Shown here piece by piece: positions 1 through 64,000 of a stretch of DNA of 64,000 bases (positions within the stretch are counted from its first letter, which is position 1; each line of letters opens with the position of its first letter). Source of the DNA: a virus; the IMG/VR virus record IMGVR_UViG_3300020416_000001, positions 62,001 to 126,000 of that record, one strand, 5' to 3'. The notes beneath the pieces were generated by a model. It was not told the DNA's origin. It ran no database searches and saw nothing but the letters and a program-made list of their open reading frames with translations. Both the position numbers and the translations under genes were made by a program.

Positions 1-2
1 AG

Positions 3-1073
3 TTGGATGACATCTCATTCGACTTCGACTCCTTGAGAAACTCCTTCAACTTGAAACTTGGTGGTGTGTTCTACTCACTTACACTGACTGATGGTGTACA
101 ATCCAACACCATTCTTCCTGAGAACAACATCATCTGTCAGTTGAACGGTGTTATTCAGGAACCTGGAATTGGTTTCGAGATCGTTGGTTCTAGAATCATC
201 TTCTCTGAAGTACCTCGTGCAGGTTCAACCTTCGTTGCCTTCTCATACATTGGTTCTGACGTTGACGTTATCGCAGCAACAGTTGTACCACCTATTGAAT
301 CGGGTGACATTCTACAGATTGAGGGTGAGGACGAGACTAGAGAGGTTGCTCTAATTGAATCTTCTAACTCACTTATCACATTCGAATACTCGGGTGCTGT
401 TAAGGGACGTAACGGATCTGCTCTCGCGAACATCGAGAAGGGTCGCGTTATCGAAGCAATCCTTACAAACTCTGGTGATGGTTATACTTCACGTCCTAAC
501 ATTGACGTGATCTCCTCCTCAGGTTTTGGTGCACGCATCAAGGCACTTGTGGGTCTAGCACGCATCGACGTGAAGAACGCAGGACAGGGTTATGTACAAC
601 CAACCATCAACGTGAACACTACCGTTCCTGATAGTTTCTTCGCACCTTCTGGTGTTGGAGTCAACGGTGGTATTGACATCTACGATCCAAACTACGTTCC
701 CCCAGGTGAATCTCAGGCACAGGGTGAGCAGGCGATTGTCATTGAATCTCAACCTGTTAACACAACTGTTAACCAAGGAGATACTGCATCATTCACAGTG
801 GTCGCTTCTACTAACCCTGTCGGTGGCACAATCACCTATCAGTGGCAGAAGAAGAACTACGGTGAAAGTGACTGGAATAACATCAACGGTGCTACTTCCC
901 CAACATACACAACGCCAGACACAACTCAGGCAGACGGTGGTGATGAATTCAGATGTGGTCTTACCGCAGCGGGTGCAACACCAACATTATCCAACTCTGC
1001 AGTTCTTACAATCAACATTGGAGCAACTACAGTGGATAACTTCACTCCTGATCAGATCTTCGATGACAACTAA
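3..1073 (+). CDS. virion structural protein with C-terminal Ig-like domain (5' end cut by window)
   Basis: The reading frame is open to the window edge, so the true start lies upstream and this is the C-terminal part of a longer protein. The visible 356 residues are beta-rich, with Gly-x-Gly-Tyr repeats (SGDGYTSRP, AGQGYVQP) shared with other tail proteins in this window. Residues about 244-340 form an Ig-like domain (SQPVNTTVNQGDTASF ... YQWQKK). A matching Ig-like domain occurs in the protein at 1274-3016. The position in front of gp8 suggests a tail or baseplate-associated structural protein. No enzymatic motif is visible. Confidence 0.7.
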   Translation: MDDISFDFDSLRNSFNLKLGGVFYSLTLTDGVQSNTILPENNIICQLNGVIQEPGIGFEIVGSRIIFSEVPRAGSTFVAFSYIGSDVDVIAATVVPPIESGDILQIEGEDETREVALIESSNSLITFEYSGAVKGRNGSALANIEKGRVIEAILTNSGDGYTSRPNIDVISSSGFGARIKALVGLARIDVKNAGQGYVQPTINVNTTVPDSFFAPSGVGVNGGIDIYDPNYVPPGESQAQGEQAIVIESQPVNTTVNQGDTASFTVVASTNPVGGTITYQWQKKNYGESDWNNINGATSPTYTTPDTTQADGGDEFRCGLTAAGATPTLSNSAVLTINIGATTVDNFTPDQIFDDN

Positions 1074-1076
1074 ATA

Positions 1077-1274
1077 ATGGAAGATAATGAATTCTATTGT
1101 GAGTGGAGGATGGGAATCCACGAACTTCGTGCATTCTACGATCACCTTACTTACTCGATCAAGATGTGGCCAGGTTCTCCTGCGAGACCTGCTGATGAAC
1201 AAGTGTTTCTCGAACGCTTGAAGAAACAAACTTTTGCGATGATCTGTGAATATAACCTTACGGAAATCGACTAA
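1077..1274 (+). CDS. small conserved hypothetical protein
   Basis: A 65-residue acidic and aromatic-rich protein beginning three bases after the upstream stop and ending in a TAATG overlap with the next gene, so it is translationally coupled inside a tail-gene operon. It has no membrane segment, signal peptide or metal-binding motif. Its place between two Ig-domain virion genes suggests an assembly or structural accessory role, but this rests on position only. Confidence 0.65.
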   Translation: MEDNEFYCEWRMGIHELRAFYDHLTYSIKMWPGSPARPADEQVFLERLKKQTFAMICEYNLTEID

Positions 1275-3016
1275 TGGCAGCAAACGGAAGTTACAACGCA
1301 GTAACTGAAATACTGACAATCACGGGAAATGGTCTTCCAACTCCTGTAGTTCCTGGTACCTTCCCGAATGCTGATAACTCAAATACGATTACATCATATA
1401 CTTTCTCTCATAACTTTACATATAGGGGTGGAGATAATACAACAACATCAGGTACATTACCTGTAGGTATCGTTGGTCTTAGTGCTAACGGCGTTGCTAT
1501 CTACAATCCTTCAGGTGGATCAGAGGGTACACCTCCACAAGGTTTCAACTGGGTTGCGTCAGCAACGAATACTGCTATTGACTTTGGTGAGGACAACTGT
1601 GGTGGTTATCCTGAGACAACTGGACAATATCATTACCGTGATTCACATCTCCTGAATTGTTGGAAAGCGAATCAGGTAATGTCAGGTTACAACGATTACT
1701 ACGGTTCAACACAATATCAAGGTGACAATATGCGTCATCCTGATGGTCATTCTAAGATCATCGGTTTTTGCTTTGATGGATACCCCATCTATGGACCATA
1801 TGGTTATGACGATCCGACAAACAATCTTTCACAAGTAAAGATTATGGTTACGGGTTATCAGATGCGTGATAATATCGCTGTTAATAGACCTGCATACGAT
1901 TCAACATATCCAAAAGGTGCATTTATTCAAGACTATGAATACAATGCAGATACAACTGGAAGACATCTAGACGCATATAATGGGCGTTTCTGTCACACTC
2001 CTGAATACCCATCTGGTACGTTTGCGTACTTTATGTCGATTCACGATGATCTTTCTGATAATAGAACTTTCGTTGTCACCGTCTCAGCAGAAGATGATGG
2101 CAACAAATACAGACTTGATGGCGTTTTATATCCTGACATAACTCTTACCAAGGGTTCTACTTACATATTTGATCAAAGTGACTCTTCAAACGCCACACAC
2201 AATCTTCGACTCTCAGCAACCCTAAACGGACCTTGGAATCTGGGAACCGAATACACTGACGGAGTAACTTATGAAGGAACTCCAGGTCAGGCAGGTGCTA
2301 GGACTATAATTACAGTTCCTCAAGATGCTCCTGCAAATCTATATTATTATTGCCAAAACCATTCAGGTATGGCAAATAATGCAGTCGGTACTGTGATTGC
2401 AGATATGAGTTATGAACCTAAGTTTCCATTCATCTTTGGACTTGTTTCAAAAGAACAGGTAAATGTTCCTGCCAACCAAGGTATTCAACAGGAGCAGCAA
2501 TCAGGTGGTGGTGGAGACCAAGGTGGTGGAGATGAACCAGACCCACCATCTCTCGTGATCAGTAACCAACCAACTAATGCAACCATTGCTAACGGTGGAA
2601 CTCAAACGTTCTCTGTTCTAGCAGAGGTTCAACCACAAGCAGGAACTATTAACTACCAGTGGCAGGTCTCCACTGATGGTGGTTTTGCTTGGTCCAATAT
2701 CACTGGTGCAACATCTTCAACTTATCAGATTGTCGCACTATCTTTTATGACTGGATATAGATATAGAGTAGTGCTAACAGGTCCCATTGGTGAACCTCAA
2801 CAAGCACAGAACTCTCCTCTATCATCTAACCTTGCTATCCTAACCGTTACTGGTGGTACCAGTGGCGAAGATACATCAGGTGTTTTGAAATGGGATAGTA
2901 CCGTTGGACGTTATGATATGACTTCCGTTCCGTTTGACAGGGATAATAACAATCCTGGTTTCACAACGAACACTATAAGATTTGACCAAACCAATTATGA
3001 GTTCGACCTCACATAA
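1274..3016 (+). CDS. virion protein with YHYH, cupredoxin-like and Ig-like domains
   Basis: A 580-residue mosaic. Residues about 85-255 match the YHYH domain: QYHYRDSH, then GFCFDGYPIYGPYGY, then TPEYPSGTFAYF. Residues about 264-377 form a cupredoxin-like beta domain with His309 and the cluster Cys360-x2-His363-x2-Met366 (CQNHSGM), a plausible type 1 copper site. A Gly/Gln-rich linker follows, then an Ig-like domain at about 426-525 and a short tail. There is no signal peptide, so it probably acts as a virion surface or tail component. The start overlaps the upstream stop (TAATG). Domain assignments are from motif recognition; function is unknown. Confidence 0.75.
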   Translation: MAANGSYNAVTEILTITGNGLPTPVVPGTFPNADNSNTITSYTFSHNFTYRGGDNTTTSGTLPVGIVGLSANGVAIYNPSGGSEGTPPQGFNWVASATNTAIDFGEDNCGGYPETTGQYHYRDSHLLNCWKANQVMSGYNDYYGSTQYQGDNMRHPDGHSKIIGFCFDGYPIYGPYGYDDPTNNLSQVKIMVTGYQMRDNIAVNRPAYDSTYPKGAFIQDYEYNADTTGRHLDAYNGRFCHTPEYPSGTFAYFMSIHDDLSDNRTFVVTVSAEDDGNKYRLDGVLYPDITLTKGSTYIFDQSDSSNATHNLRLSATLNGPWNLGTEYTDGVTYEGTPGQAGARTIITVPQDAPANLYYYCQNHSGMANNAVGTVIADMSYEPKFPFIFGLVSKEQVNVPANQGIQQEQQSGGGGDQGGGDEPDPPSLVISNQPTNATIANGGTQTFSVLAEVQPQAGTINYQWQVSTDGGFAWSNITGATSSTYQIVALSFMTGYRYRVVLTGPIGEPQQAQNSPLSSNLAILTVTGGTSGEDTSGVLKWDSTVGRYDMTSVPFDRDNNNPGFTTNTIRFDQTNYEFDLT

Positions 3017-3019
3017 ATA
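3012..3019 (+). promoter_or_regulatory. late promoter box CATAAATA
   Basis: CATAAATA matches the T4-type late consensus recognised by gp55 and lies 32 nt before the start of the gene at 3044, the same spacing as several other boxes in this window. It overlaps the stop codon of the preceding gene. Confidence 0.6.
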
Positions 3020-3043
3020 AAACTGTAGAAAAACCCCACCGCT

Positions 3044-4720
3044 ATGGCTAAGCAAAATCTTAACATTGGTGTGTCAGCAAATGACGGCACTGGTGATACC
3101 CTAAGAGATGGTGCTATTAAACTCAATAACGTTATTAACGAGTTATATACCTTTCTGGGAGACAACACAAACCTACAAATTAGTGTCGGGAGTCCGTCAA
3201 CTAATCAGGTTCTAAAATGGAATGGTTCAGTATTCACTGAAGGTCAACTTTCTGTTTCTAATCTTACCGATATTGATGTTAGCGGTGTCAGTAACGGTCA
3301 AGTTCTGAAGTGGAACGAGGCAAACGCTCGTTGGCAAGCAGGGGATGATCTACAAGGTGGTGGAGGCGGTGGTTCTTCTATTACTAATTTGTCAAACAAC
3401 GGATCGGGTAACGTTGTTATCGACACACATTTCCTTCCTAACTCAGATGCAACATACGATCTGGGTTCACCCTCACTGAAGTTCAGAGACTTATACCTTG
3501 ATGAATCTACCCTTTGGATGGGTGACACAGGTATCTCTACTGACTCAGTAACACAAGAAATCAGTCGCAGAAAGAGAAAGGAGCACACTGTTAATAGTAT
3601 TGACACTGGTGCTACCCGTACTATTGCATCTAAACTCGCTTCCGAAGATTCTACACAGGAAGAGGCGTTTAGAACTAGGTTCTCAGCGATGAAAGGAGAC
3701 ACTAAGTTAGAGATCGAAGATGCCACTGGTGCTAAAGCGACGGTTACCTTCAACTCATTCACTGCTGAAAACGGTGGAGCACGTGGATATATAACAACAA
3801 CTGCTGTAGGTGCTAACCAATCACAAGAACTATCGGTTTCAAGTGCTGTTAAGATCACATCATATAACCGTGTGGTATCTGAGGATGAAGGTGGAAACAT
3901 CGAACTCGGTGGTCAGTCACTGAAGTTTGCTGCAGGTAAAGAACTTAAATTCGATGATGATGGAACACTTGAACTTCCTTCAAACTCTTCTATTCGTTTT
4001 GGTGATAGTGGCTCTACGAAGGTCATTGCTATGGACGGTAGCGGTAATTTGGACCTTGCTGTTGGTACTGACATTCGTTTTGGTGGCGATGCTGCTAAGT
4101 CAATCAAGTTTGATGGATCTGGTAACCTTGAAGTCCCAGACACTGCAGAAATTCGTTTCGGATCTGGCGGAACTAAGAAGATAAAATTTGACGGATCTAA
4201 TAACTTAGAACTTCCTGCATCTTCTGAGATCAAGATCGGTACTAAGAGAATGAAGATTGGTACCAATGGTGAACTTGAAGTTGCAAATGATGGTACTAAC
4301 TTTACTGAAGTTGGTGGTGGATTCCAGTCACAGGTCAACAGTGCTCCTGTTGGATCATCAATCATCAAGGGTGCAGGTACATCGGGCACGGTACATAAAC
4401 CTTCACCTACAATCTTGTTCAGATTTACTGCAGTTGGATCTTCCAGTTACACAGTAAACGGACCAGGATTGCCTTCAGGTGGTGCTGCTGATGCTACTTT
4501 GGTTCTCTATCGTGGATTTACATATGACTTCCACAACCAAGCAGGGGGTGCACACCCACTAGCAATCAGAACTTCATCTGGTGGTTCTACATACACAACT
4601 GGTGTTAGTGGTTCCAACACAGGAATCCAAACATTCACCGTACCGATGGATGCACCTAACACTCTTTATTATCAGTGCACCATTCATAGTGGAATGATTG
4701 GAACCCTCGATATAAGGTAA
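3044..4720 (+). CDS. virion structural protein with beta repeats and C-terminal cupredoxin-like domain
   Basis: 558 residues. The N-terminal part (NIGVSANDGTGDTLRDG) is of a type common in phage fibre-like proteins. Residues about 290-420 carry tandem repeats around E(L/I)RFG-x-G-x-x-K-x-I-K-FDGSGNLELP, suggesting a beta-helical shaft. The C-terminal ~100 residues form a cupredoxin-like domain with His504 and Cys545-x2-His548-x2-Met551 (CTIHSGM). It sits behind a late promoter box, consistent with a late structural product. Probable tail or fibre component; the copper site is an inference. Confidence 0.7.
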   Translation: MAKQNLNIGVSANDGTGDTLRDGAIKLNNVINELYTFLGDNTNLQISVGSPSTNQVLKWNGSVFTEGQLSVSNLTDIDVSGVSNGQVLKWNEANARWQAGDDLQGGGGGGSSITNLSNNGSGNVVIDTHFLPNSDATYDLGSPSLKFRDLYLDESTLWMGDTGISTDSVTQEISRRKRKEHTVNSIDTGATRTIASKLASEDSTQEEAFRTRFSAMKGDTKLEIEDATGAKATVTFNSFTAENGGARGYITTTAVGANQSQELSVSSAVKITSYNRVVSEDEGGNIELGGQSLKFAAGKELKFDDDGTLELPSNSSIRFGDSGSTKVIAMDGSGNLDLAVGTDIRFGGDAAKSIKFDGSGNLEVPDTAEIRFGSGGTKKIKFDGSNNLELPASSEIKIGTKRMKIGTNGELEVANDGTNFTEVGGGFQSQVNSAPVGSSIIKGAGTSGTVHKPSPTILFRFTAVGSSSYTVNGPGLPSGGAADATLVLYRGFTYDFHNQAGGAHPLAIRTSSGGSTYTTGVSGSNTGIQTFTVPMDAPNTLYYQCTIHSGMIGTLDIR

Positions 4721-4724
4721 TTAA

Positions 4725-6596
4725 ATGCCAAGAACAGTACCTGGAAGTGGAGCGATTATTGAACCTATCTTTAACTCTATATTCGGAGTAAGAGAGGTTT
4801 ATGTAATAGATGGTGGAAACGGATACAACTCATCCGATCCTCCACAACTCAAAGTCGGTAACTGTGGTACCCCAATTAGAGAAGCAGTATTGCAACCTAT
4901 CATTAGTAACGGTCAAATTGCTTCTGTACGAGTTTTGGATCCTGGCGAAGGGTACGATCCATTCAGAATTGAATTAGAAACAGAAGGAGACGGTCACGGT
5001 GCAGTTGCTAAGGCAATCTTGTATGAACAGGATGAACTTGCACCTGATGGTACTATCATTGCTCCTGCAGGTTCTATTCAATACATACAAGTTTTGTCTA
5101 ACGGTGATGAATACTACTCATCTCCCACGACTGCCGAAGTAAAAGGTGGTGGTGGATCTGGTGCTGAACTTCGTCCTGTTGTTGGTCTTGTTACTGGTTT
5201 GTCTTTGGAAAACCAAGGATCAAACTATGAGTTGGGAGACATCAACTTAGTTGTCTCTGGTGGCGGGGGGCAAGGTGCAACTGGCGTTGCTGAGGTGGAT
5301 GAATTTGGCGTTGTCAAATCTATCGACGTCTCCAACGTTGGTGAGTTTTACGAAACTGCACCTACTATCCTACTTAACGGTGGTGGTGGATCTGGTTCTG
5401 TTGCGAAAGCAAATATTGATCTAGGTTCTATTACATCAATCGATGTTATCAACCCTGGTGGTGGATACTCGTCTGCACCCTCTGTCTTGTTCACAAGAAA
5501 CACTGACTTGACTAAAGAGTCAAGAAACCGTCAATCATTTAACTCTAATCTCTATAACATATCTGGTCTACTTGCAGACGTAGACGAGAATGATCAAACC
5601 ATTTATGTACAAACAACTGCTCCTTATCCTGGTTCAGGCAAAATTCTTATCGGTCGAGAAGTTATCCGATATACGGGTAAAACACTTACCTCCTTCACTG
5701 GTTGCGACCGTGCTCTCAATTTCCGATATGATCAAAAGGTAACTGTTGATTCTCTAGCAGACGTAAATGGTGTCTCGGGTTATAACTTTAACGTTGGAGA
5801 CAGAGTTATTAGAACTACAGAAAGTTCTAGTAATAAGATTGCTAGAGTGTATGACTGGATCCCATCACAAAGGGCACTCTTCCTCGTGTTTGAGGTTGAC
5901 GAACTTGCATTTATTGATGGTGGATCGTCACAAGTTAAGTCGCAGGTTATTGACTTTTCTGGTGGTGTTGCTTCAGCATCTGCAACTGGTGTTGAACCTC
6001 ACGTACTAATTGATCTTGCTGATGCACAGATCATAACCTTGACTGTTCCTATTAGTTTCATTCAAGATAAAGCGTTTGAAGATGATGATGAAGCAAGTGG
6101 TGCAGGTGATGGCATACCTGATTTGGTAAATACTAATACTGACTTTGAAGGAGAGATCAACCTTGACGGTGGAATTTCTTCTTCACTTTATGGTATTGAA
6201 GAAACTGTTGGTGGTACTAATACCACTTTGTTTGCGATTGGAGATCAAATGACTGATGGTTCCAATCCTCCACTATCTCCCACAGTGTCTCTAGCAGGAG
6301 AACTTGGAGATGGTGATGTGCATCCTGCCTTGGTGCAATTCCAAATGCGTAGTACCAATCCTGAGAATGGAAACTTTACAGTTTCAGAAACTGTTACAGG
6401 ATCCATTACTGGTATTACTGCTACTGTGAAGTCTTGGGACAATGCAACCAAGATATTGATAGTTGAAAATGTAGTAGGTAATTCAGGCAACTTCCTTTGG
6501 AATAACAACGAAACTGTTACTGGCGGTTCGACAGGAACAGTGGGCACACCACTGAGAATTGAGTATCTCTCATACCTCAGAAACGAACCCGACTAA
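4725..6596 (+). CDS. virion structural protein with Gly-Gly-Tyr beta repeats
   Basis: 623 residues. Residues about 20-260 contain four or more copies of a beta motif built around GGxGY...APT...GGGGSGA. The middle (residues ~280-340) has a Tx-(I/V)-YV...GKILIGREVIRYTG segment like a domain in the sheath protein gp18. The C-terminal ~60 residues carry the modular ExVTG...ATVKSWD...L-x-V segment also found in gp8, gp14 and the giant protein at 8173. Directly upstream of gp8; likely baseplate or tail fibre attachment protein. No enzyme motif seen. Confidence 0.7.
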   Translation: MPRTVPGSGAIIEPIFNSIFGVREVYVIDGGNGYNSSDPPQLKVGNCGTPIREAVLQPIISNGQIASVRVLDPGEGYDPFRIELETEGDGHGAVAKAILYEQDELAPDGTIIAPAGSIQYIQVLSNGDEYYSSPTTAEVKGGGGSGAELRPVVGLVTGLSLENQGSNYELGDINLVVSGGGGQGATGVAEVDEFGVVKSIDVSNVGEFYETAPTILLNGGGGSGSVAKANIDLGSITSIDVINPGGGYSSAPSVLFTRNTDLTKESRNRQSFNSNLYNISGLLADVDENDQTIYVQTTAPYPGSGKILIGREVIRYTGKTLTSFTGCDRALNFRYDQKVTVDSLADVNGVSGYNFNVGDRVIRTTESSSNKIARVYDWIPSQRALFLVFEVDELAFIDGGSSQVKSQVIDFSGGVASASATGVEPHVLIDLADAQIITLTVPISFIQDKAFEDDDEASGAGDGIPDLVNTNTDFEGEINLDGGISSSLYGIEETVGGTNTTLFAIGDQMTDGSNPPLSPTVSLAGELGDGDVHPALVQFQMRSTNPENGNFTVSETVTGSITGITATVKSWDNATKILIVENVVGNSGNFLWNNNETVTGGSTGTVGTPLRIEYLSYLRNEPD

Positions 6597-6602
6597 AACC
6601 CT

Positions 6603-6610
6603 CATAAATA
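6603..6610 (+). promoter_or_regulatory. late promoter box CATAAATA
   Basis: CATAAATA, a gp55-type late promoter element, 30 nt before the gp8 start and just downstream of the stop of the preceding gene. Confidence 0.6.
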
Positions 6611-6632
6611 AAGAGAAGGTAGAAATTGTCCA

Positions 6633-8168
6633 ATGGCACTACTTACTGACCAATTTAGAATTTTTACTGCGGAAAAATTCATCAAATCACTGGAAGGTCC
6701 TGACAAAAATCAGTCAGACATCGCGGCTGGTGTAAATAGGGATCGTCTATATGTGTACATTGGACGTCCTCAAGAATGGGATAACGAGAACAACCCTCCG
6801 ACTCCTGTAGATTCTTTTCAGGAATTTTCTGACTCCTTCGATGATATGATCTCGATGAAGCGTGTTCTTGCGAACGACGCTGTTCAGGTTATTCGTCGTA
6901 TTGACTGGATCCCACCCGAACAAACCACTGGTGGTTTGGGTTATGTGTACGATATGTATCGTCACGATTATAGTTCCAGTAAAACTGCATCTTCTGGTGC
7001 TACTAAACTGTACGACGCTGATTTTTACGTTGTTAACTCATCGTATCAAACTTATAAATGCATTTACAATGGTACATCCCCCTCTGACCCGAACGGAAAA
7101 CCTTCTACGGTTGAACCTACAGGTACTTCGACTTCAATTATCACTACTGCTGATGGTTATCGTTGGAAGTATATGTACACAATTCCTGTTGGACAGGTTC
7201 TAAAGTTCTTCTCAGGCGACTATATGCCTGTGTTGGTTGATACTGCTGTGGTATCTGATGCTGTGGGTGGTGAGATTGACACTGTTGTTATCCAATCTGC
7301 AGGTTCTGGATACAACAACGGTACATATGAAAACATCCCCATCAAGGGTGATGGTACTGGTGGAAGAATATCTGTTGTGGTTGACGGTGGTCGTATCGTC
7401 TCTGCTACTGTAACTTCTGGTGGTGCAAACTACTCCTTCGGTAAAGTTATTATTGACGAGATCAACGGTATCGGTTCTGGTACTGGATCTGGTGGTGCTA
7501 TCGATGTGATCATTCCTCCTAAAGGTGGACACGGTTCAGGTCCACAAATTGAGTTAGGTGGATTCCGTGTAATGATCAACACCAAGTTCACATACGATGA
7601 AGGTTCTGGAGATTTCCCAACTGACAACGATTACCGTCGTATCGGTTTGGTTCTCAACCCTCTGAAGTTTGGAACTGAAGAATTGGCAGACGCTATTACT
7701 TTGTCTGCTACTAACGCTGTGATTTTCTCGCCCGATTTCACAGGTTCATTTAATACTGACGAAATTATTACTCAAACTCGTACTGTTGGTGGTCAGCAAG
7801 TGACTGCTAGAGGACGAGTTGTGTCTTGGAACTCCACAACAAAGGTTCTGAAGTATTACCAAAACAGAGTCGATGGTATCTTCCCTGAGATCTCTGGTAA
7901 TAAAACAGTCTTTGACGGTGGTAACACTGTTGTTGGTTCAGGTTCTGGTACTTCTGCCGACCCTGATATTAACTTCCCTATTGTTCCTGGTGAAGCGACT
8001 CGTGTTATTAACAACACTGAGTATGACCTAGGTATGTCATTCACATCTGGTTACGCCAAACCCGAAGTGAAAAAAGACTCTGGAAAAGTGATCTACATAG
8101 ACAATAGGAGAGCAATCTCTCGTGCAGGCGACCAAATTGAAGACATCAAGATCGTAGTAGAGTTCTAA
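6633..8168 (+). CDS. gp8: gp8 baseplate wedge subunit
   Basis: 511 residues. The N-terminus (MALLTDQFRIFTAEKFI...YVYIGRPQEW) and the following block with DGYRWKYMY and the VNSSYQTYKCI segment are characteristic of T4-like gp8 baseplate wedge proteins. Compared with T4 gp8 (about 334 residues) it is longer: residues ~200-310 carry GSGYNNG-type beta repeats and residues ~365-440 the modular SWNSTTKVLKYY domain shared with other tail proteins here. It acts in the baseplate wedge together with gp6, gp7 and gp10. Identification rests on motif recognition and gene order. Confidence 0.85.
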   Translation: MALLTDQFRIFTAEKFIKSLEGPDKNQSDIAAGVNRDRLYVYIGRPQEWDNENNPPTPVDSFQEFSDSFDDMISMKRVLANDAVQVIRRIDWIPPEQTTGGLGYVYDMYRHDYSSSKTASSGATKLYDADFYVVNSSYQTYKCIYNGTSPSDPNGKPSTVEPTGTSTSIITTADGYRWKYMYTIPVGQVLKFFSGDYMPVLVDTAVVSDAVGGEIDTVVIQSAGSGYNNGTYENIPIKGDGTGGRISVVVDGGRIVSATVTSGGANYSFGKVIIDEINGIGSGTGSGGAIDVIIPPKGGHGSGPQIELGGFRVMINTKFTYDEGSGDFPTDNDYRRIGLVLNPLKFGTEELADAITLSATNAVIFSPDFTGSFNTDEIITQTRTVGGQQVTARGRVVSWNSTTKVLKYYQNRVDGIFPEISGNKTVFDGGNTVVGSGSGTSADPDINFPIVPGEATRVINNTEYDLGMSFTSGYAKPEVKKDSGKVIYIDNRRAISRAGDQIEDIKIVVEF

Positions 8169-8172
8169 AACA

Positions 8173-11100
8173 ATGCCTCAGAATACCAATCTGAATATCG
8201 CCCCTTATTTCGACGATTTCGATAAGGCGAATAATTTCTACCGAGTGCTATTCCGCCCTGGGTATCCTATCCAAGCTCGTGAACTGACGACGCTTCAATC
8301 TCTGATGCAAAATCAGGTTGAATCGTTTGGTACACATATGTTCAAGGATGGCAGTATGGTCATCCCTGGTCAGATTGGTTACGACCTCGACGCCAAAGCA
8401 GTTATCCTGCAGGGGTCATTCTTGGGTGCTGATGTTGAACAATATAGAGATCAGATTACAGGTACTATTGTCGAAGGTTTGACAACTGGTATCAAGGCAA
8501 AAGTTTTATTCAGTATTTCTTCTACTGAATCAGAGCGTGGTTATATCACTTTATACGTTAAGTATTTGACATCTGGTGGTGAAGATAGTGACACCAGACA
8601 ATTTGTAAATAACGAGCAGTTGATCTGTGCTTCAGAAATTACTTTCGGTTCATCTCTAATTGAGATCGGAACTCCTTTTGCACAGTTACTTCCAACTAAC
8701 TCTACTGCTGTAGGTTCTACTGCAGCGATAGCACAAGGTGTCTATTTTATTAGAGGACACTTTGTAGATGTTAATGCTCAAACTATTATTCTAGATCAAT
8801 ATACAAACAACCCTTCATATAGAATCGGTCTAGAAATTTTTGAATCTATTGTTACTCCTGAAGATGATCCTAGTCTAAATGACAATGCAACTGGTACGTC
8901 TAACTACTCTGCTCCTGGTGCTCATAGGTTTAGAATCAGGACTTCCCTCGTCAAGAAGGTTATTGATGATGACACCGACAAGAACTTCATCGAACTTTTA
9001 AGAATTAACAAATCTCAAGTTGAGTCATTTGTTGAGAGAACTGCATATAACGAATTAGAAAAAGAACTTGCTAGAAGAACCTTTGACGAATCAGGTGACT
9101 ATACTGTTCGTGATTACGATGTTCGTGTTAGAGAACACTTGAACGATGGTTCTAACGGTGGTGTTTATCTCCCTGGTGAGAATTCACCTGCAGGACTTGG
9201 AGCATCTTCTGCACACTATGCTGTTGAGATTGGACCTGGTAAGGCATACGTTAGAGGTTTTGAGTCTGAGACTCTTGTTCCTACATTCATTGACTTAGCA
9301 AAACCAAGAGATACTCTTGCTTTACAGAACTCAATCATTCCGTTTGAGTTGGGTCAGTATATGTTGATGAGTAATGTGAAGGGATCACCTATCATCAACG
9401 GTAACAATATTACTGCTAACTATCAGGTTATTGAGTTTAGAGATCAATTCCAGAATGGTAACCTCTCTAGTCAAGGACAGATTGTTGCACTTGGTCGTAT
9501 CGCTGCATACGAATATCATAGTGGTACTACTGTTAACTCAACTAACACAGTTTTCAAGGCATACATTTTCGATCTACAACCTCTAACAATCTTCAAGACC
9601 GATGCTGCCGTTACACTTACTCAAGGTCACGTTATCAGAGGACGTACTTCTAAAGCAAAAGCATTTGTTGAAGGCGATGTTAGTGGCGGACAAATCTTCA
9701 ATGTTTATCAGGTTTATGGTACATTCCGAAATGGGGAGATACTTGAGCGTGATGGTATTGAAATCGGTACTCTAAACGATCACTTCTCGTTTGAAGTTAC
9801 AGATGCTCGTTCAATGATCGGTAGAGATCCAGATACAAATAATATTAGATTTGCAGGTGACCTTCTAACTGATGCTCAAGTTGTAATTGTTGGTACAAAC
9901 TTCAATCTTAGTTCTGGTGGTGCTACTGGTACATTGACTGGTACACAGTCTAACTTTACCTTGGACATCAGACCTAATGACATCTTTACACAGAATGGAA
10001 CTAATAGTCTGTTAATTGACAGGATTAGCACCATCTCAGGTAATATTGATAATAAGATCACAACTGCTACAACTGCTAGTTACTCTGGTAACAACATTGC
10101 TGCAGGAGATTATGGATTCTTAGTTAGATTGCGTCCACAAATCTATGATAGAGAAACTGCTGACCTTATGATCGAGATGCCTAAGGAATCTATCAACCAG
10201 ATTTCTGACGAATCTTGTATCGTTGCACGTTCTTTTGACGACATCACAGTTACAGGTGCTAATGACTTTACGATCTCACTACCTGCTGACGAACAGTTCC
10301 TTGCATATGATAAGGATCATTATCAATTAGTATCTCTTGCACCTACCCCAGGTACATTGATTGACATTGAATCAAGTCTTGCATTTAACAGCACTGGTAC
10401 ACCTAGAACTTCACTGACTGTTTCTGGTCTAACTGGTGTTACATCTTGTCGTTTGATTGCTTCTATCTCTAAGAACCAAGCAGAGAAGAAGTTGAAGAAT
10501 GCTACACAGATGGAAGTTATGAAGGTTGAGAGAACCAGTAACTCATCTGATAGCGTCAAGTATGGTCTTGCATACGGTTCATTGTATGGTACTCGTATTG
10601 AAGATGAAGAGATCTCACTTGGATCTACAGACGTTTATAATATTCACGCTATCTACGAATCAGTTGATAACAATCCTGCAGTAATTCCTAACTTGCAGAT
10701 GCAAGATGCAACTATCTTCAAGGAAGGTACTGTTATTGAGGGACAGACATCTAAAGCAAAAGCACGTGTTGTAAACTTCAACGCTGTATCATATATCTGT
10801 CATTTTGTTTATGAGAATGATCAGTTCTTCCAGTTAGGTGAAACTGTTCGTGGTTTTGATGCTAATGATGAGGTTATCACAGGTCTAATTAACGATGCTG
10901 AAGGTAGTATCAATAATGGATCTAGGAACATTACTTCCGATTACTTCCTCGATCCTAACCAGAAGGGTCACTTCTACGACATTTCTAAACTAATTCGTTA
11001 TGCATCATCAACTAAACCTCTAAGAAAATTGATGATTGTGTTTGATAGGTTCACTCACGAAGCAACGGGTGACTATTTTGCAGCACAATCTTATGTTGGT

Positions 11101-14100
11101 ATTGACTATGGTAGGATCCCATCATTTACAGAGAATGGTATTACCAAAGAGTTGAGAGATGTTCTTGACTTTAGACCTGCTGTTACTCCTGTTCTTTCAG
11201 GATCTGGTACTGTTGGATCACCTTATTATGTAAACTGTGCATCACTTGACTTCAAAGATAGAGGATTCTCCTCTGGTGGTGTTGCAAACAATGCTACGGT
11301 TATTGATATTCCAAAACCTGAGTCTGACTTCCGTTGTGACTATGACTATTACCTTGGTAGAGTTGACAAATTATTCCTAACTAATCAGCAAGAATTTAAG
11401 ATTGCTAAAGGTATCTCTGGTGAAAACCAAGAACTTCCTGCAGATATGGATAATGCAATGTTGCTTGCAACATTCTTCCACAAACCATATGGTTACAGTC
11501 CTGACGATGTAAGAATCTCTAGAGAGAACAACCGTAGATTCACTATGCGTGACATCGGTAGAATTGAAAAGAGAGTTGATAACCTTGAGTATTACACATC
11601 TCTAAACCTTCTTGAGATGGAAACTGCATCATTCTCTGTTAAGGATGCTGATGGTTTCGATAAGTTCAAGAATGGATTCCTAGTTGATAACTTTACATCA
11701 TTCGATTCTGCTCAAACTGTACACGAAGACTTTGCTTGTGCTCTTGACTTCAGAGAAGGCATCTTAAGAGCAGCACATTATACAACAAACGTTTCTCTTG
11801 AGTATAACGATACTGCATCGACAGATATGACTAATCATTCTGTTGGTACATTGACTCTTCCATACAATGAGATTCAGTTTATTGTTCAACCATATGCATC
11901 AAGAGTTGAGAATGTAAACCCATTCAACGTGTTTGCTTATATCGGTAGATTGGATCTATTCCCATCATCTGATGACTGGGTAGCAGAAGAAAGAGAACCA
12001 GATAGAGTTGTTAACATTGAAGGTGACTTTACTGCAAGAGTTCAAGCACTTGGTGGTGATAGCAACACAGGTTTCGTTCCTACACAGTGGAACTCTTGGA
12101 GAACTAACTGGTCTTCTAGCAGCACTTCATCTTCATCTCAGTTTATGAGAAGAGGTCACTGGCCGTTCATTAGAAGAATCAATACAAATACTACTACCAC
12201 AGTTTCATCACAATCTAGAACTGGTATTAGAACTAACGTTGTTCCTAGGATTGACCGTCAGTCTCTTGGTGACAGAGTTATTGAGCGTACAGTTATTCCG
12301 TTCATTAGATCAAGAAACATTGCATTTAAGATTCAGCGTCTGAAACCAAACACTAGATTCTATGCATTTATTGACAATGTTAATATTAATTTCTACACAA
12401 CTCCTAGATTGTTAGAAGTTATTAAGAATCCTATTGATGATACAAGAACAAACAACACTCCTTTTGTTGTAGGAGAAACAGTTGTTGGACAAACATCAGA
12501 TTGTCATTTGAAGTTGATGGATCCTAACGTTGGATTCGATGATGATATTAACCCATTTGATAGCAGTGAACTACCTAGTTCTTATGCATCAACAACCCCT
12601 CTCTTGAACATTGACACTAAGATTATGTCAGAGACGGTTGCAGGTCAATACTACGGTAACCCTCTAGAAGGTGAGATCCTTGTTGGTCAAACCTCTGGTG
12701 CTCGTGCTGTTGTTAAGACTAAGCGTCTCGTTGCAAACACTAACGGTGACCTAGAAGGTATTATCTGGATTCCTAATCCTGGTGTTGATACCAACCCAAG
12801 ATTTGCTACAGGTACAAGAGTTGTCAGACTAACAACATCTGCAACTGACTCTAGAGTTCCAGGTCAGGTTGACTCTGCAGCATCTGCAAACTACGTTGCA
12901 TCTGGTGTTATTGAGACTAAGCAAACAACTATCCTTGCTGTTAGAAACGCTGACATCGTTAGAGACACAGTTACTCAAGGTAGAACTGTTAATAGTTCTA
13001 GCACATCTACAAGAGACACAGGTTGGTATGACCCTCTTGCTCAATCATTCTTGGTTGAGTCTAAGGGTGGTGCATTCTTGACTGGTGCTGAACTGTACTT
13101 CAATACTAAGGATGAGAGAATCCCAGTATCTGTACAGGTTAGAGAGATGGCAAATGGTTATCCAACCACTAAAGTTCTTGCATTCTCTGACGTTACACTT
13201 CTTCCTTCACAGATTAACCTTTCTGAGAATGGAACAGTCTCTACTAAGTTTACATTCCCATCACCTGTATATGTGACAGAGAATAGAGAGTATTGTTTGG
13301 TTGTTCTTTCTGACTCAAACGAATACAAACTCTGGATCTCCAGAATGGGTGAAGACGATATTACAAACGATAGAACGATCTCTGAGCAACCATATGCAGG
13401 TGTGCTCTTCAAATCACAGAACGCTTCTACTTGGACTGCTGACCAGTATGAGGATCTTAAGTTTATCCTTCATAAGGCAGAGTTTACGATGAATAAAGTA
13501 GGAACTGCAGTATTCAACAACTCAGAACTTGCTCTTGGTAATGGTGGTATCAGCAGATTGCGTCACAATCCTATTGAAACACTGAAACCACAACTTAAGA
13601 TTATCCTTTCTGATCACATTGCTAACTTCACAATCGGTGCTGAGATTACTCAGACTGATACTAACCCAGTTCCTTCTGCTATTGTTCGTGAAGTTGTACA
13701 AGGTATCTCAGGTTCATCTAACGCTTACATCATTGTTGATGATGTTCAGGGTGAATTCAGGGAAGGTGTTGCATCTGGTGCAAACTACATCTATAGATTA
13801 GTATCATCTAGATCTATCGCTAACCTTACACTGACTGGTGTCACAGGTACATTCCAAGTTGATGAGACAATCACCAATGGTAGTGGTGCCTCTGGTATGG
13901 TTACTGCATTCAATGCAGGTACAGGTGTCCTAACTGTTAAGTCGGTCACTGGTACATTTAACGCTGCCGATCCTATTACACAAACTGTCGGTGGTTCAAC
14001 TGTTGGATCAGGTACGGTTGCATCTGGTGGTGTTGCACTTTCTGGTGATGACATCAATGATTATCCTGCTGCTCCAATCTCATACTTCAACAGAGCGACT

Positions 14101-15384
14101 GAAGTAACAGTGCATCACGCAAACCACTGTATGCACGATGCTGCTAACAACGTTAATATTACAGGCGTTATCTCAGAAGTTGCTCCTACAATTATTGACT
14201 CTGCATACCATACAAACGGTATCACTGCATCTGATGGTGTCTCAGGTACATTCCAGTTACACGTACAAGATGCATCTGCATTCCACTCTCTAGTGAATGG
14301 TACTCAAGTATCTACTAGTAACCCTGGATATATTATTCTTCGTGACCCTGACATCGGTCAGAAACACTTTGAGATTATTCAATATAATAACATCTCTGAT
14401 GATGGTAAGATCTTAACACTTCCTTCAGGTTCTCGTGGTCAGGCAGGAACTGGTGCTCTGGTTCACAACGCCAACACTATTGTTGAATGTTACAACCTAG
14501 ATGGTATTCCTCTAGTTGAGATCAACAAACTTCATACACAAATCGGTTCACCTACACTTGATACTTACAAGATTGCAGTCACATCAGTTTCTAGCAATGG
14601 TATTAGAAACGGTGGATCAAGAGTTACATCAACGCAGAACATCCAGTTTGAGCAGTTCTATCCTCAGATTCAGATGACTGTATATCCTGAAACTGATGTT
14701 GATCCTAGAATCAACGTTGTATCTGCTACTTCTCTAAGAGATGGTGCTAATACAGATGAAGCATCATTCATTAATGACGGTGTATTCATCGATTGTATCG
14801 CTAACGAAGACAACTACCTTGGATTCCCCAAGATGGTTTGCTCACAAGTTAACGAAGATGCAAAACTATCTGGTTCTAAATCACTGAACTTCCAGTTATT
14901 GATGAGCACAAACAACAAGAACTTGTCACCAATCGTTGACCGTGATCGTTGTTCAATCATCACAACTTCAAATAGAATCAATGAAATCCCTGCTGCTAAC
15001 TCTAATGCAGAAGATAGAACAGGTGATCTCAATAGTGCAGTCTACATCACCAAAGTGATCAACTTGCTTCAACCTGCTAACTCCTTGAGAGTTGCATTCG
15101 AAGCGTGGCGACACCCTGACACCGAAATCCACGTAATGTATCGTACGATGCCAGTGGGTACCTCATTAACCTTTGATGAGATCGGTTATACATATTTCAA
15201 CGGTAACGGAAAGGAAGACAAAACTGTGCCTAAGACAGAAGGGATTCTGTACCGAGACCTTGAATATACCAATGAGGGAACAGAGTTTAGTTCTGCACAG
15301 ATCAAAATTATTATGGTCTCCAAGAATCAAGCGTACGTTCCTGAAATCAAGAACCTCCGTGTAATGGCATTAAGTGACCTCTAA
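8173..15384 (+). CDS. giant DUF4815-type baseplate/tail structural protein
   Basis: 2403 residues. The N-terminal ~70 residues (APYFDDFDKANNFYRVLF, RPGYPIQARELTTLQSLMQN, FKDGSMVIPG) match the DUF4815 family of phage tail proteins. The long body contains at least six copies of a beta module with a G-x-TS-(K/G)-A-(K/R)-A core (for example RGRTSKAKA, EGQTSKAKA, VGQTSGARA). A Ser-rich stretch (SSSSTSSSSQF) lies near residue 1320. The C-terminus (PANSLRVAFEAWRHPDTEIHVMYRT) looks like a conserved globular end. Directly after gp8, so probably a baseplate wedge or long tail-fibre anchoring protein; it may fill the place of T4 gp7 or gp10 but I cannot decide which. Confidence 0.8.
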   Translation: MPQNTNLNIAPYFDDFDKANNFYRVLFRPGYPIQARELTTLQSLMQNQVESFGTHMFKDGSMVIPGQIGYDLDAKAVILQGSFLGADVEQYRDQITGTIVEGLTTGIKAKVLFSISSTESERGYITLYVKYLTSGGEDSDTRQFVNNEQLICASEITFGSSLIEIGTPFAQLLPTNSTAVGSTAAIAQGVYFIRGHFVDVNAQTIILDQYTNNPSYRIGLEIFESIVTPEDDPSLNDNATGTSNYSAPGAHRFRIRTSLVKKVIDDDTDKNFIELLRINKSQVESFVERTAYNELEKELARRTFDESGDYTVRDYDVRVREHLNDGSNGGVYLPGENSPAGLGASSAHYAVEIGPGKAYVRGFESETLVPTFIDLAKPRDTLALQNSIIPFELGQYMLMSNVKGSPIINGNNITANYQVIEFRDQFQNGNLSSQGQIVALGRIAAYEYHSGTTVNSTNTVFKAYIFDLQPLTIFKTDAAVTLTQGHVIRGRTSKAKAFVEGDVSGGQIFNVYQVYGTFRNGEILERDGIEIGTLNDHFSFEVTDARSMIGRDPDTNNIRFAGDLLTDAQVVIVGTNFNLSSGGATGTLTGTQSNFTLDIRPNDIFTQNGTNSLLIDRISTISGNIDNKITTATTASYSGNNIAAGDYGFLVRLRPQIYDRETADLMIEMPKESINQISDESCIVARSFDDITVTGANDFTISLPADEQFLAYDKDHYQLVSLAPTPGTLIDIESSLAFNSTGTPRTSLTVSGLTGVTSCRLIASISKNQAEKKLKNATQMEVMKVERTSNSSDSVKYGLAYGSLYGTRIEDEEISLGSTDVYNIHAIYESVDNNPAVIPNLQMQDATIFKEGTVIEGQTSKAKARVVNFNAVSYICHFVYENDQFFQLGETVRGFDANDEVITGLINDAEGSINNGSRNITSDYFLDPNQKGHFYDISKLIRYASSTKPLRKLMIVFDRFTHEATGDYFAAQSYVGIDYGRIPSFTENGITKELRDVLDFRPAVTPVLSGSGTVGSPYYVNCASLDFKDRGFSSGGVANNATVIDIPKPESDFRCDYDYYLGRVDKLFLTNQQEFKIAKGISGENQELPADMDNAMLLATFFHKPYGYSPDDVRISRENNRRFTMRDIGRIEKRVDNLEYYTSLNLLEMETASFSVKDADGFDKFKNGFLVDNFTSFDSAQTVHEDFACALDFREGILRAAHYTTNVSLEYNDTASTDMTNHSVGTLTLPYNEIQFIVQPYASRVENVNPFNVFAYIGRLDLFPSSDDWVAEEREPDRVVNIEGDFTARVQALGGDSNTGFVPTQWNSWRTNWSSSSTSSSSQFMRRGHWPFIRRINTNTTTTVSSQSRTGIRTNVVPRIDRQSLGDRVIERTVIPFIRSRNIAFKIQRLKPNTRFYAFIDNVNINFYTTPRLLEVIKNPIDDTRTNNTPFVVGETVVGQTSDCHLKLMDPNVGFDDDINPFDSSELPSSYASTTPLLNIDTKIMSETVAGQYYGNPLEGEILVGQTSGARAVVKTKRLVANTNGDLEGIIWIPNPGVDTNPRFATGTRVVRLTTSATDSRVPGQVDSAASANYVASGVIETKQTTILAVRNADIVRDTVTQGRTVNSSSTSTRDTGWYDPLAQSFLVESKGGAFLTGAELYFNTKDERIPVSVQVREMANGYPTTKVLAFSDVTLLPSQINLSENGTVSTKFTFPSPVYVTENREYCLVVLSDSNEYKLWISRMGEDDITNDRTISEQPYAGVLFKSQNASTWTADQYEDLKFILHKAEFTMNKVGTAVFNNSELALGNGGISRLRHNPIETLKPQLKIILSDHIANFTIGAEITQTDTNPVPSAIVREVVQGISGSSNAYIIVDDVQGEFREGVASGANYIYRLVSSRSIANLTLTGVTGTFQVDETITNGSGASGMVTAFNAGTGVLTVKSVTGTFNAADPITQTVGGSTVGSGTVASGGVALSGDDINDYPAAPISYFNRATEVTVHHANHCMHDAANNVNITGVISEVAPTIIDSAYHTNGITASDGVSGTFQLHVQDASAFHSLVNGTQVSTSNPGYIILRDPDIGQKHFEIIQYNNISDDGKILTLPSGSRGQAGTGALVHNANTIVECYNLDGIPLVEINKLHTQIGSPTLDTYKIAVTSVSSNGIRNGGSRVTSTQNIQFEQFYPQIQMTVYPETDVDPRINVVSATSLRDGANTDEASFINDGVFIDCIANEDNYLGFPKMVCSQVNEDAKLSGSKSLNFQLLMSTNNKNLSPIVDRDRCSIITTSNRINEIPAANSNAEDRTGDLNSAVYITKVINLLQPANSLRVAFEAWRHPDTEIHVMYRTMPVGTSLTFDEIGYTYFNGNGKEDKTVPKTEGILYRDLEYTNEGTEFSSAQIKIIMVSKNQAYVPEIKNLRVMALSDL

Positions 15385-15598
15385 AGAATTCATTCCCGTG
15401 AAAGGACATCCCGATTTAGTTCGGGATTCCGAATCGAAAGCGGTACTAAATACAAAACCGACTCCCCCTGGAAACGCTGCTAAGAAGCGTAAACAAAGGG
15501 ATGATACTATCGATAACTTGAAATCTGACGTAGATGTGCTAAAATCAGATATGTCGGAAATCAAATCCTTACTGAAAACATTATTGGAGCAACGCTAA
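15374..15598 (+). CDS. small coiled-coil hypothetical protein
   Basis: 74 residues starting at a GTG that overlaps the end of the giant tail gene by 11 nt and ending in a TAATG overlap with the next gene. The N-terminal half is Pro/Lys-rich (HPDLVRDSESKAVLNTKPTP). The C-terminal half has a heptad-like pattern (DNLKSDVDVLKSDMSEIKSLLKT) that predicts a short coiled coil. Tight coupling suggests an assembly or virion accessory role; no named family recognised. Confidence 0.65.
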   Translation: MTSKEFIPVKGHPDLVRDSESKAVLNTKPTPPGNAAKKRKQRDDTIDNLKSDVDVLKSDMSEIKSLLKTLLEQR

Positions 15599-15828
15599 TG
15601 CCCGCTGATCAAACTGAAACAGTTGACCAAGAGAAACTTCTTGGAGATTTCAAAGACCGCTACAAGCGTCTTATTGAAGATAATCAAAGAATGGCAAAGA
15701 TCATTCGTAATAATGAACAACAAGCACTTAAACTACAAGGTGCTATTGAAACTCTCGAATATTGCCTCGGAAATGGGGAAGAAGAAGCAGAAGCACCACC
15801 CGAAGTGGACAACGTGGACGCTGCATAA
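15598..15828 (+). CDS. small conserved hypothetical protein, coiled coil with acidic tail
   Basis: 76 residues. Residues ~10-60 are helical with regular hydrophobic spacing (KLLGDFKDRYKRLIEDNQRM...LQGAIETLEYCLG), followed by a highly acidic tail (EEEAEAPPEVDNVDAA). Last gene of its operon, followed directly by a strong terminator. Function unknown. Confidence 0.65.
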   Translation: MPADQTETVDQEKLLGDFKDRYKRLIEDNQRMAKIIRNNEQQALKLQGAIETLEYCLGNGEEEAEAPPEVDNVDAA

Positions 15829-15833
15829 TCCCT

Positions 15834-15858
15834 GGACCCGAAAGGGTCCTCTTTTTTT
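15834..15858 (+). terminator. rho-independent terminator
   Basis: A GGACCC stem, GAAA tetraloop and GGGTCC stem followed by TC and seven T residues. It ends the tail-gene operon; the next late promoter starts only four bases later. Confidence 0.9.
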
Positions 15859-15861
15859 GCG

Positions 15862-15869
15862 TATAAATA
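15862..15869 (+). promoter_or_regulatory. late promoter box TATAAATA
   Basis: An exact TATAAATA box directly after a terminator and 59 nt before the long fibre gene at 15921, consistent with gp55-dependent late transcription. Confidence 0.75.
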
Positions 15870-15920
15870 TTCCGAGAGGCATTTTCTGTCCGTTATCGGA
15901 TACCCCACGTGTGTTAAACA

Positions 15921-18900
15921 ATGGCAAATAGAATCCAATTAAGACGTGATGGTGCTCAGCAGTGGGCAAACATCAATCCAATCCTTGCACAAGGTGAACT
16001 AGGAATCGAAATCGATACTTCACGTATCAAAATCGGTGACGGTGTTACCCCTTGGAACTCATTGAAATATGAGCGACCATTGGAGACGGAATCAAACGCT
16101 GCAAATACGCTTGTCAAGAGAGACGCTGACGGTAACTTCCAAGCAGGTGCTGTCACGGCGACGCTAATCGGTAATGCCTCAACTGCCACTAGACTCTCTA
16201 ACGCACGTCAAATACAATTAGCAGGACAGATTACTGGATCAGGTTCTTTTGATGGATCTTCTAACCTGACACTTAATACTGATCTGTCTCTGATCACAAC
16301 TCTGCCTCACTACGATCCCGCTAACCCTAGTGCTGAATCAACTTATACTAGAGTTAGGGTTAACTCACAAGGTCGTGTGGTGGGTGCTGAACTTGCTTCT
16401 ACATTAGCAGACTATGGTATCACTGATGCTCAGGCATTGGATGATGACCTTACATCACTTGCACAACTTACGAACGTTGGTATTCTTGTTCGTGCATCGC
16501 AAGGAAATATTATAACCAGACAGTTAACTGGTGGTGGAGGAAGAATTATATTTACAGTTCCTGACGGAACATCACAGAACCCATTCATCGATCTTGCTGA
16601 TACTGCTGTCGTTGTTGGATCATACAATACTGAATCCCTGACATCTGTCACTGGTAATGCTTCTAGCGAGACTGTAAACGCAACTAAATTTACAGTTGAC
16701 AGATATGGTCGTTTGACTGCTGCGTTGACTGTGCCTATTGCCACAGCAACAGAAGGATCTAAGTATGCAGTTTACGATGCAGGTACACCATATAATAGAT
16801 ACGATATTATTGAGAATGCAAGCAACGTTTATCAAGCGATTGCTGATATTGCAGCAGCACAAGGTGCTCCTACACATTCTACTGAGACTATAACTTATGC
16901 TGTTACTGTAAATGCAGAACCAGATGGAAATAAGTATTACTTAGATGGATCAATCTATCCTAATCTAACATTCAAGAGAGGAAGTACATATATCTTCAAT
17001 CAGGATGATGCTTCTAACGTTCTTCATCCGTTGCACTTTAGTGAAACATCTAATGGCACACACGGCGGTGGATCCGTCTATAATGTAGGAGTTACCTATA
17101 AACTTGATGGTGTAGTAGTATCATACTCTGATTACTACGATACTACCAACTTTACCAACGCAACAACACGTCAGGTAGAGATTGTAGTACCAAGAAATGC
17201 ACCTAAGTTGCTACATTACTATTGCTACTACCATTCTGGTATGGCAAACAATGCGTACATTGATGTTGTACATAGCGACTCTGGAAACTGGAGATGGTTG
17301 AACCCTGTTGCTGTTGAGCAAAAAGGACTAGCATCTTTTGCACAAGAAGACTTTGACGTCGATGGTAATGGACACGTTGTTATCGCTGCTAGTTCAGTGG
17401 ACAACACACAACTGCAGAATAATGTAGTTGGATTCGCAGATGGTAACACGGTCGAAACTTTTGAACTTGATAACGAACTCACTCCCACATCGGGATACAG
17501 AGGATTTAACTACTTAAACTATGTCAAAATTAACGATACTTCAGGGAATCTGTTATTCTCTGCTAATAATACTGGCGACTCTGGTAGTGGAGAGATTGAT
17601 ATTAATGTAAGGTCATATTATAGTGACCCTGACATTACACTGGATGGTACCGTAAATCAAACACTTGACAAAACAGGTGACGGTAACTTAACATTCCAAA
17701 CTACACAAGACAGTACATCTGATAGAGATCTTAATATTCTTGCTACTAACGCAGGATCTGGATCCTCTAACATTAAGATTACTGCCGAAGATACTGTACA
17801 GATCAATGCATCTGCAGGATCAGGTAAAATTTGGATCGAAGATGCCAGACTTCAAGACAACTACATTGCTACGACTAATTCAACTCTTAACCTTGACCCA
17901 GGTGATGACAGAGCAAACACTGGTACAGTCCGAGTTTGGGGTGACCTACAAGTCGATGGAACAACAACGACTGTTAACAGTACGACTGTTACTATTGATG
18001 ACCCTATCTTTACCCTTGGTGGAGACACTACACCTGTATCCGATGATGGATTAGATCGTGGTATTGAGTTCAAATACTATGACACTCAAGCAAGAATCGG
18101 TTTCTTTGGATGGGACGAAGATCTAACACGTCTTGATTCTGGAACTGGTGGTTATGCATTCCTTTATAATGCAACAAATAGTAGTGAGACATTTACTGGA
18201 ACTGACGCTTACATCAAGGCAGGTGCTCTTTCCTTAACCACAAACACTGGATCTACATCAACTACTACAGGTACACTTGTAGTTACTGGTGGTGTTGGCA
18301 TCTCAGAGAATGTTCACGTTGGTGGAGAGGTTACAGTTGCAGGTCAGACAGAAATTAATGACACCGTTCTTATCAAGTCTGATAACGAAGACTTTAAGAT
18401 TCAGACTGGAGCAGGTGTAGATAAGTTTACAGTTGATACTGACACAGGTAACACAGTTATCGAAGGTACTCTTGATGTACAACTCGAAACTACAGTTACT
18501 GACAACCTAATCGTTCAAGCAGATAACAAGAAGTTTGAAGTTAAGTCTGCTAACGGTACATCCAAGTTTGATATTGATACAGATAATGGTAACACCCACA
18601 CAGATGGTACGCTTGATGTTGATGGAGGAGTAACATTCAACAGCACTCTCGATGTTGATAACAATACAACATTGAATGCTGAGTTGGATGTTGATGGTAA
18701 TTCAACCTTCCACAATAATATTCTTCTCGATACAACTGGCAAGACGCTGACCATTACAAATGGTTCTACTAATAAGTTCCAAGTTACTAGCACAAATGGT
18801 AACACTGATATTGAAGGAACTCTAAACGTTGCTCAGTTTGTATATCTTGAGGATAACGATGTACCTACAATCTCTACTGACGGTAGCAATAACTTTGTTA

Positions 18901-21900
18901 TCAGTGGTGGTGATTACGGTGCATTTAGATTTGATGGTGGTGGTTACGTTGAAGGAGACACTCTATTCAATAGTGACATCTACATCAACGGTGCTATCAA
19001 TCAGAAAGACCAAGGTACTCAGACTGAGACATTCAGTACACAGAACTACCTAAGAGTAAGATATAAGTTCAGAGCAGGTACAACTGCTGCACTCACACCT
19101 AGTTTTGCAACCGATAATGGTTCTAACTTGAGAGTATTTGGTGGTGCAGGTATTGCTACCGACCTTCACATCGGTGACGATCTATTCATCGGTAAACTAA
19201 ACAGTGGTGATACCGTTGAGTTTAGTGTACTTGGTGAGTCTGGTAATACTGAGATTGGTAGAACTGGACAAGGTTCGAACTCTGCAGGTACTCTAACTGT
19301 TCACGGTGACGGTACATTTAACCGAAACGTCGCAATCAATGGCAATACAACCATTGGTAATCAGAACTCTGACACTCTTACAGTCAATGCTGTCACACAG
19401 TTCACTGATAATGCAACTGTTGACGGAGACTTGACAGTCAATCAGAACGCATTGATCGAGGGTAACCTCACTGTTAATGGAGTTACAACAACTGTCAACT
19501 CAACCACAACACAACTTGATGATCCTGTTATCACACTTGGTGGAGATACCGCTCCTCAGTCATCAGATGCCAAGGATCGTGGTGTTGAGTTTAGATATTT
19601 TGATGGAACTGCCAAGATAGGATTCTTTGGTTGGGACAATTCTGCTTCAAGATTTGCTCTCTTCCACGCTGCAACCAATTCAAGCGAAGCATTTACAGGT
19701 ACAAGATCAGGAATCGATGCAGGATCTATCAAGTTATTCGATACCACTTCTGCAACTAACTCTAGTTCTGGTGCTCTTATCGTTGGTGGCGGTGCAGGTA
19801 TCGGTGAGGATCTATTTATTGGTGATGATCTTTCGGTTGGCGATGACGCTTCTATCGGAGGAAACCTCGCAGTAACAGGAACATTTGATGTTACTAACGA
19901 TCTCGCAGTTAATAATAATAAGTTTACTGTAAACTCAGCAACTGGCGATACACAGGTAGCAGGAACCTTTGGATCCACTGGTGCTGCCACACTGTCCTCT
20001 ACACTGGCGGTAACTAGCAATACCACTATCGGTGGTACTTTAGGCGTTACGAACGCTACAACGCTTTCTAGCACCCTCTCAGTAACCTCTAACACAGACA
20101 TTGGCGGAACTCTAGATGTTGACGGAGCAACCAATGTTACCAATACCCTTGGTGTTACTGGAGTTACCTCTCTCACTAACAACGCTTCAGCAACTACCAC
20201 AGGTAGTTACACTGGCGATGGTGCACTGAGAGTCACAGGTGGTGCTTCTATCGGAAACAATCTGGTAGTTGCAGGCGACGTCAGATTCTATGGCAACTCT
20301 GTAATTGATGGAACTGTTTCATACGCATCCATCCAAACTTACGCAGAGAAAGTTAGATTCAATAATAATGCTGATGCTGTTACTGCATCTAGCAATGTTG
20401 CCTCAGTATTCACACAAGGTGGATTGGCAGTATCTAAGAAAGCATTCATTGGTAATGACCTAGATGTTGGTGGTGGTAACTTCACCGTTGACGGTCCTAC
20501 AGGTAATACTAATGTTAGCGGTAACTTTGGTGTTATCGGTTCATCCACAGTTTCAACTATCACCGCTTCTGGTGTTGCCGATCTACAGTCTACTGTAACT
20601 ATCGGTGGTAACCTTGCAGTTGGTAATAACAAGTTCAACGTTAACTCTTCTAACGGTAACACTGACATCGATGGTTCACTTGATGTTCTTGGTCAAACCG
20701 TTATTGATGACACACTGAATGTAACTCAGGCAGTTGACTTTGACAGCACACTGAATGTTGATGGTGGAACTACACTGAATGCTGCTCTTGTAAACAACAG
20801 CACTTCATTACTGAAAGATAACGTCATCCTTCGTGGTGCATCTAAGTCACTCAAACTACAGAACGGTAACAGTCAAGACAAGATTACTCTTGAGTCCACA
20901 ACTGGACACGTTACTATGGCAGGTAACTTGGTTACTTCTGGAACTGGTGCATTCACTGATGCCGTCACAATGGGCAACACCTTGAATGTAACTGGTCAGA
21001 TCACAGGTAACTTGACTGGTGATGTTACTGGTACATCAACGAACGCAGATAATATTGACGTCAACAATACAAACAATAATACAATCTTCTATCCAATGTT
21101 TGCAGCAGCGAACACTGGACATACTGGTGCGTTTGTTGACTCCGCTAACCTTACATACAACCCATTCTCTAACACTCTAACAGTTAACAACTTCACATCT
21201 ACCACGAACTTTGAAGTTCAAGGTAATATGAACGTTACTGGAACGATTACCTTCGGTCAGTCACAGGTTGGTTCTATCGCTAACCACAATACTGACGCTC
21301 TTACTGAGGGTACAAGCAATCTATACTTCACTAACGAAAGAGTTGATGATAGAGTTAACGCTCTAATCACTGGTGGTACAGGTATTACTGCAACTTATGA
21401 TGACGCAGGAAATATCCTAACCTTGAGTGCAACTCAGTCAGACATCAATACAGACAACGTAACCGAAGGATCGACCAACCTGTTCACCACTGCTGCTCGA
21501 TCAAGGACGCACTTTACCTACGGAACGGGTATTGAGTTGTCTGGTAGTGGTGAACTCTCTGTTACTCAAGGAGATATTAACACTGATAATATCACCGAGG
21601 GTTCAACAAATATCTTCTATACCAATGCTAGGTTTGATACCCAGTTAGCAACTAAGGATACAGGAGATCTTACTGAAGGATCTAACCTTTATTACACAGA
21701 CGCTCGTGCTGATGCAAGAATTGCTGCAGCAACTACAAGTGATCTGACTGAAGGATCTAATCTATACTTTACTGATGCTAGAGCGGACGCGAGAATCGCT
21801 GCTGCATCTACCAGTGACCTTTCCGAAGGAACAAATCTTTATCATACAACTGCTAGGGCACGTGCTTCTATCAGTGCAGGTGGAGATCTCTCATACAACG

Positions 21901-22187
21901 CCTCTACTGGTGTAATGAGTGTTACTCTTCCGACTGTATTCTCTGGTAACTACAACGATCTATCTAACCTACCTTCGCTCTTCTCTGGAGCATACAATGA
22001 TCTGACTGGTAAACCAACCCTCGGAACCGCTGCTGCTACAGCGTCTACAGATTATGCTACTGCTGCACAAGGTGCTAAAGCAGATTCTGCATTGCAGGCA
22101 GAAACAATTACATTAGCACAACTTAAAACTGCTGCTGCGAACTCCGCTACTTATGCTGCGTTCCAAGCTGCAATCGCTGCTCTCTAA
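15921..22187 (+). CDS. long repeat-built tail fibre protein with internal cupredoxin-like domain
   Basis: 2088 residues. The N-terminal ~55 residues (RIQLRRDGAQQWANINPILA, GELGIEIDTSRIKIGDG) resemble the fibre N-terminal domain found in phage tropism determinants. Residues ~325-450 form a cupredoxin-like domain with His369/His372 and Cys435-x2-His438-x2-Met441 (CYYHSGM). The body consists of short TL-x-V-x-G-x-T-x-(I/L) beta repeats and two copies of a DDP-x-(F/I)TLGGDT...GFFGWD module. The C-terminus has six (D/N)-(L/I/V)-(T/S)-EG-x-NL(Y/F)-x-T-x-AR repeats and the NYNDLSNLPSLF motif typical of fibre ends. Likely trimeric host-recognition fibre. Confidence 0.8.
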   Translation: MANRIQLRRDGAQQWANINPILAQGELGIEIDTSRIKIGDGVTPWNSLKYERPLETESNAANTLVKRDADGNFQAGAVTATLIGNASTATRLSNARQIQLAGQITGSGSFDGSSNLTLNTDLSLITTLPHYDPANPSAESTYTRVRVNSQGRVVGAELASTLADYGITDAQALDDDLTSLAQLTNVGILVRASQGNIITRQLTGGGGRIIFTVPDGTSQNPFIDLADTAVVVGSYNTESLTSVTGNASSETVNATKFTVDRYGRLTAALTVPIATATEGSKYAVYDAGTPYNRYDIIENASNVYQAIADIAAAQGAPTHSTETITYAVTVNAEPDGNKYYLDGSIYPNLTFKRGSTYIFNQDDASNVLHPLHFSETSNGTHGGGSVYNVGVTYKLDGVVVSYSDYYDTTNFTNATTRQVEIVVPRNAPKLLHYYCYYHSGMANNAYIDVVHSDSGNWRWLNPVAVEQKGLASFAQEDFDVDGNGHVVIAASSVDNTQLQNNVVGFADGNTVETFELDNELTPTSGYRGFNYLNYVKINDTSGNLLFSANNTGDSGSGEIDINVRSYYSDPDITLDGTVNQTLDKTGDGNLTFQTTQDSTSDRDLNILATNAGSGSSNIKITAEDTVQINASAGSGKIWIEDARLQDNYIATTNSTLNLDPGDDRANTGTVRVWGDLQVDGTTTTVNSTTVTIDDPIFTLGGDTTPVSDDGLDRGIEFKYYDTQARIGFFGWDEDLTRLDSGTGGYAFLYNATNSSETFTGTDAYIKAGALSLTTNTGSTSTTTGTLVVTGGVGISENVHVGGEVTVAGQTEINDTVLIKSDNEDFKIQTGAGVDKFTVDTDTGNTVIEGTLDVQLETTVTDNLIVQADNKKFEVKSANGTSKFDIDTDNGNTHTDGTLDVDGGVTFNSTLDVDNNTTLNAELDVDGNSTFHNNILLDTTGKTLTITNGSTNKFQVTSTNGNTDIEGTLNVAQFVYLEDNDVPTISTDGSNNFVISGGDYGAFRFDGGGYVEGDTLFNSDIYINGAINQKDQGTQTETFSTQNYLRVRYKFRAGTTAALTPSFATDNGSNLRVFGGAGIATDLHIGDDLFIGKLNSGDTVEFSVLGESGNTEIGRTGQGSNSAGTLTVHGDGTFNRNVAINGNTTIGNQNSDTLTVNAVTQFTDNATVDGDLTVNQNALIEGNLTVNGVTTTVNSTTTQLDDPVITLGGDTAPQSSDAKDRGVEFRYFDGTAKIGFFGWDNSASRFALFHAATNSSEAFTGTRSGIDAGSIKLFDTTSATNSSSGALIVGGGAGIGEDLFIGDDLSVGDDASIGGNLAVTGTFDVTNDLAVNNNKFTVNSATGDTQVAGTFGSTGAATLSSTLAVTSNTTIGGTLGVTNATTLSSTLSVTSNTDIGGTLDVDGATNVTNTLGVTGVTSLTNNASATTTGSYTGDGALRVTGGASIGNNLVVAGDVRFYGNSVIDGTVSYASIQTYAEKVRFNNNADAVTASSNVASVFTQGGLAVSKKAFIGNDLDVGGGNFTVDGPTGNTNVSGNFGVIGSSTVSTITASGVADLQSTVTIGGNLAVGNNKFNVNSSNGNTDIDGSLDVLGQTVIDDTLNVTQAVDFDSTLNVDGGTTLNAALVNNSTSLLKDNVILRGASKSLKLQNGNSQDKITLESTTGHVTMAGNLVTSGTGAFTDAVTMGNTLNVTGQITGNLTGDVTGTSTNADNIDVNNTNNNTIFYPMFAAANTGHTGAFVDSANLTYNPFSNTLTVNNFTSTTNFEVQGNMNVTGTITFGQSQVGSIANHNTDALTEGTSNLYFTNERVDDRVNALITGGTGITATYDDAGNILTLSATQSDINTDNVTEGSTNLFTTAARSRTHFTYGTGIELSGSGELSVTQGDINTDNITEGSTNIFYTNARFDTQLATKDTGDLTEGSNLYYTDARADARIAAATTSDLTEGSNLYFTDARADARIAAASTSDLSEGTNLYHTTARARASISAGGDLSYNASTGVMSVTLPTVFSGNYNDLSNLPSLFSGAYNDLTGKPTLGTAAATASTDYATAAQGAKADSALQAETITLAQLKTAAANSATYAAFQAAIAAL
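17952..18237 (+). repeat. fibre module, copy 1 (TTTVNSTT...GFFGWD)
   Basis: Encodes a ~95-residue unit starting VDGTTTTVNSTT, continuing DDPIFTLGGDT and IGFFGWDED, ending FTGTDAYIKAG. It recurs at 19473-19740 in the same gene with the same order of motifs; the two copies differ by an insertion around the LDSGTGG segment. Confidence 0.75.
19473..19740 (+). repeat. fibre module, copy 2 (TTTVNSTT...GFFGWD)
   Basis: Second copy of the module at 17952: VNGVTTTVNSTT, DDPVITLGGDT, IGFFGWDNS, FTGTRSGIDAG. Protein similarity is obvious; DNA is diverged, pointing to an old internal duplication. Confidence 0.75.
21288..21873 (+). repeat. six LTEGxNLYxTxAR repeats at the fibre C-terminus
   Basis: Six successive units with the consensus (D/N)-(L/I/V)-(T/S)-EG-x-(S)-NL(Y/F)-x-T-x-AR. 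The fourth and fifth are nearly identical (LTEGSNLYYTDARADARI and LTEGSNLYFTDARADARI). Such repeats are common in trimeric phage fibre shafts near the receptor-binding tip. Confidence 0.75.
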
Positions 22188-22193
22188 TAACAA

Positions 22194-22988
22194 ATGGCAA
22201 ATCCTACCTCTAAAGCAGAACTCAAAGAGTATGCACTCCGTAGACTGGGCAAACCAGTCTTGGAAGTTAACGTATCAGACGATCAGATTGATGATGCTAT
22301 CGATTATACTATCGAGAAGTTTCAGGTCTATCATTATGGTGGATCAGAAAAAGTATTTCTAAAGCATCAGTTTACTGCTGCTGAGATTACTGCATTTCAA
22401 TCAGACACTACTGAGACGGTAGGTAGTACAGAGTTCAAGACTCAGAATAACTATCTGGATCTGCCACCACATATCTCATCAGTGAACGGTATCTTTACCT
22501 TTACTGATAAGGGTACTCGTAATATGTTTGACATTCGTTATCAGATGAGATTGAATGATCTGTTTGATTTTACATCAACACAGTTCTATCATTATTATAT
22601 GATTCAGACACACCTTGAAACAATCAACTTCTTGTTGGAAGGTATGAAACCAACTAGATTTAATGCTACACAAGGTCGTCTTTATATTGACTTCGATGCT
22701 AAGACTGATGTAGTCGATGGTGGGTTTGTGATTATCGATTGCGTTCGTGCTCTTGATCCTGCAAACTGGAGCAAGATATATGGAACAATTTGGGTGAAAG
22801 ATTATGCAACTGCAATGATCAAAAAGTATTGGGGACAAAACCTAACGAAGTTCCAAAACGTGCAACTTCCTGGTGGTGTCACCTTGAACGGAGAAAAGAT
22901 TTACAGTGATGCGATTACTGAACTAGAAAACCTAGATGAAACTCTCCGTACCACATACGAAATGCCACCTCTAGATATGATAGGGTAA
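22194..22988 (+). CDS. gp13: gp13 neck protein
   Basis: 264 residues. The N-terminus (TSKAELKEYALRRLGKPVLE followed by DDQIDDAIDYTIEKFQVYHY) and the middle DIRYQMRLNDLFDF block are typical of T4-like gp13. Next to gp14 and gp15 in the T4 order. In T4 gp13 binds the portal side of the filled head and forms the neck with gp14. Overlaps the gp14 start by one base (TAATG). Confidence 0.88.
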   Translation: MANPTSKAELKEYALRRLGKPVLEVNVSDDQIDDAIDYTIEKFQVYHYGGSEKVFLKHQFTAAEITAFQSDTTETVGSTEFKTQNNYLDLPPHISSVNGIFTFTDKGTRNMFDIRYQMRLNDLFDFTSTQFYHYYMIQTHLETINFLLEGMKPTRFNATQGRLYIDFDAKTDVVDGGFVIIDCVRALDPANWSKIYGTIWVKDYATAMIKKYWGQNLTKFQNVQLPGGVTLNGEKIYSDAITELENLDETLRTTYEMPPLDMIG

Positions 22989-23854
22989 TGCCATTAAATT
23001 CTTTTTTCACTAACGGAACGACTGGCGAGCAACAACTCGTCGAGGATCTTGTCGTAGAACAAATCAAGATGTTCGGTGTAGAACTATTCTACATTCCTAA
23101 AACCTTAGTATCTGAGGATAACATCCTTGGTGAAGATTCACTTAATAGTTTCAACTCTGCATATCAGATCGAAGGTTACCTTGAGAACGTACAAGGGTTT
23201 GGTGGAGATGGAGATTTGTTCAGTAAATTTGGTGTAAGGATTGCTGATCAGGTTAACTTTATTATTGCACGTAAAAGATTTAAGGATCTAGTTGATGATA
23301 ATACAACACTAGTGGTAGAAGGAAGACCCAATGAAGGAGATTTGATTTACTTCCCTCTTGCTAAAAAATTATTTCAGATTCAATATGTTGAATATGAGCA
23401 ACCATTCTATCAGTTAAACAAGATTCATATCTGGGGTCTCAAGTGTGAGTTGTTCGAATACAGTGGAGAGGACCTCGATACTGGCGTCGAAGACATCGAT
23501 GTTATCGAGAGAAACCTTGCTACAACTATCACCGTCAACTTTGCTGCAGGTGGTACTGGTGCATTCACAGTTGGTGAGGAGATCGTGGGTGGTACATCTA
23601 ATGTAACTGCTGAAGTTAAGAGTTGGGACTCTACTAATAACCAACTACAAGTGTACAACAGGTCTGGTATTTTCTCCATACCTGAGACCATTACTGGTCA
23701 AACCTCAGGTGCTGCTTGGACTACTGCAAGTTACAATACACTAAATAATACGAACTCGGAGTTTGATGCCAACGCTGACTTTGAGACCCTTGGGGACGCG
23801 ATCATTGACTTTAGTCAGGGCAACCCGTTTGGCGAATTTGGAGGTGAAGACTAA
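22988..23854 (+). CDS. gp14: gp14 neck protein with added beta module
   Basis: 288 residues. The N-terminal ~165 residues (PLNSFFTNGTTGEQQLVEDL, then EDNILGEDSLNSF and VNFIIARKRF) are T4 gp14-like. Residues ~180-245 add a GEEIVGGTSNVTAEVKSWDS...ETITGQTSG segment that also occurs in gp8, the protein at 4725 and the giant tail protein. This makes it longer than T4 gp14 (256 residues). Forms the head-to-tail neck with gp13; overlaps the gp15 start. Confidence 0.87.
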   Translation: MPLNSFFTNGTTGEQQLVEDLVVEQIKMFGVELFYIPKTLVSEDNILGEDSLNSFNSAYQIEGYLENVQGFGGDGDLFSKFGVRIADQVNFIIARKRFKDLVDDNTTLVVEGRPNEGDLIYFPLAKKLFQIQYVEYEQPFYQLNKIHIWGLKCELFEYSGEDLDTGVEDIDVIERNLATTITVNFAAGGTGAFTVGEEIVGGTSNVTAEVKSWDSTNNQLQVYNRSGIFSIPETITGQTSGAAWTTASYNTLNNTNSEFDANADFETLGDAIIDFSQGNPFGEFGGED

Positions 23855-24651
23855 TGTTAGGAACGTATTCCTACAACGAAATTTTTAGAAAGACCGTTAT
23901 TGCATTCGGTACGCTTTTCAATAATATTGAAATCAAACGTACAGAAGGTAGTAAGACAGAGGTTATGAAAGTACCTCTTGCCTATGGTCCTAAAGATAAG
24001 TTTCTCGCTCGCATCAAACAGACTGGTGATCTAACCACTAAGAAAGCGGTTCAGATTACTCTTCCCAGAATCTCATTTGAGATTTCTGGATTTGCGTATG
24101 ATGCTACCAGAAAAGTATCACCTACGCAGGTGTTACGTTTTACTGGCACTGACAGTAAGACAAGAAAATCTTTTATGCCAGTACCATATAATGTGGACTT
24201 TGAACTGGCAATCCTAGCAAAGAATCAAGACGATGGTCTTCAGATTCTAGAACAGATTTTACCGTTCTTCCAACCGATGTTTAACATCACACTTAACTTA
24301 CAGGAAGCAATCGGTGAAGTAAAAGATTTCCCAGTTACATTGAACTCAGTGGTTTATGAGGATGACTACGAAGGTGACTTCACCACTCGTAGGACTCTGA
24401 TCTATACACTATCGTTTACTGCTAAGACATACATTTACGGTCCTGTCACTGACGTTACCGATAAACTTATCAAGAAAGCGATTGTGGATACTGCTACCGA
24501 TAGCAAACCCACTGCTGCACGTGAAGTCAGGTACACAGTTGAACCTGATCCTATCACAGCAGACCCTGATGATAACTTCGGATTTAATGAACTTTATAGT
24601 GAGTTTACAGATGGAAAATCAAGAAACCCAACCACAGGACAAGACGAGTAA
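23854..24651 (+). CDS. gp15: gp15 tail sheath stabilizer / tail terminator
   Basis: 265 residues, close to T4 gp15 (272). N-terminus LGTYSYNEIFRKTVIAFGTLFNNIEI and the central PYNVDFELAILAKNQDDGLQI-type block mark the family. The protein caps the completed tail and joins it to the neck. Its 3' end overlaps the 5' end of gene 16 by 41 nt. Confidence 0.88.
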   Translation: MLGTYSYNEIFRKTVIAFGTLFNNIEIKRTEGSKTEVMKVPLAYGPKDKFLARIKQTGDLTTKKAVQITLPRISFEISGFAYDATRKVSPTQVLRFTGTDSKTRKSFMPVPYNVDFELAILAKNQDDGLQILEQILPFFQPMFNITLNLQEAIGEVKDFPVTLNSVVYEDDYEGDFTTRRTLIYTLSFTAKTYIYGPVTDVTDKLIKKAIVDTATDSKPTAAREVRYTVEPDPITADPDDNFGFNELYSEFTDGKSRNPTTGQDE

Positions 24652-25057
24652 GTTCGACGGTATCGAGGATGCTCTTGATGTGGAGACATCTCTGGTCAAA
24701 CCAGGGCAACCACAGAAGAAAGCAATCGTACCAAATGTCACTGATCAACAGATCAAGGACTATGAATATTCTCGTGGAAACTTTTACTCACTGATCGAGA
24801 AAGGTCAGGAGGCGGTTGATGGTATTCTTGAACTAGCACAAGAGTCTGATTCACCTAGAGCATACGAAGTTGCAGGTAATTTAATTAAGAACGTTGCAGA
24901 TACTGCCGATAAATTGGCAGACCTCCACAAGAAAATGATGGAGATTGAAGGAGGACCGAAAGGTACATCAGCACAAAACGTTACTAATAACACTATGTTT
25001 GTTGGTTCTACAGCAGAACTTGCCAAGTTCTTGAAGCAACAAAAGAATGATAAATAG
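24611..25057 (+). CDS. gp16: gp16 small terminase subunit
   Basis: 148 residues from the ATG at 24611 (MENQETQP); the open frame extends further upstream, but that part lies inside gp15. The central segment IKDYEYSRGNFYSLIEKGQEA and the following helical region (AGNLIKNVADTADKLADLHKKM) match T4-like gp16, which recognises DNA for packaging with gp17. Position after gene 15 agrees with the T4 order, but here gene 17 is about 4.9 kb away because of inserted accessory genes. Confidence 0.82.
   Translation: MENQETQPQDKTSKFDGIEDALDVETSLVKPGQPQKKAIVPNVTDQQIKDYEYSRGNFYSLIEKGQEAVDGILELAQESDSPRAYEVAGNLIKNVADTADKLADLHKKMMEIEGGPKGTSAQNVTNNTMFVGSTAELAKFLKQQKNDK
25049..25056 (+). promoter_or_regulatory. 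late promoter box GATAAATA
   Basis: GATAAATA overlaps the stop codon of gene 16 and lies 32 nt before the gene at 25081, the usual spacing for late boxes in this window. Confidence 0.55.
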
Positions 25058-25080
25058 TAAAAACAAGTATTAAAAAGTCG

Positions 25081-25632
25081 ATGTCTGTATTAAATGTATT
25101 AGATACTACGACAGTGAGTGGATCAGGTACCGCTTATATTGTCGTGAAGACTGGTGTTGTACGGGCATATGCTGCAAGTGCTTCTTCTATCCAGTTTGAC
25201 GATGGTCCTGCGGTTACGTTGGCAGCAGGCGAAGCAATCCTTCTTCACACTGGTAAATCAAAGAACATTGGCGTCCACGCTGCGACCAATGCTAACGGTT
25301 CTGTATTCAGCGTTGGTGGAGCGGGCAGCGGATCAGGTGCAGGTGGAAGACATACATTTGCAGTTGGTGACTTTATTCAGACAGTAGATGGCGGAGATAC
25401 AAATGGTTTTGGTACTGACTTTGAATCTGCTGCATCAGCAGGTAAGAAAGTAACTGCAATCAGTGACCTAACAATCACAACAGATATTGATGCATCTGGT
25501 GCGGGCAGTGCATATACTCTCAGCGATGCTGACATTGTTGCAAACACAGTTCCTCAGATTCAGAGAACTGTAAAACTCACAGCAGGTAGTAACGACGTAG
25601 TTGTAGAAACAGTACAAATCGTTGGTGGTTAA
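25081..25632 (+). CDS. putative virion structural protein, beta-rich
   Basis: 183 residues, rich in Ala, Gly, Ser, Thr and Val, with alternating beta-strand pattern and a Gly/Ser linker (GGAGSGSGAGG) at about residues 79-89 that separates two halves. No enzymatic motif. It follows a late promoter box between the terminase genes, so a head or tail decoration protein is plausible but not shown. Confidence 0.6.
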   Translation: MSVLNVLDTTTVSGSGTAYIVVKTGVVRAYAASASSIQFDDGPAVTLAAGEAILLHTGKSKNIGVHAATNANGSVFSVGGAGSGSGAGGRHTFAVGDFIQTVDGGDTNGFGTDFESAASAGKKVTAISDLTITTDIDASGAGSAYTLSDADIVANTVPQIQRTVKLTAGSNDVVVETVQIVGG

Positions 25633-25633
25633 G

Positions 25634-26326
25634 ATGGAAGCGCAACCTCAAAAGGAAAAAATTAATCCAAAGGATCAAGCGATCAAGAAGACTAAGCAAC
25701 TTCTAGACCGCAGGCAACTTATGATTAATCTTAGAAAGTTGCAACTTCAAAGAAAGTCCGTTCAACAAAAAGGAAACACTGATATGCACCTACAGACACA
25801 ATCGGTTGATCCCTGTGCTATGATAAGTTTCGGAGAGTTTATCTCCGAGGGCGGTCTCGCTCGGGCGATGCAGAAATCCAATACCAAAGTAACTGGACAT
25901 ATCAGTGCTGACCGTGGTTCTTCTGAAAAGGATAACCGTAGTAAAAGAAAAGGACTTGAAAAAGATCTTAAGAAGCACGGTATTGGTCACAAGAAAGGTG
26001 TTGGAGAGTATAAATATGATTCAGGTGAGACAGGTCGTGAGGTTTCGTACCACACTTCCAAACCCGACAAGATGTCCAAGCGTCGCTTTGGTAAAGTGAT
26101 GCGCCGTCTTGGTCGTAAGCACGGACAAGAATCTGTGATTACTAAAGACAAGGACAAACCTGCAAAGTTACACACTACCGAAAAAGGAAGCAAAGCAAAG
26201 TCTGAGACTCTAGGTAAGTCGAAGGTGGGCAAGCATCCAAAAGGATATGGTGAAACCTCATCAACTAAGGTGAGATCAGGTAAACTACCAGACAAATCTA
26301 AAGACAGGAAATTTCACTATGGCTGA
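25634..26326 (+). CDS. basic protein with internal capsid-targeting-like motif (candidate internal head protein)
   Basis: 230 residues from ATG 25634, very rich in Lys and Arg. Residues 63-72 read MISFGEFISE, close to the T4 capsid-targeting sequence MKTYQEFIAE of internal proteins and ending in an I-x-E prohead-protease type site. In-frame ATG 25820 would put this motif at the N-terminus, but no ribosome-binding site is visible there. The C-terminal region (HISADRGSSEKDNRSKRKGL ... REVSYHT ... GQESVIT) forms a separate domain with a loose resemblance to DUF3293. Overlaps the next gene by 8 nt. Function inferred only. Confidence 0.6.
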   Translation: MEAQPQKEKINPKDQAIKKTKQLLDRRQLMINLRKLQLQRKSVQQKGNTDMHLQTQSVDPCAMISFGEFISEGGLARAMQKSNTKVTGHISADRGSSEKDNRSKRKGLEKDLKKHGIGHKKGVGEYKYDSGETGREVSYHTSKPDKMSKRRFGKVMRRLGRKHGQESVITKDKDKPAKLHTTEKGSKAKSETLGKSKVGKHPKGYGETSSTKVRSGKLPDKSKDRKFHYG

Positions 26327-26462
26327 ACAGAACAACAATGGACAGTGGGTATGTCAGTATTGTGACCTCACTTCCCCTCAAGGACATTGGCGTCCTAAAA
26401 CTTGGATCGAAAAGCACGAATTAAATTGTGCATCTAACCCCAAACTCAATAAGGAAAAATGA
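26319..26462 (+). CDS. 47-residue zinc-finger-like microprotein
   Basis: Starts at ATG 26319 inside the end of the preceding gene and ends in an ATGA overlap with the next gene. The protein contains Cys12-x2-Cys15 and His33-x3-Cys37, a spacing compatible with a C2HC zinc finger. Sandwiched between two basic candidate head proteins and coupled to both, which supports that it is real. Confidence 0.65.
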   Translation: MAEQNNNGQWVCQYCDLTSPQGHWRPKTWIEKHELNCASNPKLNKEK

Positions 26463-27376
26463 AATCATTTAGCGAGTTCCTCACAGAAAGACAAAAGGAC
26501 AGCGACAACCAGAGATTAAGTCAAGAACGTGGTCGTTCTAACTATGGTAAAGCGTCTGTTCGTAATGTCAGAGCAACAGGTCAAGGTGGCAATGGTGCTG
26601 ACCCTGCTGAGAGACTCGTGGCAATGGATGCAAGACACAAGGCACACAAAGAAAAACGTGGTGTCAAAACTAAGGGTCTCAAAGAAGGATTAACTGGTGC
26701 AAGAGCACAACGTGCTCGTGAGATGCAAGATAGTGACATCAAAAAAGGTGGTGGTAAGAGAACTAATGCTGATAGAGATACAGCATTCAGACTTGGCACT
26801 GGCACAAGTGAGACCCGAATTTCACAAAAACAAAGAAAGGGTGCAAGTGATCAAGGCAAAGGTAACGCTGCCAAACGTCGTATGAGTGAAGGGGTAGGAC
26901 TTTCTATTGCGAGAGCGATTGACAAAACTAATCCACCTCTCGGAAGAGCATCTAAGAGAAAGGCAATCAGTCACGCACTAAAGATGCGTGAGATTATGAA
27001 GGATACTAAAAAGAACAAACAGAAAGACGATCCCTATTCAGCAGGTAAGATTGCTAAGGCAGCACTTGGTGGTAAGGATAGTAAGAAGAAAAAGAAACCA
27101 GAAAAATCTCCTGTTTCATTCCTACAGGACAAGCAAGTAAAAGAAAGTGCTTGGCAAAGAAAGGAAGGCAAGAATCCTAGTGGTGGACTGAACGAGAAAG
27201 GACGCAAGTCCTATGAAAGAGAGAATCCTGGTTCAGATCTCAAAGCACCACAACCCGAAGGTGGTCCTAGAAAAAGATCATTCTGTGCTCGTATGAGTGG
27301 AGTGAAAGGACCTATGAAAGATGAGAAGGGCAGACCTACACGTAAAGCACTCGCACTTAGGAAGTGGAAGTGCTAG
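26459..27376 (+). CDS. highly basic protein with N-terminal capsid-targeting motif and DUF6321-like C-terminus
   Basis: 305 residues. The N-terminus MKSFSEFLTE parallels the T4 capsid-targeting peptide MKTYQEFIAE, followed by a possible prohead protease cut after L-T-E, the same tripeptide as in gp23 here. The body is extremely Lys/Arg/Gly/Ser-rich. The C-terminal ~75 residues (QRKEGKNPSGGLNEKGRKSY ... SFCARMSGVKGPMKDEKG ... ALRKWKC) match the DUF6321-type domain found in cyanophages. A DNA-associated internal head protein is a reasonable inference. ATGA overlap with the upstream zinc-finger gene. Confidence 0.68.
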   Translation: MKSFSEFLTERQKDSDNQRLSQERGRSNYGKASVRNVRATGQGGNGADPAERLVAMDARHKAHKEKRGVKTKGLKEGLTGARAQRAREMQDSDIKKGGGKRTNADRDTAFRLGTGTSETRISQKQRKGASDQGKGNAAKRRMSEGVGLSIARAIDKTNPPLGRASKRKAISHALKMREIMKDTKKNKQKDDPYSAGKIAKAALGGKDSKKKKKPEKSPVSFLQDKQVKESAWQRKEGKNPSGGLNEKGRKSYERENPGSDLKAPQPEGGPRKRSFCARMSGVKGPMKDEKGRPTRKALALRKWKC

Positions 27377-27384
27377 TATTTTAA

Positions 27385-27413
27385 TTGACATATATAATAT
27401 TCCATCCTAAATT
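27385..27413 (+). promoter_or_regulatory. possible sigma70-like promoter
   Basis: TTGACA at 27385, a 17-nt spacer and TAAATT at 27408, located in the gap before the gene at 27439. A TATAAT also occurs at 27393 but too close to the -35 to pair with it. The -10 match is imperfect, so confidence is low. Confidence 0.35.
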
Positions 27414-27438
27414 TGAATAGTAAACTGGGGAGATTCCT

Positions 27439-27711
27439 ATGTCGGATGACTTCGCGTTCAAGATCGAGCAAAAAGTCTGCCAAAAATGTGGTGCAACTTG
27501 GTTAAATGGTGAACACCGTTGGACTGGCACTGGCGCTAAGGGAAACGAACTAGACTTGGCAGGTTTAGTATGTAATAATATCGACAAGACAGACCCCGAT
27601 TACAGTAAATGTATCAACCCCAAGAGGGGTGAAATCGGTGGTGATACTTGGGAATATCGACGAGGTTACGTTGATGGTGTGATGAGACAATTCGAGAACA
27701 GGAATCCCTGA
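27439..27711 (+). CDS. small putative zinc-binding protein
   Basis: 90 residues. N-terminal Cys-x2-Cys (VCQKCGATW) and two later Cys residues (LVCNN, KCINP) could make a four-Cys zinc site. A GGGGAG ribosome-binding site precedes the ATG. It heads a small operon in front of petE. No named family recognised. Confidence 0.65.
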   Translation: MSDDFAFKIEQKVCQKCGATWLNGEHRWTGTGAKGNELDLAGLVCNNIDKTDPDYSKCINPKRGEIGGDTWEYRRGYVDGVMRQFENRNP

Positions 27712-27767
27712 CATATCTCGTAACGTCTTTTTGCAGCACAACTAGATAACTTAGTTGATCATTTTAT

Positions 27768-28091
27768 ATGAAGTTCATTCTGGCATTCTTTGCAACTCTG
27801 TTCTTGGCATTGCCAGTTTTTGCTGTCGATATTAATATGGGAGATGATGGAAAATTAGTTTTCCAACCTTCAGAGGTTACTATCTCTGCAGGTGAGACTG
27901 TTCATTTTTTGAACACTATGTTGCCTCCACATAATATTATAGTAGAATCACGTCCAGACCTTTCTAGGGAAGCACTTATGTTTAACCCAGGAGAGACTAT
28001 GGACATTACATTCCATACCCCAGGTGATTACGAATTCTTTTGTGCACCACATAGGGAAGCAGGAATGACAGGAACAATTCACGTAAACTGA
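27768..28091 (+). CDS. petE: plastocyanin (auxiliary photosynthesis gene)
   Basis: 107 residues. A signal peptide (hydrophobic residues 3-18, cleavage probably after VFA19) targets the thylakoid lumen. The type 1 copper ligands are His55 (PPHN), Cys92, His95 and Met100, with the canonical Cys-x2-His-x4-Met spacing. The mature chain of about 88 residues is shorter than typical cyanobacterial plastocyanin (about 98). It carries electrons from cytochrome b6f to photosystem I; phage copies are thought to sustain host electron flow during infection. Overlaps the next gene by one base. Confidence 0.92.
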   Translation: MKFILAFFATLFLALPVFAVDINMGDDGKLVFQPSEVTISAGETVHFLNTMLPPHNIIVESRPDLSREALMFNPGETMDITFHTPGDYEFFCAPHREAGMTGTIHVN

Positions 28092-28441
28092 TGACTAAAA
28101 CACCAGAAAACCCGTCTAAGATAACGATCAAGGACGTGACCGATTCTGAAAAGGATTGGCAAGACTTTTGGGAATCCAATGAATCTATTGATTATTGGAT
28201 GCCTGAGTTAGGAGACTACCCAATGACAAATCGTTTTAAGGAGATACTTCCTGCAAAACGTCCACCGACTGTAGAAGAAGTAGATGAAATGATCGAGGCG
28301 AAGATTCGTCGTCATAATCGGAATGCTTCATTTATTAGTATGGCACTGGGATTCGCATTCCTAGGAGCATTCGTTGATGGTTTTTTGAGAGTCATTGGTA
28401 AAATTGCCCCATTCTTAGGTATAGACGTTAGCATTTTGTAA
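28091..28441 (+). CDS. small membrane-anchored hypothetical protein
   Basis: 116 residues with an acidic, Trp-rich soluble N-terminal part (DWQDFWESNESIDYWMPELG) and a hydrophobic C-terminal stretch from about residue 79 (SFISMALGFAFLGAFVDGFL) that likely spans the membrane. Translationally coupled to petE through a shared base (TGATG region), which hints at membrane or photosynthesis-related work, but this is only positional. Confidence 0.6.
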   Translation: MTKTPENPSKITIKDVTDSEKDWQDFWESNESIDYWMPELGDYPMTNRFKEILPAKRPPTVEEVDEMIEAKIRRHNRNASFISMALGFAFLGAFVDGFLRVIGKIAPFLGIDVSIL

Positions 28442-28459
28442 ACCCGCAAAGGACAAACA

Positions 28460-28633
28460 ATGAGTTGCAACCAGTGTGATGAAGAACGTAACTTCGACAA
28501 AGAAGATTACAGATTGATACTTGATGCTCTATGGAAGCGTCAACGCTGCTATATTGCAGGGGATAAGATGTTTAAGCACTACGGAAGTATTATTTCTGAA
28601 GTAGAACGAAGGTCTGAAATGGTAAAACAATGA
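28460..28633 (+). CDS. 57-residue hypothetical protein
   Basis: MSCNQCDEERNF at the N-terminus gives a Cys-x2-Cys pair; a third Cys follows at position 30. The rest is charged and helical. AAAGGA precedes the ATG by a suitable distance. Small accessory protein of unknown role. Confidence 0.55.
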   Translation: MSCNQCDEERNFDKEDYRLILDALWKRQRCYIAGDKMFKHYGSIISEVERRSEMVKQ

Positions 28634-28640
28634 GTTAAAG

Positions 28641-28907
28641 ATGACAATACCAAAAGAATACAAAGTTCGACTCAATATTAATGAGTTGATTGAAAAGAGA
28701 ATACCGTGCTGTGATTTACTGCACCCTGATCATTGCTTGACAGAGCAACAGGTCGCAGAGATTGCACACGATATTAGTATGGACTTGGATCTGCACCCAG
28801 TCTATAAACAAATAGATCAGCATATCTTAAGGTATGTTGCTGCAGCAGGAATTAAGAACGAAGACCATTGGGTTGAAGAGCGTTTGAATCATCCTTCAGA
28901 TGGGTGA
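28641..28907 (+). CDS. 88-residue hypothetical protein
   Basis: Soluble, acidic, with a PCCDLLHPDHC segment (three Cys and two His within 12 residues) that could bind metal, followed by helical sequence. It overlaps the next small membrane gene by 8 nt. No family recognised. Confidence 0.6.
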   Translation: MTIPKEYKVRLNINELIEKRIPCCDLLHPDHCLTEQQVAEIAHDISMDLDLHPVYKQIDQHILRYVAAAGIKNEDHWVEERLNHPSDG

Positions 28908-29079
28908 TCCTGTTTGGTCTGTTAACATAATGATTGCCATTCTTGTAATAATAGTCACACTTTACATTGCCTATATATTGAGAATGTCTTTCAAGGAATT
29001 AGAAGATGGGAGCAATGGTGCCACCGAGTCGGAAGAGTTGTTACAACTTCCGAGTGACCGAGGTGAACAGAGTTCTTGA
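28900..29079 (+). CDS. 59-residue single-pass membrane protein
   Basis: ATG 28900 lies within the end of the upstream gene. Residues ~8-27 (hydrophobic, NIMIAILVIIVTLYIAYIL) form one membrane helix, followed by an acidic tail. The last 74 nt overlap the start of the nuclease gene in another frame. Supported by coupling to the upstream gene and by the clean hydrophobic pattern; the large overlap keeps confidence moderate. Confidence 0.5.
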   Translation: MGDPVWSVNIMIAILVIIVTLYIAYILRMSFKELEDGSNGATESEELLQLPSDRGEQSS

Positions 29080-29467
29080 CGGAGATACGATTGATGTAAC
29101 AATCGATCTCGGTTTTGATCTATATAAAAAAGAGCGAGTAAGAATCGCAGGTGTAGATACTCCTGAGAAACGTACTCGTAATCTGGAGGAGAAGGCACTT
29201 GGAATCGATGCAACCGAATGGCTCAAAGCAAAACTGGAAGATACAATCTCTGGTGATGATGAGTTGTCTATTAGGACTGAACTTGTTGGTGGTGTCGGTA
29301 AGTATGGTCGCTTACTCGGTTGGTTATACGTCGGGGACTCAGATGTGTCCCTTAATGAACAAATGATCACCGAAGGTTATGCGTGGGAGTATGACGGCGG
29401 TACCAAACAAAAGGACTTTAACGAACTCCGTGAAATCCGTAAATCAAAAGGCACCCTTGTAGAATGA
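29006..29467 (+). CDS. staphylococcal-nuclease-like (SNase/TNase family) nuclease
   Basis: 153 residues. The SNase core is clear: RVLDGDTIDVTIDLGF, RIAGVDTPEKRTR and GRLLGWLYV, followed by NEQMITEGYAWEY. Catalytic Arg of RIAGVDTPE and Asp of DGDT are present. No export signal, so it probably works in the host cytoplasm, for instance on host DNA or RNA. ATG 29006 is used here; a second ATG at 29015 is possible. Either choice overlaps the upstream membrane gene. ATGA overlap with the next gene. Confidence 0.85.
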   Translation: MGAMVPPSRKSCYNFRVTEVNRVLDGDTIDVTIDLGFDLYKKERVRIAGVDTPEKRTRNLEEKALGIDATEWLKAKLEDTISGDDELSIRTELVGGVGKYGRLLGWLYVGDSDVSLNEQMITEGYAWEYDGGTKQKDFNELREIRKSKGTLVE

Positions 29468-29667
29468 GAAAAGAAATCCTAGAAGCAGTTAAACTGCACG
29501 CTTTAGGTAACATCGAAAAGCATAAGATAAATATCGAAATTTATCTAACAAACCCTGTCGGTATCGGAGAGCACTCTGATGTAGTGGCAGCGATCTTAGG
29601 AGAGATCGATCAAATCTCCCATTATCACGATCAACTAGAGGTACTAGAAAAGTACATAGACAAATAA
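29464..29667 (+). CDS. 67-residue conserved hypothetical protein
   Basis: Helical protein (KEILEAVKLHALGNIEKHKI ... NPVGIGEHSDVVAAILGEID ... YHDQLEVLEKYI) with an ATGA overlap to the nuclease gene. Small proteins of this type are frequent next to gene 17 in cyanophages; function unknown. Confidence 0.65.
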   Translation: MRKEILEAVKLHALGNIEKHKINIEIYLTNPVGIGEHSDVVAAILGEIDQISHYHDQLEVLEKYIDK

Positions 29668-29668
29668 A

Positions 29669-29944
29669 ATGGATTCCTCCTTTGTCCCATTAGCACTTTG
29701 GTTAGTGTTGGTGGGCGTCGCTATCTCAATGGTACTGCAAGCATTTATGATTGCAAAAGAGATGGGCGGTTATAAAAGAAATCCTCGTGACTTCACGAGG
29801 CATCCTGAGATAGAGGAGATGGATCCTGATGAGAAATTATTGTCTATCAAGTTTAATTACTATGCTGACGAGTATCCAGAGGGATACGATGAACTACAAA
29901 AACGTATAGATAATTTGAAACGGAAGGAACAGAATGGGACTTGA
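29669..29944 (+). CDS. small membrane-anchored hypothetical protein
   Basis: 91 residues. Residues ~6-28 (PLALWLVLVGVAISMVLQAF) form one membrane helix, followed by a charged cytosolic part with a conserved-looking EMDPDEKLLSIKFNYYADEY segment. Its end overlaps gene 17 by 11 nt. Confidence 0.65.
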   Translation: MDSSFVPLALWLVLVGVAISMVLQAFMIAKEMGGYKRNPRDFTRHPEIEEMDPDEKLLSIKFNYYADEYPEGYDELQKRIDNLKRKEQNGT

Positions 29945-31580
29945 TGCATACTTAGGTAATCCCAATCTAAAGAAAGCAAACGTAGGACAGAACTTCACAC
30001 CAAAACAGGTAAAGGAATTTATCAAGTGTGCAGGTGATCCTATCTATTTTATCAAGAAGTACATCAAGATTGTATCTCTAGATGAGGGTGTCATACCATT
30101 TAACTTGTATGACTTCCAAGAAACTATGGTGAATCGCTTTCACGAGAACAGATTTAATATTGCAAAACTACCAAGACAGTCTGGTAAATCGACTGTTGTT
30201 ACCGCGTACTTATTATGGTATGTAATTTTTAACGATAACGTTAATGTCGCAATCCTCGCAAACAAAGCAGCAACTGCACGAGAGATGCTTGGGCGTCTAC
30301 AACTCAGTTACGAAAATCTTCCTAAGTGGATGCAGCAAGGTATTATTGGTTGGAACAAAGGGTCAGTGGAACTGGAGAACGGAAGTAAACTCCTGGCTGC
30401 ATCTACTAGTGCTAGTGCCGTCCGTGGTATGTCTTTTAACGTCATATTTTTGGACGAATTCGCGTTCGTTCCGAATAACATTGCGGATCAGTTTTTTAGT
30501 TCTGTCTATCCTACTATTTCTTCTGGTAAATCCACTAAAGTTATTATCATCTCTACACCTCACGGGATGAATATGTACTACAAACTCTGGCACGATGCCG
30601 AGCGTGGTACTAATGAATATATTCCTACAGAGGTTCACTGGTCTGAGGTTCCAGGCAGAGACGCTGAATGGAAAGCACAAACTATCCGTAACACATCTGA
30701 ACAACAGTTCCGTGTTGAGTTTGAGTGTGAGTTCCTTGGATCTGTAGACACTCTGATCTCTCCTAGTAAGTTGAGAGTGATGACTTACGATGAACCATTG
30801 GAGAAAAAGAATGGTCTGGATGTATTTGAGAAACCACAGGAGGGACATAATTATACAATGACAGTGGACGTGGCAAGAGGTATTGATGGAGACTACAGTG
30901 CATTCACACTATTCGATACATCTACCGTTCCATATAAGTTAGTTGCTAAGTATAGAAATAATGAAGTCAAACCTATGCTGTTTCCTGATATTATCTGTCA
31001 GGTTGGAAGAGCATACAACCACGCTTATATCCTTGTAGAAGTAAATGATATTGGTGGTCAAGTTGCAGATATTATACAGTATGATCTTGAGTATGACAAC
31101 CTGCTGATGGCAGCAATGCGTGGTAGAGCAGGACAGGTTGTTGGTCAAGGATTCTCTGGTGGTAAGGTACAACTAGGTGTCAAGATGTCAACCGCAGTTA
31201 AGAAGGTCGGTTGTTCCAACTTGAAGCAGTTACTAGAAGATGATAAGTTAATCCTGCACGATTATGATATTATCTCTGAACTAACTACATTCATTCAGAA
31301 GGGTCAATCTTGGGCAGCAGAGGAAGGTTGTAATGATGACCTTGCTATGTGTCTGGTAATGTTCTCGTGGTTGGCAGTTCAAGATTACTTTAAGGAACTC
31401 CACGATAACGATATTCGTGCTAGAATGTACGCTGAACAACGCGAAGCGATAGAAGCAGATATGGCACCGTTTGGTTTTATGGATGATGGTCTCCAAGAAG
31501 AGACTATCGTAGATCCAGAAGGTCAGGTGTGGCATACTGACGAATATGGTGATCGCTCTTATATGTGGGACTACAGATGA
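29934..31580 (+). CDS. gp17: gp17 large terminase subunit
   Basis: 548 residues. The ATPase part has Walker A at residues 79-87 (LPRQSGKST) and Walker B at about 170-175 (VIFLDE) followed by the coupling motif IISTPHG. The nuclease part has TVDVARGIDGDYSAF and VEVNDIGGQ acidic positions. It packages concatemeric DNA through the portal gp20, with gp16. The length is shorter than T4 gp17 (610). It shares an ATGA overlap with the following microprotein. Confidence 0.95.
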   Translation: MGLDAYLGNPNLKKANVGQNFTPKQVKEFIKCAGDPIYFIKKYIKIVSLDEGVIPFNLYDFQETMVNRFHENRFNIAKLPRQSGKSTVVTAYLLWYVIFNDNVNVAILANKAATAREMLGRLQLSYENLPKWMQQGIIGWNKGSVELENGSKLLAASTSASAVRGMSFNVIFLDEFAFVPNNIADQFFSSVYPTISSGKSTKVIIISTPHGMNMYYKLWHDAERGTNEYIPTEVHWSEVPGRDAEWKAQTIRNTSEQQFRVEFECEFLGSVDTLISPSKLRVMTYDEPLEKKNGLDVFEKPQEGHNYTMTVDVARGIDGDYSAFTLFDTSTVPYKLVAKYRNNEVKPMLFPDIICQVGRAYNHAYILVEVNDIGGQVADIIQYDLEYDNLLMAAMRGRAGQVVGQGFSGGKVQLGVKMSTAVKKVGCSNLKQLLEDDKLILHDYDIISELTTFIQKGQSWAAEEGCNDDLAMCLVMFSWLAVQDYFKELHDNDIRARMYAEQREAIEADMAPFGFMDDGLQEETIVDPEGQVWHTDEYGDRSYMWDYR

Positions 31581-31687
31581 TAGAAACAATGTTAGGACAG
31601 ATGGCAACCACACTATTCATATTAGTGTTGTTCTCGTTTGGATTCGTAATGGGTTATGCAGCAAGGAAGAGTGAGGAAGAACCTTGA
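31577..31687 (+). CDS. 36-residue single-pass membrane microprotein
   Basis: ATG 31577 overlaps the gp17 stop (ATGA). Residues ~10-28 (hydrophobic, ATTLFILVLFSFGFVMGYA) form one membrane helix, then a short charged tail. Supported by coupling at both ends: its stop overlaps a TTG start of the next gene. Confidence 0.5.
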   Translation: MIETMLGQMATTLFILVLFSFGFVMGYAARKSEEEP

Positions 31688-31917
31688 GTCTTGAGGAAGA
31701 GTTTGAACTAGAAGCATTCCTGTTTGTAGATAGACAGTGCAGGAGATGTTTGAGAACTCTTTCTCTTTTAGATAACTTCTATAAGACAAGAAAAGATCGG
31801 GGGCAGAACCCGTCAGCATATTCGTATGAGTGTAAATACTGTACCAAGAGAAGAGTGACAAAGTATAGAAAAGCAAAACCTAAGCATAGAAAGGAATCTG
31901 AGTATCCTGACTGGTAA
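31684..31917 (+). CDS. small zinc-binding hypothetical protein (HNH-associated type)
   Basis: 77 residues starting at TTG 31684 in a TTGA overlap with the upstream stop. It contains Cys-x2-Cys (CRRC, residues ~19-22), a YKTRKDRG segment and a second Cys-x2-Cys (CKYC, ~52-55), then a Lys/Arg-rich tail. This arrangement resembles the zinc ribbon seen in front of HNH nucleases, but no HNH catalytic motif follows. Confidence 0.6.
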   Translation: MSLEEEFELEAFLFVDRQCRRCLRTLSLLDNFYKTRKDRGQNPSAYSYECKYCTKRRVTKYRKAKPKHRKESEYPDW

Positions 31918-31956
31918 TGTTCACGTTCTGTTTCCCCGCTTGAACAATACCTTTTC

Positions 31957-31963
31957 CTAAATA
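31957..31963 (+). promoter_or_regulatory. late promoter box CTAAATA
   Basis: CTAAATA, a variant of the late box, 45 nt before the gp18 start in the only gap between gene 17 and gene 18. The same variant recurs before 37195 and 40925 and on the minus strand before 62567. Confidence 0.5.
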
Positions 31964-32001
31964 ATTTCAGCAATAGATTGAGATTTTCAAGGAGCTAACC
32001 A

Positions 32002-34782
32002 ATGGCATCTACCCAACTTTCACCAGGGGTCGTTGTACTTGAAAAGGATCTGACAACGGTTGCAAATGCGACCTTAGATAATGTTGCAGTGATAGTCGGT
32101 TCCTTTGAAAAGGGTCCTGTTAACAAAATTGTTGACATTACAAGTGAGAAAGAATTACTTTCTACATTTGGCAGACCAAATGATTTTAACTTCGAATACT
32201 GGTATTCAGCAGCACAGTTTTTATTGTACGGTGGTACATTAAAAGTTATTCGTGCAAACAGTTCTTCTCTTAAGAACGCTATTGACACAGCGCAGACTGT
32301 CGTCACTACATTCTCAGGAGCAGACACTACACTTACAGTCACATCAGCAACGGACTTCGCTACTAGCGATCTGATTCTGATCGACGCAGAAATTTTAAGA
32401 GTTACTAACGTTTCAGGTAATGACCTTACCGTTCAACGTGGACAACTTGCGACAGCAGCAACATCGCACGCTGCAGGCGCGAGCATCACCTTGATCGAAG
32501 AGTCAGGTAATAGCACAACAATGAACCAAGGCGGTACACTCGCTGCAGGTGGTACTTCATTGACTGTTACTTCTGTTGCTTCTCTTGCTGTTTCTATTAA
32601 CGACCACATCTTGATCTCTGACGAGATTCTCAAGGTGACTGGCATTTCAGGTAATGATCTTACTGTTGAGCGTGGTCAGTTGGAAACAACTGCTGCAGCA
32701 CAGACAGATGGTCAAACCGTTAAGCGTTTGGTTGTTACTGCAGGCAAGACAACAATCAATGAACAAACCTCTACTGGCGTAAGTGCTCCTCTTATCAGAA
32801 ACCTCGAAGAGTACGAGGGCAATGTAGAAGGTGCCTCTAACAACTGGAAGTGGGGTGCTAGGTTCCCAGGTCTTTACGGTAACTCACTAAGAGTTGTAAT
32901 GACTGACTGTGGTCCTGACCAAATCCTTTCACTTGCACAACCTACCACTGCTGAGTGGGAATTCGAAACTACAACTGATGTAACCTTTAGCGGTGCTAAT
33001 GCAGGAGCTAAGATCTACAGTTACAAGATCGTAGTTACTATGGATTCCGCATCCATCGCAGGTGACTTTGAGAACGGACAATACTGGAGGGCAGAAACAG
33101 ATGCTTCTTCACCTGTAAGTATTCCTGTTCAAGGTCAAGTGGTTGCATACGATCCTCTTACAAGAAAGATCGAGATTGATGTTAACTACTCACTCTCATC
33201 TGATGTACTTGAGGTTGGCGATGTAGTTGCTCTCTGGAGTGCAGAGACTGGCGGATCAAGAACTGGCGACAAAGGTAAGGTTGAAGCAATCGAAAGACAA
33301 CTTCTTACTATTACTAATCAGTCACAGGAAAGATTCGAAGCAAACTACACACTCTCTGACGACAACGCATCAGGTTCACCTAACGTTAACGTCGCAGCAG
33401 TAAGATCAGAATACGACGAAAGATTCTTCGGCGGAACACAGAAGTGGTCAAACGTTGCTCCTAGACCAGGCACTTCACCTTGGGTTTCAGATCGTGGTGG
33501 TTCTAAAGACCAAATGCACGTTCTTGTCCTTGATGGAGACGGCAAACTTACTGGCACACCTGGAGCAGTTCTTGAGAAGTTCCTCTTTGTATCTAAGTCA
33601 AACGACGCTAAAGGCGTTCAAGGCGAGACTATCTACTACAGAGAAGTTATTAAGAACAGATCACAATTTGTTTTCTGGGGTTCACACGAAACTGGAAGCA
33701 TCTTTGATAGAGATGCAGGTGCTAATGGAGACTTCGGTTCTTCAGGAGTATCAAGACATTTTGACTTGATCAAGCAAGCAGCAGCAATCAAGACAAACGA
33801 AACATCACTTGGTCGCGAGATCATCGGTACATCTGACGGTTCAACTCTTAAGTACAGTCTTCAAGGCGGTACTGACGGATACACCTTACAGAGATCTGAG
33901 ATCCTCGGTTCATATGACCTCGTTGCTGACAAAGAAACCATCGATGTAGATTACATCTTGATGGGTCCTTCAATGGCAGACACTAGCGATACAGTCGCTA
34001 AGGCACAGAAGATCATTGACATCGCTGCAACTCGTAAGGATTGCTTGGCATTCGTTTCACCTTCACGTAACGACGTGATCGGTCTTAGCGATACCAACGT
34101 GATTGTTAACAGAACTATTGATTACTTCAATAAACTCTCTAGCACATCATACGCAGTCTTCGATAACAACTACAAGTACATTTACGACAAGTACAACGAT
34201 AAGTACCGTTACATCCCTTGTAACGCTGACCTTGCAGGTCTAACACTTAGCGCAACTCTTAACTCAGAAGCGTGGTTCTCACCTGCAGGATTCAATAGAG
34301 GACAGTTGAGAAATGCAATCAAACTTTCTTACTCACCTCTTAAGGATCACAGAGATAGATTGTATGCTGCTCGTGTTAACCCAATCGTAGCATTCCCAGG
34401 TCAAGGCATCGTACTATTCGGTGACAAAACTGCTCTTGCTTACCAATCAGCATTCGACAGAATCAACGTTCGTCGCTTGTTCTTGGTACTCGAAGATGCT
34501 ATCTCTGAAGCAGCAAAGACTCAACTGTTCGAATTGAACGATGAGTTCACACGTGCTTCATTCAAGAATATCGTGGAACCATTCCTACGCAGTGTTCAAT
34601 CACGTAGAGGAATTATCGATTTCTTAGTTGTCTGCGACAGCAGCAACAACCCACCTGAGGCGATTGATAGAGGTGAGTTCTTCGCGGAGATCTTCGTGAA
34701 ACCAACACGCTCCATCAATTTCATCACCCTAACATTTACTGCTACTAGAACTGGTTCTAGTTTCAGTGAAGTAACATCCTGA
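32002..34782 (+). CDS. gp18: gp18 contractile tail sheath protein
   Basis: 926 residues, much longer than T4 gp18 (659). N-terminus QLSPGVVVLEKDLT and IVGSFEKGPVNK, the central PAWFS-type region (LNSEAWFSPAGFNRGQLRNA) and the C-terminal block (RINVRRLFLVLEDAISEAAK ... IVEPFLRSVQSRRGI ... FITLTF) are sheath hallmarks. Residues ~107-244 are an inserted pair of tandem beta modules. The protein forms the contractile sheath around the gp19 tube. Confidence 0.95.
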   Translation: MASTQLSPGVVVLEKDLTTVANATLDNVAVIVGSFEKGPVNKIVDITSEKELLSTFGRPNDFNFEYWYSAAQFLLYGGTLKVIRANSSSLKNAIDTAQTVVTTFSGADTTLTVTSATDFATSDLILIDAEILRVTNVSGNDLTVQRGQLATAATSHAAGASITLIEESGNSTTMNQGGTLAAGGTSLTVTSVASLAVSINDHILISDEILKVTGISGNDLTVERGQLETTAAAQTDGQTVKRLVVTAGKTTINEQTSTGVSAPLIRNLEEYEGNVEGASNNWKWGARFPGLYGNSLRVVMTDCGPDQILSLAQPTTAEWEFETTTDVTFSGANAGAKIYSYKIVVTMDSASIAGDFENGQYWRAETDASSPVSIPVQGQVVAYDPLTRKIEIDVNYSLSSDVLEVGDVVALWSAETGGSRTGDKGKVEAIERQLLTITNQSQERFEANYTLSDDNASGSPNVNVAAVRSEYDERFFGGTQKWSNVAPRPGTSPWVSDRGGSKDQMHVLVLDGDGKLTGTPGAVLEKFLFVSKSNDAKGVQGETIYYREVIKNRSQFVFWGSHETGSIFDRDAGANGDFGSSGVSRHFDLIKQAAAIKTNETSLGREIIGTSDGSTLKYSLQGGTDGYTLQRSEILGSYDLVADKETIDVDYILMGPSMADTSDTVAKAQKIIDIAATRKDCLAFVSPSRNDVIGLSDTNVIVNRTIDYFNKLSSTSYAVFDNNYKYIYDKYNDKYRYIPCNADLAGLTLSATLNSEAWFSPAGFNRGQLRNAIKLSYSPLKDHRDRLYAARVNPIVAFPGQGIVLFGDKTALAYQSAFDRINVRRLFLVLEDAISEAAKTQLFELNDEFTRASFKNIVEPFLRSVQSRRGIIDFLVVCDSSNNPPEAIDRGEFFAEIFVKPTRSINFITLTFTATRTGSSFSEVTS
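32320..32733 (+). repeat. tandem beta-module insertion within gp18
   Basis: Two ~60-residue units: T-x-LTVTS...ILIDAEILRVTNVSGNDLTVQRGQL and T-x-LTVTS...ILISDEILKVTGISGNDLTVERGQL. They lie between the N-terminal sheath segment and the rest of the protein and probably decorate the outer sheath surface. Confidence 0.75.
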
Positions 34783-34810
34783 TTCAAGAGTCTAACTAGG
34801 AGTTAAAACA

Positions 34811-35488
34811 ATGGCAGAACAACAACCAGGACAGGTGGAACAGAGCGCAATCCGCGCTCCCATCTTTTCCTTTAGGGATCAAGTCAAAGACTTTGCCCGC
34901 CCCAATCTATTCCAATGCGAAATCTATGCACCCCCAATCCTACAGGATGGGGTAGCACCACAATCAGGTGGTGTTCTAGGATCTTCATTGGATACCGTCG
35001 AGAATGACGCAGGTGGATCACAACTTAACGCCTCCGAAGCATCCGCATTCGGTACCTTCCTTGTGAAGGCAGCAAACATTCCTGCATCAACTATTGGTGT
35101 TGTGGAAGTACCTTACAGAGGAAGAATCCTCAAGGTTGCAGGCGACAGAACATTCGAACCTTGGACTGTTACCGTATTGAACGATCAGTCATTCAAGTTC
35201 AGAGCGTTCTTCGAGTCTTGGTCAACAAACATTCAAGCACTACAGCAGAACTTCCAAAACTCTAACACCATCGCTGACTATCAAGCAATGGCAAAGGTTA
35301 GACAGATGGATAGAAAAGGTAAGATCATTCGTACATATAAGTTCGAAGGTATCTGGCCATCTAACATTTCTGCAATCGATCTTGACTGGGGAACCAACGA
35401 TACACCTGAGGAATACACAGTGGAATTCCAAGTTCAATACTGGACTTATGACACTGATGTCAATACAGGAAACAGTGATTCTGTTTAG
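34811..35488 (+). CDS. gp19: gp19 tail tube protein
   Basis: 225 residues. The core with VEVPYRGRILKVAGDRTFEP, FKFRAFFESW and the C-terminal EYTVEFQVQYWTYD is typical of T4-like gp19. It polymerises into the inner tail tube on the baseplate. It is longer than T4 gp19 (163) through an N-terminal extension and a Gly/Ser/Asn insert near residues 55-75. It lies directly after gp18, as in T4. Confidence 0.93.
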   Translation: MAEQQPGQVEQSAIRAPIFSFRDQVKDFARPNLFQCEIYAPPILQDGVAPQSGGVLGSSLDTVENDAGGSQLNASEASAFGTFLVKAANIPASTIGVVEVPYRGRILKVAGDRTFEPWTVTVLNDQSFKFRAFFESWSTNIQALQQNFQNSNTIADYQAMAKVRQMDRKGKIIRTYKFEGIWPSNISAIDLDWGTNDTPEEYTVEFQVQYWTYDTDVNTGNSDSV

Positions 35489-35505
35489 TAGGGTTTTAGA
35501 ATCCG

Positions 35506-35513
35506 TATAAATA
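35506..35513 (+). promoter_or_regulatory. late promoter box TATAAATA
   Basis: An exact TATAAATA box in the gp19-gp20 gap, 34 nt before the gp20 start. Confidence 0.75.
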
Positions 35514-35539
35514 GTTGGGATAGAAATTCTAATAATTAG

Positions 35540-37168
35540 ATGTCCCAACTTTTTGGTTATTCTCTTGAACGTGCCAAGAAGGACTCTGCGAAGGGTCCTT
35601 CTTTCGTGCGTAGAGAGTCAGATGATGCAGCGACACCAGTTGCAGGTGGTGGGTATTTTGGTACCGCCATCGATCTTGATGGAACATACAAAGACGAAAA
35701 TGATCTGATTCGTCGATACCGCGCTATGTCGATCCACCCTGAGTGTGATCGTGCTATTGATGATGTGGTTAATGAAGCAATCGCAGGTGAGTTAGATGAT
35801 ACTCCTGTTGACGTGGAGTTATCAAACCTCAAAGTCAGTTCCGCTATCAAGAAAAAGATTAGAGAGGAGTTCTTCAATATCCTCCGTCTTCTTGACTTTG
35901 ACAAGAAAGCATATGATATTTTCCGTCGTTGGTATATTGATGGAAAAATTTATTATCATAAAATGATTGATACCAAGAACCCTAGAGGTGGTATCACAGA
36001 ACTTAGATATATTGATCCAAGAAAAATCAGAAAGGTAATCGAACTAGAGCGTCCGAAGGATTCGGCAAAGTTCGTAGACCCTAGGACAATGGAAGCACAG
36101 ATTGCTCCTAAGTCCGCAGAGTATTACGTTTACAATCCTAAAGGTCTCCGAGCAATGGAGACTGCAGGTATCAAGGTTGCTCCTGATGCTATCGCTTTTG
36201 CCCACAGTGGGTTGAAGGATATGAACAAGAATGTGATTATGTCACATTTGCACAAGGCAATCAAAGCACTCAATCAACTTAGAATGATTGAAGACAGTCT
36301 TGTAATCTACAGACTATCACGTGCACCAGAACGTAGAATTTTCTATATCGATGTTGGTAATCTTCCTAAACAAAAGGCAGAGCAATACCTCCGCGAGGTT
36401 ATGTCACGTTATAGAAACAAATTAGTTTACAACGCAGACACAGGAGAGATCCGAGATGACAGAAAATTTATGTCAATGCTCGAAGATTTCTGGTTACCCA
36501 GAAGAGAAGGAGGAAGAGGAACTGAGATTACCACACTCCCAGGTGGACAGAATCTTGGTGAACTTGAAGATGTTAAGTATTTTCAGAAGAAACTTTATAG
36601 GGCGTTGAATGTACCTGAGTCACGTCTTGAATCAGAATCAACATTCAACCTAGGTCGCGCAGCAGAGATCACACGTGACGAGATTAAGTTCCAAAAGTTC
36701 GTAACTCGTTTGCGTAAAAAGTTCTCTGAACTTCTCCACGATCTCCTGAAGACTCAACTAATCCTGAAAGGTGTCATCTCCATTGAAGAGTGGGATGATA
36801 TGTCAGAGCACATTCAGTATGACTATGTTGCTGACAACTATTTCTCTGAACTTAAAGAGAAAGAGATCCTTACAGAGCGTCTAAACCTAGTTCAGACAAT
36901 GGATCCTTTCGTTGGCAGATACTTCTCCGCTGAATATATCCGTCGTCAAATCCTGAAACATACTGATTCAGAGATGGCGGAAATTGATGAGCAGATTGAA
37001 AAAGAGATCGAAGAAGGCAAGATCCCTGATCCTGCAGCGGTTGATCCTATGACAGGCGAACCTCTAGCAGGTGGAGAAATGGGAATGGAAGGTGAACTGC
37101 CCGAAGAGGAAGGTCCATCTGGCATTGAGTCTATCCCTCCTGCAGACTATAAACGCGGAGAATTCTAA
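35540..37168 (+). CDS. gp20: gp20 portal vertex protein
   Basis: 542 residues (T4 gp20: 524). Recognisable blocks: MSIHPECDRAIDDVVNEAI, DPRKIRKV, the PERRIFYIDVGNLPKQKAEQ segment, DDRKFMSMLEDFWLPRREG and TEITTLPGGQNLGELEDVKY. It forms the dodecameric portal through which gp17 packages DNA and initiates head assembly. The C-terminal ~45 residues are acidic and Pro/Gly-rich. A 9-bp hairpin lies within codons 13-22. Confidence 0.96.
   Translation: MSQLFGYSLERAKKDSAKGPSFVRRESDDAATPVAGGGYFGTAIDLDGTYKDENDLIRRYRAMSIHPECDRAIDDVVNEAIAGELDDTPVDVELSNLKVSSAIKKKIREEFFNILRLLDFDKKAYDIFRRWYIDGKIYYHKMIDTKNPRGGITELRYIDPRKIRKVIELERPKDSAKFVDPRTMEAQIAPKSAEYYVYNPKGLRAMETAGIKVAPDAIAFAHSGLKDMNKNVIMSHLHKAIKALNQLRMIEDSLVIYRLSRAPERRIFYIDVGNLPKQKAEQYLREVMSRYRNKLVYNADTGEIRDDRKFMSMLEDFWLPRREGGRGTEITTLPGGQNLGELEDVKYFQKKLYRALNVPESRLESESTFNLGRAAEITRDEIKFQKFVTRLRKKFSELLHDLLKTQLILKGVISIEEWDDMSEHIQYDYVADNYFSELKEKEILTERLNLVQTMDPFVGRYFSAEYIRRQILKHTDSEMAEIDEQIEKEIEEGKIPDPAAVDPMTGEPLAGGEMGMEGELPEEEGPSGIESIPPADYKRGEF
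35576..35603 (+). terminator. intragenic terminator-like hairpin at the start of gp20
   Basis: Perfect 9-bp inverted repeat AAGAAGGAC / GTCCTTCTT with a 10-nt loop, inside the first codons of gp20 and 88 nt after the gp19 stop. It lacks a long T tract after the stem, though the descending arm is itself T-rich. It may limit read-through from the gp18-gp19 unit or affect translation. Confidence 0.35.
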
Positions 37169-37171
37169 ATA
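37165..37171 (+). promoter_or_regulatory. late promoter box CTAAATA
   Basis: CTAAATA overlaps the gp20 stop and is 30 nt before the start of the prohead core gene at 37195. Confidence 0.45.
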
Positions 37172-37194
37172 CTAGGTAACGAGAACATTTTATT

Positions 37195-37389
37195 ATGCCA
37201 TCCATTCAAGCACAAGAGATTGTCAACAAAATTTTTTCTGGGAACAAAGATCTCAGTTCAGAGGTTGATGATGCAATGAAAGCGGTTACTGCCGATGCTC
37301 TAGAAGCAAAGAAAAAGGAAATCGCAGGCGGTTGGATGAAACCCGAAACTACAGAGGAACCAAATGAAACTGATCACGGAACAGATTGA
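37195..37389 (+). CDS. putative prohead core protein (gp67/gp68-like position)
   Basis: 64 residues, helical N-terminal half (QAQEIVNKIFSGNKDLSSEV) and acidic Pro/Thr/Glu tail. Lies between gp20 and gp21, where T4 has the small core genes 67 and 68. Overlaps the gp21 start by 26 nt. The assignment is positional; sequence similarity to T4 gp67 or gp68 is not evident to me. Confidence 0.55.
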   Translation: MPSIQAQEIVNKIFSGNKDLSSEVDDAMKAVTADALEAKKKEIAGGWMKPETTEEPNETDHGTD

Positions 37390-38014
37390 AGACGTTCAGA
37401 TCCTCACTGAGGAAAAGAACGGCAAGAAAAATCTATACATAGAAGGAACTTTCTTACAAGGCGAGATTAAAAATCGCAATGGAAGAATGTACCCTATCAA
37501 CACACTCCGTCGTGAAGTTGATAAATATAACGAATCGTTTGTAAAGAACGGTCGCGCACTTGGAGAGTTGGGTCACCCTGACGGTCCTACTGTGAACCTT
37601 GATCGTGTCTCACACTTGATTACATCGCTTGTTCAAGAAGGTAATAACTTCAGAGGCAAGGCGAGAATCCTAGATACCCCTATGGGTAACATCGCCAAGA
37701 ACCTTTTAGGTGAAGGTGTGAAACTAGGAGTTTCCTCACGTGGCATTGGTTCACTCCAAGAAACTCGTGATGGATCAAAAGTAGTTGCTGATGATTTTAT
37801 GTTGGCAACCGCAGCAGATATTGTTGCTGACCCTTCAGCACCAGATGCTTTTGTTAATGGCATTATGGAAGGCAAAGAATGGATCTGGAATAACGGAATC
37901 ATTCAAGAGTCTGAAATTGCAAGTATGAAACAAAAGATTGACAATGCTGCGAACCACAAGATTCTTGAAGAGCGGAAGATTTCCGCGTTTTCAAAATTCT
38001 TAAACTCCCTGTGA
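37364..38014 (+). CDS. gp21: gp21 prohead core protease
   Basis: 216 residues (T4 gp21: 212). Family blocks: NGRMYPINTLRREVDKY, GELGHPDGP with the probable catalytic His71, LGVSSRGIG with the serine nucleophile at Ser124/125, and DIVADPSAPDAF. It cleaves scaffold, capsid and internal proteins during head maturation. Its own N-terminus holds two L-x-T-E-like sites (KLITE, QILTE), as expected for a self-processing enzyme. Confidence 0.94.
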   Translation: MKLITEQIEDVQILTEEKNGKKNLYIEGTFLQGEIKNRNGRMYPINTLRREVDKYNESFVKNGRALGELGHPDGPTVNLDRVSHLITSLVQEGNNFRGKARILDTPMGNIAKNLLGEGVKLGVSSRGIGSLQETRDGSKVVADDFMLATAADIVADPSAPDAFVNGIMEGKEWIWNNGIIQESEIASMKQKIDNAANHKILEERKISAFSKFLNSL

Positions 38015-38015
38015 G

Positions 38016-38023
38016 TATAAATA
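38016..38023 (+). promoter_or_regulatory. late promoter box TATAAATA
   Basis: An exact TATAAATA box two bases after the gp21 stop and 48 nt before gp22. Confidence 0.75.
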
Positions 38024-38063
38024 TTTTTACGAATAGCAAAGACTACTAACGGAGAAAACTCTA

Positions 38064-39056
38064 ATGTCACAAGAGAATGAAGTAATGGCATCCGAAGAAA
38101 AGCAGGAAGTCACCGAAGCAAAATTCGACGGTGCTGTTGCTGATGGTTCTTCTTTGGGTGGCGTTGAGGTACTCGGAGGTCCTACACCTCAGAACTCTAA
38201 ACCTGATGATGAGTCTAACAAACTGAAGACTCCATCACAAACCCAGGCAGCATCACCGAAGACAAAACCTTCTGCTGCTTCACCCCAGAAAGCGGAATCA
38301 GTAGAAGCAGAAAACGCTGAAGGAGATGAACTTATCGAAGTTGATCTTTCTGCAGACGTCGCTGCTCTTACAGAAGGCGAAGACCTTTCTGAGGAGTTCA
38401 AACAAAAGGCAGCAACAATCTTCGAAGCTGCTGTAGTCTCTCGTTTGAATGAGGAACTTGATCGTGTTCATAAAGAATACGCCGAGACTCTTTCAGAAGA
38501 GGTCGAAAGTATTAAGTCTTCCCTTGCCGAGCAAGTAGATGAGTATCTTACATATGCTGCTCAGCAATGGATGGACGCTAACCAACTCGCTGTTGAAACT
38601 GGTCTCAAAGCAGAGATCGCAGAGAGCGTAGTTAGCGGACTTAAAAAAGTTTTCGTCGAGAACCATATCGAGGTTCCCGAAGAAAAAGCAGACATCATCT
38701 CTGAGATGGTGACTGAACTTGATTCGATGGAAGCAAAACTCAACGAACAAATTGATAAGAACATTGCCCTCAACCACGAAGTTGCAGGTTATGTTAAGAA
38801 TGGAATCGTGAAGGAGATCGCAGAAGGTCTCGCATCTACCGAGAAGGAGAAACTTGAGTCTCTTTCAGAAGGTGTTGAGTTTGAAGATGAAGAGTCATTC
38901 CGCAGCAAAGTTGAGACTCTAAGAGAGTCGTATTTCAGCAGCAAGCCCCAGGCAGCAGCAGAAACGATTGCTGAGGATGTACAACCTGTTGTGGATACAG
39001 AAATGACGGATTCAATGTCTAAGTACGTTGATGCCCTCCGTCGTTGGACTAAGTGA
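38064..39056 (+). CDS. gp22: gp22 prohead scaffold protein
   Basis: 330 residues, strongly acidic and helical. Ala/Pro/Ser-rich N-terminal third, then long heptad-like helix (FEAAVVSRLNEELDRVHKEYAETLSEEVES) typical of T4-like gp22. C-terminus ends MTDSMSKYVDALRRWTK, like other cyanophage scaffolds. Several L-x-E sites (ALTEGE, LSEE, SLSEG) are candidates for gp21 cleavage. It forms the inner core on which gp23 assembles. Located between 21 and 23 as in T4. Confidence 0.9.
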   Translation: MSQENEVMASEEKQEVTEAKFDGAVADGSSLGGVEVLGGPTPQNSKPDDESNKLKTPSQTQAASPKTKPSAASPQKAESVEAENAEGDELIEVDLSADVAALTEGEDLSEEFKQKAATIFEAAVVSRLNEELDRVHKEYAETLSEEVESIKSSLAEQVDEYLTYAAQQWMDANQLAVETGLKAEIAESVVSGLKKVFVENHIEVPEEKADIISEMVTELDSMEAKLNEQIDKNIALNHEVAGYVKNGIVKEIAEGLASTEKEKLESLSEGVEFEDEESFRSKVETLRESYFSSKPQAAAETIAEDVQPVVDTEMTDSMSKYVDALRRWTK

Positions 39057-39105
39057 GTTAGTCATTAAACTATTTTTCCCTATAACCTAAAGAGGTAAAC
39101 AAGCA

Positions 39106-40470
39106 ATGTTCAAATCCGAACATCTGCAGGAGAAGTGGTCACCCGTTCTTAATTGTGAGGGTCTTGATTCCATCAAGGACAACTATAAGAAGGCGGTAAC
39201 CGCAATCTTGCTCGAAAACCAAGAATCATTTCTAAAAGAAGAGAGAGGAATCCTTACTGAGGCAGCACCTACAAACTCTACTGGATCTACAAGTTCAGTT
39301 GCAGGTTTCAGTGCAGACGCTACAGCAACTGGTCCTGTCGCAGGTTTCGACCCTGTTCTGATCTCCTTGATCAGACGTTCAATGCCTAAGCTTATTGCTT
39401 ATGACATTGCAGGCGTTCAACCTATGACTGGTCCTACTGGATTGATCTTCGCAATGAGATCTAGATTCGGTACAGACCGTGCTTCAGGTACAGAAGCATT
39501 CTACAACGAACCTGATTCTGACTTCACTGGTAGAGACGCTGCTCAAACTAGTGGATTCGGTTCTTCTACTGCACAGGCAGGTTCAAACCCAGGTCTTCTT
39601 AACGACTCTGGTACATACACAAACGGTACTGGAATGAGAACTGATGAGTCTGAGACTCTCGGTACTGGTTCTAACGCCTTCGCTGAAATGAACTTCAGCA
39701 TTGAGAAAGTTACTGTGACTGCGAAGTCCAGAGCACTCAAGGCAGAGTACAGTTTGGAACTAGCACAGGATCTTAAAGCAGTTCACGGACTTGACGCTGA
39801 ATCTGAGTTGGCAAACATCTTGTCTACTGAGGTTCTTGCTGAGATCAACCGTGAAGTTGTTAGAACTGTTTACAAGATCGCAAGACCTGGTGCTCAGTCA
39901 AACACAGCAACCGCAGGTATCTTCGACCTCGACGTTGACTCAAACGGCAGATGGTCTGTTGAGAAGTTCAAAGGTCTTCTCTTCAACATCGAAAGAGATA
40001 TGAACGCAATCGGGCACGAGACTCGTCGCGGGAAGGGTAACATCATCATCTGTTCTGCAGACGTTGCATCCGCCCTTTCAATGGCAGGCGTTCTTGACTA
40101 CACCCCTGCACTTTCTGGTAACAGCAACCTTCTTCCTGACGACAACTCCTCAACTCTTGCAGGTACGTTGAACGGTAGAATCAAGGTTTATGTTGACCCA
40201 TATTCTGCAAACGTAAGTGACAGACACTTCTACGTGGCAGGTTACAAAGGTAGTTCTGCATATGATGCAGGTCTGTTCTACTGTCCTTATGTTCCTCTCC
40301 AAATGGTTCGCGCCGTTGGTCAGGACACCTTCCAACCAAAAATCGGATTCAAGACAAGATACGGTCTTGTTTGCAATCCATTTGCTGAAGGTACAAATCA
40401 GGGTAGTGGTGCTCTTACTGCTAACGCTAACCGTTACTACAGACGTGTTCTTGTTGACAACCTTATGTAA
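39106..40470 (+). CDS. gp23: gp23 major capsid protein
   Basis: 454 residues. The N-terminal propeptide leads to RGILTE52|A53, a likely gp21 cleavage site analogous to the T4 gp23 site. Diagnostic capsid segments follow: PVLISLIRRSMPKLIAYDIA, GVQPMTGPTGLIFAMRS, and C-terminal FYCPYVPLQMVRAVGQDTFQ, KIGFKTRYG. T4 gp23 is 521 residues; cyanophage versions are shorter, in line with this one. It is followed by a strong terminator. Confidence 0.97.
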   Translation: MFKSEHLQEKWSPVLNCEGLDSIKDNYKKAVTAILLENQESFLKEERGILTEAAPTNSTGSTSSVAGFSADATATGPVAGFDPVLISLIRRSMPKLIAYDIAGVQPMTGPTGLIFAMRSRFGTDRASGTEAFYNEPDSDFTGRDAAQTSGFGSSTAQAGSNPGLLNDSGTYTNGTGMRTDESETLGTGSNAFAEMNFSIEKVTVTAKSRALKAEYSLELAQDLKAVHGLDAESELANILSTEVLAEINREVVRTVYKIARPGAQSNTATAGIFDLDVDSNGRWSVEKFKGLLFNIERDMNAIGHETRRGKGNIIICSADVASALSMAGVLDYTPALSGNSNLLPDDNSSTLAGTLNGRIKVYVDPYSANVSDRHFYVAGYKGSSAYDAGLFYCPYVPLQMVRAVGQDTFQPKIGFKTRYGLVCNPFAEGTNQGSGALTANANRYYRRVLVDNLM

Positions 40471-40493
40471 GAAGTATATTCACTTCAACACAC

Positions 40494-40519
40494 AGAGACC
40501 CGCAAGGGTCTCTTTTTTT
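40494..40519 (+). terminator. rho-independent terminator after gp23
   Basis: AGAGACCC, loop GCAA, GGGTCTCT, then a run of T. Ends the capsid operon. The same stem recurs at 63394. Confidence 0.92.
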
Positions 40520-40529
40520 ATGCAGTTTT

Positions 40530-40537
40530 AATAAATA
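40530..40537 (+). promoter_or_regulatory. late promoter box AATAAATA
   Basis: AATAAATA fits NATAAATA, lies just after the gp23 terminator and 36 nt before the small gene at 40566. Confidence 0.5.
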
Positions 40538-40565
40538 TTGGTAGTTACAATTTGGAGATTTGCCA

Positions 40566-40727
40566 ATGACCCATTACATTGTCGGGTATATGGACCATTC
40601 TCATAACCATCAAGAAATTGGTGTGACAGCAAAAGATTCTTTCGAAGCAAGAGATATTGCAGTAGAAGATGTACCATACATTCACGAACACCCGAACAGC
40701 ATCGATCATATTGGTAAAGTAGAATGA
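40566..40727 (+). CDS. 53-residue His-rich hypothetical protein
   Basis: Begins MTHYIVGYMDHSHNHQEIG, with several His residues (HSHNH) near the N-terminus, then TAKDSFEARDIAVEDV. A GGAG site precedes the ATG at a suitable distance, and it ends in an ATGA overlap with the next small gene. Function unknown; the His cluster could bind metal. Confidence 0.6.
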   Translation: MTHYIVGYMDHSHNHQEIGVTAKDSFEARDIAVEDVPYIHEHPNSIDHIGKVE

Positions 40728-40888
40728 ACGGCAGATTAAACAAAGTTGCAATGACCGATAGGTTGTTGAAACTGAAAAGGGAACTCGATTACAAATGTGA
40801 AATCGGGGAGAAAGGAGAGTGGGAATGTAGAGGTGCCAACGATTATCTAAACAAAGTGTTTGACGTTTTAGATGAGTTCTGGCAGTGA
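40724..40888 (+). CDS. 54-residue hypothetical protein
   Basis: ATGA-coupled to the upstream gene. Charged helical protein (NKVAMTDRLLKLKRELDYKC, then GEWECRGANDYLNKVFDVLD) with two Cys residues. Located between the capsid terminator and gp3. No family recognised. Confidence 0.6.
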   Translation: MNGRLNKVAMTDRLLKLKRELDYKCEIGEKGEWECRGANDYLNKVFDVLDEFWQ

Positions 40889-40895
40889 CTAAATA
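40889..40895 (+). promoter_or_regulatory. late promoter box CTAAATA
   Basis: CTAAATA directly after the preceding stop and 36 nt before gp3. Confidence 0.45.
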
Positions 40896-40924
40896 GAGAC
40901 AGGCGAACCCCACTAAAATAGATA

Positions 40925-41485
40925 ATGTCTTTCGAAACGCAAATTAGCAACAGGAATTTCCTTTCTCCAGGTGGGTTTCGCTTTACCTTAGCAAAATATC
41001 CTAAGGTAGCATACTTTGCACAGATGGCAAACATTCCGAACCTCTCGTTAAGTTTGCTTGAACAACCAACTCCATACAGAGACACCTATCTAGAAGGTGT
41101 TATCGACTATGGTCGTTTCAATCTCCAGTTTCTTGTAGACGAGAATATGGAGAACTATTTGATTATGCATAACTGGATGCGTGGTCTTGGTGTGCCTGAA
41201 AGATTCGAGGAGCGTCAACAGTTCATCGAAGCAAATCAGACTAACACCGCCAAGTCTCTAGGACAGGATTTGATTTTCGCAGACGGTACACTCGTTGTAT
41301 TGAACTCTAACTTCCAACCCTTGTATAATGTAGTCTTCAAAAATTTGAAACCAGTGGAACTTAGCACACTAGAGTTCGATGGAACGCTTAGTGACCAAGA
41401 GTATTTCCAAGCAATCGTATCATTTGATTACCTATCATATGAGATACAATCTGTATCTGGTGATAGACAGAAAAACTTAAAGTAA
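40925..41485 (+). CDS. gp3: gp3-like tail completion protein
   Basis: 186 residues (T4 gp3: 176). The segment NFLSPGGFRFTLAKYPKVAY and DYGRFNLQFLVDENMENYLI...GVPE is of the tail-tube-like fold shared by gp19, gp54 and gp3 relatives. In cyanophages this slot between gp23 and uvsY is occupied by gp3, which ends tail tube growth. The assignment rests mainly on position; gp54-like tube initiator is the alternative. Confidence 0.68.
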   Translation: MSFETQISNRNFLSPGGFRFTLAKYPKVAYFAQMANIPNLSLSLLEQPTPYRDTYLEGVIDYGRFNLQFLVDENMENYLIMHNWMRGLGVPERFEERQQFIEANQTNTAKSLGQDLIFADGTLVVLNSNFQPLYNVVFKNLKPVELSTLEFDGTLSDQEYFQAIVSFDYLSYEIQSVSGDRQKNLK

Positions 41486-41488
41486 ATT

Positions 41489-41911
41489 ATGGCGCTACTT
41501 GAAGAGTTGCAGGAGTCCTGGTCCAAGGACTCTATTTTTAATGAGGCAGATTTGGGAAATGAATCAATAAATATCCCCAGTCTCCACCAAAAGTATCACA
41601 TCTACTACAACAAATATAAACTAATCCTTGAGGATGAGAAACTAAAACTCAAGAGGATCTATCGCGAGCGGTGGTTATGGTACAGCGGAAAGAAAACTGA
41701 TGAGAAAGGTCAGGTGTATGACCTCAAGATATTGAAGGGAGATCTATCTACCTTCCTAGATTCTGATGAGGAGGTACAGAAACAATCTCTCAGAGTCACG
41801 TATTTTGAAACGTGTATAAATTATATTGAGAACATCCTTAAGATGATTAACAATCGCGGATTCCAAGTGAAGAATGCGATTGACGCAAAGAGGTATGAAT
41901 TCCCTATCTAA
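41489..41911 (+). CDS. uvsY: UvsY recombination mediator
   Basis: 140 residues (T4 UvsY: 137). NIPSLHQKYHIYYNKYKLIL, the RERWLWYSGKKTDE segment and FETCINYIENILKMINNRGF are family features. UvsY loads the UvsX recombinase onto gp32-coated single-stranded DNA. It shares one base with the start of uvsW. A terminator-like hairpin lies within codons 9-15. Confidence 0.92.
   Translation: MALLEELQESWSKDSIFNEADLGNESINIPSLHQKYHIYYNKYKLILEDEKLKLKRIYRERWLWYSGKKTDEKGQVYDLKILKGDLSTFLDSDEEVQKQSLRVTYFETCINYIENILKMINNRGFQVKNAIDAKRYEFPI
41512..41539 (+). terminator. intragenic terminator-like hairpin at the start of uvsY
   Basis: GAGTCCT / AGGACTC stem (plus a closing G-T wobble) with a 6-nt loop, followed by TATTTTTA, about 30 nt after the gp3 stop. 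It is a good rho-independent terminator shape although it lies in the uvsY coding sequence. Confidence 0.5.
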
Positions 41912-43371
41912 TGGTAACCATTGAAAAAAAGAATGAAGCGTTCTTGAAAATCAAGGCGGAACTCAGCGTACACAAGGAGTTATCAGACTACTTTACGTTC
42001 GAGGTGCCTGAAGCAAAGTTCCTCAAAACCCAGAAGAGATATAAGTATTGGGACGGTAAGATCCGTCTATACTCACCTGGGACTGGAGAGTTACCTTTAG
42101 GATTGTTTCATTATCTTGAAGAATGGTTACAAAAGAAAAATTATTCCTATACAATAGAGGAGAACAAATTCTGTGGCACACCAGGTGAACAAGACACTCT
42201 TATCACACCCGAGGCAGTTAATGGTTTTGTGCGATCTCTGGGTGCTCCTTTCAAGGCAAGAGATTACCAACTACAATCAGTTTACGCAGCACTTCGGCAC
42301 AACCGTAGACTACTATTGTCCCCCACAGGATCAGGAAAATCCTTCATAATCTATTGCCTAATTAGATGGCACCTACAGTTTAAGAGAGAAATATTAATAC
42401 TCGTACCCACAACCTCACTGGTTGAACAACTTTATAAGGACATTGAACAGTATGGATTCTACGCTCGCAATACCATCCACAAAATCTACGCAGGAAGAGA
42501 CCGTTATATCGAGAGTCCTGTTGTCATTTCTACGTGGCAATCTATCTACAAGGAATCTAAAAATTACTTTAATAGGTTTGATGTTGTTATCGGCGACGAA
42601 GCGCACCTCTACAAAGCAAAGTCTCTAACAGGTATTCTCAATAAATGCCACAATGCCAAGTACAGGATTGGATTGACTGGCACCCTTGATGGTATGCAGT
42701 GTCATCAACTGCAACTGGAAGGTGTATTTGGTAAGGTGAATAGTGCTATACGCACAAAGGATCTGCAGAAGAAAGGACACTTGACAGAACTGAAGATAAA
42801 CATTCTGTTGTGTAAGCATAGATATACTCGCTTCGAGGATTATCAGGAAGAGATTAACTATATCATATCCAATGAAAAACGCAACAAGATCATCACTGGT
42901 CTTGCGCGAGACTTACCTGGAAACACACTGGTACTATTCAACTACGTGGAGAAACACGGAGAACCTCTTTACGAAATGATAAATAGTAAAGGAGGAGACA
43001 AACATATCTTCTTTATACACGGAAAAGTTCCTACAGAGGAACGAGAAGAAGCACGCCAGATTTGTGAGAACACCGACAAAGCAATCATCCTTGCATCGTA
43101 CGGTACTTTCTCCACTGGTATCAATATAAAAAACCTACATAATGTGATATTCGCATCTCCATCAAAGTCTAGGATTCGCAATCTTCAGTCTATTGGTAGA
43201 GCATTACGGAAGCACGACTCTAAAGGTCAAGCAACTCTATATGATTTTGCTGATGATATAAGCAATGGTCATTTTCACAATGCAACTTTGAACCATTTAG
43301 TTGAACGTATTCGTACTTACAAGGATGAGAAGTTCGACTATTCAATCACAAAGATCAAACTAGGAGAATAG
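41911..43371 (+). CDS. uvsW: UvsW RNA-DNA/DNA helicase
   Basis: 486 residues (T4 UvsW: 503). Superfamily 2 helicase: ARDYQ Q-motif, Walker A PTGSGKS (138-144), GDEAH (227-231), GLTGT motif III and the C-terminal QSIGRALRKHD motif VI. The N-terminal ~90 residues match the UvsW nucleic acid-binding domain (KTQKRYKYWDGKIRLYSP). It unwinds R-loops and branched intermediates, shutting off origin-dependent replication late in infection. Confidence 0.95.
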   Translation: MVTIEKKNEAFLKIKAELSVHKELSDYFTFEVPEAKFLKTQKRYKYWDGKIRLYSPGTGELPLGLFHYLEEWLQKKNYSYTIEENKFCGTPGEQDTLITPEAVNGFVRSLGAPFKARDYQLQSVYAALRHNRRLLLSPTGSGKSFIIYCLIRWHLQFKREILILVPTTSLVEQLYKDIEQYGFYARNTIHKIYAGRDRYIESPVVISTWQSIYKESKNYFNRFDVVIGDEAHLYKAKSLTGILNKCHNAKYRIGLTGTLDGMQCHQLQLEGVFGKVNSAIRTKDLQKKGHLTELKINILLCKHRYTRFEDYQEEINYIISNEKRNKIITGLARDLPGNTLVLFNYVEKHGEPLYEMINSKGGDKHIFFIHGKVPTEEREEARQICENTDKAIILASYGTFSTGINIKNLHNVIFASPSKSRIRNLQSIGRALRKHDSKGQATLYDFADDISNGHFHNATLNHLVERIRTYKDEKFDYSITKIKLGE

Positions 43372-43372
43372 T

Positions 43373-43810
43373 ATGTCTCTAAATTACATAAAACCTGATG
43401 AAGAATTCTTTGGATGTATGAAACTTACATCTGGAGAGGAACTACTTGGGCGAATTGTTGTAGTAGAGGAGCACAAAGGTTTCTATTGTGCATTCATTCA
43501 AGACCCCGCTAAGGTTCACTCTAGTGAAAAAGTTATTGATGAAAAGCGGGCGGTCGCTGTAGGTCTCAAGAAATGGATGATCTTTTCTGATGAAGATTTC
43601 TTTATCATTCCTGAAGAAAGAATCATAACAATCGCGCCGATGTCGCACGACGCGGTTCTGATGTATAAGTTTTTTTGTAAGCAGGAACTCAAGAAAAATC
43701 CCGACGACCTCCCCGATTCGAGTATTGAACTGACTCAGGAAATGGGTCTGATCGGGAAAGTTGAAGAAGCAAGAAAGAAACTTGAACAACTCTTTAACGG
43801 TAATAGCTAA
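43373..43810 (+). CDS. conserved hypothetical protein with LSm-like N-terminus
   Basis: 145 residues. The start (FFGCMKLTSGEELLGRIVVV) and the later WMIFSDEDFFIIPEERIITI segment give an Sm/LSm-like strand pattern with a T-x-GEEL-x-G core. A helical C-terminal tail follows (LIGKVEEARKKLEQLF). The protein at 63624 has the same layout. One base after uvsW stop, so co-transcribed with it. Role unknown; RNA binding is speculative. Confidence 0.65.
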   Translation: MSLNYIKPDEEFFGCMKLTSGEELLGRIVVVEEHKGFYCAFIQDPAKVHSSEKVIDEKRAVAVGLKKWMIFSDEDFFIIPEERIITIAPMSHDAVLMYKFFCKQELKKNPDDLPDSSIELTQEMGLIGKVEEARKKLEQLFNGNS

Positions 43811-43883
43811 GTATATCCTTTGCAACCCTGACAGTGTTGATCATAATTGTTTTAGAGACCAATGTCAAGGGTATCAATAGATA

Positions 43884-43912
43884 TTGACGAGAACCCTGTT
43901 CTATGTTATGAT
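43884..43912 (+). promoter_or_regulatory. sigma70-like promoter before gp55 with inverted repeat in its spacer
   Basis: TTGACG at 43884, exact 17-nt spacer and TATGAT at 43907. The spacer contains the perfect inverted repeat AGAAC-CCT-GTTCT (43890-43902), operator-like. The nearest gene start is gp55 at 43937. This fits an early or middle promoter read by host RNA polymerase. Confidence 0.65.
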
Positions 43913-43936
43913 TTCATTATGAATTAACCATACCGT

Positions 43937-44419
43937 ATGGCGTTAATGGCACCAAGGCGAACCAAAAATCAGCACTATGTAGATAACCAGAAGTTCCTTG
44001 CTGCTATCGTGGATTACCGCGACCGTGTGGAGATTAGTAAAGTTCGCAATAAACCAAAACCTAGGATCAATGAATACATTGGAGAGTGTTTCCTAAAGAT
44101 CGCTACACACCTTTCATATAGACCTAACTTCATCAACTATATGTACAAGGAAGATATGATCTCAGATGGTATCGAGAACTGTGTACAGTACATTGACAAC
44201 TTTGATCCTGCTAAGAGTAAGAACCCTTTTGCATATTTTACTCAGATCGTTTACTATGCTTTCCTAAGAAGAATTGCTAAAGAGAAAAGACAGATGGATA
44301 TTAAGGATAAGATCATTGAGAAGTCTGGTTTCGATCAAGTATTCCATAGTGATGGTGATGGAGATACCGCTACACTGAATAGTATTAAGTCCCGTATTGA
44401 AATGAACAATCGTTACTAA
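43937..44419 (+). CDS. gp55: gp55 late sigma factor
   Basis: 160 residues (T4 gp55: 185). The block INEYIGECFLKIATHLSYRP followed by NFINYMYKEDMISDGIENCV and FAYFTQIVYYAFLRRIAKEK corresponds to sigma region 2, which reads the TATAAATA box. It directs host polymerase to late promoters with the gp45 clamp. An in-frame ATG at 43946 is an alternative start. Shares one base with the next gene. Confidence 0.93.
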   Translation: MALMAPRRTKNQHYVDNQKFLAAIVDYRDRVEISKVRNKPKPRINEYIGECFLKIATHLSYRPNFINYMYKEDMISDGIENCVQYIDNFDPAKSKNPFAYFTQIVYYAFLRRIAKEKRQMDIKDKIIEKSGFDQVFHSDGDGDTATLNSIKSRIEMNNRY

Positions 44420-45090
44420 TGATAGTAGAACAACTTGCAACCGTAATTCGATGTGCGGTTCTGGAGTTGGATGCTGTACGAGTTGAAACACCACAAGATT
44501 ATATCTTCAACGGTGATCTTGTAATTAAAAACGAGATCTATAAGTGTGAAGGTCTTCGTAAGTTACATCTTGAGATAGCAAAAACAAGTGCACTAGATGT
44601 ATTGCACTGTGTATTTTTTCCAGACTTTGAATACCCAATACCTATCTTCGGTGCTGACATCATCGCAACCAAGACAACAGTTACTGCTGCTATTGTAGAT
44701 GTATCTCCTGTACATAAATGCGGTAACATATATGCTAGTATAGCACCCTTAGCAAACTCGTATCATTTCTCTACGAATAGACCACTACCACTATGGGGTG
44801 AGATCTTCTCTCAATACTGTAAGTTTGTAAGGTTAAAGACAGAGAAAGAAAAATTAGACTTCGTTAACCTTGTCAATAATATACTGATGGTATATACAGA
44901 CTATGCCAAATCAGCACAAAGGGATGACAAGTGGGTGAATAATATGTTAAGATTGGATGACCAGATCTGGTACTGTAAATCCCAGAAACAAAACAAGAAG
45001 ACTCTCGCTGTTCTGAGTCAATGGTTCAATCCAGAATTTGCCAAGAGATACATCGACGAGATGCTCTTCGATACACCCAAGATCAAATGA
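44419..45090 (+). CDS. pcyA: ferredoxin-dependent bilin reductase, PcyA type
   Basis: 223 residues. KLHLEIA, VLHCVFFPDFEYPIPIFGAD, AAIVDVSPVH, LPLWGEIFS and WYCKSQKQNKKT run in the PcyA order. Catalytic positions of PcyA appear as Glu52, His63 and Asp80. It would reduce biliverdin to a phycobilin using ferredoxin; the LPxWG and YCxxQ features argue against PebS. A phage PcyX-type enzyme with altered product is possible. No heme oxygenase gene is seen in the window. TAATG overlap with gp55 and ATGA overlap with the next gene. Confidence 0.8.
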   Translation: MIVEQLATVIRCAVLELDAVRVETPQDYIFNGDLVIKNEIYKCEGLRKLHLEIAKTSALDVLHCVFFPDFEYPIPIFGADIIATKTTVTAAIVDVSPVHKCGNIYASIAPLANSYHFSTNRPLPLWGEIFSQYCKFVRLKTEKEKLDFVNLVNNILMVYTDYAKSAQRDDKWVNNMLRLDDQIWYCKSQKQNKKTLAVLSQWFNPEFAKRYIDEMLFDTPKIK

Positions 45091-45221
45091 ACGATTCAAC
45101 ATTGCAACGCATCGCAGATGCACTTGAGAGAATTGCTTCCTCTCTTGAACACCTTCACATTGAGGAGATTGAACACAACCACATTGAGGGTGACATTAAC
45201 ACACACGCTAAAACTTGGTAA
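45087..45221 (+). CDS. 44-residue hypothetical protein
   Basis: Starts at ATG 45087 in an ATGA overlap with the bilin reductase; the frame is open further upstream but inside that gene. A helical N-terminus (TLQRIADALERIASSLEHL) is followed by a His/Glu-rich segment (HIEEIEHNHIEGD). Ends TAATG with the next gene. Function unknown. Confidence 0.6.
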   Translation: MNDSTLQRIADALERIASSLEHLHIEEIEHNHIEGDINTHAKTW

Positions 45222-45439
45222 TGAGACTTACACAAAAACTAATCGATGAGATCCAGATTGCTCTACAGCATACCAAAAAGGATGGTACAGTAAACTGGAA
45301 AGACGGTGATGAGATTGAAGTCAGTGTTGCAGGTACGTTTGCTGCTGACAAGTTCATTGTCATCAACAATAGATCCAAGAAACCTTGGACACCATCAATC
45401 AATAGTACACACCACCCCGATTATAAAAAACCAGAATGA
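45221..45439 (+). CDS. 72-residue hypothetical protein
   Basis: From ATG 45221 (MRLTQKLIDEIQIALQH); a TTG six bases upstream is less likely. Contains a small beta segment (DEIEVSVAGTFAADKFIVIN) and a basic Pro-containing tail. Overlaps the gp47 start by four bases (ATGA). Function unknown. Confidence 0.62.
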   Translation: MRLTQKLIDEIQIALQHTKKDGTVNWKDGDEIEVSVAGTFAADKFIVINNRSKKPWTPSINSTHHPDYKKPE

Positions 45440-46482
45440 AAGTCCTACTAATTACAGATCAACATTTTGGTGTCCGTAATGATCATCCTGTATTCCTAGA
45501 AAAATACAGGCAGTTCTATACGAACACTGTGATTCCGTATATTAAGAGGAATAAGATTGACACGATCTTTTGTCTGGGCGATACCTTTGACAAGCGTAAG
45601 TCAATCAATTTTGCTTCTCTTGAAGCAGCACGTGATATGTGGTTTGATCCCCTGAGAGAAATGGGTGTCAAAGTAACTACCCTTATCGGTAACCACGACA
45701 TATACTATAAGAATACTTTACGTGTTAATGCACCCAATCATCTACTGGGTGAGTACGATAATATTACTGTCATAGATGAACCCACAGAAATAGAATACGG
45801 TGGTAAGAAGTTTATGTTCTTGCCGTGGATTTGTCCTGATGATAAAGAAAAATTTGGCGACGCAGTTGATAAGTCTGATGCTGATGTTCTTCTCGGACAT
45901 CTAGAACTAAATGGATTCGAAGCAATCCCAGGTCACGTGATGGAGCACGGAGAAGATCCTGCAAGGTATGAGAGGTTCCCTCTAGTTTGTACAGGTCACT
46001 ATCATATGAAATCTAGGAGAGGTAATATCCAATACCTAGGAAACCCGTACCAACTCTACTGGAATGATTACGGTCAGAGACGTGGATTCCACGTCCTAAA
46101 TACTGATACGTTGAAGTTAACATTTATACAAAACAAATACGATATTTTTTGCAAACTTTACTACGACGATTCTAGGAATGATTACGATGACATTCCTGAT
46201 CTCTCACAACTGAAAGGATCATTTGTTAAACTAATAGTACAGAACAGATCAAATCAAAAATGGTTTGATCGAATGATCAAAGCAATTCAACAGGCAGACG
46301 TAGCAGATCTAAAGATCATTGAGGATCTGACACTGGATGCACCCGAGGTCAAAGAAGATGTTAAGATGGAAGATACTATGAGTATCCTTGAAACTTACGT
46401 TATGGATCTTGAGGAAACTGTTGATAAGAAAAACGTCGTTAACATTCTGAAATCACTCTATGTCGAATCACTAAATCTTTAA
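45436..46482 (+). CDS. gp47: gp47 recombination endonuclease subunit (Mre11/SbcD-like)
   Basis: 348 residues (T4 gp47: 339). Metallophosphoesterase motifs in order: ITDQHFGVRND, CLGDTFDKR, IGNHDIYY, GHLELNG and CTGHYH. With gp46 it forms the Mre11-Rad50-like complex that resects double-strand ends for recombination-dependent replication and degrades host DNA. TAATG coupling to the next gene. Confidence 0.95.
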   Translation: MKVLLITDQHFGVRNDHPVFLEKYRQFYTNTVIPYIKRNKIDTIFCLGDTFDKRKSINFASLEAARDMWFDPLREMGVKVTTLIGNHDIYYKNTLRVNAPNHLLGEYDNITVIDEPTEIEYGGKKFMFLPWICPDDKEKFGDAVDKSDADVLLGHLELNGFEAIPGHVMEHGEDPARYERFPLVCTGHYHMKSRRGNIQYLGNPYQLYWNDYGQRRGFHVLNTDTLKLTFIQNKYDIFCKLYYDDSRNDYDDIPDLSQLKGSFVKLIVQNRSNQKWFDRMIKAIQQADVADLKIIEDLTLDAPEVKEDVKMEDTMSILETYVMDLEETVDKKNVVNILKSLYVESLNL

Positions 46483-46751
46483 TGTTCATTCTTACAGACG
46501 GAAAAACTGGTGGTGTCTATGCCGTAACTCCTAATGGGAAAAACGATCCCAAGGGTCCTAAGGCAGTGCAAATTTTCGTTGACAAAGATGATGCGATACG
46601 CTATAATTTAATGCTAGAGGCAAACGATTATGATCGTAAACTAGACGTGCTTGAGGTTGAGTTCGACCTCGTAGTACAGAACTGTCTAGCACATCGATAT
46701 GACTACGTTATTGTTAAACCTGATCAAGTGGTGGTTCCTCCAACCGATTAA
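46482..46751 (+). CDS. small hypothetical protein between gp47 and gp46
   Basis: 89 residues with a compact alpha/beta pattern (TDGKTGGVYAVTPNG, VQIFVDKDDAIRYNLMLEAN, YDYVIVKPDQVVV). The VFVDKDDA-Y-N pattern resembles small phage proteins found in T4 between 46 and 47. Function unknown; coupling to both recombination genes suggests co-expression. Confidence 0.65.
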   Translation: MFILTDGKTGGVYAVTPNGKNDPKGPKAVQIFVDKDDAIRYNLMLEANDYDRKLDVLEVEFDLVVQNCLAHRYDYVIVKPDQVVVPPTD

Positions 46752-46753
46752 TT

Positions 46754-48472
46754 ATGATTGTATTTGAGAAACTTCGATGGAGAAATTTCTTATCAACAGG
46801 ACAAAACTTCACTGAACTAGATCTCATCGACACATCCTCAACTCTTGTTGTGGGTAATAACGGTGCAGGTAAGTCCACGATGTTGGATGCTTTGTGCTTT
46901 GGACTCTTCAATAGACCTTTCCGTAAGGTTTCCAAGTCACAACTTGTTAATACTATTAATGAAAGAGATACGATTGTAGAAATAGATTTTAGTATTGGAT
47001 CTGTATCGTACAAAGTTGTACGAGGAATGAAACCCAATGTCTTCGAAATCTGGAGGAATGGTTCCCTCGTCGATCAGGACGCAGCGAATAGAGACTATCA
47101 AAAATACTTGGAGCAGAGCATACTTAAACTTAACTTCAAGTCTTTCACTCAGGTTGTTATTCTTGGTAGTTCAACTTTTGTTCCTTTTATGCAGTTGTCT
47201 GCACCGCATAGAAGAGAGGTTATCGAAGATCTGTTGGACATCCAAATCTTCTCGCAGATGAATATGCTGCTGAAGGAGAGAGTAAAAGATAATAGAGAAC
47301 AACTAAAAGAATGTGAGCATCAGTTACAACTTGCAGAACAAGCAATTACTTCTCAGAAGAGAACTGTTGATAAACTGTCTGCAGTAAATGATGAACGTAT
47401 CAATAGACAGCAACAAAAATTTAAGGACAACGAAGATAGGATGTTGGTAATCAAAGAAGAGATTGCTATCATCGAACAGCGTGTCATCGGACTCAAGTCT
47501 ATGCAAGAAGAGTTGATGAAGCACGAGAACCTTATGATGCAACAGAATAAGATCAAGGGCAAACTAGAAGACAAGAGTAAGAAGTTTGTCAAGGACAAAG
47601 CATTCTTTGAGACCAACTCAACCTGTCCTACTTGTTCTCAGGACATTGAAGAATCATTTAGAAATATGAAGGTTTCTATCTATACTAAAAAGCACGATGA
47701 TTTGCGTAGTGCAATTACAGAACTTGAAACACAGATTCAAGATACCCTAGAGATTAGTAGTAACATAAAGACTGAGACAGACAAGTTGTCTGAGGATCAG
47801 TTTGAGATCCGTCGTTTATATAATGAAGAAAAGAATCTGATGAAAGAGAACAGTGAGATCCTATCTCACGTACAGAAACTAAGCACACTGCCTGACATTA
47901 CTAAGGAGAAAGAACAACTCAAAATATTCCAAGAAACTTATGATGAGCGAGAAGAGTCTTGTTCAAAAGTTACAAAAGAAACTTTGGATTATAAACTAGT
48001 AGGAACTCTCCTCAAGGATGGTGGTATCAAGGCAAAGATTATCTCAAAGTATATTCCTATCATCAACCAGAGAATCAATAAGTATCTGGGAGAGATGGAC
48101 ACCTTTGTCAATTTTACCCTTGACGAAGAATTCTCTGAGGTGATAAAATCTCGCCATCGCGACAAGTTCTCCTATGCCTCATTCAGTGAGGGAGAGAAGC
48201 AGAAAATTGATCTGTCATTATTATTTACTTGGAGACACGTTGCGAAACTAAAAAACTCTGTTGCTACTAATCTGCTCATCCTAGATGAGGTGTTTGATTC
48301 ATCACTAGATAATCAAGCAACTGATGAACTCTTAAAAATTCTTAAGAGTTTAGGTAGCGAAACAAACTTCTTTGTTATCTCACACAAAGGTGAGGTTCTT
48401 GCAGACAAGTTTGAGAAACAAATCCGTTTCGAAAAGATCAACGGGTTCAGTAAATCCTTCACGTATGAGTAA
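46754..48472 (+). CDS. gp46: gp46 recombination endonuclease subunit (Rad50/SbcC-like)
   Basis: 572 residues (T4 gp46: 560). Walker A GNNGAGKS (34-41), long coiled-coil arms interrupted by the zinc hook CPTC (291-294), signature SFSEGEKQKIDLSLLF and Walker B LLILDEVFDSS. ATPase partner of gp47 in DNA end processing. Shares one base with the following oxygenase gene. Confidence 0.95.
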   Translation: MIVFEKLRWRNFLSTGQNFTELDLIDTSSTLVVGNNGAGKSTMLDALCFGLFNRPFRKVSKSQLVNTINERDTIVEIDFSIGSVSYKVVRGMKPNVFEIWRNGSLVDQDAANRDYQKYLEQSILKLNFKSFTQVVILGSSTFVPFMQLSAPHRREVIEDLLDIQIFSQMNMLLKERVKDNREQLKECEHQLQLAEQAITSQKRTVDKLSAVNDERINRQQQKFKDNEDRMLVIKEEIAIIEQRVIGLKSMQEELMKHENLMMQQNKIKGKLEDKSKKFVKDKAFFETNSTCPTCSQDIEESFRNMKVSIYTKKHDDLRSAITELETQIQDTLEISSNIKTETDKLSEDQFEIRRLYNEEKNLMKENSEILSHVQKLSTLPDITKEKEQLKIFQETYDEREESCSKVTKETLDYKLVGTLLKDGGIKAKIISKYIPIINQRINKYLGEMDTFVNFTLDEEFSEVIKSRHRDKFSYASFSEGEKQKIDLSLLFTWRHVAKLKNSVATNLLILDEVFDSSLDNQATDELLKILKSLGSETNFFVISHKGEVLADKFEKQIRFEKINGFSKSFTYE

Positions 48473-49050
48473 TGTTTAGTCATCCATTTTTTACCAATCC
48501 AGATGGGTATCCAAAGCACGCTGATTTGAAAGTAGATCTACTTGAATCACGTGACAAGATTATTCAAGACTTCAACATTTTCTATGGAACTGGGTACTCG
48601 ACTGTTCATACTAACCCTAACTATCATCTGGTATATCCAGAGTTTGCAGATTGGGTTCTATCGAATATTGAACCTTTTGACCACGAACTCAAAATACACC
48701 AGATGTGGGTCAACGTTAATCCGCACGGCGGGTTTCAAATGCGTCACAACCACGCAGACGCAGATATGGCAGGCACCTACTATCTCAAGGTCCCACCAGG
48801 GGATACTGGGGATATTTTCTTCTATCATCCTAGCAACGCTGTCGATACGCTAAATAGAATTCAACCATACTGGAACTATACACACTGTCAGATTCCTAGA
48901 GAACGAGACTTGTATTTCTGGCCAGGTTATCAGGACCACGAAGTCCGACAAAATTATGAGAATCAAGAACGATGGTCTATCAGTTTCACTCTGAAAATTC
49001 CACAGAAGATCCGAGAGATAAGATTTCCCAGTTTACCCAAGACTTCTTGA
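48472..49050 (+). CDS. 2OG-Fe(II) oxygenase family protein 1
   Basis: 192 residues. VNVNPHGGFQMRHNHADADM, then AGTYYLKVP, and the distal LYFWPGYQDHEVRQN ... RWSISFTLKI form the His-x-His/Asp...His...Arg layout of the phage 2OG-Fe(II) oxygenase family. Substrate unknown; candidates are nucleotides, DNA or proteins. TAATG with gp46 upstream; its stop overlaps a TTG start downstream. Confidence 0.78.
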   Translation: MFSHPFFTNPDGYPKHADLKVDLLESRDKIIQDFNIFYGTGYSTVHTNPNYHLVYPEFADWVLSNIEPFDHELKIHQMWVNVNPHGGFQMRHNHADADMAGTYYLKVPPGDTGDIFFYHPSNAVDTLNRIQPYWNYTHCQIPRERDLYFWPGYQDHEVRQNYENQERWSISFTLKIPQKIREIRFPSLPKTS

Positions 49051-49607
49051 ATCCTCTGACAAATGTTAAAGTAGAACTATTCCCTACTACACTCTATGTT
49101 TTTTCCCACCATAACTCAGCGATTGACAAAGAGATTGAAAACATACCTGACGATCCTGAGATACTATCCCACCTATCGCCAGGGGCAAAACCAAGTATTG
49201 TCGAAGGATCACATCAGGGTATGTACAGTCTTCAACTCTTCCGACGATATGAACTACCTGCCCTCAGTGAGTTCATACGCAACAGTATGGAGCAAGTTCT
49301 TCCAGACGCGAAAATTTTCCAGTCTTGGATAAATAGATTACCGAAGGGTGCGAAGCAAGAGGTACATACTCACGCAAATGCAGTTCTGTCTGGTATATAT
49401 TATCACAACACTACACCCGAGCAAGGTGGTATAGTGTTTATGAATCCCAATCCGTTCTCCAAGATGGCAATGTGGAATACTGAGGAAGGTAGGTTCTTCC
49501 CATCCACACCAAGAACATTAGTATTGTTTCCATCGTGGTTAGAACATAAGACATCGGAAAACAGATCAGATAAACTACGAGTCTCGATTGCATTCAATGC
49601 AAAGTAG
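49047..49607 (+). CDS. 2OG-Fe(II) oxygenase family protein 2
   Basis: 186 residues from TTG 49047, chosen because it makes a TTGA overlap with the upstream stop; an ATG in frame at 48972 would overlap the upstream oxygenase by 79 nt and add 25 residues not typical of the family. Motifs: SWINRLPKGAKQEVHTHANA, LSGIYYHN, LVLFPSWLEHKTSENRS and RVSIAFN. Probable iron ligands are in HTHAN and LEH. Paralogous to the proteins at 48472, 54168 and 56336. Confidence 0.78.
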   Translation: MNPLTNVKVELFPTTLYVFSHHNSAIDKEIENIPDDPEILSHLSPGAKPSIVEGSHQGMYSLQLFRRYELPALSEFIRNSMEQVLPDAKIFQSWINRLPKGAKQEVHTHANAVLSGIYYHNTTPEQGGIVFMNPNPFSKMAMWNTEEGRFFPSTPRTLVLFPSWLEHKTSENRSDKLRVSIAFNAK

Positions 49608-49629
49608 ACAGTTGACAAAGTGGCACACT

Positions 49630-49657
49630 AACCCTTCCATCTCGGTGGAGGGGTTTT
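49630..49657 (+). terminator. probable rho-independent terminator
   Basis: AACCCTTCCA, loop TCTCGG, TGGAGGGGTT (one G-T pair), followed by TT. Lies between the second oxygenase and the VWA protein, right after the motif AAGTGGCACAC that also precedes the hairpin at 51863. Confidence 0.6.
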
Positions 49658-49687
49658 ATAATATGTACATACGACACACGGAAACAA

Positions 49688-51853
49688 ATGACAGTAAACA
49701 AAGGAGTCAAAGGTACACTCGCTAAGTTGCTCGCAACTGAAGACCTTATCATTGAGCACAAGAATTGTCAGACTGCATCATTCGATGTCAAGCGTCGTGT
49801 TCTTACTCTTCCTATCTGGGACAAAGCAAGCGAAGAAGTTTACGATCTTCTAGTTGCACACGAGGTAGGTCACGCTTTGTTTACACCTTCAGAGTGGACA
49901 ACAGATCAGTTCAAGTGCCCTCAGTCCTATGTAAACGTTACTGAAGATGCACGTATCGAGAAGTTGATGAAGCGTAAGTATGCAGGTCTTCCTAAAACAT
50001 TCTACAGAGGTTACAAAGAACTCAACGACGATGACTTCTTCCAAGCAGAGAATCCTGAGAAGTGCAACCTAATCGACCGCATCAATCTTTTCTTCAAGAT
50101 CGGTAACTACAGAGATATTCCTTTCACTGCTGAAGAGAAAGTATTTGTAAAAGAGACTGGCGATGCAGAAACATTCCAAGAGTCTTGCGATGTTGCTCTC
50201 AAAGTTTTCAAGTATATGAAAGAAAAGCAGGAGCAAATGCAAGAGGTTGAGGTTCCTGCAGCACCTAAAGGTGCAGACCAAGGTGCTCCATCAGGTGACA
50301 CTGTTGAGTCTGAAGACAAGTCAGAGAACACAGCAGGCGAAGGCGACAAGTTTCAAGAAGACATCAATCCTGACGCTGACCTTGATGCACCTGTAGATGA
50401 GACAAACTCTCAGCAACCTACAATCGAGGAGCAGAGTGGTAATGAAGGTTCAGATTCAAAGAATCCTCTTGAGGCAATGACTGACAAAGCATTCCAAGAG
50501 GCAGTCAAGGATCTTGTAGAGAACACATACGACTCTGAGTACATCCAGATTCCTAAGATTGACACAAAAAATATGATCGTATCTTGGGAGAAACTAGTTG
50601 AGTTGTCTGAAGAGCACTGGAATGCAGCAATCGATGAGTACGAAGTTGCAGATCTTGCCAAGTCCAAGACTGACTACAACGAGTTCATCAAAAAATCTCA
50701 AAAGGAAATCAACTTCCTTGTTAAAGAGTTTGAGTGCCGTAAAGCAGCAGACTCCTATGCACGTCAACTTACATCTAAGACTGGTGTTCTTAACACGACT
50801 GTGTTGCACCAGTACAAGTACAACGATGACATCTTCAAGCGTGTGACTGTTGTACCTGACGGTAAGAACCACGGTATGATCTTCCTTCTCGACTGGTCAG
50901 GTTCTATGTCTAACTGCCTGTTCGATACTGCAAAGCAAGTCCTACAACTTGCACACTTCTGCAGAAAGATCAACATCCCATTCCGTTGCTATGCTTTCAA
51001 CTATGCTTGGAATGCATTCTATCCTGATAGACCACAAGATGAGCGTTTCACTCCTGCCTATGGAGACATCTCATTCTCTAACGGATTCTGTCTTGTAGAA
51101 ATGCTTTCTTCTGAAGCAAAGAAAAAAGCAGACTTCGAGCGTACTTGCTTGACATTCTGGAGAAACGTTGCATCTAACTGCAGCGACAGAGGTAACTGGT
51201 ATGGACGTTACTATCGTTTCAACCACTGCCCAGGTCTAGGTCTTAGTGGCACACCACTCCTAGAGTCTATTGCAGCAATGCACTCAGTCATCCCTCAGTT
51301 CAAAAAAGAGACTGGTGCTCAGAAAGTATCTCTCTCAGTTCTATCTGATGGAGAGGCAGGACCCTGCTCATTCTTCTGTGAGCGTGCTAACCTCTTCTCA
51401 GGCAGATTGTTCGAGAACACATACGGTCGTAGGTGCCAACTTCGTGACCGTAAGATCGGTAAGATCTATCAAAAGGAAGACAATCCTTCATACCAACTTC
51501 AGACATTCCTTGAGAACCTCAAGGACAGATTCCCTGAGGTAACTATCGTAGGTTTCCGTCTTGTAGCACCTAGAGATTCATACTCATACTTCCGTCAACT
51601 TGGTTTTATGGGTCAACTCAAGCGTGTAGATCTTGCACACAATAAGTTCAAGAAGGACAAGTTTGTACAGATCGATACTTCTAAGTACGATGTACTCTAT
51701 GTACTTCCTACAAACAACCTTGAAGAGTCCGAGTCTATCGAAGTCGAGGACGGTGCAGAGATCAAGCAGATCCGTGCTGCCTTCAAGAAACTTTACAAAG
51801 GCAAGAACAGCAACAAGAAGATGCTTTCTTCCCTCAGTAAGACAATCGCATAA
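49688..51853 (+). CDS. CobT-like VWA protein with N-terminal HEVGH metallopeptidase-type motif
   Basis: 721 residues. HEVGH at 58-62 with TEDARIE at ~85-91 as a likely third zinc ligand gives a zincin-type centre. Residues ~190-265 are an acidic low-complexity linker. A von Willebrand A domain begins near 395 with the MIDAS motif D402-W-S-G-S (DxSxS complete) and continues to VSLSVLSDGEAGP. CobT of the cobaltochelatase and other MoxR-associated VWA proteins share this layout. Adjacent cobS suggests they act together. Predicted cytoplasmic. Confidence 0.8.
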   Translation: MTVNKGVKGTLAKLLATEDLIIEHKNCQTASFDVKRRVLTLPIWDKASEEVYDLLVAHEVGHALFTPSEWTTDQFKCPQSYVNVTEDARIEKLMKRKYAGLPKTFYRGYKELNDDDFFQAENPEKCNLIDRINLFFKIGNYRDIPFTAEEKVFVKETGDAETFQESCDVALKVFKYMKEKQEQMQEVEVPAAPKGADQGAPSGDTVESEDKSENTAGEGDKFQEDINPDADLDAPVDETNSQQPTIEEQSGNEGSDSKNPLEAMTDKAFQEAVKDLVENTYDSEYIQIPKIDTKNMIVSWEKLVELSEEHWNAAIDEYEVADLAKSKTDYNEFIKKSQKEINFLVKEFECRKAADSYARQLTSKTGVLNTTVLHQYKYNDDIFKRVTVVPDGKNHGMIFLLDWSGSMSNCLFDTAKQVLQLAHFCRKINIPFRCYAFNYAWNAFYPDRPQDERFTPAYGDISFSNGFCLVEMLSSEAKKKADFERTCLTFWRNVASNCSDRGNWYGRYYRFNHCPGLGLSGTPLLESIAAMHSVIPQFKKETGAQKVSLSVLSDGEAGPCSFFCERANLFSGRLFENTYGRRCQLRDRKIGKIYQKEDNPSYQLQTFLENLKDRFPEVTIVGFRLVAPRDSYSYFRQLGFMGQLKRVDLAHNKFKKDKFVQIDTSKYDVLYVLPTNNLEESESIEVEDGAEIKQIRAAFKKLYKGKNSNKKMLSSLSKTIA

Positions 51854-51862
51854 GTGGCACAC

Positions 51863-51882
51863 GGACCTCCCATCCGTGGTCC
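51863..51882 (+). promoter_or_regulatory. hairpin in the cobS leader
   Basis: GGACC and GGTCC separated by a 10-nt loop, with no T tract, preceded by AAGTGGCACAC at 51852-51862. The same 11-mer occurs at 49618-49628 before the hairpin in front of the VWA gene. Confidence 0.35.
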
Positions 51883-51925
51883 ATCTGCTCTATACTTAAT
51901 TCATACAAACAAACACATAAAACAA

Positions 51926-53023
51926 ATGCCTTTCGATCCAATCCCACACACAACAGAAGACTTCTTCAACTATCTTACAGAGAACTTCGGTCCAGAAGTT
52001 TCTGTTCCTAATCTCCTTGCAGCATCAGATCACTTCAACTGTTCTCTTGCTACTGTAAAGAAAAGACTCAAGCAGTACAAGACAGGATACAACAAGTGGG
52101 AATTGACTGTCGCTGAGGCACGTAAGCAACTTGAGACAATCATTGCTCAACCTGACGTATCACTTGTTCCTTCAAAAGATCCTAACTACGTTCCTTTCGG
52201 TAACTACAGCACAATCAAGAAAGTTATCAAGAGTAAAGCATTCTACCCAACATATATCCAAGGTCTGTCAGGAAACGGTAAAACACTTGGTGTCGAACAA
52301 GTATGTGCGTCTCTAAATAGGGAGTTGATTCGCGTTAACATTACTATTGAGACCGACGAAGATGATCTTATTGGTGGTTTTCGTCTTGTTAATGGTGATA
52401 CTGTTTGGCACAACGGACCAGTCATCGATGCTCTGGAGAAAGGAACTGTGTTGCTTCTAGACGAAGTAGACCTTGCATCAAACAAGATTCTTTGTCTCCA
52501 GTCTGTCCTTGAGGGTAAAGGTGTATTCCTTAAGAAGATCGGTAAGTATGTCAAACCTGCCCCAGGATTCAACGTCATCGCAACTGCTAACACCAAAGGT
52601 AAAGGTTCTGATGACGGTCGTTTCGTAGGAACAAATGTTCTCAACGAAGCATTCCTTGAGCGTTTTGCTATCACTCTTGAACAGGACTATCCATCTGTAG
52701 TCACAGAAACCAAAATCCTTAAAGGTATCTGTGATGACGCTGACTTCTGCAAGCGTCTTGCTGACTGGGCATCTATCATCCGCAGGACATTTGCTGAAGG
52801 TGGTATCGATGAGTTGATCTCTACTCGTCGCTTGGTTCACATTGCAAAAGCATTCAACATCTTTGGTTCCAAGGAAGATGCTATCAAGTTCTCTATCAAT
52901 CGTTTTGATGAAGAGACAAAGCAAGCATTCTTTGAACTCTATGATAAGATTGACGCGGACTTCGCTCCCGAAGGAGACAAAGTTGTACCCTTGAGTGGTA
53001 ACGAGGATGTTGACTTAGGGTGA
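51926..53023 (+). CDS. cobS: CobS-like MoxR-family AAA+ ATPase
   Basis: 365 residues from ATG 51926; the frame is open upstream through the leader hairpin, so the shorter start is preferred. N-terminal ~90 residues are helical. Walker A GLSGNGKT (113-120), DDLIGGFRLV, Walker B VLLLDEVD (175-182), ATANTKGKG and FLERFAI follow. Known cyanophage cobS genes are assigned to the cobaltochelatase of B12 synthesis, but a MoxR-VWA chaperone role with the upstream gene is equally consistent with the sequence. CobN was not seen. Confidence 0.85.
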   Translation: MPFDPIPHTTEDFFNYLTENFGPEVSVPNLLAASDHFNCSLATVKKRLKQYKTGYNKWELTVAEARKQLETIIAQPDVSLVPSKDPNYVPFGNYSTIKKVIKSKAFYPTYIQGLSGNGKTLGVEQVCASLNRELIRVNITIETDEDDLIGGFRLVNGDTVWHNGPVIDALEKGTVLLLDEVDLASNKILCLQSVLEGKGVFLKKIGKYVKPAPGFNVIATANTKGKGSDDGRFVGTNVLNEAFLERFAITLEQDYPSVVTETKILKGICDDADFCKRLADWASIIRRTFAEGGIDELISTRRLVHIAKAFNIFGSKEDAIKFSINRFDEETKQAFFELYDKIDADFAPEGDKVVPLSGNEDVDLG

Positions 53024-53049
53024 TAACTCTGGTAAACTAAAACTATCCT

Positions 53050-53214
53050 ATGGATCTACCTGTTAACGACAAAGAACTTGTCACTATCGTCGCTGCCCTT
53101 AAACTGGGTGGCGACACTGCCCTTCACAACAAACTAAAACTTGTTACTGAACTAAGAGCATTGGGTAAACCTTACAAAAAAATCTTACGAGAACAATACG
53201 GTTATGTCGTTTAA
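53050..53214 (+). CDS. 54-residue hypothetical protein
   Basis: From ATG 53050: MDLPVNDKELVTIVAALKLG, then HNKLKLVTELRALGKPYKKI. Helical and basic. It overlaps the following DUF3310 gene by 11 nt. No recognised family. Confidence 0.6.
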   Translation: MDLPVNDKELVTIVAALKLGGDTALHNKLKLVTELRALGKPYKKILREQYGYVV

Positions 53215-53491
53215 GTATGAAGAGAGTGAAACTCTCGATCATTTGAAAGACTACATCAGCAACACATACAAAGGTCACTATTCAGCAGGCAACGATAAAA
53301 TTCAAACACTGGATTTAATTGAAGCGTGTGGTGATGCTGAGGCATTCTGTAGGAGCAACATCCTAAAGTATGCCTCTCGTTATGATAAGAAGGGTTCCGC
53401 CAAAATGGACCTTCTGAAAGTGATGCATTACGCAGTCCTTCTATACCACTTTTCACAAAAACAATCTATCACGGAAACTTACCCTCAATGA
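53204..53491 (+). CDS. DUF3310-like small protein
   Basis: 95 residues. HYSAGNDKIQTLDLIEACG, AEAFCRSNILKYASRYDKKG and MDLLKVMHYAVLLYHF fit the DUF3310 pattern seen in many phages, sometimes annotated as nucleotide kinase-like. No ATP-binding loop is visible, so enzymatic activity is not claimed. ATGA overlap with gp45. Confidence 0.75.
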   Translation: MSFKYEESETLDHLKDYISNTYKGHYSAGNDKIQTLDLIEACGDAEAFCRSNILKYASRYDKKGSAKMDLLKVMHYAVLLYHFSQKQSITETYPQ

Positions 53492-54171
53492 GCACAGTAA
53501 AGATCTCCAAAAAAACTCAATCAATCCTTAAGAATTTTGCTACGATCAACAAGTCTATCGTTATCGATCCTGGTAGTAGGATCCGTACGATCTCTGTCAA
53601 CCGCAACATTTATGCTAGTGTCGAGGTTGCTGAAAAGTTCCCTCAGCAGGTCCCGATTTATGACCTCGGTCTGTTCCTCTCTGGTCTCTCACTCTTTGAG
53701 AGTCCGATTTTTGACTTCAGTGACCCTCAGAAACTTGAGATCAAAGATGAGATCCACCAAGCGAGGACGCAGTATTACTACTCTGATCCAGACATCATCA
53801 CAAAACCGCCGTCCAAAGAACTGGACATCCCTGGGGTAGATGTTGAATTTAATCTTCGTACTGATACTCTTGCTGATCTTCTCCGTGCTGCTTCCGTCTA
53901 CCAAGTGCCTGATCTATGTTTGTACAACGGTGGTGGGAACATTAACTTGATGGTATGTGACAAGAAGAATGAAACAAGCAATACATTCAGTGTCCCAGTT
54001 GGAACTCTTAACAATCCTGATGATGAGTTCTGTTACTGTTTCAAGGTAGAGAATCTTAGATTGCTCCCTGGAGATTACAAGGTTCGTATCGCTAAGAACA
54101 AGATCGGACACTTCCAATCTACAGGCACACCCCTTGAATACTACATCGCTCTAGAACCAAAAGGCAAATGA
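53488..54171 (+). CDS. gp45: gp45 sliding clamp
   Basis: 227 residues (T4 gp45: 228). LKNFATINKSIVIDPGSRIR, VPIYDLGLFLSGLSLFESPI and the C-terminal YKVRIAKNKIGHFQ, YYIALEPKGK identify the family. Trimeric processivity clamp for polymerase gp43 and coactivator of gp55-dependent late transcription. Followed by ATGA overlap with an oxygenase and then its loader gp44. Confidence 0.95.
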   Translation: MSTVKISKKTQSILKNFATINKSIVIDPGSRIRTISVNRNIYASVEVAEKFPQQVPIYDLGLFLSGLSLFESPIFDFSDPQKLEIKDEIHQARTQYYYSDPDIITKPPSKELDIPGVDVEFNLRTDTLADLLRAASVYQVPDLCLYNGGGNINLMVCDKKNETSNTFSVPVGTLNNPDDEFCYCFKVENLRLLPGDYKVRIAKNKIGHFQSTGTPLEYYIALEPKGK

Positions 54172-54740
54172 AGCAAACTGACCTCTTCAGAGTTCCAGTC
54201 TACATCCACTCAGTCCGTGACTGGGATAAGATCAAGGAATCATTCTTGAACAAGATTGACTGGAATGACCCTGAGTGTCAGGATCTAATGCAGGATGATT
54301 ACCTCAATGGCGGTTATAGTGATTTCCACAAATACTATGCTGCAGGTCGTAATGCAGATTATTATGACGAATTGATGACCATCCTGTCTCAACCGCTTCA
54401 AGAGTTTGCTAGTATGAACCCAGGAGCGTTTGTGACTAATGCGTGGTGCCAAAGGTATCCCGCTAACACTTGTCACTCTGCACACAATCACGGTGCAATC
54501 GGATACTCCTCTGTGTTCTATGCTCAACTGGGTAGAGCACATCAACCCACGTCATTCTTCTCACCGTTGATTGATCCGTGGTCTGGACAGATCGAATCGA
54601 TCAATCCACAATGTAGAGAGGGAGACATCATCTTCTTCCCTTCATATCTTATCCATCAATCGCAACCACATCGTGCTGCTGAGGATAAGATTATTTTTTC
54701 TTTCAATTTATATCTCTCTGGAGATACTATTTCATTATGA
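54168..54740 (+). CDS. 2OG-Fe(II) oxygenase family protein 3
   Basis: 190 residues. AWCQRYPANTCHSAHNHGAI, the SVFYAQLG strand, then GDIIFFPSYLIHQSQPHRAA and IIFSFNLYL. The His-x-His and distal His positions of the family are present; the usual distal Arg is less clear (DKIIFSFN). It is inserted between the clamp gp45 and clamp loader gp44 with four-base overlaps on both sides. Substrate unknown. Confidence 0.72.
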   Translation: MKQTDLFRVPVYIHSVRDWDKIKESFLNKIDWNDPECQDLMQDDYLNGGYSDFHKYYAAGRNADYYDELMTILSQPLQEFASMNPGAFVTNAWCQRYPANTCHSAHNHGAIGYSSVFYAQLGRAHQPTSFFSPLIDPWSGQIESINPQCREGDIIFFPSYLIHQSQPHRAAEDKIIFSFNLYLSGDTISL

Positions 54741-55678
54741 GTGATTTTCTTTGGTGCGAACAATATCGTCCTCGTAAGATTGACGATTGTATTTTGCCTG
54801 AGAATATCAAGAGTGTGCTAAGTAAGTTTGTAGAGTTAGGAGAGATTCCTAATCTTTTACTGTCTGGTCCTCCTGGTATTGGCAAGACCACAGTAGCGAA
54901 AGCATTGTGTGAACAACTAGAAGCAGATTATTATGTCATCAACGGATCAGACGAAGGAAGGTTCCTTGATACAGTCAGAAACAATGCAAAGAATTTTGCA
55001 TCGACCGTATCTCTTACTTCAACATCTAAACACAAAGTCATCATCATTGATGAGGCAGATAACACAACCCCTGATGTTCAACTCCTCCTCAGGGCAAGCA
55101 TTGAGGAGTTCAGTGGCAACTGTAGATTCATCTTCACTTGCAACTACAAAAACAAAATCATCGCACCCCTCCATTCTCGCTGCTCAGTTGTTGACTTCTC
55201 CATCACAGGAAAGCAAAAGCAACAACTCGCAGCAGAGTTTTTCAAGCGTGTCCAGTCCATCCTTGAAGAACAAAAGGTCACTGCAGAACCTCGCGTTCTG
55301 GCAGCGTTAGTACAAAAGTATTTCCCTGATTTCAGACGAACTCTAAATGAACTCCAACGTTATTCTTCCATTGGTAAGATTGACACTGGTGTTCTTGCTG
55401 CTGTATCTGATACTAAACTTGACGACCTAGTTACCTTCTTGAAGGGTAAAGAGTTTACCAAGATGAAGAAGTGGGTAGTACAGAATCTTGATAACGAACC
55501 CACACAGATTATGAGGAATGTTTATGACAGTCTCTATACATATCTGGCACCTCAGTCTATTCCTGAGGCAGTCCTTTTAATCGGTGAGTATCAATACAAG
55601 TCTGCATTTGTTGCAGATCAGGAAATCAATCTTGTTGCATTCCTTACTGAACTAATGATGAGGTGTCAATTCAAATGA
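54737..55678 (+). CDS. gp44: gp44 clamp loader ATPase subunit
   Basis: 313 residues (T4 gp44: 319). WCEQYRPRKIDDCILPENI, Walker A GPPGIGKT (44-51), Walker B IIIDEADN (102-109), SRC motif HSRCSVVDF with arginine finger. Loads gp45 onto primed DNA with gp62. ATGA overlap with the methyltransferase gene. Confidence 0.95.
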   Translation: MSDFLWCEQYRPRKIDDCILPENIKSVLSKFVELGEIPNLLLSGPPGIGKTTVAKALCEQLEADYYVINGSDEGRFLDTVRNNAKNFASTVSLTSTSKHKVIIIDEADNTTPDVQLLLRASIEEFSGNCRFIFTCNYKNKIIAPLHSRCSVVDFSITGKQKQQLAAEFFKRVQSILEEQKVTAEPRVLAALVQKYFPDFRRTLNELQRYSSIGKIDTGVLAAVSDTKLDDLVTFLKGKEFTKMKKWVVQNLDNEPTQIMRNVYDSLYTYLAPQSIPEAVLLIGEYQYKSAFVADQEINLVAFLTELMMRCQFK

Positions 55679-56259
55679 AGACTAGACCACGAGAGTATCA
55701 CTTCGTAGATGCTCTGACTGATATTAGATCAGCAGTTTTGTTAATCGGACTCCACGGACCAAACCTTGTAGGTATGGAACTTGGGGTCTTTCGTGCAGAG
55801 AGTCATCTGACTATCCTGCAGAACTGTCCTAACGTGAAGAAGTTGTACGGTGTTGATAACTGGAGACCATATACTGACTGGATGAATCCTAACGGTGATG
55901 GTCCACTCAACTCCACAACTGAAGCACAGATGGAAACACACGAGTGGATTGCTAAACATCACATCAAGTGGTCTGGTGTAGCAGATCGTTCCGAACTTTG
56001 GAAGGGCAACACATCAGAACTACACGAAGAGGTGGATAACAATTCATTTGATTTTATATTCTTTGATGCTTGGTTAGACTACGAACAAGTTAAACGTGAA
56101 CTGACTGACTGGTATCCCAAACTTAAGAAGGGAGGTCTATGTATCGGTCACGATTATAACGCTGAAGCAGTGAATGTTGGTGTAGCAGAGTTCAGAGACA
56201 TAAATGATATTAACAAACATATGGCAACATATGATTCTATGTTCGCTTGGAGAAAATGA
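55675..56259 (+). CDS. class I SAM-dependent methyltransferase-like protein
   Basis: 194 residues from ATG 55675 (ATGA with gp44). GMELGVFRAESHLTIL is motif I-like, VKKLYGVDNWRP a motif II-like acidic end, and DFIFFDAWLDYEQVKREL plus LKKGGLCIGHDY the later Rossmann strands. This layout matches Methyltransf_24 type enzymes. Substrate unknown; sugar or small-molecule methylation is common for this group. Its stop overlaps a 27-residue membrane microprotein. Confidence 0.75.
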   Translation: MKTRPREYHFVDALTDIRSAVLLIGLHGPNLVGMELGVFRAESHLTILQNCPNVKKLYGVDNWRPYTDWMNPNGDGPLNSTTEAQMETHEWIAKHHIKWSGVADRSELWKGNTSELHEEVDNNSFDFIFFDAWLDYEQVKRELTDWYPKLKKGGLCIGHDYNAEAVNVGVAEFRDINDINKHMATYDSMFAWRK

Positions 56260-56339
56260 ATCACATTGGATTAGAAGTTGTCTTCTGGACAACTATCACA
56301 GTTTACATTCTCGCTAGAGTAGGGGTCTTCAGAAAATGA
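56256..56339 (+). CDS. 27-residue single-pass membrane microprotein
   Basis: Starts and ends in ATGA overlaps with both neighbours. Nearly the whole peptide after residue 5 is one hydrophobic helix (LEVVFWTTITVYILARVGVF) ending in basic residues. Such perfect coupling supports that it is translated, though it is too short to classify. Confidence 0.45.
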   Translation: MNHIGLEVVFWTTITVYILARVGVFRK

Positions 56340-57016
56340 AGAAACACCACATCTTTCCTATCGAGATCTTCACCTTTGAACGACCTGATCTCGTAGATCC
56401 TGTATTGGATGCACTTGATCCTATTGATCGTGGTATGTTTAACTTCCCACATCCTGTACAGTCAACTAAAGGTAACCTTCACAATATTCCTTCATTCAAA
56501 CCACTGGTTGATTGGATCGAGGAATGTATGGAAGAACTAAAGAAAGATCAAGAGTTTGAGATGTGGGGTAAGTTCGAAGTCTCTATGATGTGGGGCAACG
56601 TATCGATGCCTCGTAGCGAGGGTATGCATCAACCACACAGACACCCTCTTTCATACTGGTCAGGTGTCTTCAATCTTACTGAAGGACACCCTACGCAGTT
56701 CCAAGACCCCTGTTGGGTCCGCTCGTACAATCAGATGGAAATAGTCTCATCAGCATATAAGAACGCTTGTAGCGCCCCTGAGTGGCGTCCTGGGACATTG
56801 GTGATCTGGCCAAGTTGGTTGGTCCACTTCTCAACACCGCACGTGGGTGAAGAATACCGTGCAAACATTGCATTCAATGCAGTGCCGACTGGTCCTATTA
56901 ACTTCGGTCCTTTCGGACAAAATATGGTCAACTGGAAGTTGATCAAAGACGACCCTATTATGCATTCCGACCCAAATGAAAATAACAATGAAGAACACCA
57001 AGAAGGAAATGTTTGA
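56336..57016 (+). CDS. 2OG-Fe(II) oxygenase family protein 4
   Basis: 226 residues. MMWGNVSMPRSEGMHQPHRH, then YWSGVFNL, and LVIWPSWLVHFSTPHVGEEY with RANIAFNAVP. His residues in QPHRH and WLVH plus the distal Arg are consistent with the iron and 2OG sites. The C-terminus is Asn/Glu-rich. Fourth family member in the window; it lies between methyltransferase and Dam genes. Confidence 0.75.
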   Translation: MKKHHIFPIEIFTFERPDLVDPVLDALDPIDRGMFNFPHPVQSTKGNLHNIPSFKPLVDWIEECMEELKKDQEFEMWGKFEVSMMWGNVSMPRSEGMHQPHRHPLSYWSGVFNLTEGHPTQFQDPCWVRSYNQMEIVSSAYKNACSAPEWRPGTLVIWPSWLVHFSTPHVGEEYRANIAFNAVPTGPINFGPFGQNMVNWKLIKDDPIMHSDPNENNNEEHQEGNV

Positions 57017-57107
57017 GGAACTACAGAAAGTAGATACCTACAGACAAGAGCGTAACATTCTCACCTACTTGGCAATAACCTTTTTCGTAACCACCTGCTT
57101 GTTCTAA
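56988..57107 (+). CDS. 39-residue membrane-anchored microprotein
   Basis: ATG 56988 lies in the end of the preceding gene in another frame (29-nt overlap). The N-terminal part is charged (NTKKEMFEELQKVDTYRQER), then a hydrophobic C-terminal helix (ILTYLAITFFVTTCLF). Followed without gap by the next small gene. Confidence 0.5.
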   Translation: MKNTKKEMFEELQKVDTYRQERNILTYLAITFFVTTCLF

Positions 57108-57284
57108 ATGAAAATCGACAGATACTATGATCCATACGAAGATCTTGAAAGAGAGATCATTGCTGATCTAGAGTATGCAGCACAGAGAATTGGTGGTAAG
57201 ATGGAAAGAATCACCCGAGTAGATTCTCGTGGTAGATCTTCCAAAGTGATTACTATTGAATATGATGTTAACGAACCTGGGTGA
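57108..57284 (+). CDS. 58-residue hypothetical protein
   Basis: Begins at ATG 57108 directly after the upstream stop. Acidic helical N-terminus (YYDPYEDLEREIIADLEYAA), then a beta hairpin-like part (MERITRVDSRGRSSKVITIE). Ends one base before the dam start. Function unknown. Confidence 0.6.
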   Translation: MKIDRYYDPYEDLEREIIADLEYAAQRIGGKMERITRVDSRGRSSKVITIEYDVNEPG

Positions 57285-57285
57285 A

Positions 57286-58125
57286 ATGAAATCTTATAAA
57301 ACTCCGCTGCGCTATCCAGGTGGTAAGTCACGTGCAGCAGCGAAGTTATATCCTAAGTTTCCAAACAACATCAAAGAATACAGAGAACCATTCCTAGGGG
57401 GTGGTTCTATGGCAATCTATTTTTCAAAAGCAAATCCAGACACACCTGTATGGGTAAATGACACATACTATTACCTGTACAACTTTTGGATTCAACTCCA
57501 AGATCGTGGGTATGATCTGAGTGATACATTGATGGCACTCAAGAACGCTCACGATACTAAGGAGAAAGCAAAAGATCTATTTCTCAAATGCAAGGCAGAC
57601 ATCGCCAACGTATCTGAGTTTCAACAAGCAATTTATTTCTACGTGCTTAATAAGTGTTCATTCTCTGGACTCACAGAGAACAGTTCATTTTCTAAGCAAG
57701 CATCTGTATCTAACTTCAGCAAGAAAGGAATCAAGAAACTTGCTCACTATCAACAGATCATTGAGCATTGGGAGATTACCAATGTTGACTATAGTGAACT
57801 GATGACAGATGAAAAAGATGTATTCTCCTTCTTAGATCCTCCATACGACATTAAAGATTTCTTGTATGGAACTAAAGGTGAAATGCACAAAGGATTTGAT
57901 CATCACAGATTTGCAAAGGTATGCAAAGAAACTACACAGGACTGGATGATCACCTATAATTCAAATGAGAACACTCGTGCTCTCTTCAGCGAGTATAATC
58001 AAGAAGAATGGGATCTCACATATACAATGAGATCTGTGGGCAACTACAACACCGAACAATCCAAACGTAAAGAACTTCTCGTCACCAACTATGTCAAAGC
58101 ACCACAAGGACTACCCTTTAACTGA
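57286..58125 (+). CDS. dam: Dam-type DNA adenine N6-methyltransferase
   Basis: 279 residues from ATG 57286; the open frame reaches upstream to a TTG inside the preceding gene, so the ATG is preferred. Motif I region LRYPGGKSRAA, PFLGGGSM, and catalytic DPPY at 184-187 (FLDPPYD) are in the Dam order. Methylates adenine in DNA, target not readable from the sequence; could protect phage DNA from restriction. The 3' end overlaps gp62 by 35 nt. Confidence 0.92.
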   Translation: MKSYKTPLRYPGGKSRAAAKLYPKFPNNIKEYREPFLGGGSMAIYFSKANPDTPVWVNDTYYYLYNFWIQLQDRGYDLSDTLMALKNAHDTKEKAKDLFLKCKADIANVSEFQQAIYFYVLNKCSFSGLTENSSFSKQASVSNFSKKGIKKLAHYQQIIEHWEITNVDYSELMTDEKDVFSFLDPPYDIKDFLYGTKGEMHKGFDHHRFAKVCKETTQDWMITYNSNENTRALFSEYNQEEWDLTYTMRSVGNYNTEQSKRKELLVTNYVKAPQGLPFN

Positions 58126-58501
58126 TTACTTAAACAGTATCAATCATACTAAAGAAGATCTTCGTGAACGTGGAGACGACTGGATGAAGAAGTATCCTTC
58201 TTACATCGTCAACAAATGTTTGAGTGGATTCAAAGAGACAGTGCTATATGCTAATGCTGTCAATGAGTTCCACCAACTTGATAATGACCTTCAATATTCA
58301 TTTTATCTAAATAGTCTGAGAAAGAAACGCCGTTTCTCTCCCTGGCAACGTAAGGACAAGGTAGAACATCTTGACCTCATCAAAAAATACTTTAAGTATT
58401 CAGATGAAAAAGCACGGGATGCACTTAGAATTCTGACCAACGATCAGATTGAATTGATTAAATTAAAAATGAATACTGGAGGTAAAACCAATGGCAGGTG
58501 A
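58091..58501 (+). CDS. gp62: gp62 clamp loader small subunit
   Basis: 136 residues (T4 gp62: 187). DWMKKYPSYIVNKCLSGFKE, then TVLYANAVNEFH and a basic C-terminal half (SLRKKRRFSPWQRKDKVEHL). This fits cyanophage gp62, which completes the gp44/62 clamp loader. Overlaps both dam and regA. Confidence 0.8.
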   Translation: MSKHHKDYPLTDYLNSINHTKEDLRERGDDWMKKYPSYIVNKCLSGFKETVLYANAVNEFHQLDNDLQYSFYLNSLRKKRRFSPWQRKDKVEHLDLIKKYFKYSDEKARDALRILTNDQIELIKLKMNTGGKTNGR

Positions 58502-58913
58502 GATCGAGATTTCTTGGTCCCCCGATATGATGGTAGAGGTTAGTCTCAAGCAACCTGATGACTTTCTCAAAGTCAGAGAGACTCTTACTAGGATCGGTGT
58601 AGCATCGAGAAAAGAAAAGAAATTATTTCAGAGTTGTCATATTCTTCATAAGAAGGGCAAGTATTATATTGTCCACTTCAAGGAGTTGTTTGCGTTGGAT
58701 GGAAAGCACGCGAACCTAACTTCTAATGACGTAGAACGTCGTAACAGAATTACAAAACTCCTATCAGATTGGGGACTTGTAGGTATTGTTGATGAGGAGA
58801 TCGGTGAACTTGCACCGTTGAATCAGATCAAAGTTATTTCATATAAGGATAAGGGTGAGTGGATCCTAGAATCGAAGTATAATATAGGTAAGAAACGTAC
58901 AGTCTCAGAATAG
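58491..58913 (+). CDS. regA: RegA translational repressor
   Basis: 140 residues (T4 RegA: 122). EISWSPDMMVEVSLKQPDDF, LKVRETLTRIGVAS and SCHILHKKGKYYIVHFKELF are family blocks. RegA binds start regions of early mRNAs and represses their translation. Next to gp62 as in T4. Ends at the late promoter box 58913. Confidence 0.93.
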   Translation: MAGEIEISWSPDMMVEVSLKQPDDFLKVRETLTRIGVASRKEKKLFQSCHILHKKGKYYIVHFKELFALDGKHANLTSNDVERRNRITKLLSDWGLVGIVDEEIGELAPLNQIKVISYKDKGEWILESKYNIGKKRTVSE

Positions 58914-58920
58914 ATAAATA
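58913..58920 (+). promoter_or_regulatory. late promoter box GATAAATA
   Basis: GATAAATA overlaps the regA stop region and lies 30 nt before the gene at 58943. Confidence 0.55.
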
Positions 58921-58942
58921 GGTCAGCAATCCATTCAGCACT

Positions 58943-59383
58943 ATGTCTGAGGAGAAGAAAACACCTCCTAAATCTGAAGAAAAACCAAAAGGTTTCTTCG
59001 GTCGTTTGAAGGAAGCATCTGAGGACAAAGAGGAACAACTGGCGATTCTCAGTACATTCGTGAGACTCGGCATTCTCATTTGGAGCGGAGGGATCCTGAC
59101 GTTAGCGTACGTTGATCTTCCCAAAGCACTAAATTTTCCCGAACAAGACCTCGATCCAACTTTCATAGCTAGCGTTTTCACGGGCGTTTTAGCTACATTT
59201 GGCGTCCAGACTGCCAAGAAGAATGGTAATGGAAATACCAATGGTAGTGTAGGTATTACAAAGGCAGATATGGAGAGACTCATCGAAGCAGCAGCACAAA
59301 GTGCACCTGCTCAAGTCATCCGTGTTGAACAAGCACCTTTGAAAATTACTACCGATGATAACCCTAAAAAGTATGATCTCTAA
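58943..59383 (+). CDS. membrane protein with two hydrophobic segments
   Basis: 146 residues. A Lys/Glu/Pro-rich N-terminal ~30 residues is followed by a hydrophobic stretch at ~34-57 (FVRLGILIWSGGILTLAYV) and another at ~72-92 (TFIASVFTGVLATFGVQTA), then a soluble tail. The layout would allow a holin-like role, but no lysis neighbour is seen, so this is only a possibility. Expressed from a late box. Confidence 0.65.
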   Translation: MSEEKKTPPKSEEKPKGFFGRLKEASEDKEEQLAILSTFVRLGILIWSGGILTLAYVDLPKALNFPEQDLDPTFIASVFTGVLATFGVQTAKKNGNGNTNGSVGITKADMERLIEAAAQSAPAQVIRVEQAPLKITTDDNPKKYDL

Positions 59384-59385
59384 TT

Positions 59386-59616
59386 ATGCAAAAAATTATT
59401 AACGTTCTGGTTGTATTCAACTTCCTATTCGCAGGTACTGTTACAGGTACTTTCGTATATACGTGGTTCAATCGTGAAACACTCGCTGAACAATCAAGAG
59501 AAAGACTTGCATCATTTGTTGCGGAAGCAGTCGGCAGTATGGTCCCAGGTCTTGTAGATAAAGGACTTCCTGATGTTACTGGTCCTGCAATTCCACCTAT
59601 CGGTCTACCAAAATGA
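59386..59616 (+). CDS. small exported or membrane-anchored protein
   Basis: 76 residues beginning with a hydrophobic helix (IINVLVVFNFLFAGTVTGTFVYTWF), then a charged helix (REQSRERL-type) and a Pro/Gly-rich end (GLPDVTGPAIPPIGLPK). No cleavage site is obvious. ATGA overlap with the next gene. Unknown function. Confidence 0.6.
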   Translation: MQKIINVLVVFNFLFAGTVTGTFVYTWFNRETLAEQSRERLASFVAEAVGSMVPGLVDKGLPDVTGPAIPPIGLPK

Positions 59617-60149
59617 AATGGTTTTACGCTACTGCAGGTGTACTCTTAGGTGTATCACACCTTGGGATGATCGGCATCATAGCGAATAAACAAACCTTTC
59701 CACATCTCAACCCACCTGTAGGTCCTTATAGTTCCTACAGTGCTGAGGTTGGTAGAGAAGGATATAAGATCAATTATCAAGGAAATGATCCAAAGGTAAT
59801 GTCGGAAGACATTTACGTTAATAAGAGTGGTTTCTTTGGTAATAAATCTATCGTCACAAAATCTCACGAGTACACTATGGATGGCATCAGGCATCTAGGA
59901 GGTGAAGGCGTGGGAAAGTTGACTGCCAAAAAACTAGAATGTATCAAGGCGGAAGGTGGTGGAGAACAAACGGGCGCTGTGATCGGCGCTAGTGTAGGAA
60001 CCGCTGCTGCCCCTGCTCTATCAGGCATTCCATTTATAGGTCCAGTCCTAGCAGGAGGCATTGCACTCTTTGCAGGTAACAAGGGAGCAAATGTAGGTGG
60101 AGAAATCGCTGTCGCAATGGCAGACTGTGAAGAAGAATTAATTGACTGA
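59613..60149 (+). CDS. hypothetical membrane protein with glycine-zipper segment
   Basis: 178 residues. An N-terminal hydrophobic anchor (YATAGVLLGVSHLGMIGIIA), a soluble middle and a Gly/Ala-rich region at ~118-168 (TGAVIGASVGTAAAPALSGI, PVLAGGIALFAGNKGANVGG) resembling glycine-zipper membrane segments. Two Cys residues. Likely envelope-associated; function unknown. Confidence 0.62.
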   Translation: MKWFYATAGVLLGVSHLGMIGIIANKQTFPHLNPPVGPYSSYSAEVGREGYKINYQGNDPKVMSEDIYVNKSGFFGNKSIVTKSHEYTMDGIRHLGGEGVGKLTAKKLECIKAEGGGEQTGAVIGASVGTAAAPALSGIPFIGPVLAGGIALFAGNKGANVGGEIAVAMADCEEELID

Positions 60150-60152
60150 TGA

Positions 60153-60935
60153 ATGGAAATCCCAGAGATCGGAACGAACGATATTAATATTCGTTCCTTG
60201 AACATACCTGAGATCCGATCTTATAGTTGGATCGAATCTATACCAAAAGCGATACCGATCTACCCACCTGTCACTCAAGAGTTAGGTACACCGATCATCA
60301 ATATCCCAGGTTGTGTAGAAGCACACGAACTTGATGATGGTAAGAATGAAAACCTAAAGTCAGATGACCCGAAGGGAGCGAAGGTGTATTGTGATGCTGC
60401 ATTGCCTTCGTTCTCCCCTATCGAGTACAACAAAGAGAAATTACAGTTCCAGTTGCCTGCTGTAGAGGCACCTAAGTTTGAGAATGAATCACCAGACCTT
60501 TCTGTACCAGAGACAAAGGTACCAAAGGTTGACTCACCTGAGTGTCCTACAAGGGCACAGGTATTAAAAAACCCCATAGGAAAGATCCTAGAGGGTAATA
60601 AAAAGATTGTTGCTTACGAGTTGGTAGGCAAAGAATGTATTGAAGTTACAGAGAAATTAAATATCACTGATCAAATTATTCAAAACATCCCTTCCCCTGG
60701 TTTGATAGTTACTACAGGTTCTATTGCTGCTGTTGCTGCCACCTCTGCGTTGCTCGCAAAACCGCTTGCCGATCTTCTTCTGAAAATTGTGAAACCTGCT
60801 GTGAAGAAGACGATTGGGAAGATTGGATCTCTGTTTGGACGGGTTCCGAAACGCCAATCTCAAAAGGACCGCCAAGATCTGCAGCGTTTGAGGACACGGG
60901 CACTTCGAGAGTTGAAGAGGATGAAGAAGAGATAG
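60153..60935 (+). CDS. hypothetical membrane protein with basic C-terminal tail, antisense-overlapped
   Basis: 260 residues. Pro-rich N-terminal 170 residues, a hydrophobic segment at ~186-207 (LIVTTGSIAAVAATSALLAK) and a strongly basic tail (RVPKRQSQKDRQDLQRLRTR). The last 215 nt overlap, on the opposite strand, the end of the gene at 61770-60721. Member of the unknown membrane gene group starting at 58943. Confidence 0.6.
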   Translation: MEIPEIGTNDINIRSLNIPEIRSYSWIESIPKAIPIYPPVTQELGTPIINIPGCVEAHELDDGKNENLKSDDPKGAKVYCDAALPSFSPIEYNKEKLQFQLPAVEAPKFENESPDLSVPETKVPKVDSPECPTRAQVLKNPIGKILEGNKKIVAYELVGKECIEVTEKLNITDQIIQNIPSPGLIVTTGSIAAVAATSALLAKPLADLLLKIVKPAVKKTIGKIGSLFGRVPKRQSQKDRQDLQRLRTRALRELKRMKKR

Positions 60936-61770
60936 GTTTAGAATTACTATGCACGTGTGGTTTGATATAGTTCACACCCTGTACCACAACGTCTGCACAT
61001 ACACTATAGTATGGTGACTTTGGATGGAAGGTGATTCCCGCTTTCATAAGTTCACCACAGTTTTTTAATCTCGCGATCTCAAAGTCTAATCTCTTGTTTG
61101 CAGTCAACTGACGTTGCATATTTAGTTGGGTTTGGACTGCCTCTTTACATTGTTGTTGTGCCTTCTTATCGAGAGGTATAGACCACGTAGCAGATACACC
61201 GATGGATAGGTTATATGTATCTTTCTGTCCCGTTCTTACAGGAATTTGATATAACACTGACCCAGGATTGTCAGGTGCACCGTCTCCTATTTGATTACCA
61301 TCGTCATCTGTTGTACCTGTTAGGTCACGCATATCATATACATTATCAAACCATTCACCTTCAAATGGTTTCTGTCCAGATGCACTACCTGTTGCATATG
61401 GTGTGATGTTAAGTGTACTACCTTGACACTGAATACCACCACCGTAAGTGTTAGTTATATACGGACCTTGTAAAACTTGTATTGCCTGATTAGTCACGCT
61501 ACCACTGGAGTTTGCGATGGGCGCTGCAGTTGCAGATACACCACCAACAGTCTCAGCATTGACTACTTGAGGGGATAAGATTGATAAGGCAAGTGCCCCT
61601 ATTGTTGGAAGATTGAGGTTGTGTCTGTGACGCTTGTAACCTCTGTTACCCTCTGGATTATTGTTTGATTTTGAAGTCCAGGTCCAGAGTAAGTTTCTGT
61701 AAATTGAAATGCGGATCCCACATTGTTCTGGGTCCAGTTTGGTTTGTTGTTGATGTTTAATCCTGTCCAT
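60721..61770 (-). CDS. exported hypothetical protein 3 of minus-strand cassette (start uncertain)
   Basis: Open frame of 349 residues. A signal-like hydrophobic stretch (LPTIGALALSILSPQVVNAE) begins only ~55 residues after the ATG at 61770, and right where the upstream gene ends; no other ATG, GTG or TTG lies in between. The mature region has GGIQCQGSTLNITPYATG and FDNVYDMRDLTG and a Cys-containing middle (KNCGELM, YYSVCADVVV). The C-terminus is Ser/Gln-rich and ends QQQQQ. The gene overlaps the upstream frame by 172 nt and the plus-strand gene tail to tail by 215 nt. Confidence 0.55.
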   Translation of the reverse strand: MDRIKHQQQTKLDPEQCGIRISIYRNLLWTWTSKSNNNPEGNRGYKRHRHNLNLPTIGALALSILSPQVVNAETVGGVSATAAPIANSSGSVTNQAIQVLQGPYITNTYGGGIQCQGSTLNITPYATGSASGQKPFEGEWFDNVYDMRDLTGTTDDDGNQIGDGAPDNPGSVLYQIPVRTGQKDTYNLSIGVSATWSIPLDKKAQQQCKEAVQTQLNMQRQLTANKRLDFEIARLKNCGELMKAGITFHPKSPYYSVCADVVVQGVNYIKPHVHSNSKPISSSSSSTLEVPVSSNAADLGGPFEIGVSEPVQTEIQSSQSSSSQQVSQFSEEDRQAVLRATQRWQQQQQ

Positions 61771-62060
61771 TTTGAAGTCACGCCATCAATAGTTTGAGAT
61801 TGTTCACTTACACCTGGTGTCATAGATGCACCATCGTGTTTTACGTTTGTACCAGAAACGGAATACACCCAACCCGTAGCATAGTCCATCGAATTTATCG
61901 TCTCAGTTACCTTGGAAGTCGTTTCCGTGTGGCTCGTCATACTTCCCTGAGTGAAATTTGGCACCACGGGCACTGCGAGAACAGGTGCAGTAGAATTGAC
62001 TACGAGTGCACCTGTTGCAATACACGTTACGATCTTTCCAAAAGGGATGTTCACGTACAT
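61599..62060 (-). CDS. exported hypothetical protein 2 of minus-strand cassette
   Basis: 153 residues with an N-terminal signal-like segment (GKIVTCIATGALVVNSTAPVLA). The mature part has GWVYSVSGTNVKHDG and GSAFQFTETYSGPG, which parallel YSVSGNNV and ESWSFTQSFLQG of the gene at 62567, so the two are probably paralogues. Ends where the hydrophobic segment of the third gene begins. Starts seven nt after the stop of the first gene. Confidence 0.62.
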   Translation of the reverse strand: MYVNIPFGKIVTCIATGALVVNSTAPVLAVPVVPNFTQGSMTSHTETTSKVTETINSMDYATGWVYSVSGTNVKHDGASMTPGVSEQSQTIDGVTSKWTGLNINNKPNWTQNNVGSAFQFTETYSGPGLQNQTIIQRVTEVTSVTDTTSIFQQ

Positions 62061-62066
62061 TCTCCA

Positions 62067-62567
62067 CTAGTCGATTCGGATCTCGGATACAAATTGACCG
62101 ACAGCACTGGTTCCTGCCCCACCTGCTGTTAAACCGATAGTAGAACTGGAATCGATAGTTCCTGCCAAACTGCCCGCACTGCCTGCAGCAGTTGAGGTCT
62201 GGTTACTGAAGTTACTTACAGCACCGACAGTAGGAGCACTACCAGATATTGCATCCCCTTGCAAGAATGACTGAGTAAAACTCCAAGATTCGCCTGCAGT
62301 CGCTTGGGTCGCTGTCAATGCAGGGATCGATCCAACGCCTGAGGAAATGGTAAGTGCACCAATAGAAGAGGTTGCTGAACCACCACTGGGTGTATATTGT
62401 GTGGTGACATTGTTGCCACTTACACTATACGACGTACCTATGCGTTGTACATTTGTTGCTGCTGCGTCCACATTGAGTTGGACACTGCTGCTTAATTTAT
62501 GTGTTACATCGGCATATGCAGGTGCCGTCATCAAAACCATACCAAAGAGCAATGCTACTCTTTTCAT
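62067..62567 (-). CDS. exported hypothetical protein 1 of minus-strand cassette
   Basis: 166 residues. Clear signal peptide (MKRVALLFGMVLMTAPAYA, cleavage after AYA). The mature part is rich in Ser, Thr, Gly and Ala with beta alternation, like surface or fibre proteins. A late-type box CTAAATA lies 32 nt upstream on the same strand. First gene of the only minus-strand operon here. No family recognised. Confidence 0.68.
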   Translation of the reverse strand: MKRVALLFGMVLMTAPAYADVTHKLSSSVQLNVDAAATNVQRIGTSYSVSGNNVTTQYTPSGGSATSSIGALTISSGVGSIPALTATQATAGESWSFTQSFLQGDAISGSAPTVGAVSNFSNQTSTAAGSAGSLAGTIDSSSTIGLTAGGAGTSAVGQFVSEIRID

Positions 62568-62598
62568 TCTTCTAGAAATACAAAGTTATAACTAAGCC

Positions 62599-62605
62599 TA
62601 TTTAG
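62599..62605 (-). promoter_or_regulatory. minus-strand late promoter box CTAAATA
   Basis: CTAAATA on the minus strand, 32 nt before the ATG of the exported protein at 62567. It matches the CTAAATA variants found on the plus strand at 31957, 37165 and 40889. Confidence 0.5.
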
Positions 62606-62665
62606 CGTGTTGATAACTGCACATATGATACCGTTTTAACCGAACCCGTAATCCATTGTCACAAC

Positions 62666-62673
62666 TATAAATA
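62666..62673 (+). promoter_or_regulatory. late promoter box TATAAATA
   Basis: An exact TATAAATA box in the divergent gap, 59 nt before the hsp20 ATG. Confidence 0.72.
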
Positions 62674-62724
62674 ACTTTGTCGCCTTCGGGGACATTAAAC
62701 CAAATCTCGCTCTTAAGGAGAATT

Positions 62725-63189
62725 ATGAATCAATTCACTTCAAGTGATCTAGATAGAATCTTACAAGCATCTAGGTCATACTCAGTCGGACTCGACAACA
62801 TCTTCCACAGACTAGAGGCACGTGCCCTAGCAGACCACGAGAAAACATCTTACCCTCCATACAACCTGATCAAAGAAACAGATCATAGATGGGTCATCGA
62901 GGTAGCATTAGCAGGATTCAAACAGGAAGAGTTCGAGGTCGCAACAGAAACTAACGTCCTATCGATCAGGACAGTCGCAGAAAAGAACGATGATGATAGA
63001 GGTTATCTGCATAAAGGTGTAGCAAAAAGATCCTTTGCTAGGACATTCACACTTTCCGATGATGTCAAGATCGGTGATGTCAACTACGAAGACGGTCTAT
63101 TGACCATCGTATTGAACAAGGTGGTACCTGACAGTCACAAGAGAAAGGTGTATAATATTGGATGTGGTTGCAAACCTGACTCTAATTGA
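62725..63189 (+). CDS. hsp20: Hsp20-type small heat shock protein
   Basis: 154 residues from ATG 62725, preceded by AAGGAG. The alpha-crystallin domain covers about 45-140: RWVIEVALAGFKQEEFEVAT, NVLSIRT, GVAKRSFARTFTLSDDV and YEDGLLTIVL. The C-terminus has NIGCGC instead of the usual I-x-I/V tail. ATP-independent chaperone, a cyanophage core gene. TTGA overlap with the next gene. Confidence 0.92.
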   Translation: MNQFTSSDLDRILQASRSYSVGLDNIFHRLEARALADHEKTSYPPYNLIKETDHRWVIEVALAGFKQEEFEVATETNVLSIRTVAEKNDDDRGYLHKGVAKRSFARTFTLSDDVKIGDVNYEDGLLTIVLNKVVPDSHKRKVYNIGCGCKPDSN

Positions 63190-63374
63190 AGAAAAAACTA
63201 GTCGCACTGTTCACCAGTACATTCACTCATCTGTTCCTGATCGTCTCAGGAACTTTGATCATTATTGAATTCGCTCATCTTCGTGCTCATAAGAGTTACG
63301 AGATAGATGTCCACGGTTATGTAAAGCAATTTTGCAGACTGAATGACTGTGAAAAACTGAACTCTGAACTGTGA
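63186..63374 (+). CDS. 62-residue membrane-anchored protein (TTG start)
   Basis: Starts at TTG 63186 overlapping the hsp20 stop. A basic N-terminus (KKKL) and hydrophobic segment (FTHLFLIVSGTLIIIEF) are followed by a soluble tail with two Cys (FCRLNDCEKL). Probably inner-membrane anchored. Followed by a terminator. Confidence 0.58.
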   Translation: MKKKLVALFTSTFTHLFLIVSGTLIIIEFAHLRAHKSYEIDVHGYVKQFCRLNDCEKLNSEL

Positions 63375-63393
63375 CTATATAATGCACAACAGA

Positions 63394-63415
63394 AGAGACC
63401 CCTTCGGGTCTCTTT
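63394..63415 (+). terminator. rho-independent terminator
   Basis: AGAGACCC, loop CTTC, GGGTCTCT, then T-rich tail. The stem is identical to that of the gp23 terminator at 40494. Confidence 0.9.
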
Positions 63416-63433
63416 TTCTATGGAGTCTTTTTA

Positions 63434-63673
63434 ATGAATCACTATGTGAACTGCGCTCCAAGGGGGAGCGACGATTACGAATCGATTACACTCGATGTTC
63501 CAACTAAAAATGTTGAAGAGGTTTTGCATCTAGCAAGAACCCTCGCCGATGAGCATAACGTGGATGTTCGTAGAGCATTCTCTGATATTGTTCGTGGTGT
63601 TTACCATAACCTAACTGAAAATTATGACAGTAAAAATCGTAAGAATGATCAACGGCGAAGACGTCATCGCTGA
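63434..63673 (+). CDS. 79-residue hypothetical protein
   Basis: The N-terminus YVNCAPRGSDDYESITLDVP is followed by a helical middle (VEEVLHLARTLADEHNVDVR) and a very basic tail (KNRKNDQRRRRHR). It overlaps the next gene by 50 nt. Unknown function; the basic tail would allow nucleic acid binding. Confidence 0.58.
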   Translation: MNHYVNCAPRGSDDYESITLDVPTKNVEEVLHLARTLADEHNVDVRRAFSDIVRGVYHNLTENYDSKNRKNDQRRRRHR

Positions 63674-63974
63674 TGTTCAAGAAGCATATCCTGAGGAGAA
63701 AGCATACTCTCCTATTGGTTACCTGATGAAGGATCCTTATCAAGTAAATCTACACGCTGCAGCAGAAATGCTGTTTGAAGGAACCCAAGCAGAACCACAG
63801 AAAATCAATGACCTGAACTTGGAATTGTTTCCTTGGATCCCACTTTCCAAAAATAATGCTACACTAGTAGTATTGAGCAACGTCGCTACAATCTACAATC
63901 CACACCCTGAGGTGGAATCAAAATGGAAAACTTGTATCAAAGGTAATGACACCACTGAAAATAATCCTACTTAA
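63624..63974 (+). CDS. conserved hypothetical protein with LSm-like layout
   Basis: 116 residues. KIVRMINGEDVIADVQEAYP, then YLMKDPYQVNL and LFPWIPLSKNNATLVVLSNV, the same order of strands as in the protein at 43373 (SGEELLGRIV, QDPAKV, WMIFSDEDFFIIPEERIITI). Probably related fold. Ends 26 nt before the window edge. Confidence 0.65.
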   Translation: MTVKIVRMINGEDVIADVQEAYPEEKAYSPIGYLMKDPYQVNLHAAAEMLFEGTQAEPQKINDLNLELFPWIPLSKNNATLVVLSNVATIYNPHPEVESKWKTCIKGNDTTENNPT

Positions 63975-64000
63975 GGATCACACACACCTGATAGGTGCAG

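Follow-up and report, generated by a model that had tools for sequence, protein, structure and literature searches.

A T4-type capsid-targeting sequence on a modular DUF6321 protein and on unrelated proteins of T4-type phages

The capsid-targeting sequence (CTS) is a signal already known from phage T4, in which residues 4 and 7 are involved in targeting and residues 8 and 10 in processing (PMC9026906). In a T4 control, the exact sequence MKTYQEFIAE was found to be encoded in ipII and ipIII only. Packaging into the head is also directed by an N-terminal propeptide or signal in the ejection proteins processed by the prohead protease of SPN3US/phiKZ-type phages and in DarB of P1, but the propeptides of the former are longer (with AxE sites in SPN3US) and the N-terminal signal of P1 is a different one. 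Polyvalent phage proteins are multi-module proteins that are thought to be packaged and injected, and a peptidase domain of their own has been proposed to cut them (PMC5512222). The domain DUF6321 (PF19846; T4-GC 119 in cyanomyoviruses) is carried mostly by long chains without an N-terminal tag or by short untagged podovirus proteins. The T4-GC 119 genes are annotated as 'similar to S-SM1 protein' and, in S-P4, as 'structural protein', which is only suggestive. A literature search found no mention of DUF6321, and it found 'capsid targeting sequence' and 'cyanophage' together in a T4 review only.

The window, that is, the whole stretch of 64,000 nucleotides analysed here, sits within a virus record of 171,756 bases. 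Its gene set is that of a T4-type cyanophage, with gp13 to gp23 in order, including gp21, gp22 and gp23, and its nearest DNA matches are cyanomyoviruses (60-80% identity). A plastocyanin-like ORF at 27768-28091 points to a cyanobacterial host. The features discussed below are the following.

25634..26326, plus strand: basic ORF next to the focal one, with a SAM-lyase-like domain (PF23780) and a likely start at 25634 (MEAQPQ...)
25820..25849, plus strand: second CTS-like motif, MISFGEFISE, directly 5' of the SAM-lyase-like domain
26459..27376, plus strand: focal ORF, 305 aa, basic, ending in DUF6321
26459..26488, plus strand: N-terminal CTS MKSFSEFLTE, with a predicted gp21 cut after Glu10
26489..26890, plus strand: region of residues 11-144, the first ~68 of which (RQKDSDNQRLSQERG..., RQKDSDNQR...) are a shuffled module
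26891..27145, plus strand: module 2, residues 145-229 (GVGLSIARAIDKTNPP...), preceded by MSE
27146..27373, plus strand: DUF6321 module, residues 230-305 (SAWQRKEG...KWKC), preceded by VKE/S (a slash marks a known or predicted cut)
37364..38014, plus strand: gp21 prohead protease (phrog_207 head maturation protease, 1.8e-85), the predicted processing enzyme
38064..39056, plus strand: gp22 scaffold/core protein (phrog_237 head scaffolding protein, 2.8e-98), on which the tag presumably docks
39106-40470, plus strand: gp23 major capsid protein, with the propeptide-end motif ILTE at 39250..39261

The original prediction described a T4-type targeting peptide, MKSFSEFLTE, on a DUF6321 protein, and the motif is present on the plus strand at 26459-26488, at the very start of the focal ORF, with AAGGA 5' of the ATG. 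The extreme basicity ascribed to the remainder is also borne out (K+R 80, D+E 35, pI 10.6 for the 305-aa ORF). DUF6321 occupies residues 237-303, and with 89.2 bits against a cut-off of 28.5 this C-terminal domain belongs to PF19846; a structure prediction gave three helices (pTM 0.39), and the domain had no match in the PDB by sequence or by fold. The N-terminal stretch of about ten residues fits the T4 consensus MK[ST][FY]x[EQ]F[IL]xE shared with IPII and IPIII, and it closes with a gp21-type propeptide end of the form (I/L)xE (LTE10/R11). As in T4, the mature protein is basic, and gp21, gp22 and gp23 are encoded in the same genome; unrelated bodies behind one tag are a further likeness. The focal protein differs from the T4 internal proteins in its unrelated body, its cyanophage origin, the Arg after the cut and the additional, likely protease sites by which the chain is split into modules. 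LTE had also been named as the apparent cut site of gp23. That protein does contain GILTE/AAPTN, but the focal LTE is followed by Arg and not Ala, and Arg at P1' (Arg11 in the focal protein) is seldom seen behind N-terminal tags.

A looser CTS motif has just two matches when the 64 kb are read in all six frames, at 26459 and 25820. The strict T4-derived pattern occurs at 32 N-termini among 1,044 non-redundant genes from 207 T4-type IMG/VR loci (marine), compared with a mean of 0.5 and a maximum of 5 in 200 shuffles. Positions that the pattern leaves free agree with MKTYQEFIAE of T4, namely K2 in 29/32, S/T3 in 30/32 and E/Q6 in 26/32. When all viral contigs were scanned with a DNA pattern encoding MKSFx[EQ]F[LIMF]xE, at least 120 stretches were found, versus 0 matches for a permuted-codon control. 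Chance is ruled out by the shuffles and the permuted-codon scan, and the reading of MKSFSEFLTE as a T4-type CTS is supported. Among the matches listed there are 80 motif loci, 56 with T4-type genes, 0 from podoviruses and 24 without a marker, and thus all 56 classifiable loci in this list are T4-type. The protein could instead be a late, non-virion DNA- or RNA-binding protein whose N-terminal likeness is incidental and whose relatives were detected by mass spectrometry (MS) through carry-over. Its high basicity, the late-region position of its gene and the untagged podovirus versions fit such a role, but both controls and the agreement at unconstrained positions count against it, and we regard it as highly improbable.

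The same tag is present on many unrelated proteins, which goes beyond what had been predicted. About 30 non-homologous protein clusters share it among the matches listed, including a zeta-toxin-like kinase, a lysozyme, a methyltransferase and cytidylyltransferases. Outside the window, the focal genome has two further tagged genes, at 135665 (a cytidylyltransferase) and at 139248 (a small ORF). In several cyanophages, DUF6321 genes are found at one locus between gp16 and gp17, and this shared position would suit a reading of the conserved N-terminus as inherited within one gene family and not as a functional tag. That explanation is barely credible given the non-homologous bodies behind the tag and the tagged genes elsewhere in the same genome. 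Moreover, close relatives in which ~130 residues behind the tag are absent (residues 11-141) retain MKSFxEF, a sign that the tag itself is under selection.

Several tagged proteins were observed in addition. A widespread family of ~105 aa (MKSFxQFLSE/SVNISGDFNGTL..., phrog_1742) is frequently located beside DUF6321 genes; examples are found at loci L282, L326, L145 and L352 and in S-SZBM1 (gp085, L088:24312-24629). Candidate packaged effectors with the tag include zeta-toxin-like/nucleotidase, phage-lysozyme and methyltransferase proteins, and one that resembles an ADP-ribosyltransferase by eye and has no family match (L405:7824-9002, L425:836-1465, L376:936-1586, L358:10529-11047).

A search of DUF6321 homologues for the N-terminal motif, proposed as a check of the original prediction, showed that most of them lack the tag. 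The strict tag is carried by 11/77 myovirus DUF6321 genes (14%) and is missing from the other 66/77, a lenient definition gives 16/77, and 0/7 podovirus clusters have it. The tag therefore does not define DUF6321. It is nevertheless enriched in these genes (11/77 vs 24/967 others, p 2e-5). The tagged proteins are nearly all shorter versions, with a strict tag on 11/30 of the shorter myovirus ones, whereas the long versions have no N-terminal tag and carry (I/L)xE-like sites at the module joints instead.

The focal protein is likely a modular chain with two protease sites in addition to the one at the tag, a feature that the original prediction did not contain. The module behind the focal tag recurs in other polyproteins with 88-94% identity, preceded by LTE, LDE, ITE, ISE or LNE in unrelated sequence contexts, and (I/L)xE/R is found before this same first module in other proteins as well. 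Judged by sequence, what stands ahead of the recurring module is a T4-type (I/L)xE site, and its occurrence ahead of one module in unrelated contexts is a further point against an incidental N-terminal likeness on a non-virion protein. Module 2 is preceded by MSE in the focal protein and by IEE, IDE, VDE or FDE in relatives, all of the form hydrophobic-x-E. Glu directly precedes the DUF6321 module in 127/130 myovirus versus 3/37 podovirus versions, a contrast that may reflect few evolutionary events since the podovirus lineages differ. A hydrophobic residue is found at P3 of this Glu in 73/110 cases (66%), compared with 633/2585 (24%) for other Glu residues of the same proteins (p 2e-19). DUF6321 polyproteins show no internal enrichment of the full motif (0.17 vs 0.30 per 1,000 aa), and the internal sites thus rest on the shorter hydrophobic-x-E pattern. 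Matches to the full motif within other long genes are mostly in SAM-lyase-type polyproteins, usually as one site right before that domain. From the patterns at the tag, at module 2 and at DUF6321, three cuts are therefore predicted as likely in the focal chain, after residues 10, 144 and 229. The chain is multi-module like the polyvalent proteins, but the likely cutter is gp21; apart from DUF6321, no peptidase domain or other named effector domain was found in the focal ORF.

The second motif of the window, MISFGEFISE, belongs to the neighbouring ORF. PF23780 passes narrowly in this ORF (30.9 bits vs a cut-off of 28). A search of the PDB by sequence gave no relevant match, and the top fold matches of its model (pLDDT 60) are the phage SAM lyases 6znb, 6zm9 and 7ock, which are weak (best E 3.8e-3). 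The ORF falls in the same PHROG (12788) as the virion SAM hydrolase gp6 of S-CREM2 (PF23780), in which the tag is N-terminal. The motif at 25820, in contrast, is probably an internal site, because relatives have in common a start further upstream, at the equivalent of 25634, and carry the motif inside a longer chain. Between the two basic genes is a 47-aa ORF (26319-26462) with CxxC and H/C residues, which is zinc-finger-like and conserved as S-SZBM1 gp083.

Virion proteins of related phages have been reported. S-SCSM1_29 is a virion protein by mass spectrometry (PMC9602691, GenBank record), and S-CREM2 gp137 was found in virions with 4 unique peptides (PMC10665884, Table 3). Both carry DUF6321 (PF19846 40.8 bits in gp137), are long and lack a tag at the N-terminus. 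The tagged DUF6321 protein S-SZBM1 gp084 is absent from the 30 proteins listed for the S-SZBM1 virion, as is its neighbour gp085, and S-SCSM1_30 has no virion-protein mark in the S-SCSM1 annotation. The published proteomics thus places DUF6321 proteins in virions, as had been anticipated, but through two long untagged homologues and not through the tagged S-SZBM1 gp084. The view of DUF6321 proteins as packaged head proteins is partly supported, by the T4-type CTS and by these two homologues, but does not extend to the family by way of the tag.

Other tagged proteins are found in virions. In S-CREM2 they are the SAM hydrolase gp6 (MKDFDSFLEE), gp13 (MKDLHSFLTE), the kinase gp14 (VKRFDAFLTE), gp136 (MQTFSMFFSE) and the cytidylyltransferase gp154 (MKNFSSFLTE). 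The NMNAT S-SCSM1_91 is a virion protein tagged MKSFLQFLKE, and the cytidylyltransferase S-SZBM1_140, with the tag MRFRQFIIE, has been reported in virions (PMC9146016, Table 1). Both the S-CREM2 and the S-SCSM1 study allow for carry-over as a source of non-structural virion matches (PMC10665884, PMC9602691), a concession that favours a non-virion role of DUF6321 proteins. Against that role, the strict tag is associated with MS detection in these two phages (6/97 virion vs 3/404 other proteins, p 0.002; tagged CDS were paired with the annotation tables by hand).

Further features were observed in these proteomes. The virion proteins S-CREM2 gp160 (L100:14343-15236) and S-SCSM1_97 (L096:43221-43406) copy the segment that follows the gp23 cut (GFTGAAAPEGPVAGYDP vs gp23 GFTGAAAPGGPNAGFDP; also at L170 and L351), and some tagged proteins pass directly from the tag into a gp23-like segment. 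Such a segment may be a second means of holding cargo to the shell. Tag-like sequences are C-terminal in two virion proteins (KRTFKEFLEYIE and KTFRDFLN), S-SCSM1_93 (L096:41726-41935) and S-CREM2 gp12 (L095:7704-10313). The latter is a Cas9-like nuclease found in virions, with LRFASFMAE at residues 18-26.

Probably, then, the focal protein belongs with the T4-type internal head proteins, is targeted by its CTS, is cut by gp21 into what would be several pieces and leaves the capsid with the DNA. Its capsid targeting is well supported by the features of the tag, and its cutting by gp21 moderately supported by the site patterns; by analogy, we infer that it may be injected into the host. Phe4 and Phe7 would dock the CTS on the gp22 core during prohead assembly. 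Leu8-Thr9-Glu10 would form the gp21 prohead-protease site, so that gp21 would remove the tag. The same enzyme would probably cut also at MSE144/G145 and VKE229/S230, freeing the basic modules and the DUF6321 domain, and the freed modules would remain with the packaged DNA in the head and exit with it at infection.

Alternatively, the protein might, like gp67/gp68, only assist assembly at the prohead core, where the tag brings it, and then be destroyed by gp21 before packaging and never injected. The presence of several gp21-type sites in one chain recalls those core proteins of T4 that are fragmented by cutting (PMC9026906), and virion presence has not been reported for the tagged S-SZBM1 gp084 and S-SCSM1_30. 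This role is nonetheless rather unlikely: the homologues S-SCSM1_29 and S-CREM2 gp137 persist in purified virions, modules are shuffled between genes, and the tagged virion enzymes (SAM hydrolase, kinase and cytidylyltransferases) are implausible as scaffold.

On the internal-head-protein reading, T4-type cyanophages would use the same tag, N-terminal or inside polyproteins, to load a changing set of proteins that would include SAM-lyase-like proteins, cytidylyltransferase/NMNAT, kinase and DUF6321. A literature search of incomplete coverage found no description of a wide cyanophage use of the CTS, of its match with unexplained virion enzymes or of the polyprotein form. We give about even chances to a broader reading, in which T4-type phages of marine and fresh waters have a general system for protein delivery. 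The CTS-like tag and gp21 cutting would load, mature and release a fast-changing set of effectors, some as shuffled protease-cut polyproteins, and these would affect the host as soon as infection begins. The set would comprise SAM-lyase-like, NMNAT/cytidylyltransferase, kinase, zeta-toxin-like, lysozyme-like and DUF6321 proteins. Proteomics reports enzymes in cyanophage virions and cannot separate cargo from contamination. With a tag of near-zero background this can be tested directly, and candidate cargo, unknown proteins included, can be listed for any T4-type genome. Since it is found on dozens of unrelated proteins, several of them detected in purified particles, it is usable to predict packed and probably injected proteins. 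The polyprotein form, if true, would be a new way of packing several effectors behind one signal.
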